A DNA stretch of 43,545 nt, taken from the NCBI GenBank assembly GCA_028345055.1, contig JAOMCO010000009.1:1-43545 (forward strand). The letters are read 5' to 3'. This document shows, piece after piece, positions 1 through 43,545 of this stretch. The position numbers were made by a program, and so were the translations under genes. The notes beneath the pieces were generated by a model. It did no database searches, was not told the DNA's origin, and saw only the letters and a list, made by a program, of their open reading frames with translations. Origin of the DNA: Candidatus Thioglobus sp. (lineage in GTDB: Bacteria; Pseudomonadota; Gammaproteobacteria; PS1; Pseudothioglobaceae). How positions within the stretch are numbered: the stretch's first letter is position 1; every line of letters begins with the position of its first letter.

Positions 1-37
1 TAACTTAATACCCTTGTTTATTGAAAAAGAATATGAT
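1..37. other. Gap between atpE and the next atp gene outside the window
   Basis: This stretch lies downstream of the atpE stop on the minus strand. In gammaproteobacterial atp operons the next gene is atpF, whose start would lie just beyond position 1. No gene is visible here. Confidence 0.5.
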
Positions 38-274
<237 letters not shown>

Positions 275-307
275 TTACTCCTACTTATTAAAACTACTTA
301 AAAAAAA

Positions 308-1473
<1,166 letters not shown>

Positions 1474-1512
1474 TTTTATTACTTAATCACCCTGATTGTG
1501 CACAAACGCAAC

Positions 1513-1540
1513 ATTATACAATTTAATGCTTAATAGTCAA
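1513..1540 (-). promoter_or_regulatory. Sigma-70 promoter of the atp operon
   Basis: Read on the minus strand, the -35 box is TTGACT (1540-1535), the spacer is 16 nt, and the -10 box is a perfect TATAAT (1518-1513). Transcription should start near 1506, leaving a leader of about 30 nt before the atpI GTG. This is among the best consensus promoters in the window, as expected for a housekeeping operon. The recN 3' end is at 1627, so the promoter has its own gap. A weak AACT/AGTT hairpin near 1585-1600, flanked by T/A runs, could terminate recN transcription. Confidence 0.85.
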
Positions 1541-1626
1541 GCATTGAAAGCTGAAATTATCTAGCCTAAAGCTAAAAAAAATTCAACTAATTAAAGAGTT
1601 TTTTCCGATTACAAAATCTGACTACT

Positions 1627-3288
1627 TTAAGATCCTGAACTAATCATCTCTTCTGCCGCCAGACGAGTCTTATTACTGATTTTAATACCGCCTAATATTC
1701 TAGCAATTTCTTCAGCCCTCTCTTTACTATTAAGGCAAACTACATCTGTATACGTCATGTCGTTCTTTTGAGTCTTCTCCACCTTTAAATGTTCTTTGCC
1801 TTGAGCTGCAACTTGTGCCAGATGGGTTACACAAATAATTTGATATTGATGTGAAAGTTGTTTTAACATTTGGCCGACAATTTCTGCAACTGATCCACTG
1901 ATTCCAACATCTACCTCATCAAAAACAACTGTTGGGGTTAGCTCGGTATTACTGCTCGAGACTGAAAGTGCCAAAGAAACTCTCGATAGCTCTCCACCAG
2001 AGGCAACCTTATTGAGTGGTTTAAAGTCTTGGCCTGCATTTGTTTTGACTTCAATAATAATATCCTCAGCGCCATTAAACCTAACTTGTTTTTCCATTTC
2101 GACCATCTTAAAAATAATTTCGCTACCTGGCATTCCAAGCTTTTGCATGAGGTAGCTGACCTCTTTTGAGAGGTCCTTACTCGCTTTCTTCCTTTTTATT
2201 GATAGTGCTTCAGACTCAGCATAATATTTTTTTTCAAGTTGGCCCATCTCTTTAACCAGATCATCAAGCTTTTCATCAGAGGTATCAAGCTCAATCAACC
2301 TACTTTCTAGGGATTTTTGAACATCAATTAGGTCTGTAATTTGGCAATTATGCTTTCTGCCAATATCATGAAGAAGGGTAATTCTTTGGTCGAGTTGTAA
2401 TGAATTATCCTCTTGATTACTTATTTTACTCAGGTAGTCAGTAAGGTCATATATGCCCTCTTGAACCTGCAACTGAGCAGCAGAAATTAATGCCCTAATT
2501 GAGTCAAGTCGTGAATCAATTTCCTTGGATTGATCAAGAATATTTTCTCCCTCAATCAGGATGTTGTTCACACCATGATCATCATTAAGTGAGCTTAATA
2601 TCTTAGATATTTTTTCTAGCAACTGGCTTGAATTCCTTGAAGCTCTATACTCATCTTCAATGTTATTAAGCTCTATCTCAGAAAGCTGTGCTTGATGAAG
2701 CTCATCAAGTTGATGTGCTAATAATTCTTTTTGAGCAGAAAGAATAGAGTTGTTACTTTGCAATTCTTCAATTTTAATTTTAATTTTCTGATAGTTATTA
2801 CAGATATCATTAACATCCTCACAAAGACTTTGTGCACCCGCATAGTCATCTAACAAAACCCTATGATGACTAGATCTTAATAAGAGCTGATGTTCATTTT
2901 GTCCATGCATGTCGATTAAATAACGTCCTACTTCATTTAAAACCGATAATGGCACCTTTCTTCCATTAACATATGAATGAGATTTTCCATCTAAAAGTAT
3001 GACTCTTCTGATGATGCATTCAACATCATTTTCTAAATCTTGACTCTCCAGATAATCCTGTAACTTTGATTTAGCTTCAATAATAAATGAAGCACTAATT
3101 TCGGCTTTCTTTGCTCCTTTTCTAACAAGCGAAACATCTGAACGATTGCCAGCAATCATTCCTAAGGCTTGAACAATAATTGATTTTCCAGCGCCCGTTT
3201 CGCCAGTGATGACTGTCATGCCTGACTTAAAATCAATATTTAAATCCTCAACAACAACTAGATTTTTGATATTCAGACTATCAAGCAT
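1627..3288 (-). CDS. recN: DNA repair protein RecN
   Basis: RecN is an SMC-like ATPase that acts in recombinational repair of double-strand breaks. This copy has 553 residues, the same as E. coli RecN. The Walker A motif GETGAGKS is at residues 29-36. A long central region rich in Glu, Leu, Ser and Lys fits the coiled-coil arms. The ABC signature ASGGELSRVSLALS and the Walker B region VVFDEVDVGISG lie in the C-terminal third. It is 11 nt downstream of nadK, so the two are co-transcribed. The grpE/nadK-recN arrangement is the same as in E. coli. I did not find a LexA box in the short nadK-grpE gap. Confidence 0.98.
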   Translation of the reverse strand: MLDSLNIKNLVVVEDLNIDFKSGMTVITGETGAGKSIIVQALGMIAGNRSDVSLVRKGAKKAEISASFIIEAKSKLQDYLESQDLENDVECIIRRVILLDGKSHSYVNGRKVPLSVLNEVGRYLIDMHGQNEHQLLLRSSHHRVLLDDYAGAQSLCEDVNDICNNYQKIKIKIEELQSNNSILSAQKELLAHQLDELHQAQLSEIELNNIEDEYRASRNSSQLLEKISKILSSLNDDHGVNNILIEGENILDQSKEIDSRLDSIRALISAAQLQVQEGIYDLTDYLSKISNQEDNSLQLDQRITLLHDIGRKHNCQITDLIDVQKSLESRLIELDTSDEKLDDLVKEMGQLEKKYYAESEALSIKRKKASKDLSKEVSYLMQKLGMPGSEIIFKMVEMEKQVRFNGAEDIIIEVKTNAGQDFKPLNKVASGGELSRVSLALSVSSSNTELTPTVVFDEVDVGISGSVAEIVGQMLKQLSHQYQIICVTHLAQVAAQGKEHLKVEKTQKNDMTYTDVVCLNSKERAEEIARILGGIKISNKTRLAAEEMISSGS

Positions 3289-3299
3289 AGTTTAAAGCT

Positions 3300-4118
3300 T
3301 TATACCTTTTGTCCCCAATGAAGCTTAGACCTAATAATTTCAAAATAGTCGTAGCCTTTTGGGTGGATTAGGTGAACAAAATTCTCATGTCTTTTGACTC
3401 GAAGTGAGACGCCCTCAGATGCTGAGACAGATGACTGCGCATCAAAACTAATGGTTGGCCTTTCATCACAATCTAAAAGAGAAATAAATACTTCACTTTC
3501 ACCATGCAGAATAAATGGTCTATGGCTCATAGTATGCGGGCTAATTGAGACTAAGCAAATTGCATTTGTACTTGGATGCATAATTGGACCACCGCTTGAT
3601 AGAGCATATGCCGTTGATCCTGTTGGCGTAGTTACAATAATCCCATCAGCCCTTTGATTATTAACAAAGTCATCATCGACATGCAGCTCAAACTCTATCA
3701 TTCTAGGGGTTTCATTTCGATGGATTACTACCTCATTAAAAGCTAAGTGTTCAGAAACTACTTTACCATTTTTCTCAATTTGACAATTTAATAAAGATCT
3801 CTGCTCTTTAATGAACTCACCATTAAGGATATCTGTTACCGAAGAAGCCATTGAATCGACTGAAACATCTGCTAAAAAGCCAAGCCTTCCTAGATTTATT
3901 CCCAATATTGGTATATTTGAGTCGACGTAGGTTCTTGCAGTATTAAGGATAGTTCCATCACCGCCTACAACAATTATAAGATCTGCATCATTAATAATTT
4001 CCGCAGCATCGTCTAGAAAACTAACCCCGAGATCTTTGAGAAGCACTCCAAGCTCCAAAGCAGTTTTTTGACTGGTAAAATCATTTGGTTTACAGATAAC
4101 GCCAACAGAATTAAACAT
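3300..4118 (-). CDS. nadK: NAD kinase
   Basis: This 272-residue cytosolic enzyme phosphorylates NAD to NADP using ATP. The family hallmark GGDGT is at residues 52-56 (VVGGDGTILNTAR), the NE motif is at 128-129, and the substrate-binding TPTGSTAY segment is at 164-171. The length is slightly shorter than E. coli NadK (292 residues), mostly at the N-terminus. The ATG at 4118 gives the normal start MFNSVGVICKPND. It is the first gene of a nadK-recN unit and is transcribed divergently from grpE across a 65-nt gap. Confidence 0.98.
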   Translation of the reverse strand: MFNSVGVICKPNDFTSQKTALELGVLLKDLGVSFLDDAAEIINDADLIIVVGGDGTILNTARTYVDSNIPILGINLGRLGFLADVSVDSMASSVTDILNGEFIKEQRSLLNCQIEKNGKVVSEHLAFNEVVIHRNETPRMIEFELHVDDDFVNNQRADGIIVTTPTGSTAYALSSGGPIMHPSTNAICLVSISPHTMSHRPFILHGESEVFISLLDCDERPTISFDAQSSVSASEGVSLRVKRHENFVHLIHPKGYDYFEIIRSKLHWGQKV

Positions 4119-4183
4119 AGGCCTTGAAATATATTAAAGAGTAACTAAATAGCACATTAAATATACATTAGTTTGGTAAGACA
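4119..4183 (+). promoter_or_regulatory. Divergent nadK/grpE control region with a sigma-32-like -35 box
   Basis: This 65-nt gap must hold the promoters of both nadK (minus) and grpE (plus). On the plus strand CTTGAAA (4123-4129) is an exact match to the sigma-32 -35 core. The only -10-like candidate is AGCACATTA (4151-4159), about 21 nt downstream. That is a poor match to CCCCATNTA and too far away, so a heat-shock promoter is plausible but not shown. Confidence 0.35.
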
Positions 4184-4726
4184 ATGACAAAAAAGAAGGA
4201 ACAAAAAGCTCAAAAAGGTGGTACTAAAGAAGCTAAAGAAGAGCTAGAAGATAACTCTAAAATTGAAGATTTAGAATCTCAGCTAGAAGAAGCTCAGCAA
4301 TCTGCAAAAGATAATTGGGATAAATTATTGCGCTCTCAAGCTGAAATGGAAAATTTAAAAAGACGAACCACAAAAGACTTAGAAAATGCGCACAAATTTG
4401 CACTTGATGGCTTTGTAAAAGCCCTTCTAGAGGTTAATGACTCCTTAACAATGGGAATTAAGTCTGCTAAAGATGAAAAAGCTACTTTGGAAAATACAAC
4501 TGAAGGCCTTGAACTTACAATGAAGGTTTTCAACAGCACACTAGAGAAATTTGGTGTTGAGACTATCAACCCCATTGATGAAAAATTTAACCCTGACCTC
4601 CATGAAGCTGTCACGATGGTCCCGATGCCCGATAAAAAATCAAATACTGTCTTGGAAGTCATTCAAACTGGATTTACTCTTAACGGAAGGCTAGTAAGGC
4701 CAGCTCTGGTCATAGTTGTTCAGTAG
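4184..4726 (+). CDS. grpE: Nucleotide exchange factor GrpE
   Basis: GrpE is the dimeric ADP-release factor for the chaperone DnaK. This 180-residue protein starts with a Lys/Glu-rich segment. A long amphipathic coiled-coil helix follows (roughly residues 25-85, including [12 protein letters not shown]), and then the compact C-terminal beta domain. It ends in the family signature [18 protein letters not shown]. coli GrpE is 197 residues, so this copy is complete. No dnaK or dnaJ follows. As in E. coli, grpE stands alone, divergent from nadK-recN. The cupredoxin gene follows after 14 nt and may be read through. Confidence 0.98.
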
Positions 4727-4740
4727 AAATCAATAAATTA

Positions 4741-5160
4741 ATGAAATTATTAACTTTATTAGCTGTGCTGATAATTTCAGAAGTTACTCTGGCAGAAACT
4801 ATTCAAATTGAGTTTACTGAAGATGACTCTTACAGTATTGAAGTCGCCCACATCAATATCGGTGACAGAATAGATTGGCTACCAAAGAGTCAAGGGCACA
4901 ATGTAGAATTTCTAGCAGGTCCTAAAATGGATGAACTCCCCCCAAACTCAAAAATGAATCAATTTCACAGTGTTGTTTTTAGAGTGCCAGGAATTTATTT
5001 GTACGGATGCACTCCTCATCTTAATATGGGTATGCTAGGTTTAATCATTGTTGGCAATGATATTCATAATCTAGATCAAATCAAAAAAATAGAATTGTCC
5101 TACGTCGCAACCTCCGTTCTAGAAAGATTAAGCATCATTGCTCAGTCAGATTCAAAATAA
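4741..5160 (+). CDS. Pseudoazurin-like cupredoxin, periplasmic
   Basis: This 139-residue protein has a signal peptide (hydrophobic stretch, likely cut after TLA at residue 18) and one cupredoxin domain. The type 1 copper ligands are all visible: His53 (SQGHNVEF), Cys90, His93 and Met98 in CTPHLNMGM. The C-to-H-to-M spacing of +3 and +8 is the pseudoazurin pattern. Such proteins carry single electrons in the periplasm, for example to nitrite or nitrous oxide reductase or a cytochrome oxidase. No partner enzyme lies nearby, so the partner is unknown. The tail after residue 108 is longer than the core domain needs. It follows grpE by 14 nt with no strong ribosome site. Confidence 0.87.
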   Translation: MKLLTLLAVLIISEVTLAETIQIEFTEDDSYSIEVAHINIGDRIDWLPKSQGHNVEFLAGPKMDELPPNSKMNQFHSVVFRVPGIYLYGCTPHLNMGMLGLIIVGNDIHNLDQIKKIELSYVATSVLERLSIIAQSDSK

Positions 5161-5390
5161 TGCAAAAATTTATAAAAAATAAGGTTATTTATGTAAAAAA
5201 GTTTATTTTTTTCATTAAAATCATATAAAAATAGGCTATTTATGAAAAAAGTAGTCTTTTTTTAATAGTTTTTTGCATTTATTTAACTAAAATTCTCTAT
5301 TTTTAATAAAATTAATGTCTTTTTTATCAAAAAAATATATTATTTTGTGCTTTATAACACTTTTAGCTATTATTTAGTTCTTTTTTCTGC
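5161..5390. repeat. AT-rich gap with an imperfect tandem repeat
   Basis: No gene is visible here. Two copies of a roughly 38-nt unit lie at about 5174-5212 and 5227-5263. Both have the order AATA-GG-TATTTATG, an A-run, GT, then a run of T. They end in seven T's and might act as weak terminators for the upstream genes, but neither has a GC-rich stem. TGCAAAAA at 5161 is mirrored by TTTTTGCA ending at 5277. The base composition is so skewed that some of this may be chance. Confidence 0.4.
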
Positions 5391-5419
5391 TTGACAGTCA
5401 AGAATTAATACTTTATATT
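5391..5419 (+). promoter_or_regulatory. Near-consensus promoter of the oxidative catabolic operon
   Basis: The -35 box TTGACA (5391-5396) is perfect, the spacer is exactly 17 nt, and the -10 box is TATATT (5414-5419). Transcription should start near 5426, about 80 nt upstream of the hydrolase ATG. A consensus promoter ahead of an accessory catabolic operon suggests either strong constitutive use or control by a repressor or leader RNA. Confidence 0.8.
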
Positions 5420-5425
5420 TCACCA

Positions 5426-5505
5426 TGCTCAAGTCGGCAGGCAGTGAGAAAAAAAGGTGTGTGCCCTGTAGATTAATCTACTATCATTAAATACTGGGCT
5501 ACCTT
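5426..5505 (+). promoter_or_regulatory. Possibly structured 5' leader of the catabolic operon
   Basis: This leader is about 80 nt and has no other gene. CTCA (5428-5431) can pair with TGAG (5445-5448). The loop between them contains CAGGCA (5438-5443), which is complementary, with one bulged base, to TGCCCTG (5462-5468), so an H-type pseudoknot is possible. A perfect 14-bp palindrome GTAGATTAATCTAC follows at 5468-5481 and could be a hairpin or a DNA operator. No Shine-Dalgarno sequence precedes the ATG at 5506. A 21-codon ORF also starts at 5425, right at the predicted transcript end. I do not recognise a known riboswitch. Confidence 0.35.
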
Positions 5506-6333
5506 ATGGGCGACTTGAAAATCAATCAATTGGATCAATCAACTGGTCTTTATACAAAGAAAAATACTCATTACTCAATTTTTGGATCAGAAGGACCTTT
5601 CCTTATTTTTATTCATGGAGTTGGCTTGTGTGGAGACATTTGGGAGCCTCAAGTTCGATACTTTTCAGCAAATTATAGGGTAATTACTTATGACTTTCTT
5701 GGGCATGGTTTTAGTGCCTCTCACAGCAAAAGCCCCTCAATAGATGACTATGTGGAACAGCTGAATGAACTAGTAAACTCTAATGATATTTCTAGTTTTT
5801 CACTTGTTGGGCACTCTATGGGGGCAATTATCAGTGTCGCTTACAGCCTTAAATATTCTAATAAGATTAATGCTTTAATACCCTTAAATATTGTTTATAA
5901 CAGATCATCAAATGCCAAAGAAGAAGTCTTAGGGCGAGCAAACATGATTTTAAACTCAGGTGAAATAGGTAACATAGATCAAACAATAAGCAGGTGGTTT
6001 GCAAACAAAACAGACTCTGCTCACATTAAGAAAATAAATAGAGTTCGACAACTTTTATTAGATGCGCCTCCAAAAGGATATGGTGATGCTTATAAATTAT
6101 TCGCCGAATCTGACTCTATCTTCGAAAATATGCTTCATAACCTTGACTGCCCTGTACTATACTTGACAGGAAGTGATGATCCTAACTCTAATTCGAAAAT
6201 GTCACAAGAAATGGCGAGCAAAACTCCTAAAGGGTTGACAAAAAGTATCGATAATGAAGCCCATATGATGGCTTATATTGCCCCTGAAAAGGTGAATCCA
6301 ATAATTGAAGATTTTTTAAAAGAAAATGAATAA
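5506..6333 (+). CDS. Alpha/beta hydrolase of the oxidative module
   Basis: This 275-residue protein is a single-domain alpha/beta hydrolase with no signal peptide, so it is cytosolic. The oxyanion loop is HGVG (37-40) and the nucleophile is Ser104 in GHSMG. The likely acid is Asp224 or Asp225 in GSDDPN, and the histidine is His253 in EAHMM. The overall pattern resembles the 3-oxoadipate enol-lactonase (PcaD) and RutD type of C-C or C-O/C-N hydrolase. It is first in the operon and overlaps the flavin reductase by 8 nt. Placed with a monooxygenase, a dehydrogenase and a PcaC-like protein, it probably opens or hydrolyses an oxidised ring product. The substrate cannot be read from the sequence. 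Confidence 0.85.
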   Translation: MGDLKINQLDQSTGLYTKKNTHYSIFGSEGPFLIFIHGVGLCGDIWEPQVRYFSANYRVITYDFLGHGFSASHSKSPSIDDYVEQLNELVNSNDISSFSLVGHSMGAIISVAYSLKYSNKINALIPLNIVYNRSSNAKEEVLGRANMILNSGEIGNIDQTISRWFANKTDSAHIKKINRVRQLLLDAPPKGYGDAYKLFAESDSIFENMLHNLDCPVLYLTGSDDPNSNSKMSQEMASKTPKGLTKSIDNEAHMMAYIAPEKVNPIIEDFLKENE

Positions 6334-7273
6334 AGACAAATCAAGAAATTTAAGACAAGCTCTGGGCTCTTTCCCAACTGGAGTGACAGTAGTGTCTTGT
6401 CTTGATAAAAACGAAAATGCCTTAGGCTTTACAGCAAACTCATTTACTTCTGTTTCACTAGATCCTAAGCTTATTTCAATTTGCATTGACAAGGAGTCAT
6501 TTAATATAGACTCATTTTCAATCGCTAAGCATTTTGCTGTAAGTGTTCTATCAGAGGACCAACAATCTATTTCAACAACTTTTGCCATGCCTAATGAGGA
6601 TCGCTTTAAAAATATAGACTGGCGAGCTGAAGATACTGGAAGCCCAATTATAAGTGGCGCAGTCGCTTGGTTTGATTGTAATACTGAACAAATAGTTGAT
6701 GCAGGAGACCACCTTATTCTTATAGGAAAAATTATTGCTTTTGATAGCAGCCCCAAAACGCCACTGATGTACCTCAGAGGAAACTATGTTAATCTGGGTC
6801 TTGAACAAAAAATGTTGTTAGCAATGGAAAATGAAAATACAGAAATAATTGTTGGTGCGATAATTGAATGGCGTAAAAAAGTTTTTTTACTTAAAGATAA
6901 TAACAGCGATTCACTCTACTTTCCATCAGCCTCAAGGCTTGGTCACATTGATGACAATCAAAGCCTTCTGGGTGTGCTTAAAAATCTTAATCTATCAATC
7001 AATGAACATTATCTTTTTTCAGTATTTGAAAAAGCTGAAGATAAAACCAGTCTTATTTACTATCGCGCGCAAGCCAAAGAAGGTGCTGAAGACCTGGTCA
7101 ATTCGTTTTATGCTTTTGATGATATTCCATTTGACAAACTTAGTGATGATGCGAGTAGAATAATGCTTAAAAGATATATAAAAGAAAGGGAGTTAAATGC
7201 ATTTGGAATTTTCGTTGGCAAGGAAAGCGAAGGTAAGGTAGAGGCTCTCAGTAAAAATAATCAAAACACATAG
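6326..7273 (+). CDS. Flavin reductase with an extra C-terminal Nudix-like domain
   Basis: Residues 8-158 form a flavin-reductase domain of the HpaC/RutF type. Typical segments are LGSFPTGVTVVS, GFTANSFTSVSLDPKL and GDHLILIGKI. It should use NAD(P)H to make reduced FMN for the monooxygenase encoded next. Ordinary members stop near residue 160-170. This one runs to 315. Residues 173-297 (starting IIVGAIIEWRKKVFLLK) look like a Nudix fold: an opening beta strand, a YFPSASRLG turn and a late YAFDDIP strand. The catalytic Nudix box is not recognisable, so this half is probably a binding or regulatory domain. It overlaps the upstream hydrolase by 8 nt and sits 11 nt before the monooxygenase. The Nudix assignment is my inference. 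Confidence 0.82.
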   Translation: MNKDKSRNLRQALGSFPTGVTVVSCLDKNENALGFTANSFTSVSLDPKLISICIDKESFNIDSFSIAKHFAVSVLSEDQQSISTTFAMPNEDRFKNIDWRAEDTGSPIISGAVAWFDCNTEQIVDAGDHLILIGKIIAFDSSPKTPLMYLRGNYVNLGLEQKMLLAMENENTEIIVGAIIEWRKKVFLLKDNNSDSLYFPSASRLGHIDDNQSLLGVLKNLNLSINEHYLFSVFEKAEDKTSLIYYRAQAKEGAEDLVNSFYAFDDIPFDKLSDDASRIMLKRYIKERELNAFGIFVGKESEGKVEALSKNNQNT

Positions 7274-7284
7274 GAACTGTTAAT

Positions 7285-8322
7285 ATGGATTTTTCTTTAT
7301 TTGCTCACATGGAAAGAATAGACGAGGGGCAGTCGCAAAAAAGATTGTATGACGAGTTTGTTGAGCTCTGTCAAATAGCTGATCAGTCTGGCTTCAAAAC
7401 GATTTGGAATGGTGAGCATCATGGTATGAACTTTACCATTGCACCAAATCCTTTTGTCAATCTCACCGACCTGGCAAATAAAACAAAAAATGTTAGGCTT
7501 GGAACTGGGACAATCATTGCCCCCTTTTGGCATCCAATAAAACTTGCAGAAGAAGCAGCGATGACAGATATTATTTCAGGAGGAAGACTTGAGCTTGGTA
7601 TTGCAAGAGGTGCTTACTCTTTTGAATATGATCGACTAGCTGATGGAATGGATCCTTTTTCTGCTGGGAATGCATTAAGAGAAATTGTTCCAGCAATTAA
7701 AGCCCTATGGAGAGGTGACTATACTGGTGAAGGAGAGCATTGGTCCTTCCCTAAAACAACCAGCTCACCTAAACCTCAACAGTCTCCAAATCCTCCAATA
7801 TGGATTGCAGCTAGGGATCAAAATTCTCATGACTTTGCATTAAAAGAAGGCTGCAATGTTCAAGTAACGCCTCTATGGCTCGGAGATGATGAGGTTTCCT
7901 CGCTAATGGAAAAATTTAATATTGCATGCGATAAGCATAGTGACATTAAGCGACCTAAAATCATGGTTTTACGACACACCTTTGTTGCTGAGACAGAAGA
8001 GGAAGTTCTTCAAGGTGCTAAAGATATTTCGCGTTTTTATTGTTACTTTGGTGCTTGGTTTAAAAATGAACGTCCTGTTGAGCAAGGGTTGATGGAGAAA
8101 CTTTCAGATGAAGAAATGTCTAAACTAGAAATGTACTCTCCAGAAAATATGCTTAAAAATAGTATTATTGGTTCACCTGATGACGTTATTAAACGAATCA
8201 AGTTTTGTGAAGAACTTGGCTATGATGAATATAGTTATTGGATTGACAGCAGTATGGATTTTGAAACAAAAAAGAAATCACTAGAGCTTTTTATAGAAAA
8301 GGTTATGCCTGCATTTAATTAA
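7285..8322 (+). CDS. Luciferase-like (LLM class) flavin-dependent monooxygenase
   Basis: This 345-residue protein has the TIM-barrel bacterial-luciferase fold. It shows the N-terminal strand MDFSLFAHMER, the conserved EHH motif at 44-46 (His44 of LuxA is catalytic in this motif), the segment VRLGTGTIIAPFWHPIKLAEE and GGRLELGIARG. Family members use reduced FMN and O2 to insert oxygen into aldehydes, alkanes, ketones, sulfonates or N-heterocycles. The adjacent flavin reductase should supply the FMNH2. There is no LuxB partner or fatty-acid reductase, so bioluminescence is unlikely. The neighbouring dehydrogenase, hydrolase and PcaC-like genes suggest degradation of a cyclic organic compound. 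Confidence 0.9.
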   Translation: MDFSLFAHMERIDEGQSQKRLYDEFVELCQIADQSGFKTIWNGEHHGMNFTIAPNPFVNLTDLANKTKNVRLGTGTIIAPFWHPIKLAEEAAMTDIISGGRLELGIARGAYSFEYDRLADGMDPFSAGNALREIVPAIKALWRGDYTGEGEHWSFPKTTSSPKPQQSPNPPIWIAARDQNSHDFALKEGCNVQVTPLWLGDDEVSSLMEKFNIACDKHSDIKRPKIMVLRHTFVAETEEEVLQGAKDISRFYCYFGAWFKNERPVEQGLMEKLSDEEMSKLEMYSPENMLKNSIIGSPDDVIKRIKFCEELGYDEYSYWIDSSMDFETKKKSLELFIEKVMPAFN

Positions 8323-8330
8323 ATGGGTTA

Positions 8331-9803
8331 ATGATGAAACATTACAAACACTACATTAATGGAGAATTCACTGAAGGTTCAGAAAAATTTGAAACCTTAA
8401 ACCCTGCCAATGGTATCCCATGGGCAACCTTTCCTGCGGCTTCAGAGCAAGAGTCAAATTTAGCTATAGAGTCTGCTCACTCGGCTCTTTACAAGGGGGC
8501 TTGGTCAAAACTAACAGCAACACAAAGGGGTAAATTAATCCATAAGCTTGGTGATTTAATTGCTAAAAATGCTTCTGAACTTGGAGAGCTAGAAACACAG
8601 GATAGTGGCAAACTTGCAGTTGAGACAAGAGCCCAATCGAGCTATGTAGCAGACTATTACTATTACTATGCCGGCTTAGCAGATAAGATTCAGGGAGAAG
8701 TTCTGCCTATTGATAAGCCTAATATGCAGGTTTTCACAACTCGTGAACCTATTGGCGTTGTGGTTGCCATTGTGCCGTGGAATGCGCAGTTGTTTCTCTC
8801 CGCCACTAAAATTGCCCCTGCACTAGCGGCCGGCAATACAGTGGTTGTTAAGGCTTCTGAACAAGCCCCTGCAGCATTATTTAAATTTGCTGAATTGGTT
8901 GATGAATGCGGTTTTCCACCTGGAGTAATTAATGTCATTACTGGTTTTGCTGATCCGTGCGGAAAGACTCTCACTAAACACCCTAAGGTTGCGAGAATAG
9001 CCTTTACTGGGGGTACTGATGTTGCAAAACATATTGTAAGAAACAGCGCTGAAAACTTTGCTCATGTTAGCCTTGAACTAGGGGGCAAATCACCCATGAT
9101 AATATTTGAAGACTGTAATATTGATGGAGCTGTTAACGGCATTATTGCTGGTAACTTTGGAGCATCTGGACAGAGCTGTGTTGCTGGATCAAGGGTATTT
9201 ATTCATAGATCGATTCACTCTCAAATAATTAATCTTCTTAAGGAGCGCGCAAAAAACATAGTCGTTGGAGACCCTTTAGACAGTAAAACTCAAGTTGGGC
9301 CACTTGCCACTCTTCATCAAGTTGAAAGAGCTTCAAAGGTCATTAAGAGCTCAGTTAAACAGGGCGCCAATTTGGTTTTTGGGGGTAAACAGCCTAATCA
9401 GCTTAAAGAAGGGTGGTATTTTGAGCCCACCCTTTTAGACTGTCCAAACCAGGAATTTGATTGCGTAAAAACAGAGCTCTTTGCTCCTGTTATCAGTGTA
9501 ATTGCATTTGATACAGAAGAGGAGGCAATAGAAATGGCTAACGACTCTGACTATGGTCTAGGCTCTGGGGTCTTCACTGAAAACTTAGCTAGAGCTCATC
9601 GCGTCAGTGCCAAAATTCACTCAGGCATTGTTTGGATTAATACCTACAGAGCAATATCTCCGATATCGCCTTTTGGTGGCGTTAAGCAAAGTGGTGGAAG
9701 TCGAGAAGCAGGCATTGATGCAATTCATGAATATACCCGAACTAAAACAACGTGGATTAATACCTCTTCGGAGCCTATGAGCAATCCATTTATAATAAGG
9801 TAG
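8331..9803 (+). CDS. NAD(P)-dependent aldehyde dehydrogenase
   Basis: This 490-residue enzyme of the ALDH superfamily oxidises an aldehyde to the acid. Catalytic Glu249 (LELGGKSP) and Cys283 (GQSCVAG) are 34 residues apart, as in classical ALDHs. The cofactor segment VVAIVPWN and the FTGG turn (IAFTGGTD) are intact. The protein begins MMKHYKHYINGEF. A second ATG at 8334 is equally possible. It lies 8 nt after the monooxygenase and 33 nt before the PcaC-like gene. It is most similar in style to semialdehyde or betaine-aldehyde dehydrogenases. The substrate is probably an aldehyde made in the same pathway. Confidence 0.93.
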   Translation: MMKHYKHYINGEFTEGSEKFETLNPANGIPWATFPAASEQESNLAIESAHSALYKGAWSKLTATQRGKLIHKLGDLIAKNASELGELETQDSGKLAVETRAQSSYVADYYYYYAGLADKIQGEVLPIDKPNMQVFTTREPIGVVVAIVPWNAQLFLSATKIAPALAAGNTVVVKASEQAPAALFKFAELVDECGFPPGVINVITGFADPCGKTLTKHPKVARIAFTGGTDVAKHIVRNSAENFAHVSLELGGKSPMIIFEDCNIDGAVNGIIAGNFGASGQSCVAGSRVFIHRSIHSQIINLLKERAKNIVVGDPLDSKTQVGPLATLHQVERASKVIKSSVKQGANLVFGGKQPNQLKEGWYFEPTLLDCPNQEFDCVKTELFAPVISVIAFDTEEEAIEMANDSDYGLGSGVFTENLARAHRVSAKIHSGIVWINTYRAISPISPFGGVKQSGGSREAGIDAIHEYTRTKTTWINTSSEPMSNPFIIR

Positions 9804-9836
9804 TAATTTCTTAACAGGCTTGTAATGGAGTAGATT

Positions 9837-10217
9837 ATGGACAAAAAATTATTTGAACTTGGACTATCGAAAAGAAAGGCTACGCTTGGCAAAGAGTATG
9901 TTGAAAAAAACTTAGATGCTGCTGATGATTTCAATGAAGATTTTCAAAAACAAATGACCGAATGGTGTTGGGGTTTCGGCTGGGGTGATGAAACGATTGA
10001 TGCGAAAACAAGATCAATGATGAATCTCACTATGCTTGCAGCACTTGGAAAAATGGACGAATTTGAAGTTCACCTAAAAGGAGCATTAACTAATGGAGTA
10101 AGTATTAATGAAATAAAATCAATTCTTCATGTTATTGCAATCTATTGTGGGGTTCCTCAAGGCGTAGAGTGTTTTAAAGTTGCCAGAACTATTCTAGAAG
10201 AAGCTGGTGAACTCTAA
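9837..10217 (+). CDS. Carboxymuconolactone decarboxylase (PcaC-like) family protein
   Basis: This 126-residue all-helical protein keeps the pattern of 4-carboxymuconolactone decarboxylase, including YVEKNLDAADDF near the start, TEWCWGFGWG (41-50), the HLKGALTNGV helix (79-88) and AIYCGVPQG (101-109). The AhpD-type CxxC is absent, so it is not a thiol peroxidase. PcaC works in the beta-ketoadipate pathway, often beside or fused to the hydrolase PcaD, but no ring-cleavage dioxygenase is present here. A GGAG ribosome site precedes the ATG. It is the last gene of the module. Its stop codon interleaves with that of the convergent exporter gene. Confidence 0.88.
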   Translation: MDKKLFELGLSKRKATLGKEYVEKNLDAADDFNEDFQKQMTEWCWGFGWGDETIDAKTRSMMNLTMLAALGKMDEFEVHLKGALTNGVSINEIKSILHVIAIYCGVPQGVECFKVARTILEEAGEL

Positions 10218-11110
10218 CTTTTTATATTTCTGAGAGATTTTCTAGAGGTTGTAATAGCAACCCCACAAGAAATGAGAATAACCCCAGCTAGAGCGCTTAA
10301 ACCAATTGTCTCTCCAAATAAAATCCAGGCTTGAATAGCAACCAAAGGCGCAACTAAATAAAAATAACTACCAACGCTGGCAGAAGCGCCATGTTTTATC
10401 ATTGTCATTAGTAACAAAATTGCACCAATGGATAAAGCAAGCACTTGCCATGTCATTGCTAAAATAAAAGTACTGGACCAAATAACTTCACCATTTTCAA
10501 AAAATAAAACAATCACAATACACAAAATCGATGCACTAAAGTATTGAACACATGGACCGCTAAACAAATTCATATTACTGCAAAAGCGCTTCTGATAAAT
10601 CGTTCCAATAGAGATGGCAAATAAGGAGATAATGACAGCAAAAACTGCCCAAATGGGGAACCCATCAAACATTATCTGTCTAGTCAAATCTAGGCTATCA
10701 AACAAAACTAAGTATAAACCAACCAGCCCAATGATAAGCCCAAGCCATTGTTTCTTGGAGACCCGCTCTTTTAACAAAACTCCAGCCATAAGAGCCATTC
10801 CTAAGGGCTGGAGCCCAATAATCATAGCGCCTAATCCAGCTGGCATCCCCCACTTAAGGGCCTGAAAAACTCCTCCTAAATAGACCCCATGTATTAATGC
10901 ACCAGCAATCATCAGATGAAAAAAATCTTTTCTTGAATCTGGCCAAGGACTTTTCTTATAAATAATTATCACAAACAAAAATAAAAGTGTGATTACAAAA
11001 CGATATGACAGAAGAGTGAAGGGCTCAGCATATGGAAGTCCATACTTTGCTGCGATGAAACCTGTACTCCAAATCCAGACAAATATCCACGGTATAAATT
11101 TAGTATTCAT
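10214..11110 (-). CDS. EamA/DMT-family transporter
   Basis: This 298-residue integral membrane protein has about ten hydrophobic helices arranged as two EamA repeats, the usual size of drug/metabolite transporters (RhaT/YdcZ/RarD relatives). Typical segments are the N-terminal WIFVWIWSTGFIAAKYGLP and GAMIIGLQPLGMALMAG. Such proteins usually export amino acids, metabolites or toxic compounds. The substrate is unknown. AAGGA lies a few bases ahead of the ATG. It is transcribed toward the catabolic operon and overlaps its last gene by 4 nt, so it is a separate unit but could export a pathway product. Confidence 0.9.
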   Translation of the reverse strand: MNTKFIPWIFVWIWSTGFIAAKYGLPYAEPFTLLSYRFVITLLFLFVIIIYKKSPWPDSRKDFFHLMIAGALIHGVYLGGVFQALKWGMPAGLGAMIIGLQPLGMALMAGVLLKERVSKKQWLGLIIGLVGLYLVLFDSLDLTRQIMFDGFPIWAVFAVIISLFAISIGTIYQKRFCSNMNLFSGPCVQYFSASILCIVIVLFFENGEVIWSSTFILAMTWQVLALSIGAILLLMTMIKHGASASVGSYFYLVAPLVAIQAWILFGETIGLSALAGVILISCGVAITTSRKSLRNIKS

Positions 11111-11228
11111 TTGAATAGTCCTTTCGTGGCTTATTCACTTCTTTTGGTTTCATAGTGCCTCTCGGCGAAGTTAGCATTATTTAAACTAATTTTATAGATA
11201 AATCATGACTATTAAATAGAAACCCAAG

Positions 11229-11256
11229 TTGAGGGATATCATGATTAGACTATAAT
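11229..11256 (+). promoter_or_regulatory. Sigma-70 promoter of dsbD
   Basis: TTGAGG (11229-11234), a 16-nt spacer and a perfect TATAAT (11251-11256) predict a start near 11263, only about 20 nt before the dsbD ATG. The first transcribed bases form a small hairpin, CTATTG-ATT-CAATAG (11262-11276). No Shine-Dalgarno sequence precedes the ATG. Confidence 0.75.
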
Positions 11257-11284
11257 TAGCGCTATTGATTCAATAGTAAATTTT

Positions 11285-13123
11285 ATGAAACATTTTTGTC
11301 TTTTTAGTTTTTTAATTTTGCTGAATATTTTTTCTCAATCTTCAGCAGAAACACTCTCAGTTAGTACTGAACTTGAATCAGAAAATTCTGCTAATTCATC
11401 AGTCATATCACTTGAAAAAGAGTCTCAAAAGATTGGTCATCCCCTTCCAGTCAATGAGGCTTTTAAATTAAGTGCAATATTATTAAATAACAATGAAGTC
11501 TCTATTCGCTGGCTTGTTGAAGAAGACTATTATCTCTATAAGGATAAAATTGCTTTCTCTTTTGAAGAGTCCTCAATTGAAAACATAAATTTTCCTGTTG
11601 CAAAAATTAAGAATGATGAGTTTTTTGGTGAAGTTAGCGTTTATAACACCCCCTTAGAGATATTAATCGAGCTAAACAACAAGCAAAGAAGTTCTGTAAT
11701 AGTTACTATAGAGCACCAAGGCTGCTGGGAGGGCGGTGTTTGCTATCCACCACAGGCTGACAGGCTTGACGTTGACTTGGAAGGATCAAAAAAAACTCCC
11801 CTACCAAAAAATGAGCTAACAACTGATGACGAAATGAAAGTATCTGAGCAATTTCAACAAGGTGGATTGACATTGTTGATTGCTGCATTTTTAGCTGGCC
11901 TAGCTCTATCTTGGACACCCTGCGTCTACCCAATGGTGCCAATCTTATCGGGAATAATTATTGGTCAAAAGGAAACGCCTAGTAATTTTAATGCCGTCTT
12001 GATGTCAGTTACCTTTGTTCTCTCCATGTCACTAGCTTATGGATTAATTGGGGCCTCTGCAGGCTACTTTGGCGCTGGGATAAATATACAAGCTATCATG
12101 CAAACACCTTGGGTGCTTTTTGTATTTAGTATTATTTTTGTTCTGCTCGCACTATCGATGTTTGGACTATATGATATTCAGCTGCCGGTTGGGCTACAAA
12201 CTAAACTTACAAATATTAGCAACTCTCAGTCAGGAGGTAACTTTATAGGTGTAAGTATAATGGGCTTTTTGTCTGCTCTAATTGTTGGGCCCTGTGTTAC
12301 TCCATTTCTTGCAACAGCTTTAAGTTATGTCATAGCTGGTGGTAGCCCTTTAAAGGGTGGCCTGAGTCTGTTTGCTATGGGCATAGGAATGGGCGTTCCT
12401 CTGATCATAATTTGTGGCTGGGGGGTTAATACTCTTCCAAAGGCAGGCCCATGGATGGAAAATGTAAAGAAGGTTTTTGGCTTTGCAATGATTGCAGTAG
12501 CGCTCTATCTTTTAGATAGAATCTTATCCCCCTTATTATCATTAATTCTTTGGGCGCTCTTCTTTACGCTAGCTCCCATAATGCTTGGAATCTTTAAAAA
12601 TTTAAACAAATCATTAGGTTTGCTCGGTCTATTTTTTAAACTTTTTTCTCTAATATTTTTAATCTATGGTCTTATGCTATGGTCACTTGTTTTAAAAGGA
12701 GGTGGAGACATTCAGCAACCTCTAGACTCAATAATCTATGGCGATAAAATAGACTCATCAAATAATGCTGAATTTCAAATAATAAAAGATGAAGCTCAGC
12801 TTAGTTCATTGATATCAAAAACTAGCTCAAATGACAAGATACTTGTTCTTAAGTTTTATGCAGAGTGGTGCATTGCATGCAAAAAACTTGAGAGAGTGGT
12901 CTTTAAAGACTCAATAGTTAATGAGTCCCTCAAAGGATCAATGACTTATACTGTTGATGTAACAAAAAATACCCTACTTAATCAGTCTATTTTGTCAAGA
13001 TTCTCACTTGTTGGCCCACCAGCAATTTTATTTTTTAAGGATGGTAAAGAGGCAAGGTCTCATAGAATTATTGGCGAAGTAAGTTCAGAAGAACTTACAA
13101 GTCGCTTAAATAGTTTAAAGTAA
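11285..13123 (+). CDS. dsbD: Thiol:disulfide interchange protein DsbD
   Basis: DsbD moves electrons from cytosolic thioredoxin across the inner membrane to periplasmic thiol proteins such as DsbC and the cytochrome c maturation system. The 612-residue protein has a signal peptide (about residues 1-21) and three domains. The alpha domain has Cys147 and Cys153 in GCWEGGVCYPP. The eight-helix beta domain has Cys213 (TPCVYPMVP) and Cys337 (GPCVTPF). The gamma thioredoxin domain has Cys529 and Cys532 in WCIAC. All six redox cysteines are therefore present. It is somewhat longer than E. coli DsbD (565), mainly in the N-terminal region. It has its own promoter and stands alone. Confidence 0.97.
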   Translation: MKHFCLFSFLILLNIFSQSSAETLSVSTELESENSANSSVISLEKESQKIGHPLPVNEAFKLSAILLNNNEVSIRWLVEEDYYLYKDKIAFSFEESSIENINFPVAKIKNDEFFGEVSVYNTPLEILIELNNKQRSSVIVTIEHQGCWEGGVCYPPQADRLDVDLEGSKKTPLPKNELTTDDEMKVSEQFQQGGLTLLIAAFLAGLALSWTPCVYPMVPILSGIIIGQKETPSNFNAVLMSVTFVLSMSLAYGLIGASAGYFGAGINIQAIMQTPWVLFVFSIIFVLLALSMFGLYDIQLPVGLQTKLTNISNSQSGGNFIGVSIMGFLSALIVGPCVTPFLATALSYVIAGGSPLKGGLSLFAMGIGMGVPLIIICGWGVNTLPKAGPWMENVKKVFGFAMIAVALYLLDRILSPLLSLILWALFFTLAPIMLGIFKNLNKSLGLLGLFFKLFSLIFLIYGLMLWSLVLKGGGDIQQPLDSIIYGDKIDSSNNAEFQIIKDEAQLSSLISKTSSNDKILVLKFYAEWCIACKKLERVVFKDSIVNESLKGSMTYTVDVTKNTLLNQSILSRFSLVGPPAILFFKDGKEARSHRIIGEVSSEELTSRLNSLK

Positions 13124-13169
13124 GTATAACTGTAAATTCCTCTAAATGTTTCTATATTGACGCTATATT

Positions 13170-13204
13170 TGTCTAATTTGATGGTAAAATACGTTAATTA
13201 GACA
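13170..13204 (+). promoter_or_regulatory. Candidate promoter and operator of the accBC operon
   Basis: An extended -10 element TGGTAAAAT (13182-13190) lies inside a perfect 9-bp inverted repeat, TGTCTAATT (13170-13178) and AATTAGACA (13196-13204). The repeat arms flank the -10 box, where a bound repressor would block the polymerase. The sequence does not match the BirA operator (TTGTAAACC type). No good -35 box is correctly spaced, which fits an extended -10 promoter. The predicted leader to accB is about 130 nt. Confidence 0.5.
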
Positions 13205-13328
13205 GTTATTAAAATAATATTCAAAGGCTTTAATTTAACATTTTTAAGCCAAAACATATACTTAGAAATATTTTAGCCATAAGCTAGAGAGTTACTTTTA
13301 ATGAAAAAATAATTAAATAGGAGCATCG

Positions 13329-13772
13329 ATGGATATTCGCAAAGTTAAAAAACTAATGGAGCTTCTGGAAGAGTCAGGGATGGCTGAAATTGAAATTAAA
13401 GAGGGCGAAGAGTCAGTTAAAATTTCAAGATTTGGTAGCTCACCACCAGCTCAACCCCCAGTTCAGTCTTTCGTTCAACAGCCAATTGCAAGTTCCCTGC
13501 CAGCTGCCTCTGCTGCTGCACCTGAAACCCAAACAAATGATCAATCAATTGTCTCGCCAATGGTTGGTACGTTTTATTCAGCACCCTCACCAACTGCTAA
13601 GCCATTTGTAACTGTTGGGCAAAAAATTAATCAGGGCGACACTATAGGAATTATCGAAGCAATGAAAATAATGAACCAAATTGAGGCTGACCGTTCAGGC
13701 ACAGTGATTGAAATTTTGGTCAAAGATGGTGAGGCTATTGAATTTGGACAATCATTAATTACTATAGAATGA
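13329..13772 (+). CDS. accB: Biotin carboxyl carrier protein of acetyl-CoA carboxylase
   Basis: This 147-residue protein carries the biotin that shuttles CO2 in acetyl-CoA carboxylase, the first step of fatty-acid synthesis. It has an N-terminal domain (1-35), a flexible Pro/Ala/Gln-rich linker (about 38-72) and a C-terminal biotinyl domain. Biotin attaches to Lys113 in [10 protein letters not shown]. An AGGAG ribosome site precedes the ATG. Its stop overlaps the accC start (ATGA). The length and domain order match E. coli AccB (156 residues). Confidence 0.98.
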
Positions 13773-15121
13773 GCTCAATTAAAAAAGTCTTAATAGCAAA
13801 TCGTGGAGAGATTGCTTTAAGAATTCTCAGAGCTTGTAAGGAGCTTGGAATTCAAACAGTCGCAGTATACTCAACTGCAGATAAAGATTTAAAGCATGTA
13901 AGACTCGCTGATGAAGCAGTATGTATTGGACCACACCCGTCAGTTAAAAGCTATCTAAATATACCGGCAATTATCAGTGCAGCTGAGGTGACTCATGCTG
14001 ATGCAATTCATCCTGGCTATGGCTTTCTTTCTGAAAATGCAGACTTTGCAGAGCAAGTTGAACAAAGTGGTTTTATCTTTATAGGACCAAGAGCTGAAAA
14101 TATAAGAGTCATGGGTGATAAAGTTGCGGCTATTGAAGCAATGAAAAGCTCTGGTGTGCCATGTGTTCCGGGATCAGATGGAGCATTAGATGACAACGAA
14201 AAAAGAAGCATTAAGCTTGCAAAAGAAATTGGACTTCCAATAATTATTAAAGCCTCAGGTGGAGGAGGAGGTCGTGGCATGAGAGTTGTCGAGTCTGAAA
14301 AAGATCTGATTGAATCTATAGAACTTACTCAGTCTGAAGCCTTAAGTTTTTTTGGCAATGGGGAAGTCTATATGGAAAAATTTCTCACAACTCCTCGACA
14401 TGTCGAAATTCAAGTTCTTGCAGACCAACATGGTAATGCTGTTCATCTCGGAGAAAGGGACTGCTCTATGCAAAGACGACATCAAAAAGTTGTTGAGGAG
14501 GCGCCTGCTCCAGGTATATCAGCAAAACTAAGGGATAAAATTGGAACTATTTGCTCTGAAGCATGTAAAAAAATTAATTATCGTGGTGCTGGAACCTTTG
14601 AGTTCCTTTTTGACAACAACCAGTTTTACTTTATTGAAATGAATACCCGAGTTCAAGTTGAACATCCAGTCACTGAAATGATTACTGGTATTGACATTGT
14701 GCGAGAGCAAATCTTAATCGCTGGTGGAGACAAATTATCCATTTCACAAGACGATGTTAAAATTAAAGGCCATGCAATAGAATGTAGAATTAATGCTGAA
14801 GATCCTGAAACATTCATGCCCTCCCCTGGAAAAATTACTCAGTATCATGCTGCAGGTGGCTTAGGAGTTAGAATAGACTCTCATGTATACAACGGATATA
14901 ATGTTCCCCCCCACTATGATTCAATGATTGGCAAAGTCATAACTTATGGTGAGAACAGAGATAACGCAATCATTAAAATGCAAAATGCACTGGATGAAAT
15001 GGTTATTGATGGAATTAAAACGAATATTCCACTTCAGCGATCAATTATGGCTGATAAAGTCTTTAATAAAGGTGGGATGAACATACATTATCTTGAAAAG
15101 ATGCTTGGAGAAGAAGAATGA
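13769..15121 (+). CDS. accC: Biotin carboxylase subunit of acetyl-CoA carboxylase
   Basis: AccC carboxylates the biotin on AccB using ATP and bicarbonate. The 450-residue length matches E. coli AccC (449). The start [19 protein letters not shown], the ATP-grasp glycine-rich loop [11 protein letters not shown] and the catalytic region [14 protein letters not shown] are all intact. It overlaps accB by 4 nt and argC by 4 nt, so the three genes are translationally coupled. The accBC pair is standard, while argC directly behind it is less common. Confidence 0.98.
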
Positions 15122-16152
15122 AAGTTAAAGTTGGAATCATAGGTGGCTCAGGTTATACCGGATTAGAGCTGCTGCGTATTTTGCGCCAGCACCCTAGCGC
15201 TGAAGTTCATGTAATGACTTCTAGAGCACTTGAGGGGAAAAAGCTATATGACGTTTTTCCAAATATGCATGGCATTTCTAATTTAACATATCTGCTCCCT
15301 GATGACGATAAATTATATGAGTGTGATATAGTTTTCTTTGCTACGCCACATGGCGTTGCAATGAATAATGCAGGCCTGTTTCTTGAAAGGAATATTAAGG
15401 TTGTAGATCTTGGTGCTGACTTTAGAATTAATGATTCAAAGATATGGTCTAACTGGTACAACATGGAGCATACTGAAGAATCCCTTTTGAATGAAGCAGT
15501 TTATGGACAACCAGAGATTTATAGGGAGACAATTAAGGAGGCTCGACTAATTGCAAATCCTGGCTGTTATCCAACAGCTGTTCTTCTTGCATTAAAGCCA
15601 CTCCTAGAGAAAAACCTTATTGATCCTTCAAATATAATTGCAGATTGTAAATCTGGTGCGAGTGGCGCTGGTCGCAATGCCAATCAAGCCACTTTACTGT
15701 GTGAAATAACTGAAAGTTTTAAGCCTTATGGAGTTAGTGGACATAGGCACTTTCCAGAAATAAAGCAAGAACTCGAGTCTATTTCTGAATGTCCAGTTGG
15801 CCTTACGTTTACGCCTCACCTGCTTCCAATGAGTCGTGGCATTGAGGCTACAATTTATGCTGACCTAGTTGACTCTAAAGCAGATATTTTAGCTTGTTTC
15901 GAAAATGCCTACAAAAACGAAGAATTTGTTAAAATATTACCTGAAGGTGTCTATCCTGAAACCCGCTCAGTTAAGTCTTCTAATTATTGTCAGATTTCAG
16001 TTCAGTATGTTGAACACAGTAATAAGCTTGTAATTATGTCAGTCATTGACAACCTGGGTAAAGGTGCTGCAGGCCAGGCAATTCAAAATATGAATTTAAT
16101 GTTTGGGCTCAACGAACAGGAAGGTCTTCTCCAAATGGGGCTTTTGCCTTAA
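15118..16152 (+). CDS. argC: N-acetyl-gamma-glutamyl-phosphate reductase
   Basis: ArgC makes N-acetylglutamate semialdehyde in arginine synthesis, using NADPH. The 344-residue protein has the Rossmann start [18 protein letters not shown] and the catalytic Cys150 in ANPGCYPTA. The GHRHFPE segment and the late [15 protein letters not shown] segment, typical of the family, are also present. The length is normal for the long-type ArgC (334-345). The ATG overlaps the accC stop. No other arg gene is in the window. Confidence 0.97.
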
Positions 16153-16191
16153 CATTAATTTAACTTGGATAAATGTACGTGGAGATAAGCA

Positions 16192-16545
16192 ATGTTAGCC
16201 AGTGAAATTCAAGATGAAGCCGATATAGTTTTTAGCGATAGTGCAGCTAATAGAGTTGCACAGCTTATTAAAGAGGAAAAAAATCCTGCCTTAAGACTGC
16301 GCGTCTATATTACTGGTGGAGGATGCTCTGGCTTTTCCTATGGATTCACTTTTGATGAAAATTTAAAAGAGGGAGATAGCGGTGTAAATAAACAAGGCGT
16401 CGAATTAGTAATTGATCCAATGAGCTATCAATATTTAATGGGCTCCACAGTTGACTACCTTGAAGATCTTCAAGGGGCAAGGTTTGTCGTAACTAATCCT
16501 AATGCCAAAACCACTTGTGGTTGTGGCTCTTCTTTTTCAATATAA
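16192..16545 (+). CDS. erpA: Iron-sulfur cluster carrier ErpA (A-type)
   Basis: This 117-residue A-type carrier delivers Fe-S clusters to target enzymes. The three ligand cysteines are Cys45 ([11 protein letters not shown]), Cys109 and Cys111 ([11 protein letters not shown]). The length and the N-terminal extension before FSDSAANRV favour ErpA over IscA or SufA. A GGAGA ribosome site lies upstream of the ATG. It sits between argC (39 nt) and the citrate synthase gene (9 nt), away from any isc or suf genes. Confidence 0.95.
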
Positions 16546-16554
16546 GACAATCAC

Positions 16555-17691
16555 ATGACTGAATATATTCCCGGCCTTGCAGGCGTACCAGCAACCAAAT
16601 CAGCAATTTCCTCAATAGATGGAGAAAAAGGGATTCTTGCCTATAGAGGCTACTCTATTCAAGATCTTGTTGAGCACTCTTCTTTTGAAGAAACTGCCCT
16701 CTTATTAATGAATGGAGAACTTCCATCGCCAAAAGAGCTCGCTAATTTTAAAAATACCTTGCAAAAACGTAATGAAGTAAAGCGCAAAATCCGTCACTTG
16801 CTTTGGTCACTTCCTTCAACTGGACACTCAATGGATGTTCTTCAGACTGCAATAGCTTCAATGGCGACCTTCTATCCAGATGCTGGCGCATCAGAGCCAG
16901 ACTCATCTTATACACAAAATGCACTTATCAAAATTATATCAAATATGAGTACGCTGGTCGCAATGTGGACTCGGATAAGCCGAGGTTATGACCCTATACC
17001 TCCAAGTAAAACGATGTCTTATGCTGAAAACTTCATGTATATGTGTTTTGGAGAAGAGTCAGATCCAGAAATTGTTGATCTTTTAGATGCCTCTTTAATT
17101 CTTCATGCAGAACATACAATTAATGCATCAACATTTTCAACAATGGTGACAGCCTCTTCTCTAGCCAATCCTTTTGCCTCTATCGCAGCTGGAGTTGGAA
17201 CACTAGCTGGTCCTCTTCATGGCAATGCTAATGAAAATGTACTCATAATGCTTGATGAAATTGGCTCTCCAAAAAACGCACGCAAATGGATTGAAGATAG
17301 ACTTAAAAATAAACAAGTTATCTGGGGAATGGGTCATCGTGAATACAAAACTAAGGACCCTAGAGCAACTATTCTTGAGAGAATGATCAAAACCTACATT
17401 GAGAAAAATGGCCTTAATTTATCTAACCGATTCGAAACAGCTCTTGAGGTTGAGAGCATCTGTAATGAGCTGTTATCTGAAAAAGGGGTCTACCCTAATG
17501 TCGACTTTTACTCAGGCATTCTTTACTCTGAAATATTTAAGTTTACCAAGGAACACTTTACCTCAATTTTTGCTATGGCGCGATCAGCAGGATGGGTCGC
17601 ACACTGGCATGAACAAGTGAGTGACAACAGAATTTTCAGACCAACTCAAATATATATTGGTGCAGACTTTAGGGATTACCCTACTAAATAA
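16555..17691 (+). CDS. gltA: Citrate synthase, type II-like (378 residues)
   Basis: This enzyme condenses acetyl-CoA and oxaloacetate at the entry to the TCA cycle. The catalytic triad is visible: His222 (GPLHGNANE), His261 ([14 protein letters not shown]) and Asp317 (VDFYSGILY). At 378 residues it lacks the N-terminal extension of the hexameric NADH-sensitive E. coli enzyme, so it resembles the shorter dimeric form found in Gram-positives, cyanobacteria and methylcitrate synthases. Methylcitrate synthase (PrpC) is an alternative reading, but no prp genes are nearby and the setting is housekeeping. Confidence 0.9.
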
Positions 17692-17693
17692 AA

Positions 17694-18434
17694 ATGGAAA
17701 AGACTACTCACTTTGGCTATAAACAGGTTGATGTTGAAAAAAAACAAGGCCTTGTAAAAGGGGTTTTTGACTCAGTTGCTGGCAAATATGATCTCATGAA
17801 TGATGTAATGTCAATGGGAACCCATAGGCTCTGGAAAAACTACACCATTGCTAGCAGCAACGTGTCAAAGGGTGATCATGTCCTGGATATAGCTGGTGGC
17901 ACAGGTGATCTTGCCATAAAATTTAGAAAAAAAGTTGGTCCTACAGGTAAAGTTATTCTTTCAGATATTAATGAATCAATGCTATTTGAAGGAAGAAAAA
18001 ATCTTTTAAATCATGGTGTTATTGATGTCGACTTTGTTCAGGCAAATGCTGAATCATTGCCCTTTGATGATGGTACCTTTGATTGTGTTAGCATTGCATT
18101 TGGCCTAAGAAATGTTACTCATAAAGACCTAGCACTAGAGCAGATGTTTAGGGTTCTAAAGAAGGGGGGTACGCTTCTAATTTTAGAATTTTCTAAAGTT
18201 GAAAATCAAATGTTAGAAAAAATTTATGACCTCTATTCATTTAACCTTATTCCTAAATTTGGAGAGTTTTTTGCAAACGATGAAGATAGCTATCAATATC
18301 TTGCTGAATCAATTCGCAAACACCCTGATCAAGAAACCCTAAAAACTATGGTTCTTAATGCTGGCTTTGAATTTTGCGAGTATCACAACCTATCTGGAGG
18401 CATTGTTGCACTTCATAAAGCAATAAAAGCCTAG
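17694..18434 (+). CDS. ubiE: Ubiquinone/menaquinone C-methyltransferase UbiE
   Basis: UbiE is a SAM-dependent methyltransferase that adds a ring C-methyl group in ubiquinone synthesis. This 246-residue copy (E. coli 251) has the family start [31 protein letters not shown] in outline and the SAM loop [12 protein letters not shown] at residues 63-74. The characteristic [15 protein letters not shown] segment follows. It is 2 nt after gltA and 5 nt before ubiJ, in the conserved ubiE-ubiJ-ubiB order of gammaproteobacteria. Confidence 0.97.
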
Positions 18435-18439
18435 CTAAA

Positions 18440-18955
18440 ATGTTTCGCCTTGCCATTGAAAAAGCTCTGAATCATTTAATTAATGTTAATAATATTGATT
18501 TAAAACTTATCGATAATAAAATTATCAGCTTGAGAGTTGATGAAATAGATTTAGGCCTTTTTTTTCTTTGTCTAAACTCCCGAATTTTTGTAATTGAAAG
18601 ACTACAAAATAAAAAAACTGATGTCTCAATAGTTATGAATAAAGCCTCTTTTTTAGCTATGTTTGAAGGTTCAACGCTGGAAGAACTCCTAGAAGCTGAA
18701 GATATTGAAATCAATGGCAGTGTAAATACTGCTCAGCAACTTGCAAACTTGTTAGCATCTTCTTCAATTGACATTGAGGAGCTTATTTCACAATACACTG
18801 GGGATATAGTAGCTCACAAAATTGGACAAGCATTTAGACAATTTAAAGAGGCGTCTATAAGCAATCATGGATCAGTGATTAGCAATATAAAAGATGAAAT
18901 AACTACGGCAATAGTAGCTCCGAGTCGCTCTAAATTATTCAAAGGAAGGTATTGA
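18440..18955 (+). CDS. ubiJ: Ubiquinone biosynthesis accessory factor UbiJ
   Basis: This 171-residue protein has an N-terminal SCP2 lipid-binding domain (about residues 1-100) and a C-terminal helical tail. UbiJ binds the ubiquinone isoprenoid tail and helps assemble the soluble Ubi enzyme complex. Sequence conservation is low in this family. The call rests on the SCP2-like pattern, the size and the position between ubiE and ubiB, as in E. coli. The gap to ubiB is 3 nt. Confidence 0.88.
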   Translation: MFRLAIEKALNHLINVNNIDLKLIDNKIISLRVDEIDLGLFFLCLNSRIFVIERLQNKKTDVSIVMNKASFLAMFEGSTLEELLEAEDIEINGSVNTAQQLANLLASSSIDIEELISQYTGDIVAHKIGQAFRQFKEASISNHGSVISNIKDEITTAIVAPSRSKLFKGRY

Positions 18956-18958
18956 TGC

Positions 18959-20563
18959 ATGAGTAGTTTCTTTCGTTTTGTGGGAATTTTAAGAACTCTA
19001 ATTCGATATAGACTTGATCATTTGATCCTGTCAACATCTTTCCTTAAGAGTCTCAAGCCACTAATTTACCTAACACCATGGCATTATTTCCCTAGCAAAA
19101 AACTTACTAGAGGGGAAAGAATTCGGCTTGCACTTGAGGAGCTTGGGCCAATATTTATAAAATTTGGACAAACGCTATCAACACGAAGAGACCTTTTGCC
19201 TGATGATATTGGCATGGAGTTAGCAAAACTTCAAGACAAATGCCCTCCATTTCCTGCAGCTGAATCCAAACTAATTATCGAAAAAGCTTTAGGTGATAAG
19301 ACTTCAAATCTTTTTTCATCTTTTGATGATGCGCCACTTGCATCAGCCTCTATAGCTCAAGTTCATACCGCAGTGACTCAAGGCGGCGAAGAAATTATTA
19401 TTAAAGTAGTTCGCCCTGGAATTGAAAAACAAATCAAAAGAGATATTCGACTTTTGTATACATTAGCTGGTCTAGCTGAAAAACATCAGGATGGAAAAAG
19501 GCTAAGACCTAAAGAGGCTGTTGAAGAGTTTGAAGGTATTATTTTTAACGAATTGAACATGATGGTTGAAGCTGCCAATGCATCACTTTTAGGAAAGAAC
19601 TTTAGAAACTCTGAGCTCCTTTATGTTCCAAAAGTTCATTGGGATCTCTGTCGCTCAAATGTTCTGGTAACCGAGCGAATCTATGGCACTCCTGTCAATG
19701 ATATTGAAGCCCTTAAGAAAAAAAACGTAGACTTTAAGTCTCTAGCAGAAGACGGGGTCATCATATTTTTTACACAGGTATTTGATCATAATTTTTTTCA
19801 TGCGGATATGCATCCTGGAAACATTTTTGTGGGAGAAAACAACCAGTACACTGGGGTTGATTTTGGAATCATGGGAACCCTTACTGAGGCAGATCAATAC
19901 TATTTAGCTCAAAATTTTATGGCATTTTTCAATCAAGACTATAAAAGAGTATCCCAAGTTCATCTTGAGTCTGGATGGATTCCTGAAGGAACAAATGTAA
20001 TGGAATTTGAAAATGCAATTAGGAGTGTTTGTGAGCCAATATTTGAAAAGCCTTTAAGTGAAATTTCTTTTGGCCAGGTTTTACTCAGCCTCTTAAAAGA
20101 GGCCAAACGTTTTGATATGGAAGTTCAACCTCAACTTCTATTACTCTATAAAACATTACTTAATATTGAGGGTTTAGGGCGTTCTCTATATCCTGAACTT
20201 GACCTTTGGGCAACAGCTAAACCTTATTTAGAAAAACTAGCTAAAGAAAAATATAGCTTTAAAAATACTCTTAACAAAATGTCAGGTCAACTTCCTCAGA
20301 TTGTCTCAGAACTTCCTGAAATACCAATGCTACTAATAAACGCTCTAAAGCAAATTGAAAGTGGCGCATTAAAGACTGAAAGTTCAAAAAAACAAACGGA
20401 GGCAATTGTCTCTCAGCTAAGAGAAAATGCATCCAAACACAGATCAAGTATTTTTGCTGTAGCATTTTTTCTGATGGCTGGATTTCTAGCTAGTCAACTA
20501 GTTTGGGTTATGGCTATCTCTAGCTTAGTAATAAGTATTATTTTTTGGCTAAAGTCTAAATAG
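18959..20563 (+). CDS. ubiB: Ubiquinone biosynthesis regulatory ATPase/kinase-like protein UbiB
   Basis: UbiB is an atypical protein-kinase-like ATPase needed for ubiquinone synthesis and thought to help extract lipid precursors from the membrane. The 534-residue protein carries the family KxGQ motif at Lys68-Gln71 (FIKFGQTLSTRRDLLP). It also has ASIAQVH, the HADMHPGN catalytic-loop equivalent and VDFGIMG. Two C-terminal membrane helices (about residues 500-532) anchor it. The length and architecture match E. coli UbiB (546). It ends the accB-to-ubiB run. Confidence 0.96.
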   Translation: MSSFFRFVGILRTLIRYRLDHLILSTSFLKSLKPLIYLTPWHYFPSKKLTRGERIRLALEELGPIFIKFGQTLSTRRDLLPDDIGMELAKLQDKCPPFPAAESKLIIEKALGDKTSNLFSSFDDAPLASASIAQVHTAVTQGGEEIIIKVVRPGIEKQIKRDIRLLYTLAGLAEKHQDGKRLRPKEAVEEFEGIIFNELNMMVEAANASLLGKNFRNSELLYVPKVHWDLCRSNVLVTERIYGTPVNDIEALKKKNVDFKSLAEDGVIIFFTQVFDHNFFHADMHPGNIFVGENNQYTGVDFGIMGTLTEADQYYLAQNFMAFFNQDYKRVSQVHLESGWIPEGTNVMEFENAIRSVCEPIFEKPLSEISFGQVLLSLLKEAKRFDMEVQPQLLLLYKTLLNIEGLGRSLYPELDLWATAKPYLEKLAKEKYSFKNTLNKMSGQLPQIVSELPEIPMLLINALKQIESGALKTESSKKQTEAIVSQLRENASKHRSSIFAVAFFLMAGFLASQLVWVMAISSLVISIIFWLKSK

Positions 20564-20569
20564 ATAAAT

Positions 20570-20600
20570 TTGGCTATTTAAAAAAAATTTCGGGTAAAAT
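20570..20600 (+). promoter_or_regulatory. Candidate rplY promoter
   Basis: TTGGCT (20570-20575) and TAAAAT (20595-20600) are separated by 19 nt, slightly long. Transcription would start near 20607. This is the only promoter-like sequence I see between ubiB and the terminator-like hairpin ahead of rplY. Confidence 0.45.
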
Positions 20601-20606
20601 GTCACG

Positions 20607-20688
20607 TCTTGCTTATTTGGTCGCAAAATAGGCAGATTTGGTTGCACCGCTTAAAGCGGTGTTTTTTCATTTATTGGAGAACTTCAAA
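20607..20688 (+). promoter_or_regulatory. rplY leader RNA with two hairpins
   Basis: Hairpin 1 pairs GCTTATTT (20611-20618) with AAATAGGC (20626-20633), eight pairs including one G-U, around the loop GGTCGCA. Hairpin 2 is a strong terminator-type stem, given as a separate entry. The loop of hairpin 1 and the spacer share the near-repeat ATTTGGTCGCA / ATTTGGTTGCA. Leaders controlling L25 genes have been described in gammaproteobacteria, and this arrangement fits one, but I cannot match it to a covariance model here. Confidence 0.5.
20645..20666 (+). terminator. Rho-independent terminator or attenuator ahead of rplY
   Basis: CACCGC-TTAAA-GCGGTG forms a perfect 6-bp GC-rich stem with a 5-nt loop (20645-20661), directly followed by a run of T's to 20666. 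The rplY Shine-Dalgarno begins only 10 nt later, so there is no room for a promoter after the hairpin. It therefore either ends ubiB transcription while partly letting rplY through, or acts as an attenuator in the rplY leader. Confidence 0.8.
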
Positions 20689-21378
20689 ATGAGCATTACA
20701 GTTAACGCTTCAGCGCGTGAAGATCAGGGGAAAGGTGCGAGCCGCCGCCTGAGAAAAGAAGAAAAAGTGCCAAGTATTATTTATGGTGGAAAGGCAGGTC
20801 CACTCATGATAACACTTAGCATTCATGAAATTACTCACCTATTAGAGAATGAAAATACATTCACCTCTGTATTAGACCTAGTTGTGGGAGAATCAAAAGA
20901 ATCTGTTGTTTTAAAAGACATTCAACGTCATCCGTCTAAAAATACTGTAACTCATGTTGATTTTTTGCGAGTTGATGCTAAGCAAACTCTTGTTACTACA
21001 ACTCCACTACACTTTTTAGGAACGGAAGAGAACGAGGCATTAAGACTCGGCAATATGCTCAATCAGTTCGTTGTCTCGGTTGAAATTTCATGTCTTCCTA
21101 AAGACCTACCTCACGGTATTGATGTAGATGTTACTAACCTTGAGGTTGGTGATCATCTTTCATTAACCGATCTTGTCTTACCCGAGGGAGTTATCATTAC
21201 CTCATTGCAACATGAAGATATTGAAGCACATGATCAGACTGTATGTTCAGTGTCAGAGCCTAAGATCATTGAGGAAGAGGAAGAGGAAGAAATCATTGAG
21301 GATGGAGAATCTGAAGAGGGTAGTGAAGACTCAGCCGAAGATTCTGAAGACTCAAAAGATGGTGAAGAGGAAGAATAA
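20689..21378 (+). CDS. rplY: Ribosomal protein bL25, long Ctc form
   Basis: bL25 binds 5S rRNA in the large subunit. I place the start at ATG 20689 because GGAGA lies 8 nt upstream and the protein then begins MSITVNASAREDQGKGASRRLR, the family pattern. An in-frame upstream TTG at 20638 runs through the terminator hairpin and is unlikely. The 229-residue product has the 5S-binding domain (about 1-95), a C-terminal beta domain (about 96-185) and a very acidic tail of about 40 residues made mostly of Glu, Asp and Ser. It is the long Ctc form, not the 94-residue E. coli form. Confidence 0.95.
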   Translation: MSITVNASAREDQGKGASRRLRKEEKVPSIIYGGKAGPLMITLSIHEITHLLENENTFTSVLDLVVGESKESVVLKDIQRHPSKNTVTHVDFLRVDAKQTLVTTTPLHFLGTEENEALRLGNMLNQFVVSVEISCLPKDLPHGIDVDVTNLEVGDHLSLTDLVLPEGVIITSLQHEDIEAHDQTVCSVSEPKIIEEEEEEEIIEDGESEEGSEDSAEDSEDSKDGEEEE

Positions 21379-21390
21379 AGTATCGCTAGT

Positions 21391-21407
21391 CTTGTTGGCT
21401 CAACAAG
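21391..21407 (+). other. Intercistronic hairpin between rplY and pth
   Basis: CTTGTTG-GCT-CAACAAG is a perfect 7-bp stem with a 3-nt loop in the 48-nt rplY-pth gap. It has no T-run, so it is not a classic terminator. It may mark an RNA processing or stability site between the two messages. Confidence 0.45.
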
Positions 21408-21426
21408 CGTAGAATAAAGCGCTGTA

Positions 21427-21993
21427 ATGATTAAACTAATTGTTGGACTCGGAAATCCCGGAAAAGATTATCAGGAACATCGTCACAATGCAGGCTTCTG
21501 GTTTGTTGAGTCTTTAGCTTTTTTAAATGAATCAAAGTTTACTAGTCAATCCAAGTTTTTTGGTGAGACTGCTAGTTTTAGCCTAAATTCACAAAAAGTC
21601 TTTCTTCTTAAGCCTCAAACCTTTATGAATAATTCTGGTGGTTCCGTAAATAGTTTTTTAAAATACCATAGTATTTCATCAGAAGAGATTTTAGTTGCTC
21701 ATGATGAGCTTGACCTACCCGTTGGCAGTGTAAAAATAAAACTAGGTGGTGGCCATGGAGGTCACAATGGCCTCAGAGATATTATAAAAGCTCTTGGAAC
21801 AAATAACTTCTATCGCCTCCGAATTGGTATTGATCATCCTGGGTCTAAAGATGAGGTTGTTGATTATGTTCTTCGTGCCCCAGATAAATCTGAATTGAGT
21901 AGATTAGACGAAAGCATGAAAAGTGCAATAAAGATAGTAGATTTATTGGTAACTGGAAATTTTGATGACGCCATGAAGGCTCTTCATACTTAG
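21427..21993 (+). CDS. pth: Peptidyl-tRNA hydrolase
   Basis: Pth frees tRNA from peptidyl-tRNAs that drop off the ribosome. This 188-residue protein has the N-terminal LIVGLGNPGKDYQEHRHNAGF in outline, with catalytic His20, and the segments LLKPQTFMNNSG and GGGHGGHNGLRDI. The length matches E. coli Pth (194). The rplY-pth-ychF order is widely conserved in proteobacteria. It sits 48 nt after rplY and 15 nt before ychF. Confidence 0.97.
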   Translation: MIKLIVGLGNPGKDYQEHRHNAGFWFVESLAFLNESKFTSQSKFFGETASFSLNSQKVFLLKPQTFMNNSGGSVNSFLKYHSISSEEILVAHDELDLPVGSVKIKLGGGHGGHNGLRDIIKALGTNNFYRLRIGIDHPGSKDEVVDYVLRAPDKSELSRLDESMKSAIKIVDLLVTGNFDDAMKALHT

Positions 21994-22008
21994 CATTGGA
22001 GATAAAAA

Positions 22009-23100
22009 ATGGGCTTTAAATGTGGCATTGTAGGGCTTCCAAATGTGGGCAAGTCAACTTTATTTAATGCGTTAACTAAGGCTGGGATTGACTCAGAAAA
22101 CTATCCTTTTTGCACTATAGAGCCTAATATTGGAATTGTTCCAGTCAATGACTCCCGACTTCAAAGTCTCGCCAAGATTGCAAAGCCTGAAAAAATACTT
22201 CCAACTACAATGGAGTTTGTTGATATTGCAGGTTTAGTTGAAGGCGCATCAAAGGGAGAAGGGCTTGGAAATCAATTTCTCTCAAATATTAGGGAAACAG
22301 ATGCCATACTTCATGTAGTTCGCTGTTTTGAAAATGACGATATTATTCATGTTTCAGGAAAAGTTAGTCCGCTAGATGATGTTGATATCATTAATACTGA
22401 GCTAGCATTAGCTGACCTTTCTTCTGCTGAAAAAGCTTATCAAAAAGCTATAAAAAACACAAAAGCAGGTCAAAAAGAAGGGCTCCCTCTAAAAAACTTA
22501 CTTGAAAAAATTCTTCCAGTTTTAGAGGAAGGGCTTGCTATTAGATCATTAGAATTTACAGATGACGAAATAAAACTGATTAAGGGCCTTCAACTTTTAA
22601 CCTCTAAGCCTGTGCTTTACGTTGCGAACGTTAATGAGGATGGGTTTGCTAATAACTCACACCTCGCAAAATTAATTAGTTATGCGGACTTAGATAAAAG
22701 TCAGGTTGTTTCTGTTTGTGCTGATATTGAGGCTGAAATTGCTGAGCTTGACGATGAAGATAAACAGGGTTTTTTAGATGAAATGGGTCAGAGCGAATCT
22801 GGCTTAGATCGTCTAATCAAAGCCGGATATAGGTTGCTAGGACTTCAAACTTATTTTACTGCAGGTCCTAAAGAAGTTCGTGCCTGGACGATAAATATTG
22901 GAGACGTAGCTCCAGTTGCCGCGGGTAAAATACACGGAGACTTTGAAAAAGGCTTTATTCGTGCAGAAACAATCTCATATAACGATTATGTTGAGAACTC
23001 AGGTGAAAAAGGAGCCAAAGATGCTGGAAAGCTCCGCTCTGAAGGAAAAGATTATGTTGTTAAGGATGGAGATGTTGTTCATTTTTTGTTTAATGTTTAA
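22009..23100 (+). CDS. ychF: Ribosome-binding ATPase YchF (Obg family)
   Basis: YchF is an Obg-family P-loop protein that prefers ATP to GTP and binds ribosomes. It is linked to oxidative-stress control and translation. The 363-residue length equals E. coli YchF. The P-loop GLPNVGKS is at residues 9-16. The [13 protein letters not shown] segment, the [20 protein letters not shown] switch and a C-terminal TGS-like domain ending in DVVHFLFNV follow. It lies 15 nt after pth and 12 nt before gpmI. Confidence 0.97.
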
Positions 23101-23112
23101 GTTTTAACCCTT

Positions 23113-24639
23113 ATGCAAAATACAAAATTACTGTTAATTCTAGATGGATGGGGCTATTCGAGTGAAACATCAAATAATGCTATTGCCCTTGCCAAAACTC
23201 CAAATTGGGATTATTTTTTAGAGACCTATCCTAATACCCTTATAGGCACCTCTGGTCAGAGTGTAGGGCTACCAGATGGCCAAATGGGTAATTCTGAGGT
23301 TGGTCATTTAACTATTGGATCAGGAAGAATTATCGAGCAGGATTTTACGAGAATTGACAACGAGATTGACTCTGGTAAGTTTTTTAATAATGAAGTACTT
23401 TGTCAAGCCCTTGTTTCAGCTAGCCACAATGAAAAGGCAGTTCATATTCTTGGATTATTATCAGATGGTGGCGTTCACTCACATCAAGACCATATCTTTG
23501 CAGCACTTAAATTAGCAAAGCAACAAAATTGCAAGAAAGTTTATATCCATATTTTTACTGATGGAAGAGATACACCTCCTAAAAGTGCTTCAACTTTTGT
23601 CGCAAAACTAGAGTCCATAATTTCAGAATTGGGTGTTGGTAGAATCGTCTCTATAGTAGGACGCTTTTTTGCAATGGATAGAGATAATCGCTGGGAAAGA
23701 GTTTCACAAGCCTATAAACTTATATCAGAGGGTAAAGCAGATCGAGTATCGAATAGCCCTCAAGAGGCTATAAAAGAAGCATACGACTTAGGTGAAAATG
23801 ATGAGTTTATCTCTCCGACTATAGTTGGCTCTCCAGTCAAACTATTTAAAGATGACCTTATTATCTTTATGAACTTCCGCGCTGACAGGGCAAGAGAAAT
23901 AACACTTGCTCTCACGTCTAATAAATTTGATAAGTTCTCTAGAGAACATTTTGCTACTTGTAATTTTATTTGCCTTACAGAGTATAAGAAGGACTTTAAT
24001 ATTGATTGTGCTTATCCGCCAATTTCAGTCAAAAATACATTGGGAAACTGTATCTCCGACCTTGGATTCAAACAGTTAAGAATTGCTGAAACTGAAAAGT
24101 ATGCTCATGTAACTTTTTTCTTTAATGGTGGAGTTGAAGATAGCCTTCCTGGAGAGGATAGAAAACTTATTCAGTCACCCAATGTAAAGACATATGATCT
24201 AAAACCCGAAATGAGCGCTTATGAGCTAACTGATAGCCTTATTTCTGAAATTAATGCTCAAAAATATAAATTGATTATCTGCAATTTTGCAAATACTGAT
24301 ATGGTTGGACACACTGGAAATCTTAATGCAGCAGTTAAGGCAGTAGAAGCAGTTGATAGCTGTCTTGGAAAAATTCATCAGGTAGCAAAAGAAACTAAAA
24401 CAGAGATTTTAATTACTGCTGATCATGGTAATGCAGAACAGATGACTGACTCCAAAACAAACAAAAGCCATACTGCCCATACCACTAATCCAGTGCCCCT
24501 AATTTATATTAGTGATAAGAAAAATTCGCTAATAGGCCCACATCTTGGTACACTTGCAGACCTAGCGCCAACTCTTTTGTCGCTCATGGATATCGAACAG
24601 CCTGAGGAGATGTCAGGACAGAGTCTACTAACTAATTAA
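23113..24639 (+). CDS. gpmI: 2,3-bisphosphoglycerate-independent phosphoglycerate mutase
   Basis: GpmI interconverts 3- and 2-phosphoglycerate in glycolysis and gluconeogenesis, using two Mn ions and no bisphosphoglycerate. The 508-residue length is typical. Asp11 (ILDGWGYS) and the phosphorylated Ser61 ([10 protein letters not shown]) are present, as are [11 protein letters not shown] and the metal-binding [11 protein letters not shown]. No Shine-Dalgarno precedes the ATG, so expression may depend on coupling to ychF. It is followed 11 nt later by rpe. Confidence 0.97.
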
Positions 24640-24650
24640 AAAATAAAGCC

Positions 24651-25325
24651 ATGAAACAAGACAATTTTATTGCACCCTCTATACTCTCTGCAGACTTTGC
24701 AAAACTGGGGGAAGAGGTTGATAGTGTTTTGTCTGCAGGAGCAGATATGGTTCATTTTGATGTCATGGATAACCACTATGTGCCAAATTTAACAATTGGA
24801 CCTTTGGTCTGTGAAGCCCTTAGAAATCATGGGATCACAGCCCCTATTGATGTTCATCTTATGGTCAAGCCTGTAGATCGTATTATTCCTGATTTTGCTA
24901 GTGCTGGAGCCTCTTATATTACCTTTCATCCTGAAGCTTCAGAACATATAGACCGAACAATCAATGTTATTAAAGAAAGTGGCTGTAAAGCTGGCCTTGT
25001 ATTTAATCCTGCAACTCCATTGCATCACTTAGATCATGTTATTAATCAGCTAGATATGGTATTACTAATGTCTGTTAATCCAGGATTTGGTGGACAATCA
25101 TTTATCCCTCAAACTCTAGAAAAATTAACCGCAGTTAGAAAGCTAATTGATTCAAAAGGACTTCATACAAGACTAGAAATTGATGGTGGAGTAAAGATTG
25201 ATAATATTAGAGAAATCGCATCAGCTGGGGCTGATACATTTGTAGCTGGCTCAGCTATTTTCAATACCGCAAATTATACGAGCACGATAGATAAAATGCG
25301 TTCAGAGCTTGAAAAAGTAAAATAG
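24651..25325 (+). CDS. rpe: Ribulose-phosphate 3-epimerase
   Basis: Rpe interconverts ribulose-5-phosphate and xylulose-5-phosphate in the pentose phosphate or Calvin cycle. The 224-residue TIM barrel starts [16 protein letters not shown] and has the metal-binding [12 protein letters not shown] (His35, Asp37). The DVHLMV segment, the [12 protein letters not shown] phosphate loop and EIDGGV follow. No phosphoglycolate phosphatase gene (gph) follows, unlike in many gammaproteobacteria. It ends the rplY-to-rpe run. Confidence 0.97.
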
Positions 25326-25436
25326 CACTCATAGCATTCCAAATCATATGATTTAGATGATAAGTCAGATCAATTTCAAAACAACTCTGCAACTAGTTAT
25401 GAGAAAATACTGTTTTGTTTTTTATGCATAATAATT
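25326..25436. promoter_or_regulatory. metY upstream region with a 14-bp palindrome
   Basis: This 111-nt gap contains a perfect palindrome AAATCATATGATTT at 25341-25354. It is not a MetJ box (AGACGTCT repeats) and I do not recognise it. The promoter of the following operon must lie here, with a weak TATGCATAAT -10-like stretch near 25426-25435, but I cannot assign a convincing -35. Confidence 0.35.
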
Positions 25437-26738
25437 ATGGGAAAGTCATCCTTCTTAGGACCAGAAACAATATCGCTTCATTCAGGATATGAGCCAGACC
25501 CCTCGTTTGGAAGCAGGGCTGTTCCTGTCTACCAAACTACTTCTTATGTTTTTGAAACTGTTGATGATGCAGCTGCCCTTTTTAATATTGAGAAAGGTGG
25601 CCATATATATAGTCGTATGACTAACCCAACTGTGGCTGTCCTAGAGCAGCGAATTGCTGCGTTAGAAGGTGGTGTAGGGGCTATTTGTACAGCCTCTGGT
25701 ATGAGTGCACTTTTTGTTACATTTGCAAGTCTTTGTTCTGCTGGTGACCACATTGTAAGCGCATCTCAAATCTATGGCTCCACTGGAACCCTTCTTAGAC
25801 ATACGCTCAAAAGATTCAACATTGATTGTACTTTTATCTCGATTAATGATGAGAGCGCTCTTAAAGCAGCGATTCAAGAAAATACGAAACTTGTCTTTTG
25901 TGAATCTATTGGAAATCCTGGGCTTGAAGTATCAAACCTACCAATGATTTCAAAAATTGCTCATCAAAATAACCTTCCACTAGTTATAGATGCAACATTT
26001 TCAACTCCCGCATTATGCAAACCCTTCGAGCATGGAGCTGATGTCATTGTTCATTCTGTTACAAAATGGATAGGTGGTCACGGAGTTGCTGTAGGGGGAG
26101 TAATTGTAGATGGAGGCGCCTTTGATTGGGGAGCTTCAAAAAAACATCCTGTTCTTACAACCCCTTATGAGCCGTTTCATGGAATAAACTTCTGGGAGGA
26201 GTTTGGACCCTCTGCACTTTCTATGAAGATCAGGGCTGAATCAATGCGTGACTTTGGTCCAGCTATGAGCCCTCATAGTGCTTTTCTTCTTCTTCAAGGC
26301 ATAGAAACGCTTAATCTAAGAATGAATCAACATGTAAAAAATGCGCTCAAACTTGCTAAATGGCTTCTTGAACAGTCTGCAGTAATGTGGGTTAACCATC
26401 CTGACCTCCCTGAAAATCCTACCTATGAAATTGCAAAAGAGCTGTTTCCAAATGGCGCTGGCTCAATGCTATGTTTTGGTGTTAAGGGTGGAAGAGAGGG
26501 AGGAGCAGCATTTATTAATTCCCTCAAGTTATCATCAAATTTAGCCAATGTAGGTGACTCAAGAACACTAGTATTACATCCTGCAAGTACAACCCACTCT
26601 CGCCTCGATGATGAGGCTATGAAGGCCTCAGGAACAAGTCCTGATCTTATTCGAGTATCTGTTGGAATAGAATCTGTTCAAGACATTATTAATGATTTTA
26701 AAGTTGGCCTTAAGGCGGTAGAAAAGGCAACCTCATAA
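25437..26738 (+). CDS. metY: O-acetylhomoserine sulfhydrylase/aminocarboxypropyltransferase
   Basis: This 433-residue PLP enzyme belongs to the Cys/Met metabolism family. MetY makes homocysteine from O-acetylhomoserine and sulfide, or methionine directly from methanethiol. The PLP lysine is Lys210 in HSVTKWIGGHG. YSRMTNPT and ALEGGVGAICTASGMSA are typical. The length (about 430) and the GPSALSMKIRAESMRDFGPAMSP region favour MetY over the shorter MetB/MetC/MetZ. The stop overlaps the next ATG (TAATG), so it is co-translated with a beta-oxidation operon, which is an unusual setting. Confidence 0.93.
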   Translation: MGKSSFLGPETISLHSGYEPDPSFGSRAVPVYQTTSYVFETVDDAAALFNIEKGGHIYSRMTNPTVAVLEQRIAALEGGVGAICTASGMSALFVTFASLCSAGDHIVSASQIYGSTGTLLRHTLKRFNIDCTFISINDESALKAAIQENTKLVFCESIGNPGLEVSNLPMISKIAHQNNLPLVIDATFSTPALCKPFEHGADVIVHSVTKWIGGHGVAVGGVIVDGGAFDWGASKKHPVLTTPYEPFHGINFWEEFGPSALSMKIRAESMRDFGPAMSPHSAFLLLQGIETLNLRMNQHVKNALKLAKWLLEQSAVMWVNHPDLPENPTYEIAKELFPNGAGSMLCFGVKGGREGGAAFINSLKLSSNLANVGDSRTLVLHPASTTHSRLDDEAMKASGTSPDLIRVSVGIESVQDIINDFKVGLKAVEKATS

Positions 26739-27529
26739 TGAATATTGTTGTTGATGGTGTAAATATATTTGTAGCTACTGGAGGGTGTGCTTTTGAGCCA
26801 AAAAAACCAACTGTAGTATTTGTTCATGGGAGTGGACTTGACCACAGATCTTGGGCACTTCAAGCACGCTGGTTTGCATTTCATGGCTTCTCTGTTTTAG
26901 CACCTGATCTACCTGGCCATAGCTTGTCAGAAGGTGAGGCTCTTAAATCTATTGAAAGTATGGGAAAATGGCTTGTTAAAGCTATCAAACACTCTGGAGC
27001 AGAATCTGTTCATCTAGTTGGCCACTCTCAAGGGTTCCTTGTTGCACTCGAAGCAGCAGCACTCTTAGAAGATAAACTAAAATCCTTAACTGCTGTTGCT
27101 AGTGCCTCGTCAATTCCTGTCAATGAGTCACTTATTGAAACTGCCAAAAAAAATACTCTTGATGCTGCTGATATGCTTTTGAAATGGGGTTTTGGATCTC
27201 GATCTCATTCAGGGAATAGCGCTGTACCTGGAATGCAGCCTATAGGAATTGGACGACAAATTATGTCAAAAAACCCTTTAGCTGAAGACCTCTTGGCTTG
27301 CAATAAGTACAAGAACGGAATATGCTGTACGAAAACTATAAAAGCGCCCACAAATGTTATTATGGCAACAGAGGATAAAAACACTCCATATAAGTTTGGG
27401 CTGGAACTAGCAGAGCTTCTTGGGGCAGAAATAATAACCATTTCTGGTGCAGGACATATGCTTCCAATTGAGGCTCCAAAGAGCACCTTAGATGCTATTA
27501 AAAGTTTTATTTTAAAAATAAATTCATGA
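26738..27529 (+). CDS. Alpha/beta hydrolase in the metY-acyl-CoA operon
   Basis: This 263-residue cytosolic alpha/beta hydrolase has the oxyanion motif HGSG (30-33) and the nucleophile Ser97 in GHSQG. A late Asp in ATEDKNTP and a catalytic His in GAGHMLPIEAP complete the set. The length and motif rule out homoserine O-acetyltransferase MetX (about 380 residues). It overlaps metY by 1 nt and the next gene by 4 nt. It could be a thioesterase or esterase acting on a pathway intermediate. The substrate is unknown. Confidence 0.83.
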   Translation: MNIVVDGVNIFVATGGCAFEPKKPTVVFVHGSGLDHRSWALQARWFAFHGFSVLAPDLPGHSLSEGEALKSIESMGKWLVKAIKHSGAESVHLVGHSQGFLVALEAAALLEDKLKSLTAVASASSIPVNESLIETAKKNTLDAADMLLKWGFGSRSHSGNSAVPGMQPIGIGRQIMSKNPLAEDLLACNKYKNGICCTKTIKAPTNVIMATEDKNTPYKFGLELAELLGAEIITISGAGHMLPIEAPKSTLDAIKSFILKINS

Positions 27530-29820
27530 ATAAAATCAAAAAAGTTGGCGTCATAGGCGCTGGAACCATGGGAGCTGGTATTGCTGGCCAAGTCGCAAAT
27601 GCGGGCATAGAGGTTTGGCTTCTAGATCTTCCTTCTGATGGTGAAAATGTAAACAGTCTAGCTGAAAGAGGGCTTGAGAGACTCAAAGATCCTGACATGC
27701 CAGGCATTATGAGCAAAGAAGCAGAACAACTTATCAACCTTGGAAATACCAGAGATCATTTTAACGAACTTCAAGATTGTGACTGGATTGCTGAAGCTGT
27801 TGTAGAGAGGCTTGACATAAAACAGACGCTATATAAAAAACTAAATGCTGAGTGCAAAAGCTCTACAATAATTACCTCTAATACCTCTACTATTCCAATT
27901 AGTCTTTTGACTGATGGAATGCCAAAAAGTTTTTGTGAGCGCTTTGCTATAACTCATTTCTTTAATCCAGTTCGGTTCATGAGACTCCTAGAACTTGTTC
28001 GAGGTGAGCAAACCAGACAAGACGTAATGGATACACTTGATGTGTTTTGTGAAACCATGCTTGGTAAGGGCGTTGTACCTTGCTCGGACACGCCAGGTTT
28101 TCTTGCAAACAGGGTAGGTGTGTTTGCCATTCAGTGTGCGCTGCATAAAGCCTTCGAGTACAAACTTTCTCCAATTGAAGCAGACGCATTTTTTGGAAGA
28201 CCACTGGGCCTTCCTAAAACTGGAGTATTTGGGCTTTATGACCTAATTGGAATTGATCTTATGGCTGATGTAGCCAAAAGTCTTGAAAATATCTTGCCAG
28301 AAAATGATGCTTTTCACAAATATGCAGCACCAATAGAATTTGTATCCAACATGATTTCTAATGGCCAAACAGGCAATAAAAATGACCAGGGCTTTTATAA
28401 GCAGATTGGTGATAACAAAATGGTGATTGACTTGTCCACTGGAAACTATGTAGACCATGAGCGATTGAAAACAAAGCTCCTAGATGAGGCTGAGAAAAAA
28501 GGAGTAACTGCAATTATTAGTGATGAAAGCAATTATGGTCTCTTTATATGGGATGTTCTTTCTGAGACATTGACTTATGCTGCATCACTCGTACCTGAGG
28601 TTACTAAAGATCTAACTCAAATTGATGATGCAATGAAGCTGGGCTATAACTGGATTAAAGGACCATTTGAGCTCATTGATGAGATTGGCATCGAATACTT
28701 TGTCGCTCGACTTAAAAATAGTAATAAAGGTGTTCCTGACTTTCTTCAAAATAGTACAAAAAACAAGTTTTATAATAATGCAAACTCAACGCTAAGTACG
28801 TTAACTCCCTCTGGAGAACTCAGGCCAATTATCAGGCCACAGGGTGTACTTAGGTTTTCTGAAGCACGACAAACCATAGAGCCAATCAATTCTAATGAGT
28901 CAGCCAGTTGGTTTGAATATGAAGGTGCAGCTATTGTGGAGTTTCACTCTAAAGCAAACGCACTCGACAGCCAAAGTTTAGATATGATTTCTGATGCAGT
29001 TGATGCATCTGAAAGTAAAGGACTCAGAGGCGTAATAATCCATAACGACTTTCAGCATTTTTCATGTGGTGTTAGTCTATGGAGTGTTAGAAACTGTTTT
29101 GAAAAAAATGACTTTGATGGTCTTGATGCTTTTCTTTCATACTTTCAAAACACAATGCTTCAAATGAGAAACTCAAAACTCCCAGTTATTGCTGCACCAG
29201 TTGGAATGTCTATTGGCGGAGGGTTTGAGGTTGTCTTACATGCAGACCATGTAGTCAGTCATTCCAATTCTGTAATGGGCCTAGTTGAGTCCTTTGTTGG
29301 CGTTGTCCCTGCTGGTGGAGGCTGCAAAGAAATGCTTTATCGATGGACAGAGAAGCTAGATGATACTGAGAAAGGAGCATGGAAGTCATTTATGAATATA
29401 GGCCTAGGAAGAAAAGCAAACTCCCCTCAAGAGGCAAACACGTTGTCAATGAGAAGAGCCGGTGATGAGTTTCAGATGAATCGTGATCGAATTTTGAATG
29501 CTGCCCTTGCATCACTTGATGAGACCAAAAAAGCTGGCCGAAGGGAGCCAATTGCCCTCTCGGGTGCTGATCACTTTCAAGAAATGCTAGAGTGGCTTGA
29601 GGTAAACCATAAGAAAGGCATGCTCACACCCCATGATGTAACTGTTGGAACGGAAATTGGCAGAGTAATGTCGGGTGGCGAGTGTAAGGCTGGAACCATT
29701 TTTTCTGAACAAGAAATTTTAGATGCTGAACGCTCTTCTTTTATAAGGCTTGCTCAAACTCAAGAAACTCAAGCAAGGATTGTATCCATGCTAGATAATG
29801 GTATTACTCTTAGAAATTAA
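27526..29820 (+). CDS. 3-hydroxyacyl-CoA dehydrogenase/enoyl-CoA hydratase, FadN-like
   Basis: This 764-residue protein joins two beta-oxidation steps. Residues 1-290 are an NAD-binding 3-hydroxyacyl-CoA dehydrogenase: VGVIGAGTMGAGIAGQVA at the start and His144 in THFFNPVRFM. Residues about 330-420 are a second dehydrogenase C-terminal domain. Residues about 460-650 are a crotonase domain with both catalytic glutamates, Glu568 (GGGFE) and Glu588 (GLVES). This dehydrogenase-first order is that of Bacillus FadN, the reverse of E. coli FadB. No thiolase gene (fadA/fadI) is in the window. It overlaps the hydrolase by 4 nt and precedes the ligase by 11 nt. Confidence 0.92.
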   Translation: MNKIKKVGVIGAGTMGAGIAGQVANAGIEVWLLDLPSDGENVNSLAERGLERLKDPDMPGIMSKEAEQLINLGNTRDHFNELQDCDWIAEAVVERLDIKQTLYKKLNAECKSSTIITSNTSTIPISLLTDGMPKSFCERFAITHFFNPVRFMRLLELVRGEQTRQDVMDTLDVFCETMLGKGVVPCSDTPGFLANRVGVFAIQCALHKAFEYKLSPIEADAFFGRPLGLPKTGVFGLYDLIGIDLMADVAKSLENILPENDAFHKYAAPIEFVSNMISNGQTGNKNDQGFYKQIGDNKMVIDLSTGNYVDHERLKTKLLDEAEKKGVTAIISDESNYGLFIWDVLSETLTYAASLVPEVTKDLTQIDDAMKLGYNWIKGPFELIDEIGIEYFVARLKNSNKGVPDFLQNSTKNKFYNNANSTLSTLTPSGELRPIIRPQGVLRFSEARQTIEPINSNESASWFEYEGAAIVEFHSKANALDSQSLDMISDAVDASESKGLRGVIIHNDFQHFSCGVSLWSVRNCFEKNDFDGLDAFLSYFQNTMLQMRNSKLPVIAAPVGMSIGGGFEVVLHADHVVSHSNSVMGLVESFVGVVPAGGGCKEMLYRWTEKLDDTEKGAWKSFMNIGLGRKANSPQEANTLSMRRAGDEFQMNRDRILNAALASLDETKKAGRREPIALSGADHFQEMLEWLEVNHKKGMLTPHDVTVGTEIGRVMSGGECKAGTIFSEQEILDAERSSFIRLAQTQETQARIVSMLDNGITLRN

Positions 29821-29831
29821 CAGTCAAGACT

Positions 29832-31448
29832 ATGAACAAAAATCCTGCTAATTTTGTACCACTAACCCCTATCTCATTTCTACATAGAACCGCTGATATC
29901 TATAGCGATCATCTATCAGTCGTGTATGAAGATAGATCATACACCTGGAGCGAATCTAGAGAGAGATGTGTGAGAATTGCCTCAAGCCTTAATCAGCATG
30001 GTATTAATCAAGGTGATACCGTTTCAGTACTTGCATTCAACACTCCAGAAATGTTTGAATCGCACTTTTCAATTCCAATGGCAGGCGCCATTCTTAATAC
30101 AATAAATATTAGGCTTGATGCACTAACAATTGCCTATATTTTTGATGATAGTAATGCAAAAATTCTCTTTGTTGACAGAGAGCTTTATGGCGTTGCCTCA
30201 GAAGCGCTTTCGCTCGCTTCTGTTAGTCCAAAGATTATTTTAATCAATGACTCATTTGCTGGCTCAGAGCCAGAGGTTTCCACTGAGGTGATAGACTATG
30301 AGTCTCTTGTTGAGAACGGAGACCCGCTTTACAACTGGTCAATGCCAAGTGATGAATGGAGTCCGCTCTCACTTAGCTATACCTCTGGAACAACTGGAAA
30401 ACCAAAAGGCGTTGTTTATCATCATCGTGGTTCGTATCTAATGAGTATGGGCACTGTGGTTGGCTGGAATCTGCCTAATCATCCTGTTTACCTATACTCT
30501 GTTCCATTGTTTCATTGTAATGGCTGGGGGCATGCCTGGACTATGGCTGCGCTTGCGGGAACAATAATCTGCCTTAGGTCGTTCGACCCAGAAAAAGTGT
30601 TTAGCTTGTTAGTTGAACACAATGTGACTCATTTTGGGGGTGCTCCAATAATGCTCAATATGCTTGCCAATGCCCCTAAAGAGATAAAAAAATCATTCGA
30701 TAGAGAAATTAAAGTTATGACAGCTGGAGCACCGCCGCCTGCAAAAGTTTTAGAAAGTATGATGTCGCTTGGATTTAATGTAATGCATGTATATGGCCTC
30801 ACAGAAACCTATGGCCACATTCTTCAGGCGGCGCCTCAAGCATCGTGGCTTAATGAGAGTCCAGCAGAGCTTGCGAGACTGAGCTCAAGACAGGGAGTGA
30901 GATTCCCTATGACTGAAGATGTTAGCGTAATAGATCAGGAGACAGGAGAGCGAGTTCCTTGCGATGGTCAAGCAATTGGTGAAATTGTAATACGCTGCAA
31001 TACCTGCATGATGGGCTATTGGAATAATCCTGAAGCTACAGAAGAGGCTTTTGCTGATGACTGGTTTCACAGTGGTGACCTTGCAGTCATTCATGATGAT
31101 GGCTATATACAGATTAAGGACAGATCAAAGGACATCATCATCTCAGGTGGAGAGAATATCTCTTCAGTGGAGGTTGAAAACGTTCTTTATCAACACCCTT
31201 CAGTGGGTGAGGCAGCAGTTGTTGCAATGGCAGATGAAACCTGGGGTGAAGTTCCCTGCGCATTTGTTGAACTTAAGCCCAATCAAAATGCATCTGAAGC
31301 AGAGCTCATAGCTTTTTGTAAAGAAAATATGGCCAAATTTAAAAGACCTAAGAAAGTTGTTTTTGGTCCGCTACCAAAAACTGCAACTGGAAAAATTCAA
31401 AAGCATGAGTTGAGAGCGACAGTCACAAAAAAACTGGGAGAAGAATAA
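29832..31448 (+). CDS. Acyl-CoA ligase (AMP-forming; medium-chain or DmdB-type)
   Basis: This 538-residue ANL-family enzyme activates a carboxylic acid to its CoA thioester. The phosphate loop is YTSGTTGKPKGV, the adenine region is YGLTETYG, and the hinge region is DRSKDIIISGGENIS. The catalytic lysine is in TATGKIQK near the C-terminus. It resembles the AlkK/medium-chain ligase group, which also contains DmdB, the methylmercaptopropionate-CoA ligase of DMSP demethylation. The gene shares one base with the acyl-CoA dehydrogenase start (TAATG). The pairing of this ligase with the large dehydrogenase is the same pair seen as dmdB-dmdC, but ordinary fatty-acid use is also possible. Confidence 0.9.
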   Translation: MNKNPANFVPLTPISFLHRTADIYSDHLSVVYEDRSYTWSESRERCVRIASSLNQHGINQGDTVSVLAFNTPEMFESHFSIPMAGAILNTINIRLDALTIAYIFDDSNAKILFVDRELYGVASEALSLASVSPKIILINDSFAGSEPEVSTEVIDYESLVENGDPLYNWSMPSDEWSPLSLSYTSGTTGKPKGVVYHHRGSYLMSMGTVVGWNLPNHPVYLYSVPLFHCNGWGHAWTMAALAGTIICLRSFDPEKVFSLLVEHNVTHFGGAPIMLNMLANAPKEIKKSFDREIKVMTAGAPPPAKVLESMMSLGFNVMHVYGLTETYGHILQAAPQASWLNESPAELARLSSRQGVRFPMTEDVSVIDQETGERVPCDGQAIGEIVIRCNTCMMGYWNNPEATEEAFADDWFHSGDLAVIHDDGYIQIKDRSKDIIISGGENISSVEVENVLYQHPSVGEAAVVAMADETWGEVPCAFVELKPNQNASEAELIAFCKENMAKFKRPKKVVFGPLPKTATGKIQKHELRATVTKKLGEE

Positions 31449-33202
31449 TGTCAAACTATACTGCACCTGTTGAAGATATGGGCTTTGTATTGAAAGAGGT
31501 TGTTGAGATTGAAAAACTTTGTAATGAGACTGGACTTGATAGCTCAACAGTTGAAATCCTTGATACTGTTTTAGAAGCTGCTGGAAAGCTTGCAAAAGAA
31601 GAAATTGAGCCAATTAATAAGCCTGGCGATTCAGAGGGCTTGACAATAGATGGCTCAGGAAAAGTTAGCACTGCAGCTGGCTTTAAAGAGGCCTATCAAC
31701 ACTTTGTTGAAGGGGGTTGGGGCTCACTCCAATTCTCACCAAACTATGGTGGTCAAGGCGTTCCATTTGTGGTCGCTGCAAGTGTTCAAGAAATGTGGCA
31801 TTCTGCTAATATGTCCTGGGGCCTATGCCCACTTCTTACACAAGGTGCAGTTGAGGCAATTACTCTGAACGCAAGTGAAGAGCTAAAGCAGCGCTACCTT
31901 CCGAAACTAATTTCAGGCGAGTGGAGTGGCACAATGAACCTTACTGAGGGTGATGCTGGTACTGATGTTGGCTCACTTAAAACTCGTGCAACTCCTAATG
32001 GCGAACACTACTTAATTCGTGGGCAAAAAATTTATATTACTTGGGGTGAGCATGATATGGCCGAAAATATTGTTCACTTGGTTTTAGCTCGCCTACCAGA
32101 TGCTCCTGCAGGAATTAAAGGCATTTCATTATTTTTGGTGCCTAAGATACTGGTGAATAATGATGGCACCCTCGGAGAATCAAATGACTTAAAGGCATTA
32201 TCAATTGAGCATAAAATTGGCATTCATGCTTGCCCCACATGTGTCATGAGCTATGGAGAAGAAAGTGGTGCAATTGGATATCTAGTGGGTGAGGAAAATA
32301 GAGGTATTCAGTGCATGTTCACCATGATGAATAATGCTAGGCTTACTGTTGGGCTTCAGGGTGTATCAGTTTCTGAACGAGCGTATCAGCAGGCGCTCAG
32401 CTTTTGTAATGAGCGAGTTCAGGGTGTTGCTCCTGGATTTAAAGAGCCTGGCCCTATTATTAGACATCCAGATGTCCAAAGAATGCTATCCAACATGAAG
32501 TCAATCACACAAGCCTCTCGCGTATTAACTTATGCAGCATGTGCAGAAGTAGACTACTCCTTGAGTAGCCTTCCGCTTGAAAACATAGAAAAGCATGAAA
32601 GGAGGCTTGGACTGTTAACTCCAATTGTTAAAGGCTGGTGCACAGAAACCGCACAAGAAGTAGCTTCTGTGAGTCTGCAGTGCCATGGAGGAATGGGCTA
32701 TGTTGAGGAAACTGGAATTGCTCAAATCCTTAGAGATGCCCGAATTTTGCCAATTTATGAAGGGACAAATGGCATTCAGGCAATGGATCTTGTAGGTAGA
32801 AAAATTATTGGCGATAGTGGGCTTGGTGCCAAAGAGTTAATTACCGAAATGCAAGAGTTTGCGAAGAATCCAGCGCTGCTAGAAATGATTTCTTCCTCTC
32901 AGTTAGGGCGCTTTTCAAGCTCTATTAATGACCTTGAAAGCACTATTTCAATTATTCTAAAGCACTCAGATAATAAAGAGCTTGTTGGGAAAGTTGCCTT
33001 CGATATGCTCATGATGGCAGGGACAATTACAGCATCTTGGCAAATGCTATTAAGTGCTGAAAGGGCATCAAATGCATTTAATAATAGTGCATCTTCTGCT
33101 GACTTTTTAGAAGAGAAGGTTCAAACTGTAAAGCACTTTATAGACTTTATCTTGCCACGATATCTCTCAAACTTTACTACCATAGTTGCGAGTACTGAGT
33201 AG
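31448..33202 (+). CDS. Acyl-CoA dehydrogenase, large (DmdC-like) form
   Basis: This 584-residue flavoenzyme makes the alpha-beta double bond in an acyl-CoA. It is much longer than classical 380-residue enzymes. It has an N-terminal extension (NYTAPVEDMGFVLKEVV), the core with MNLTEGDAGTDVGSLKT, and a C-terminal extension. The base is probably Glu438 in IYEGTNGIQAMDLVGRK. This architecture is shared by DmdC, the methylthiopropanoyl-CoA dehydrogenase of marine bacteria, and by several short- and medium-chain fatty acyl-CoA dehydrogenases. It ends the metY operon. I cannot choose between the two roles from motifs alone. Confidence 0.92.
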   Translation: MSNYTAPVEDMGFVLKEVVEIEKLCNETGLDSSTVEILDTVLEAAGKLAKEEIEPINKPGDSEGLTIDGSGKVSTAAGFKEAYQHFVEGGWGSLQFSPNYGGQGVPFVVAASVQEMWHSANMSWGLCPLLTQGAVEAITLNASEELKQRYLPKLISGEWSGTMNLTEGDAGTDVGSLKTRATPNGEHYLIRGQKIYITWGEHDMAENIVHLVLARLPDAPAGIKGISLFLVPKILVNNDGTLGESNDLKALSIEHKIGIHACPTCVMSYGEESGAIGYLVGEENRGIQCMFTMMNNARLTVGLQGVSVSERAYQQALSFCNERVQGVAPGFKEPGPIIRHPDVQRMLSNMKSITQASRVLTYAACAEVDYSLSSLPLENIEKHERRLGLLTPIVKGWCTETAQEVASVSLQCHGGMGYVEETGIAQILRDARILPIYEGTNGIQAMDLVGRKIIGDSGLGAKELITEMQEFAKNPALLEMISSSQLGRFSSSINDLESTISIILKHSDNKELVGKVAFDMLMMAGTITASWQMLLSAERASNAFNNSASSADFLEEKVQTVKHFIDFILPRYLSNFTTIVASTE

Positions 33203-33208
33203 ATATTA

Positions 33209-33255
33209 AACATTTTAATGTTGCAATAATATTGCGTTTACGTTATATTATCTTG
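33209..33255 (+). promoter_or_regulatory. Promoter and tandem palindromes of the zinc operon
   Basis: TTGCAA (33221-33226), a 17-nt spacer and TATATT (33244-33249) form a good promoter. Two palindromes abut over it: AACATT-TT-AATGTT (33209-33222) and GCAATA-A-TATTGC (33223-33235), the second covering the -35. Over the -10 lies CGTTATA-T-TATCTTG (33241-33255). Its left half matches the gammaproteobacterial Zur half-site TGTTATA at six of seven bases, but the right half is poor. Because zur is in this operon, Zur control is likely, though which element it binds is open. Confidence 0.6.
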
Positions 33256-33278
33256 TTTTTAACTTCACAGAGGCTCTC

Positions 33279-33848
33279 ATGTTTAAACTTAGCTTTCTTT
33301 CGTTACTCTTAGTTTCATCTTTTGCAAGTGCTGAAGAGGCAAGACGCGCTAATGCGCATGTCCATGGACTAAATAATTTATCAATGGTAATTAGTCAAAA
33401 TCAGGTGGCTATTACTTATGAAATGCCTATAGTCCAATTATTTGATGAGCATGACGATCATGATGAGCACGATGACCATGACGATCATAAAGACCATGAC
33501 GATCATGATGAGCACGATGACCATGACGATCATGATGAGCTAACTGTGTCTGATGAATCTTTAGTAGAGTTTAAAAATTATTCACAGTTATTTGAATTTT
33601 CTAAAGGAGCTGATTGTGACTTAGTGTCATTTGAATCGGGTCTTCACAGCGTCTCAACAGAAGGAGATCATAAAGATGTGGAATTATCTTATGAACTTTC
33701 TTGTAATGAGCCAAACCAATTAAAGAGCATTACAATTAATGCGTTTGATCGCTTCGGTGAACTAGAAACTTTAAACTTTGAGGCGGTAATAAACAATAAA
33801 GCTCTTACAAAAAGCCTAAAATCAGATGTTAATAAAGTAATATTTTAA
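33279..33848 (+). CDS. zrgA: His-rich periplasmic metal-binding protein, DUF2796 (ZrgA-like)
   Basis: This 189-residue secreted protein has a signal peptide (likely cut after ASA, residue 18). It then has the DUF2796 start AHVHGLNNLSMVIS, a stretch of ten His alternating with Asp/Glu (about residues 58-85), and a beta-rich C-terminal part. The family includes ZrgA, the periplasmic zinc-binding protein of the Vibrio cholerae Zrg zinc uptake system. The His stretch would gather zinc for the ABC transporter encoded next. AGAGG precedes the ATG. The His stretch is encoded by a direct DNA repeat. Confidence 0.87.
   Translation: MFKLSFLSLLLVSSFASAEEARRANAHVHGLNNLSMVISQNQVAITYEMPIVQLFDEHDDHDEHDDHDDHKDHDDHDEHDDHDDHDELTVSDESLVEFKNYSQLFEFSKGADCDLVSFESGLHSVSTEGDHKDVELSYELSCNEPNQLKSITINAFDRFGELETLNFEAVINNKALTKSLKSDVNKVIF
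33450..33533 (+). repeat. 39-bp direct repeat coding the His/Asp-rich stretch
   Basis: The 39-nt sequence at 33450-33488 recurs exactly at 33495-33533, a period of 45 nt. Each copy codes for mixed His, Asp and Glu residues. Perfect identity over 39 nt, including third codon positions, suggests a recent duplication and a length that can vary by slippage. Confidence 0.9.
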
Positions 33849-33858
33849 TGAGGATCTG

Positions 33859-34518
33859 ATGTTACAAACGCTAGGTCTGGAATACCATTACCAGCATGGT
33901 AAAAAGATTGTATTTCCAGAAATAGAGGTTGAAAGAGGTCAGCGGTTATTGATTAGTGGCTTTTCAGGCTGTGGTAAAACAACTTTACTTAGCCTCATTG
34001 CTGGTGCCCTGAAGCTTCAGACTGGTGATATTAAATTTGATGACCATGACTATGCAACAATGTCGTCGCTGCTTTTGGATAAGCACAGAGCAGATCATAT
34101 TGGCTATATTTTTCAAACACTAAACCTGATTCCATTTTTAAGTGTTTCAGAAAATATAGCTCTCGGCATTAGATTTTCTCAATCTAGAAAATCTAATGTT
34201 ACTAACCTAAATCAAGAAATTGTTAGGCTAGTTGATTCATTAGGGCTAGAGAAAGAAGCTTTAGACACACCAGTCAATCGCTTAAGTGTTGGCCAACAAC
34301 AAAGAGTTGCAGTAGCTAGAGCTCTCCTTGGGAAGCCAGATTTAATTCTTGCAGATGAGCCAACATCCGCCCTTGATTCTGACACAACTAAAAAATTCTT
34401 AAATGAGCTGATGGATACATTTGACTCAACCAAACAGGCAATTATTATGGTTAGTCATGATGCCTCTATTGCCTCCTACTTTGACTCTGTTATAGACTTT
34501 AATAAACATTATGTTTAG
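33859..34518 (+). CDS. ABC transporter ATPase of the zinc operon
   Basis: This 219-residue cytosolic ATPase has Walker A SGFSGCGKTT (33-42), the signature LSVGQQQRVAVARALL and Walker B LILADEPTSALD. The sequence is of the MacB/LolD type that pairs with FtsX-like permeases. It follows the His-rich protein by 10 nt and overlaps the permease by 8 nt. With its neighbours it matches the gene set of the Zrg zinc system of Vibrio. Confidence 0.93.
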   Translation: MLQTLGLEYHYQHGKKIVFPEIEVERGQRLLISGFSGCGKTTLLSLIAGALKLQTGDIKFDDHDYATMSSLLLDKHRADHIGYIFQTLNLIPFLSVSENIALGIRFSQSRKSNVTNLNQEIVRLVDSLGLEKEALDTPVNRLSVGQQQRVAVARALLGKPDLILADEPTSALDSDTTKKFLNELMDTFDSTKQAIIMVSHDASIASYFDSVIDFNKHYV

Positions 34519-35758
34519 TCTTCTGCTTAAATCAATGCGCTCAAGAATTATTCCAACATCGCTTGTGACGATATCGTTGATGGCAGCGATGGTTCTTCTA
34601 TTAAGTATAGAAAGAATTCAACAGGGCACAGAGGAGGGCTTTAATCAAAGCATTTCAGGTGTTGATGCAATTATCGGCCCAAGATCTAGCTCTCTTGAAT
34701 TAGTTTTATATACTGTATTTCATCTTGGCCGACCAATAAACAACATCACCACAAAGACTATCAATGATATCAAGGTTAGAAGTGATATTAGTTGGCTAGT
34801 TCCGATTGCATTAGGTGATAGCCATAGGGGGTTTAGAGTTGTAGCCACTGAGCCAAATTACTTTGAACACATCAGATATGGCAATAATCAGCCTCTAACT
34901 TTCTCAAAAGGGGGTGCTTTCAATGAACTATCTGAGGCAGTCTTAGGCTCTGATGTTGCTGAAAGACTTAACTATAGTGTTGGTTCAGAAATCCAAATCA
35001 CGCATGGATCAATCGAGTCAATAGGCACCAAACATGATGACTTTTCATTTAAAGTTACTGGGGTAATGAACAAAACAGGCACCCCGATTGATCAGGCTGT
35101 GTTCTTAGATTTAAAGGGCTATGAGCTTCTTCATTTAGGGTGGAAAAGTGGAAAAAAAGTATTTAGTCTTGAGGACATTGACTTATCTTCTCTTCCACCT
35201 GATGCTCTAAATCCAAAAACAGTTACGGCTGCTTTTGTGGGTCTTAAATCAAAGTTAACTATATTTAACTTTAGCAAGAATATCAGAGAATATCCTGAGG
35301 AAGCAATATCCGCTGTTATACCCGGAATAGCCTTGTCCGAGCTTTGGTCTATTGTTGGATTGGTTGATAAAGGGTTTCAGCTTTTAAGCTGGATAATTAT
35401 TGCTATCAGCCTGATAGCAATGGTCACCTTAATCATTGCAAGCTTAGATAATCGCAAACAAGAAATGACAATATACAGAGCCAATGGGGCTTCCCCCAAA
35501 TTTTTGGCTGCTATGGTAATTTATGAATCCCTTGTAATTGGTCTAGTGGCAATTATTGGTGCAATTGTTCTGGTAACTGCTGTTACCTATTTCGCAACCA
35601 GCCAGCTTAATTTGGCTTTAGGCATTTCGCCTTCGTTTAAGTGGATTAGCCTCAATGAAGTTAAGGTTTTCAGCATTATTTTATTCGCCGGAATATTAAG
35701 CAGTTTAATTCCAGCAGTAATGGTCTTTAGAAAAAATTTACATCAAACATTAGGCTAA
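34511..35758 (+). CDS. FtsX/MacB-type ABC permease of the zinc operon
   Basis: This 415-residue inner-membrane protein has one N-terminal helix, a large periplasmic MacB-core-like domain (about residues 40-270) and three C-terminal helices of the FtsX fold, including ASLDNRKQEMTIYRANGAS. Such permeases act as mechanotransmitters more often than as classical importers, so how zinc would cross the membrane is not obvious. It overlaps the ATPase gene by 8 nt. The DUF3299 gene begins at the very next base after its stop. Confidence 0.9.
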   Translation: MFSLLLKSMRSRIIPTSLVTISLMAAMVLLLSIERIQQGTEEGFNQSISGVDAIIGPRSSSLELVLYTVFHLGRPINNITTKTINDIKVRSDISWLVPIALGDSHRGFRVVATEPNYFEHIRYGNNQPLTFSKGGAFNELSEAVLGSDVAERLNYSVGSEIQITHGSIESIGTKHDDFSFKVTGVMNKTGTPIDQAVFLDLKGYELLHLGWKSGKKVFSLEDIDLSSLPPDALNPKTVTAAFVGLKSKLTIFNFSKNIREYPEEAISAVIPGIALSELWSIVGLVDKGFQLLSWIIIAISLIAMVTLIIASLDNRKQEMTIYRANGASPKFLAAMVIYESLVIGLVAIIGAIVLVTAVTYFATSQLNLALGISPSFKWISLNEVKVFSIILFAGILSSLIPAVMVFRKNLHQTLG

Positions 35759-36328
35759 ATGATAAAAAAAATACTGGCTATTGGTTTAATTTTTCTATCA
35801 CTGGGCTCTTATGCGATTGTGGTTACTGATGAATATTTGTCTACTATAGAGGAAAACTGGTTAAGTCTTGAGCCAGATGATGCATATGATTTTATTCCTG
35901 AAGACCTAACTTATGAGATGTATATGAGTGAGGACTTTCAAGCAAAATTGGCTGCAGCTGGAACTAGACTGAACAATTCTGTAGAGGGCAAAGATATTGC
36001 TCTTGCTGGGTTTATGGTTCCAATAGAATACTCGGGCATTAATATCAGTAAGTTTTTACTAGTTCCTGAGGCAGGACAGTGTATTCATGTGCCTCCTCCC
36101 CCCTTGAATCAAACCTTGCTTGTGGATGTCACTGGCAGCCCTACAAAGTTTCGTGATTTGTACATGCCAATAATCGTTTATGGGAGAATATCTGTGGGAT
36201 CGCAAAGCTTTGATCTTGCAGATAGCGGATATACGATTACTGATGCTGTTATTGAAACACTTCATTTTAGTGACGAGGAATATGCCAATGAAGACTATAG
36301 CTATAACCTAGAGGACCCTCATGATTAG
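35759..36328 (+). CDS. DUF3299 protein of the zinc operon
   Basis: This 189-residue protein has a hydrophobic N-terminal signal (about residues 1-19) and is probably periplasmic. The family hallmark is visible as PEAGQCIHVPPPPLNQTL, with Cys and His that may bind metal. The C-terminal tail is rich in Asp and Glu and ends in DPHD. Its biochemical role is unknown. Members of this family occur beside DUF2796 proteins and ABC genes in zinc-regulated operons. It starts 0 nt after the permease and overlaps zur by 8 nt. Confidence 0.85.
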   Translation: MIKKILAIGLIFLSLGSYAIVVTDEYLSTIEENWLSLEPDDAYDFIPEDLTYEMYMSEDFQAKLAAAGTRLNNSVEGKDIALAGFMVPIEYSGINISKFLLVPEAGQCIHVPPPPLNQTLLVDVTGSPTKFRDLYMPIIVYGRISVGSQSFDLADSGYTITDAVIETLHFSDEEYANEDYSYNLEDPHD

Positions 36329-36737
36329 CAAGACACAATTAATATCTAAATGTTTAGATTCAGGAAGAATTGCAACACCACAAAGAATGTCAATAATTGA
36401 TGAACTCTGCTCTGCCAGAAAAAACCTATCTGCTTATGACCTAAGGGACTCCCTTAAAGACAAAGGTCATTCGTTTAATATAAGCACAATCTATAGGGTT
36501 TTAGACTTTTGGATTGACGTAGGTGTTGTTCACAAAATGGACTCAAGCAACACCTATCTGGTTTGTAATGATAATCATACTAACCATTTCCATGTGCTGC
36601 TTCACTGCACCAGCTGCAAATCAGTACAAGAGTCTTGTCAGCTTTCAGCACAACTTTCATTACCTAACAGCAACAAGTTTGCAGTTAATGATTCTCAGGC
36701 CGTTGAGATTAATGGCGTCTGCAATAAATGCCAATAA
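36321..36737 (+). CDS. zur: Fur-family zinc regulator Zur
   Basis: This 138-residue protein has a winged-helix DNA-binding domain (about 1-80, with ATPQRMSIIDEL and ISTIYRVLDFW). The dimer domain binds structural zinc through Cys96, Cys99, Cys134 and Cys137. His71 and Cys82 have the same 11-residue spacing as the sensory His77 and Cys88 of E. coli Zur. His91 and Glu104 may complete the site. It is last in the zinc operon, so it likely regulates its own operon by zinc-dependent repression. It is convergent with the SOUL gene, 9 nt away, with no clear terminator between them. Confidence 0.9.
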   Translation: MISKTQLISKCLDSGRIATPQRMSIIDELCSARKNLSAYDLRDSLKDKGHSFNISTIYRVLDFWIDVGVVHKMDSSNTYLVCNDNHTNHFHVLLHCTSCKSVQESCQLSAQLSLPNSNKFAVNDSQAVEINGVCNKCQ

Positions 36738-36746
36738 AAAAATTAT

Positions 36747-37268
36747 TTATCTATTAACTCTTACCATAAGTTCATTTTTGCGAAACATGGAAATTACATA
36801 AGGAGCATTAAACTGAGCAACCATAAAGTCTCCGCTTGTTTCAATACTATTTTGCTGGAGAAGTGTTGCAAATTTTTTTTGAAAGCTCTTGCTTCTGGGC
36901 TCTGTCGCCCAACCCCCAAAAGGAAATACTGCAACCTCGCCCAAAGATTCTTTTTGAATTGAAACATTTTCTTTGTTGGACTTGGGAAGGTCTTTCAATA
37001 AGTACTCACTAGGCATCACAAATGAAATATTATAGCTCTCTCGATTATCAGAAGGGCAGTCAGCAATTACAGGAGCGGTCATTGCGATTTTCATTTCCTT
37101 GTCATTGCCACCAAAAATGTAATTAGCAATTCTTCTGAACCCAGATGATGTAGAGCCTTTGTAATCTGAACGAACCGATGTCGTGGCAATTATCATCTCA
37201 CTGTAAAGACGGATTTCAAATCGGTCATATTCTGAGACTACTTCGTATTGAGGGGTTTCAAGAGCCAT
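36747..37268 (-). CDS. SOUL-family heme-binding protein
   Basis: This 173-residue protein has the SOUL/HBP fold pattern: TPQYEVVSEYDRFEIRLY at the start, KIAMTAPVIAD in the middle, and GGWATEPRSKSF near residue 120. No signal peptide is visible. SOUL proteins bind heme or other porphyrins, but few have a known bacterial role. It is the last gene of the minus-strand lipid operon, 15 nt after DUF1295. It might protect against or sense heme or light-driven damage to membranes. That role is inference. Confidence 0.87.
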   Translation of the reverse strand: MALETPQYEVVSEYDRFEIRLYSEMIIATTSVRSDYKGSTSSGFRRIANYIFGGNDKEMKIAMTAPVIADCPSDNRESYNISFVMPSEYLLKDLPKSNKENVSIQKESLGEVAVFPFGGWATEPRSKSFQKKFATLLQQNSIETSGDFMVAQFNAPYVISMFRKNELMVRVNR

Positions 37269-37283
37269 ATTAAGGTTACTTAG

Positions 37284-38162
37284 TTATTGTTTTTTTCCAA
37301 AAAATGGTACTAGTATTGGCGTTCTTTTTTTGTATTCAATATACTCTTTGTCTTCGCCCCATTTTTTTTCAGCCTTGTCTTCTAAAAAAGGAAGCCCACT
37401 TATTCTTGTCAAAAGGAGAAACACAAACACAGGAGACACTAGAGTCACAAACTGCCAGCCAGATAGAAATGGTAGCGAGATAATTGCAATGCCTATCCAT
37501 AAAATAATTTCTCCAAAATAGTTTGGGTGGCGAGATACAGACCAAAGCCCCTGGGTGATGAACCTGGCTTTATTTTCAGGCTGCTCACTGAAGTGTTTTT
37601 TTTGTCTGTCAGCAATCAATTCAAAACCAAAACCTAATAACCAAAATAGCGCCCCCATAACAAAAAATACGCCGATTGGTTCAAGCGGGTTCAGCACAAT
37701 TAAAGTAATGGCGTTTACAGTCGTTAAGAAAACCCAAAGCGCTGACAAGGTCCACGTCATTAAAAACTTTGGAAGTGATTTTTTTATATCTCTAAACCTT
37801 CTGTCTTCACCAGCTTTCACTATTCGTTTATAAAGAAATATTCCCAGCCTTAAGGTCCAAACAGACACAAAGGTTGCAACGAAAACTGAACGCATTGATG
37901 CTTCTGACCCCGAACTCAAGAGCGCAAACATTGAAGTCAAAACAAGAAGAAGCGTAGCAACCATTCCTGTAAAGTCAAAATATTTTTCTGAGCTTGTAAT
38001 TAACGAAGGAACCGCAATGATCCAATGCGTCGCAAAACTGACAATAGCGCACAAAAGAATTACTGGAAGCCCATAAAAAATTATTCCGTCAACCGAAGCT
38101 GCTATAGCAACAAGGTAAGCCGTTAAAATGCATAAAGCGATAGCGCCAAGATCTCTAATCAT
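37284..38162 (-). CDS. DUF1295 integral membrane protein (steroid 5-alpha-reductase-like)
   Basis: This 292-residue membrane protein has about seven hydrophobic segments and the late motif SRHPNYFGEI, the mark of DUF1295 and of the ICMT/steroid reductase superfamily. Related enzymes reduce double bonds using NADPH or methylate lipids at the membrane. Its start overlaps the end of the upstream methyltransferase gene by 4 nt, so it probably acts on the same lipid, possibly reducing a methylene or unsaturated acyl intermediate. Confidence 0.88.
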   Translation of the reverse strand: MIRDLGAIALCILTAYLVAIAASVDGIIFYGLPVILLCAIVSFATHWIIAVPSLITSSEKYFDFTGMVATLLLVLTSMFALLSSGSEASMRSVFVATFVSVWTLRLGIFLYKRIVKAGEDRRFRDIKKSLPKFLMTWTLSALWVFLTTVNAITLIVLNPLEPIGVFFVMGALFWLLGFGFELIADRQKKHFSEQPENKARFITQGLWSVSRHPNYFGEIILWIGIAIISLPFLSGWQFVTLVSPVFVFLLLTRISGLPFLEDKAEKKWGEDKEYIEYKKRTPILVPFFGKKQ

Positions 38163-39196
38163 TGCGGCTTCTCAAAAAGGTAGTGGGAGACGCCCCATTC
38201 AGAGCCATGGTCAAACCCAAAAAGAACCTCGCAAGACATGAAAAAAATTCGCCATCTTTGGAGCCATGAGCTGGCGTCATTTTCTCCATAAGTTTTCTTG
38301 AAGAGCTCTAAAACTTCAGCTTTATTTTTGTCCATCTTTTGAAGCCAAGCAAGAGAGGTTTTTTCATAGTGAGTTCCACTCACTCTCCAGTCTTTTTCTA
38401 TTTTCATTTGCCCTGGAAAGCTCATCAATAGCCTATGGGAGGGCATTTGACCACCGCTAAAAAACTCCCTTGCCATCCAGTCTGCATCATCATTATCTTC
38501 AAAAGGATAGGCAACCTTCTGGTGAGAGAATATGTGTACAAAAAGCTTTCCTTCCTTTTTTAGCCAAGTATTAACCCGCCCAAGTAATTTTTCATAGTTG
38601 CGCATATGCTCAAACATCTCGATTGAAACAACTCGATCAAACAATCCTTCAGCCTCAAAGTCATTCATGTCTGCAGTTATAACTCTGACATTATCTAGCT
38701 TAAACTGTCTGCACCTTGCTTCAATAAAGTGTCTCTGGTCATTAGAGTTGCTAACAGCAGTAATTTTGCTTTTCGGAAAATGCTCCGCCATATATAGAGT
38801 TAAAGAACCCCATCCGCACCCTAGCTCTAATATGTCTTGGCCATCAACTAAGCCTGCCCTTTCTGATGTCAGCTTTAGCATGGCAGATTCAGACTGGTCT
38901 AGCGAAGATACTCCCTCTGGCCAAAGGCCCGAGCTATACTTAAGCCTCTTTCCAAGCACGAGCTCAAAGAGCCTCGGAGGAACTTCATAGTGCTGTTCGT
39001 TTGCTTTTTCTGGAACAAGAGCAATTGGGCTGTTCTTTAAAACGTCAATCCACTCTGCATGTTCTTTCTCCATTTCACCTTCACTCGTGCCTGTTACATC
39101 TGCCAAGCGCTGGGCGCAGAGGCGCTTTATTCCATACCTGATTAATAGGTCTGGCAACAGCCCCCTTTCTGCAAGCTTGATTAATAAGGTGATCAT
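38159..39196 (-). CDS. CFA-synthase-like SAM methyltransferase, short form
   Basis: This 345-residue methyltransferase has the SAM loop ILELGCGWGSLTLYM (122-136) and SIEMFEHM with Glu196. It belongs to the cyclopropane synthase/coclaurine N-methyltransferase-like group. It lacks the full N-terminal CFA domain. The position equal to Cys139 of E. coli CFA synthase is Ser89 (YSSG), while a His (His221) is kept in FVHIFSH. It lies 3 nt after the longer paralogue and overlaps DUF1295 by 4 nt. It is probably a lipid methyltransferase. The substrate is unknown. Confidence 0.87.
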   Translation of the reverse strand: MITLLIKLAERGLLPDLLIRYGIKRLCAQRLADVTGTSEGEMEKEHAEWIDVLKNSPIALVPEKANEQHYEVPPRLFELVLGKRLKYSSGLWPEGVSSLDQSESAMLKLTSERAGLVDGQDILELGCGWGSLTLYMAEHFPKSKITAVSNSNDQRHFIEARCRQFKLDNVRVITADMNDFEAEGLFDRVVSIEMFEHMRNYEKLLGRVNTWLKKEGKLFVHIFSHQKVAYPFEDNDDADWMAREFFSGGQMPSHRLLMSFPGQMKIEKDWRVSGTHYEKTSLAWLQKMDKNKAEVLELFKKTYGENDASSWLQRWRIFFMSCEVLFGFDHGSEWGVSHYLFEKPQ

Positions 39197-39199
39197 AAA

Positions 39200-40489
39200 T
39201 TAATATGTAATTTGAATATTTTGTGAGTCTGGCTTGGCAAAAACAATCTGAAAGTCGCCTATTAGGTTTTCAAGAAATCCTGCCTCACAGTAGACCAAAT
39301 AAAAATTCCAAATCCTCATAAACGGCTCTGAAAAACCAAGCTCTTTAACCTGAGGCAAAACAGTTAGAAAGTCTTCTCGCCAAATTTCTAGAGTTCTTGC
39401 ATAATGCTGGGTGATGTCTTCAGAATCGATCATGGCCATGTCTGTTTTTTCTTTGATAGCTTGTAAAATTTGCGGCATTGCAACAAGGCAAGACCCTGGG
39501 AAGATGTATTTTCTTATAAAGTCAACTGAGTTCTTATAGGCATCAAAATCTGGGTCGTTATAAGTAATCCCTTGAAGCAACATGAGTCCATTTTTTTTCA
39601 ATAAAGAGGATGCCTTTTCAAAGAACCCAGGTACATACTCCGCACCAACTGCCTCAATCATCTCAATGGAGACCACCTTGTCGAAAGTACCCTCAAGCTC
39701 ACGATAGTCCTTACTCAGAAGAGTGATTTTATCGTCTAGAGCCTCTTTAGAAATAAGCTCTGAGGCATACTGAAACTGCTTATCAGAAATGGTTGTAGTT
39801 GTAACATTGCAGCCATATTTTTTTGCGGCATGAATGGCAAAGCTGCCCCAACCCGTACCAATTTCAAGAACATGGTCTGCACTTGAAAGCTTGAGTTTTC
39901 TACAAATTCTATCTAATTTTTCAACTGAAGCCTCCTGCATGCTCGAATCCTTTTTTGGAAAGACTCCGCTCGAATAGGTCATGGTTGGATCAAGCCAAAG
40001 CTTGTAAAAGTCGTTACTCAAATCATAGTGGGCCAGGATGTTATTCTTACTACCCTCTAAAGTGTTTTGTCTTTTCTTGTGAATGAATTTTGTAATTGGA
40101 TTAGCCAGTCTTGCAAAGCCAGACTCAAGACCAAGCAAAGTTTTTTTATTTTTTATCATAAGCTGTATTAGCTTGACAAGGTTTTTAGAGCTCCAGTATC
40201 CAGCTGTAAATGCTTCCGCTGCACCATTAGTACCGCCACTCCCCAAAAACACATAAAACTCCTGAGAAAACACCTCAAGCTCTGCTTTAAATTTAGAGTC
40301 TGGGCTTCCAAAAACATGCCTATTGCCACCATCGATAACAGTGAGCTCGCCACTTTTAATGCTTTTAAGCTTTCTAAACAAAATGCTTTTAAAAAAAGAT
40401 GTTGTACGGGTACTTTTTTGCATTTTTTTAATGCCGTTAGCTAGACTATCAACTGATAACTTGTCTTTATTTTGTTTTTCTTTAGTCAT
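39200..40489 (-). CDS. CFA-synthase-family lipid methyltransferase, long form
   Basis: This 429-residue protein has the N-terminal CFA lipid-binding domain (about 30-140) and a C-terminal SAM domain with VLEIGTGWGSFA (207-218). Glu279 (MIEAVG) and Tyr363 match E. coli CFA synthase residues Glu239 and Tyr317. However, two other bicarbonate ligands appear changed: Cys139 is Ser174 and His266 is Gln306 (LLQGIT). This suggests methyl transfer without ring closure, as in enzymes making methyl-branched or furan fatty acids. The alignment was done by eye. It overlaps DUF1365 by 4 nt and precedes the short paralogue by 3 nt. Confidence 0.9.
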   Translation of the reverse strand: MTKEKQNKDKLSVDSLANGIKKMQKSTRTTSFFKSILFRKLKSIKSGELTVIDGGNRHVFGSPDSKFKAELEVFSQEFYVFLGSGGTNGAAEAFTAGYWSSKNLVKLIQLMIKNKKTLLGLESGFARLANPITKFIHKKRQNTLEGSKNNILAHYDLSNDFYKLWLDPTMTYSSGVFPKKDSSMQEASVEKLDRICRKLKLSSADHVLEIGTGWGSFAIHAAKKYGCNVTTTTISDKQFQYASELISKEALDDKITLLSKDYRELEGTFDKVVSIEMIEAVGAEYVPGFFEKASSLLKKNGLMLLQGITYNDPDFDAYKNSVDFIRKYIFPGSCLVAMPQILQAIKEKTDMAMIDSEDITQHYARTLEIWREDFLTVLPQVKELGFSEPFMRIWNFYLVYCEAGFLENLIGDFQIVFAKPDSQNIQITY

Positions 40490-41250
40490 AATTTATCTGG
40501 ATGAGTAAAAAATGGAGCCCTTCTAATTAATAGCACCAAGGCCTGCCAATGAATTCTGTAAACCACCATTAAGGTTGCAAACGGAAACCTAAGAACGGCC
40601 TTAAAAAGGCTTTTTTTATTAAAGGCACGCCGCTGTAGATTTAGCGCAACGTTAAATACTTTTTCTCCATCTTTATAGTTTTTCATTATCACATTTAACG
40701 TTTCTTCTGGATTAGAAAAAAACCACTCATATTCATGGTCCATTCCCCAAAAGGGGCTTACATGGAATTGTTTTTTTGGCGAAGCGGTGAAGCTTAACTT
40801 GCTTTCATCATCTAAACGCTCATGAATGACATAAGAGTGCCTTTCTTTCCATGGAGTATTAGTAACCTCTGCCATTATAACCTCAACTTTTTTATCATTC
40901 TCATCGAAGCAATAATAAAAACTGACTGGGTTAAAGCAATAGCCAAAATATCTTAGGTGAGTAAGCAGTCTTATCGGCCCTTTAAAGTCTAAACCAGTTT
41001 TTTCTTGTACAGTTTTTCTAACACAGTCTTCTAGGTCTTTAGATGGGTCTCCGTGATAGTCTTCTCTTCTATATGAAACAATTGCCGTCTTATTAATATT
41101 CCAAAATAGGGAGGGCTCTAATGCACTAGCCAAAGAGGAAATATCAATATATGCCATAAAAATAGGGTATTTAAAAAAGCGATTAAATGGTGTGTGTCGA
41201 TGATGGCTAATTGTGCCCCAGTATAAATGATGTTTTTTTGACAAGCTCAC
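40486..41250 (-). CDS. DUF1365 family protein
   Basis: This 254-residue protein begins at GTG 41250, overlapping the upstream stop as GTGA. It shows the DUF1365 pattern: HHRHTPFNRFFKYPIFMAY near the start, LRYFGYCFNPVSFYYCFD, EVTNTPWKERHSYV and KQFHVSPFWGMD. The fold and reaction are not known. The family almost always lies between an FAD oxidoreductase gene and a cfa-type gene, as it does here. In Rhodobacter sphaeroides, homologous families fall in the RpoE/ChrR singlet-oxygen regulon and are linked to furan fatty acids. Confidence 0.9.
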   Translation of the reverse strand: MSLSKKHHLYWGTISHHRHTPFNRFFKYPIFMAYIDISSLASALEPSLFWNINKTAIVSYRREDYHGDPSKDLEDCVRKTVQEKTGLDFKGPIRLLTHLRYFGYCFNPVSFYYCFDENDKKVEVIMAEVTNTPWKERHSYVIHERLDDESKLSFTASPKKQFHVSPFWGMDHEYEWFFSNPEETLNVIMKNYKDGEKVFNVALNLQRRAFNKKSLFKAVLRFPFATLMVVYRIHWQALVLLIRRAPFFTHPDKL

Positions 41251-42494
41251 AACGATAATCCGAAGTTTTTACATACATCTAAGGCGCTATTAACACCGTC
41301 CTCGTGAAAGCCATTACCCCAATAGGCGCCGCAATAAAATGTATTATTTTGGCCGCTAATTTGATTTTTTTTCTTCTGCGCATTAACTCCATCAACTGTA
41401 AATAGAGGGTGATGGTATTCAATTTTTTTAATTATCTTAGAAGGGTCAATTTCTCCTGAACTGTTAAGCGTAACCAAGAAGTCTGGTTTAGCATCTAGTG
41501 ATTGCAAAATGTTCATATTGTAAGTGAGTGTTACTGGCCTACCTGGGTCTCCACTTAATAAATAATTCCAGCTTGACCAAGTTGATTTAATTTTTGGCAT
41601 TAGTGAGGCGTCCGTATGTAACACGGCTGTATTTTTTTGATAAGGCAGTGCACCTAAGATTCTCTTTTCATCCTCACTTGGGTCATTCAGTAGCGTTAGA
41701 GCCTGGTCGCTATGAGTGGCAAAGATAACTTTATCAAACAATATTGGATCAGGCTCTTTGTCACAATAAATTTTTACCTCAGATGGGCCACGTTCGACTT
41801 TTATTACAGGCCTAGATAGAAAAAAATTTTCCTGAAAGCCTTCAACTATCTTTTCAACATAGGACTTTGAACCGCCCTTGATTACAAACCATTGTGGACG
41901 ATTGAATATTTGGAGAAGCCCGTGATTCTTAAAAAACCGAATATAAAACACCGCTGGCATTTTGGTTGTTTTTTGTGCTGTGGTTGACCAAATTGCTGCG
42001 CCCATTGGAATAATGTAGTTCTCTTTGAAATGACTGCTAAAGCCATGAGCTTTCAAGAAGCTACTAATTGTTGTTGTTTCTTTAATCCCTGAAAGCTCTC
42101 TCACTGCCAGTCGATTGAAGCGAAAAATATCCTTGAGCATAATTAAAAAAGACAAATTAAACAAATTTCTCCTTTGGGCAAAAACTGTGTTAAGTGAGCC
42201 ACCTGAATACTCAAGGTTTTTTGCAGGCGCTTTTACGCTGAAACCCATGGTGGTTTTTTGGACCTTTACTTCTAACATTTTAAGAAGCTTAATAAAGTTT
42301 GGATAGGTTTTTTCATTGTAGACAATGAAACCTGAGTCAACCCTCCATGTCTTATTATTCTGGTTTATTTCATGAGTATGGGTATGTCCACCAATATAGT
42401 CGTTCGCCTCAAATATAGTAATATCATGTTCTTTTTGCAACAGATATGCGGCTGTTAAACCCGATATTCCGCTTCCAATAATAGCAACCTTCAT
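41247..42494 (-). CDS. FAD-dependent amine-oxidase-like oxidoreductase
   Basis: This 415-residue flavoprotein begins with the dinucleotide motif VAIIGSGISGLTAAYLL (residues 3-19), followed by FEANDYIGGHTHTHE. The C-terminal part has the FAD-binding CGAYWGNGFHEDGVNSAL. Members of this group, found beside DUF1365 and cfa genes, are thought to desaturate or oxidise phospholipid acyl chains. It is the first gene of the six-gene lipid operon. A purine-rich GGGGAGG stretch lies about 30 nt upstream, too far for this ATG, so the start codon has no clear ribosome site. Confidence 0.9.
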   Translation of the reverse strand: MKVAIIGSGISGLTAAYLLQKEHDITIFEANDYIGGHTHTHEINQNNKTWRVDSGFIVYNEKTYPNFIKLLKMLEVKVQKTTMGFSVKAPAKNLEYSGGSLNTVFAQRRNLFNLSFLIMLKDIFRFNRLAVRELSGIKETTTISSFLKAHGFSSHFKENYIIPMGAAIWSTTAQKTTKMPAVFYIRFFKNHGLLQIFNRPQWFVIKGGSKSYVEKIVEGFQENFFLSRPVIKVERGPSEVKIYCDKEPDPILFDKVIFATHSDQALTLLNDPSEDEKRILGALPYQKNTAVLHTDASLMPKIKSTWSSWNYLLSGDPGRPVTLTYNMNILQSLDAKPDFLVTLNSSGEIDPSKIIKKIEYHHPLFTVDGVNAQKKKNQISGQNNTFYCGAYWGNGFHEDGVNSALDVCKNFGLSL

Positions 42495-42665
42495 AACAAA
42501 AAATCAAATATGTAATGTTGAGCCTCCCCTTAAATAGCTCCTAGTAATATCATAACCAAAAACTGGGGCGGATAAACTAAAAAGTTTCAATTATAACCAG
42601 TCTTTTTTTTGATCGCTTATATTGCTCCAAAAACTCCTGCGAACAATCAGAAGAGCCAATAGTCT
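42495..42665. promoter_or_regulatory. Divergent gap between the lipid operon and rpsB
   Basis: No gene is visible here. An AAACT/AGTTT inverted repeat with an AAAA centre (42574-42587) may be an operator. The promoter of the lipid operon must lie here on the minus strand, but I see only weak candidates (TATGAT near 42551). I see no clear match to the Rhodobacter RpoE motif (TGATCC) or to an E. coli sigma-E box. Confidence 0.3.
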
Positions 42666-42694
42666 TTGCGCATTTAGAAAAAATATGGGATAAT
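42666..42694 (+). promoter_or_regulatory. Extended -10 promoter of rpsB
   Basis: TTGCGC (42666-42671), a 17-nt spacer and GATAAT (42689-42694) are preceded by TGG, giving an extended -10. Transcription should start near 42701, leaving a leader of about 148 nt. Confidence 0.6.
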
Positions 42695-42700
42695 TATCGG

Positions 42701-42848
42701 CTTTCAGCAAATTAGCTGATAAAAGAAAGGTTTTGTAATTCAAGACCAGTAATTTAACGTATCACACAGCGCCCCAATATTAGTCAGGGTGCCCTGTTAA
42801 AAGGGATGGCTAATAGGCAATGTGGAAGTATTAACCCAGGAGAAATGT
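42701..42848 (+). promoter_or_regulatory. rpsB 5' leader RNA (likely S2 autoregulatory element)
   Basis: The leader is long for a housekeeping gene. ATTAGTC (42779-42785) pairs with GGCTAAT (42808-42814), seven pairs with one G-U. Inside it, CAGGG-TG-CCCTG (42785-42796) competes with CCC/GGG pairing (42792-42794 with 42803-42805), so two folds are possible. A small TCAGC/GCTGA hairpin lies near 42704-42719. Proteobacterial rpsB genes are known to carry a leader bound by S2. This one was not matched to a model. Confidence 0.5.
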
Positions 42849-43545
42849 ATGGCGAAAGCGTCAATGAAAAAAATGTTAGAGGCCGGTGTTCACTTCGGCC
42901 ATAGGTCTCGTTTTTGGCATCCAAAGATGGAGCCTTATATCTACGGAACACGAAATGGTGTTCACATAATCAACCTTGAAAAAACATTGCCGCAATTTAA
43001 CGATGTGTTAAATTTTGCTAGCAAAACTGCCTCTCAAGGAGGCTCTATTCTTTTTGTTGGAACTAAGAGGGCAGCAAGCAACATAATTAAAGAAGAGGCT
43101 ATTCGCTGTGGAATGCCTTATGTCAATCATCGCTGGTTAGGTGGAATGATGACAAACTATAAGACTATTAAAGCCTCCATTAAACGCCTTAAAGATTTAG
43201 AGTTTCTTGCGGAAGAAAACTTCTCACAATTTACTAAAAAAGAAGCTCTAGTAATGACAAGGGAGATGGAAAAACTTGAAAGGAGTCTTGGAGGGATTAA
43301 GGACCTTGGCACGATACCAGATGTTGTATTTGTTGTTGACATTGGTCATGAAAAAAATGCAGTAAGAGAGGCTCAAACTCTTAGACTTCCTATCATAGGA
43401 GTTGTTGATTCTAATCACAATCCAGAAGGGATTGATTACGTGATAGCTGGCAATGATGACTCAATTAGAGCAATCGGGTATTATGCAAGAAAAATTGCAG
43501 ACGCGGTTTTAGAAGCTAAAGCATCTATTGTTGAAACAAAGCCTA
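42849..43545 (+). CDS. rpsB: 30S ribosomal protein uS2 (partial, runs off the window)
   Basis: The reading frame stays open to the window end, giving 232 codons of about 240-260 expected. It begins [19 protein letters not shown], the S2 signature, and contains [11 protein letters not shown] in close form ([14 protein letters not shown]) and [25 protein letters not shown] lies 6 nt before the ATG. An overlapping upstream ATG at 42845 is in another frame. S2 is needed late in small-subunit assembly. In proteobacteria the next gene is usually tsf. Confidence 0.97.

Follow-up and report, generated by a model that had tools for sequence, protein, structure and literature searches.

A probable trigonelline-type (tgn) catabolic operon in Candidatus Thioglobus sp. 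and its conserved 38-nt leader, a candidate RNA switch

Described trigonelline degradation clusters

The trigonelline (N-methylnicotinate) degradation cluster (tgn) of Acinetobacter was reportedly described by Perchat et al. in 2018. In the tgn region of Acinetobacter sp. PK01 the names tgnA, tgnB and tgnC are those of the record annotation; the hydrolase of the cluster is presumably TgnD, and the roles of the tgn genes beyond the PK01 annotation are general background. Besides alpha/beta hydrolase (ABH), flavin reductase (FR), luciferase-like monooxygenase (LLM) and aldehyde dehydrogenase (ALDH) genes, the PK01 region holds genes for a PcaC-like protein of the carboxymuconolactone-decarboxylase family (CMD) and a succinate-semialdehyde dehydrogenase (SSADH), while a GntR regulator, an AAS gene and a transporter are also part of the Acinetobacter cluster. 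The tgn-type cluster of Sinorhizobium meliloti pSymA has the ABH-FR-LLM-ALDH core in common with the operon described here; it carries GntR, AAS and SSADH genes, which the latter does not.

Gene content and relationship to tgn clusters

The window, i.e. the whole stretch of 43,545 nucleotides analysed (contig JAOMCO010000009.1 of Candidatus Thioglobus sp.), contains five genes arranged head to tail (Table 1). An earlier note, made from the sequence without database searches, had listed these genes with spacings of -8, 11, 8 and 33 nt and had named a family for each; the ORF check returned the same spacings on the plus strand, and Pfam agreed for all five families. No Pfam match outside Flavin_Reduct was found in the C-terminal extension of FR.

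Table 1. Position of the features discussed, in window coordinates
Feature	Position	Strand	Basis
Promoter TTGACA-17-TATATT	5391..5419	+	11/12 consensus matches
38-nt leader element, candidate RNA switch	5428..5465	+	Between promoter and first gene
P1 hairpin	5428-5431/5445-5448 and 5433-5435/5440-5442	+	Predicted fold of leader
Pseudoknot GGCA/UGCC	5436-5439/5462-5465	+	Predicted fold of leader
Anti-leader site GACTTGA, complementary to leader nt 2-8	5512..5518	+	Duplex test, at translation start
ABH, TgnD-like by analogy	5506..6333	+	Pfam Abhydrolase_1
FR, TgnA-like, 315 aa	6326..7273	+	Pfam Flavin_Reduct, residues 14-157
LLM, TgnB-like	7285..8322	+	Pfam Bac_luciferase, 184 bits
ALDH, TgnC-like	8331..9803	+	Pfam Aldedh, 542 bits
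CMD, PcaC-like	9837..10217	+	Pfam CMD

Gene order was compared among the best 80 of 574 confirmed relatives, a search that the earlier note had proposed, and ABH-FR-LLM-ALDH was found to recur at 51 of the 55 tgn-type loci. As related genomes keep this order, the operon is no chance arrangement. Based on sequence comparison and synteny, ABH, FR, LLM and ALDH correspond one-to-one to genes of the tgn cluster, with identities to the PK01 region of 64% (LLM), 55% (ALDH), 37% (FR) and 36% (ABH), next to 45% for CMD. The LLM was matched by its position in a tree (see below) and the reductase by full-length similarity; for the hydrolase and ALDH the best hit in genome G000 was used. PK01 tgnC retrieved the window ALDH as top match (608 bits, runner-up 312) and the PK01 hydrolase retrieved the window ABH (162.8 bits, runner-up 36.7). 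FR aligns with PK01 TgnA over 312 aa and matches PDB 3rh7 over its full length. 3rh7 was the sole near end-to-end match among the PDB matches listed, and its sequence agrees with that of the S. meliloti pSymA cluster reductase at each of 302 residues.

Several observations count against the tgn assignment: the low resemblance of ABH and FR to their PK01 counterparts (36-37% identity), the placement of the window lineage as a sister of the tgn core, the lack of GntR and AAS genes in the operon, and the PcaC-like gene, which is found near just 8 of the 55 tgn-type loci (CMD homologues 66-73% identical to that of the window lie near these and near three further ones). The earlier note was right about the CMD family of this gene; there is no need to assign it to a lactone step in some undescribed path, because PcaC-like genes also occur in the tgn regions of B. 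multivorans and Acinetobacter PK01. In contrast to the Acinetobacter cluster, with which it shares an identical gene order, the window operon lacks GntR, AAS and transporter genes, has CMD directly 3' of ALDH and SSADH elsewhere, and is preceded by an RNA-like leader.

We consider it about two-thirds probable that the window operon is a trigonelline catabolic operon of the tgn type, with expression set by the 38-nt leader acting as a switch. The earlier description of a co-directional, FMNH2-dependent path, probably for the ring opening of an N-heterocycle in a streamlined bacterium and distinct from pyr and rut, appears right in kind, but its substrate was given as unnamed and possibly undescribed, whereas the genes correspond to those of the tgn cluster, with trigonelline as the likely substrate. 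Judged from its genes, the operon is not an orphan pathway.

A conserved leader between promoter and first gene

The near-consensus promoter proposed earlier was retained, as its two hexamers show 100% conservation across 18 aligned rows, compared to 58% for the spacer, although the promoter scan as a whole detected no more sites than chance would give (20 promoter-like sites against 20.6 in shuffled sequence). Downstream of it, the leader element shows 95% mean pairwise identity over 18 rows (the window and 17 relatives, L042 left out), whereas its flanks show 42-47%. With model R1, strong matches were obtained in 23 of 29 genus genomes, as a single strong copy each, all other matches being at or below 20.6 bits. 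The LLM is present in 25 of the 29 searched genomes of the genus; in 23 of these the leader lies 1815-1847 nt upstream of it, and in the remaining two (G012 and G018) the contig ends before the leader position. All 23 same-genus genomes having the operon and sufficient upstream sequence contain the leader, while no strong match was found in the four LLM-negative ones.

Among 46 related loci, L043, which is apparently outside the genus, has the leader at 58.6 bits, with other matches not exceeding 14.3 bits. L042 has the operon genes without the leader; scanned with the filters off, L042, L082 and L094 scored at most 8.3 bits. Under stricter filters, the search of 369 class genomes yielded the leader in G000 and one 24.4-bit match (per-genome E 0.0078; about three such matches are expected by chance), and viral contigs gave no match. 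Plasmid matches in ten Borrelia records (26 of 96 bases, E 0.8) were dismissed as AT-rich chance similarity. A wider spread of the leader was therefore rejected, and so was a repeated genomic element, as G000 has one copy and no more than a single strong one occurs per genome in the 23 genomes. Rfam 15 gave no match at E≤1 over positions 4600-11300; over 5380-5560 it gave four, all with E≥1.3 and far below gathering scores. The leader, which could not be seen in the reading behind the earlier note, is conserved and absent from the RNA library searched.

Predicted folding and pairing with the translation start

According to the predicted transcription start, near 5426, the leader would form the 5' end of the mRNA and may set operon expression there. 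In the proposed off state its first 8 nt, CUCAAGUC, would prevent initiation by base pairing with GACUUGAR, where the first gene begins. When switched on, this strand would instead form hairpin P1, locked by the GGCA/UGCC pseudoknot, and the start would be freed.

The complementarity between the 5' strand of the leader and GACUUGAR was assessed by a duplex test on 21 rows, including the window itself (L168) and several close relatives. In every row the best complementary site was where the first gene starts, and in seven rows it fell on the GUG start codon itself. In eleven rows no more than 2 of 200 shuffles did equally well, and in nine rows 7-21 did, while L038 was weak (52/200). Operon starts reached -7.5 in 9 of 11 cases and -9.0 in 6 of 11, against 14 and 5 of 270 control starts, one of these five being the antisense of a leader. 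RNAfold without pseudoknots assigned the pairing of leader strand and start site a probability of 0.98. The strand paired downstream of nt 60 at 0.67 or above in 15 of 21 folds, and below this value in L029, L031, L032, L034, L164 and L167. RNAalifold, run on alignment A3 (13 of the 21 rows, the eight with the site elsewhere being left out), returned the start-site helix unprompted, together with a GGCA/UGCC hairpin and not P1; no two-sided change was found in this off helix on the 13 rows.

The P1 pairs can form in all 15 distinct rows of alignment A2 (16 rows), with thin covariation, namely a single pair with two-sided change (L038; 28/500 shuffles). The pseudoknot was evaluated with a custom-made score and shuffler without loop penalties; the number of shuffles as good, out of 400, was 0 for the window, 2 for L036, 15 for L038, 17 for L044 and 76 for L043. 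L038 and L043 do not keep the A-U pair of the pseudoknot.

The leader might also act otherwise than by binding a ligand: as an RNA bound by a protein, as an RNA thermometer, or at the DNA level, as an operator located directly behind the promoter. The thin covariation is in line with this explanation, as are single-sequence folds that are not unusually stable (z of -0.54, -1.48, -0.30, +1.05, -0.63 and -1.18), and we regard it as a serious contender, at slightly under even odds. A DNA operator would leave unexplained why in 21/21 rows (weakly in L038) complementarity is best where the first gene begins, in seven of them on the GUG start, and a thermometer the AAAA and GGUGUGU stretches, conserved outside P1.

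The reading proposed here for the leader is that of a translational RNA switch, possibly a riboswitch for trigonelline or an intermediate. PreQ1-I is a small H-type pseudoknot riboswitch, and riboswitches of this type share with the leader the short 5' position, the A-rich stretch and, going by its predicted fold, the hairpin loop pairing with a 3' tail; the leader differs from preQ1-I in having no Rfam 15 match and in a 5' strand that would pair with the start codon region about 80 nt away. The leader occupies the place that a GntR regulator has in related operons. We tentatively propose, as the less probable outcome, that it represents a new class of riboswitch with trigonelline or a breakdown intermediate as ligand, and that it fulfils the former function of GntR in a streamlined marine lineage; CUCAAGUC would then alternate between masking the start codon and contributing to the aptamer. 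Should the leader be a riboswitch, it would sense a pyridinium betaine or compounds derived from its breakdown, and RNA would have replaced a transcription factor in this small genome.

Substrate and proposed pathway

The chemistry proposed here draws on general background and the PK01 annotation. By analogy with TgnAB, the reductase would supply FMNH2 to the monooxygenase, and ring opening of the pyridinium by the latter would give an N-formyl-N-methyl-enamine aldehyde/hydroxybutyrolactone. This product would then be oxidised by the aldehyde dehydrogenase to the succinate derivative, from which the hydrolase may release methylamine, formate and succinate semialdehyde, the latter being finished by the SSADH encoded elsewhere. 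The PcaC-like protein may speed decarboxylation at a 2-formylsuccinate stage. The marine group to which the host belongs is known mainly for sulfur chemistry; a betaine of plants and phytoplankton would here be the likely substrate of an operon whose LLM is widespread in the genus. A search of CC-licensed literature for trigonelline with Thioglobus or SUP05 gave no match.

In a tree of 53 of 149 rows, hand-picked for spread and rooted on three chosen rows, the window LLM lineage groups with support (98/90 against 100/96) as sister to the clade that includes an annotated TgnB. It lies outside the tgn core, yet within the wider set sharing the same synteny. This comes close to what the earlier note had named as speaking against its reading, i.e. 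a monooxygenase inside a clade of known function with the same neighbours: the neighbours are the same, but the LLM is sister to the TgnB clade. The separation from the tgn core would suit another N-alkyl pyridinium substrate for the same architecture, such as homarine (N-methylpicolinate), a compound much more abundant in the sea. The genus has genes of the sarcosine-oxidase/Mgd type, and a homarine pathway involving Mgd is reported in PMC13390433. PMC8269262, on the other hand, argues on steric grounds that homarine is an unlikely substrate of TgnA/TgnB. Moreover, among 124 LLM columns invariant (≥95%) in both clades, 119 are identical and five differ, and at four of these (37, 39, 240 and 247) outgroup clade B (two rows) has the window-type residue. 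We consider another N-alkyl pyridinium such as homarine improbable and trigonelline the likely substrate.

Other assignments considered

A leader peptide is very improbable: a window ATG precedes the element in one frame, but neither ATG nor GTG occurs at this place in most rows, and the A-rich stretch, varying by 1-2 bases in L036 and L037, and the one-base insertion of L043 break any shared frame. The rut and pca systems have related enzyme families in common with the window operon, with scores below the curated NCBIfam cut-offs for RutD (72.9 bits, cut-off 238.5), RutF (70.5, 254.75), PcaC (120.9, 155.7) and PcaD (122.3, 255.85); membership in either was rejected, as the earlier note had stated for rut.

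GntR, AAS and SSADH genes in the genus

GntR genes are found beside the operon at 0 of 25 window-type loci compared to 51 of 55 tgn-type loci, and AAS genes at 0 of 25 compared to 52 of 55; they are usual for tgn clusters but perhaps do not define them. No clear GntR orthologue was identified, the best matches being 27.7 bits (22%) in G000 and 26.4 bits in the single-contig G006, with none in the single-contig G028; a GntR protein of G003 (70 bits at 27%) counts against the absence of GntR from the lineage. AAS is encoded elsewhere in six of eight genomes of the genus, the search having found none in G000 and G017, with 64-66% identity to PK01 AAS in the five compared.

Finally, an SSADH 57% identical to that of the PK01 tgn region is encoded at G000:C5:17784-19220. 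All 13 genomes of the genus that were searched gave matches of 57-61% (a partial one in G004), compared to just 31-32% in the two family members without LLM. From the reading of the surrounding ORFs, this gene lies among polyamine genes, so that it does not appear to be specific to the operon.

Relation of the operon to trigonelline degradation clusters

The five genes encoding a hydrolase (ABH), a flavin reductase (FR), a luciferase-like monooxygenase (LLM), an aldehyde dehydrogenase (ALDH) and a PcaC-like protein (CMD) were found exactly as the earlier note had described them in ORFs, order and gaps, and their families were confirmed by Pfam. No transporter gene was found within the operon. 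The module is a further member of an already known system, that of the trigonelline (N-methylnicotinate) degradation (tgn) clusters. In a tblastn search of plasmid records, the annotated trigonelline monooxygenase gene tgnB of Acinetobacter sp. PK01 gave a 64.2% match to the window LLM (344 residues). Its neighbourhood consists of GntR, AAS (amino-acid-synthesis-family), hydrolase, tgnA, tgnB, tgnC, permease, hypothetical, SSADH (succinate-semialdehyde dehydrogenase) and CMD-family genes, and the tgn core order is also present in Phyllobacterium, Leisingera and Burkholderia multivorans. Identity between the window and the PK01 region is 64% for LLM, 55% for ALDH, 45% for CMD, 37% for FR and 36% for ABH. 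When the PK01 hydrolase and aldehyde dehydrogenase were searched in the source genome of the window (G000; assembly of 1.31 Mb, 74% complete), the window ABH and ALDH came first (162.8 bits vs 36.7 for the next hit, and 608 vs 312, respectively). The window reductase matched PDB 3rh7 along its length; over 302 residues, 3rh7 is identical to the reductase encoded in a complete tgn-type cluster of S. meliloti pSymA.

Coordinates of the features discussed
Feature	Sequence	Position	Remark
Five-gene operon	window	5506..10217	+ strand
Promoter TTGACA-17-TATATT	window	5391-5419	
Leader	window	5428-5465	38 nt
Start-site strand of the predicted alternative helix	window	5512..5518	at the first gene's start
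Pseudoazurin-like copper protein gene	window	4741-5160	immediately 5' of the operon; 67.8 bits vs family cut-off of 109.85
SSADH candidate	G000, C5	17784-19220	57% match to SSADH of the PK01 tgn region
Sarcosine-oxidase/N-methylglutamate-dehydrogenase-type genes	L104	250-5407	adjoining a tgn-type cluster
Sarcosine-oxidase/N-methylglutamate-dehydrogenase-type genes	L105	1-4851	adjoining a tgn-type cluster
Sarcosine-oxidase/N-methylglutamate-dehydrogenase-type genes, putative	L043	2729-4271	from reading of ORFs; by a tgn-type cluster
Stand-alone AAS gene	L178	7197-7811	same genus
Stand-alone AAS gene	L179	7310-7924	same genus

Among the best 80 of 574 confirmed relatives, taken from species genomes, the LLM was nearer to that of the window in 25 loci (window-type) and to that of PK01 in 55 (tgn-type). 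The order ABH-FR-LLM-ALDH was present in 18/25 and 51/55 of these, respectively. Its extension by CMD was restricted to window-type loci (16/25 vs 0/55), a CMD gene anywhere within the stretch being found in 18 window-type and eight tgn-type loci, while GntR (51/55), AAS (52/55) and SSADH (11/55) genes occurred in tgn-type loci and in none of the 25 window-type ones. A convergent EamA gene was detected in 13 of the 25. Seven window-type loci did not show the four-gene order: L028 and L040 begin only 1118 and 533 nt 5' of LLM, respectively, the sequence of L043 stops just past LLM, with ABH directly 5' of it, and in L067, L080, L082 and L094 neither reductase nor dehydrogenase was detected among the LLM neighbours. 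The latter four carry alphaproteobacterial window-type LLMs (64-65%), with a hydrolase directly after LLM in three of them.

In the LLM tree, window clade and tgn core come out as sister groups (support 98/90 and 100/96), and a broader set of loci sharing this synteny (L136, L141) encloses the two. In the alignment, 119 columns at least 95% invariant were identical in the two clades, and only five were invariant but different. Other LLM cassettes were observed with ABH, FR, ALDH and AAS genes (L142, L145, L146, L147, L148) or with only FR and permease detected beside LLM (L143, L144); their LLMs are only 37-54% identical to that of the window, and these cassettes are probably sister ring-opening pathways for other substrates.

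A conserved leader in front of the operon

What sets the whole apart as new is the leader, a block directly 3' of the promoter revealed by alignment of the relatives' upstream regions. Over 18 rows (the window and 17 relatives, L042 being left out since the block is absent there), mean pairwise identity was 95% in the leader, compared to 42% upstream, 47% from the leader to the gene and 51% over the first 20 codons; the -35 and -10 boxes were 100% conserved. With a covariance model, 23 of 29 genus genomes each gave a single strong match, always 1815-1847 nt 5' of LLM. Twenty-five of these genomes are LLM-positive, the two lacking a leader match having contigs that end too soon, and the four LLM-negative genomes gave no strong match. 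The leader also precedes the ABH and LLM genes of L043, again behind TTGACA; this locus apparently lies outside the genus, its LLM averaging 69% and 67% identity to the two clades. Scans of tgn-type loci (by pattern over the collected loci and by covariance model over a set of 46 loci) did not detect the leader, Rfam 15 gave no match, and a search of 369 class genomes yielded, besides G000, only one chance-level match. As to a GntR regulator, the best match to that of tgn reached 27.7 bits in G000 and 26.4 in the single-contig genome G006, with no match in single-contig G028; other genus genomes tried gave at most 36.4 bits, except G003 (70 bits, 27%).

The leader can form a hairpin (P1; CUCA/UGAG and GUC/GGC), of which the loop GGCA can pair with UGCC at the leader 3' end. 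RNAfold alone returned P1 for window positions 5426-5505 and for locus L038, and preferred the GGCA/UGCC hairpin in the other four segments tried. The stability of single leader folds was not unusual, and covariation is nearly absent because the leader is so conserved. A helix could also form between the leader's 5' strand CUCAAGUC and the complementary GACUUGAR at the first gene's start; it has a probability of 0.98 in a pseudoknot-free fold of the window sequence, and RNAalifold on 13 sequences produced it unprompted alongside the GGCA/UGCC hairpin, P1 being absent. Duplex energies with the leader strand ranged from -6.0 to -12.7 for 11 operon starts, six of which were at or below -9.0, compared to a mean of -4.7 (sd 1.6) for 270 control start regions, with five at or below -9.0; start codons and transcription start are predictions. 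Of 1050 permuted leader 9-mers, 17 were as good as the operon mean. The rows are related, and shuffle counts thus overstate independence. None of nine other leader segments tried equalled the complementary strand in the duplex test.

In seven rows (L029-L034 and L164) the site of strongest complementarity instead falls on the GUG start codon, as GACUUGUG or GGCUUGUG. L038 has an A-U in place of P1 pair G6-C15, and its leader G6-to-A change is matched by a U in its start site; this position therefore pairs in both alternative helices. That the site moves, yet keeps its complementarity and stays at the start, argues for a function of the leader at the RNA level. There is a real chance that the leader, a candidate RNA switch, represents a new riboswitch class.

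Substrate and remaining pathway steps

Homology and gene neighbours make trigonelline the best call for the putative substrate; the putative reaction chemistry follows the general picture of the tgn pathway and the PK01 annotation. The main rival is homarine, because of its abundance at sea, but section 8 of PMC8269262 argues against an action of TgnA/TgnB on this compound, and describes poorer growth of Ruegeria pomeroyi on homarine than on trigonelline.

With trigonelline as substrate, the SSADH of G000 would supply the last pathway step. SSADH matches of 57-61% were found in all 13 genus genomes tried, compared to only 31-32% in two family members without the operon. The G000 gene is not proof of the substrate, since it adjoins ORFs interpreted as genes for the uptake and breakdown of polyamines. 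Sarcosine-oxidase/N-methylglutamate-dehydrogenase (Mgd)-type alpha subunits scored above the family cut-off in four of five genus genomes tried, the best of G000 being slightly below it (1111 bits; cut-off 1164). These proteins could play a role in methylamine use, and the genes of this type in L104, L105 and L043 fit the use of released methylamine.

An AAS gene was located away from the operon in six of eight genus genomes tried and was not found in the other two, G000 and G017; in five loci the genus AAS was 64-66% identical to that of PK01. The stand-alone AAS genes of L178 and L179 (64-66% to the Acinetobacter tgn-region AAS) lie beside genes interpreted as encoding a cupin, a phytanoyl-CoA-dioxygenase-like protein, an alanine racemase and a D-amino-acid oxidase.
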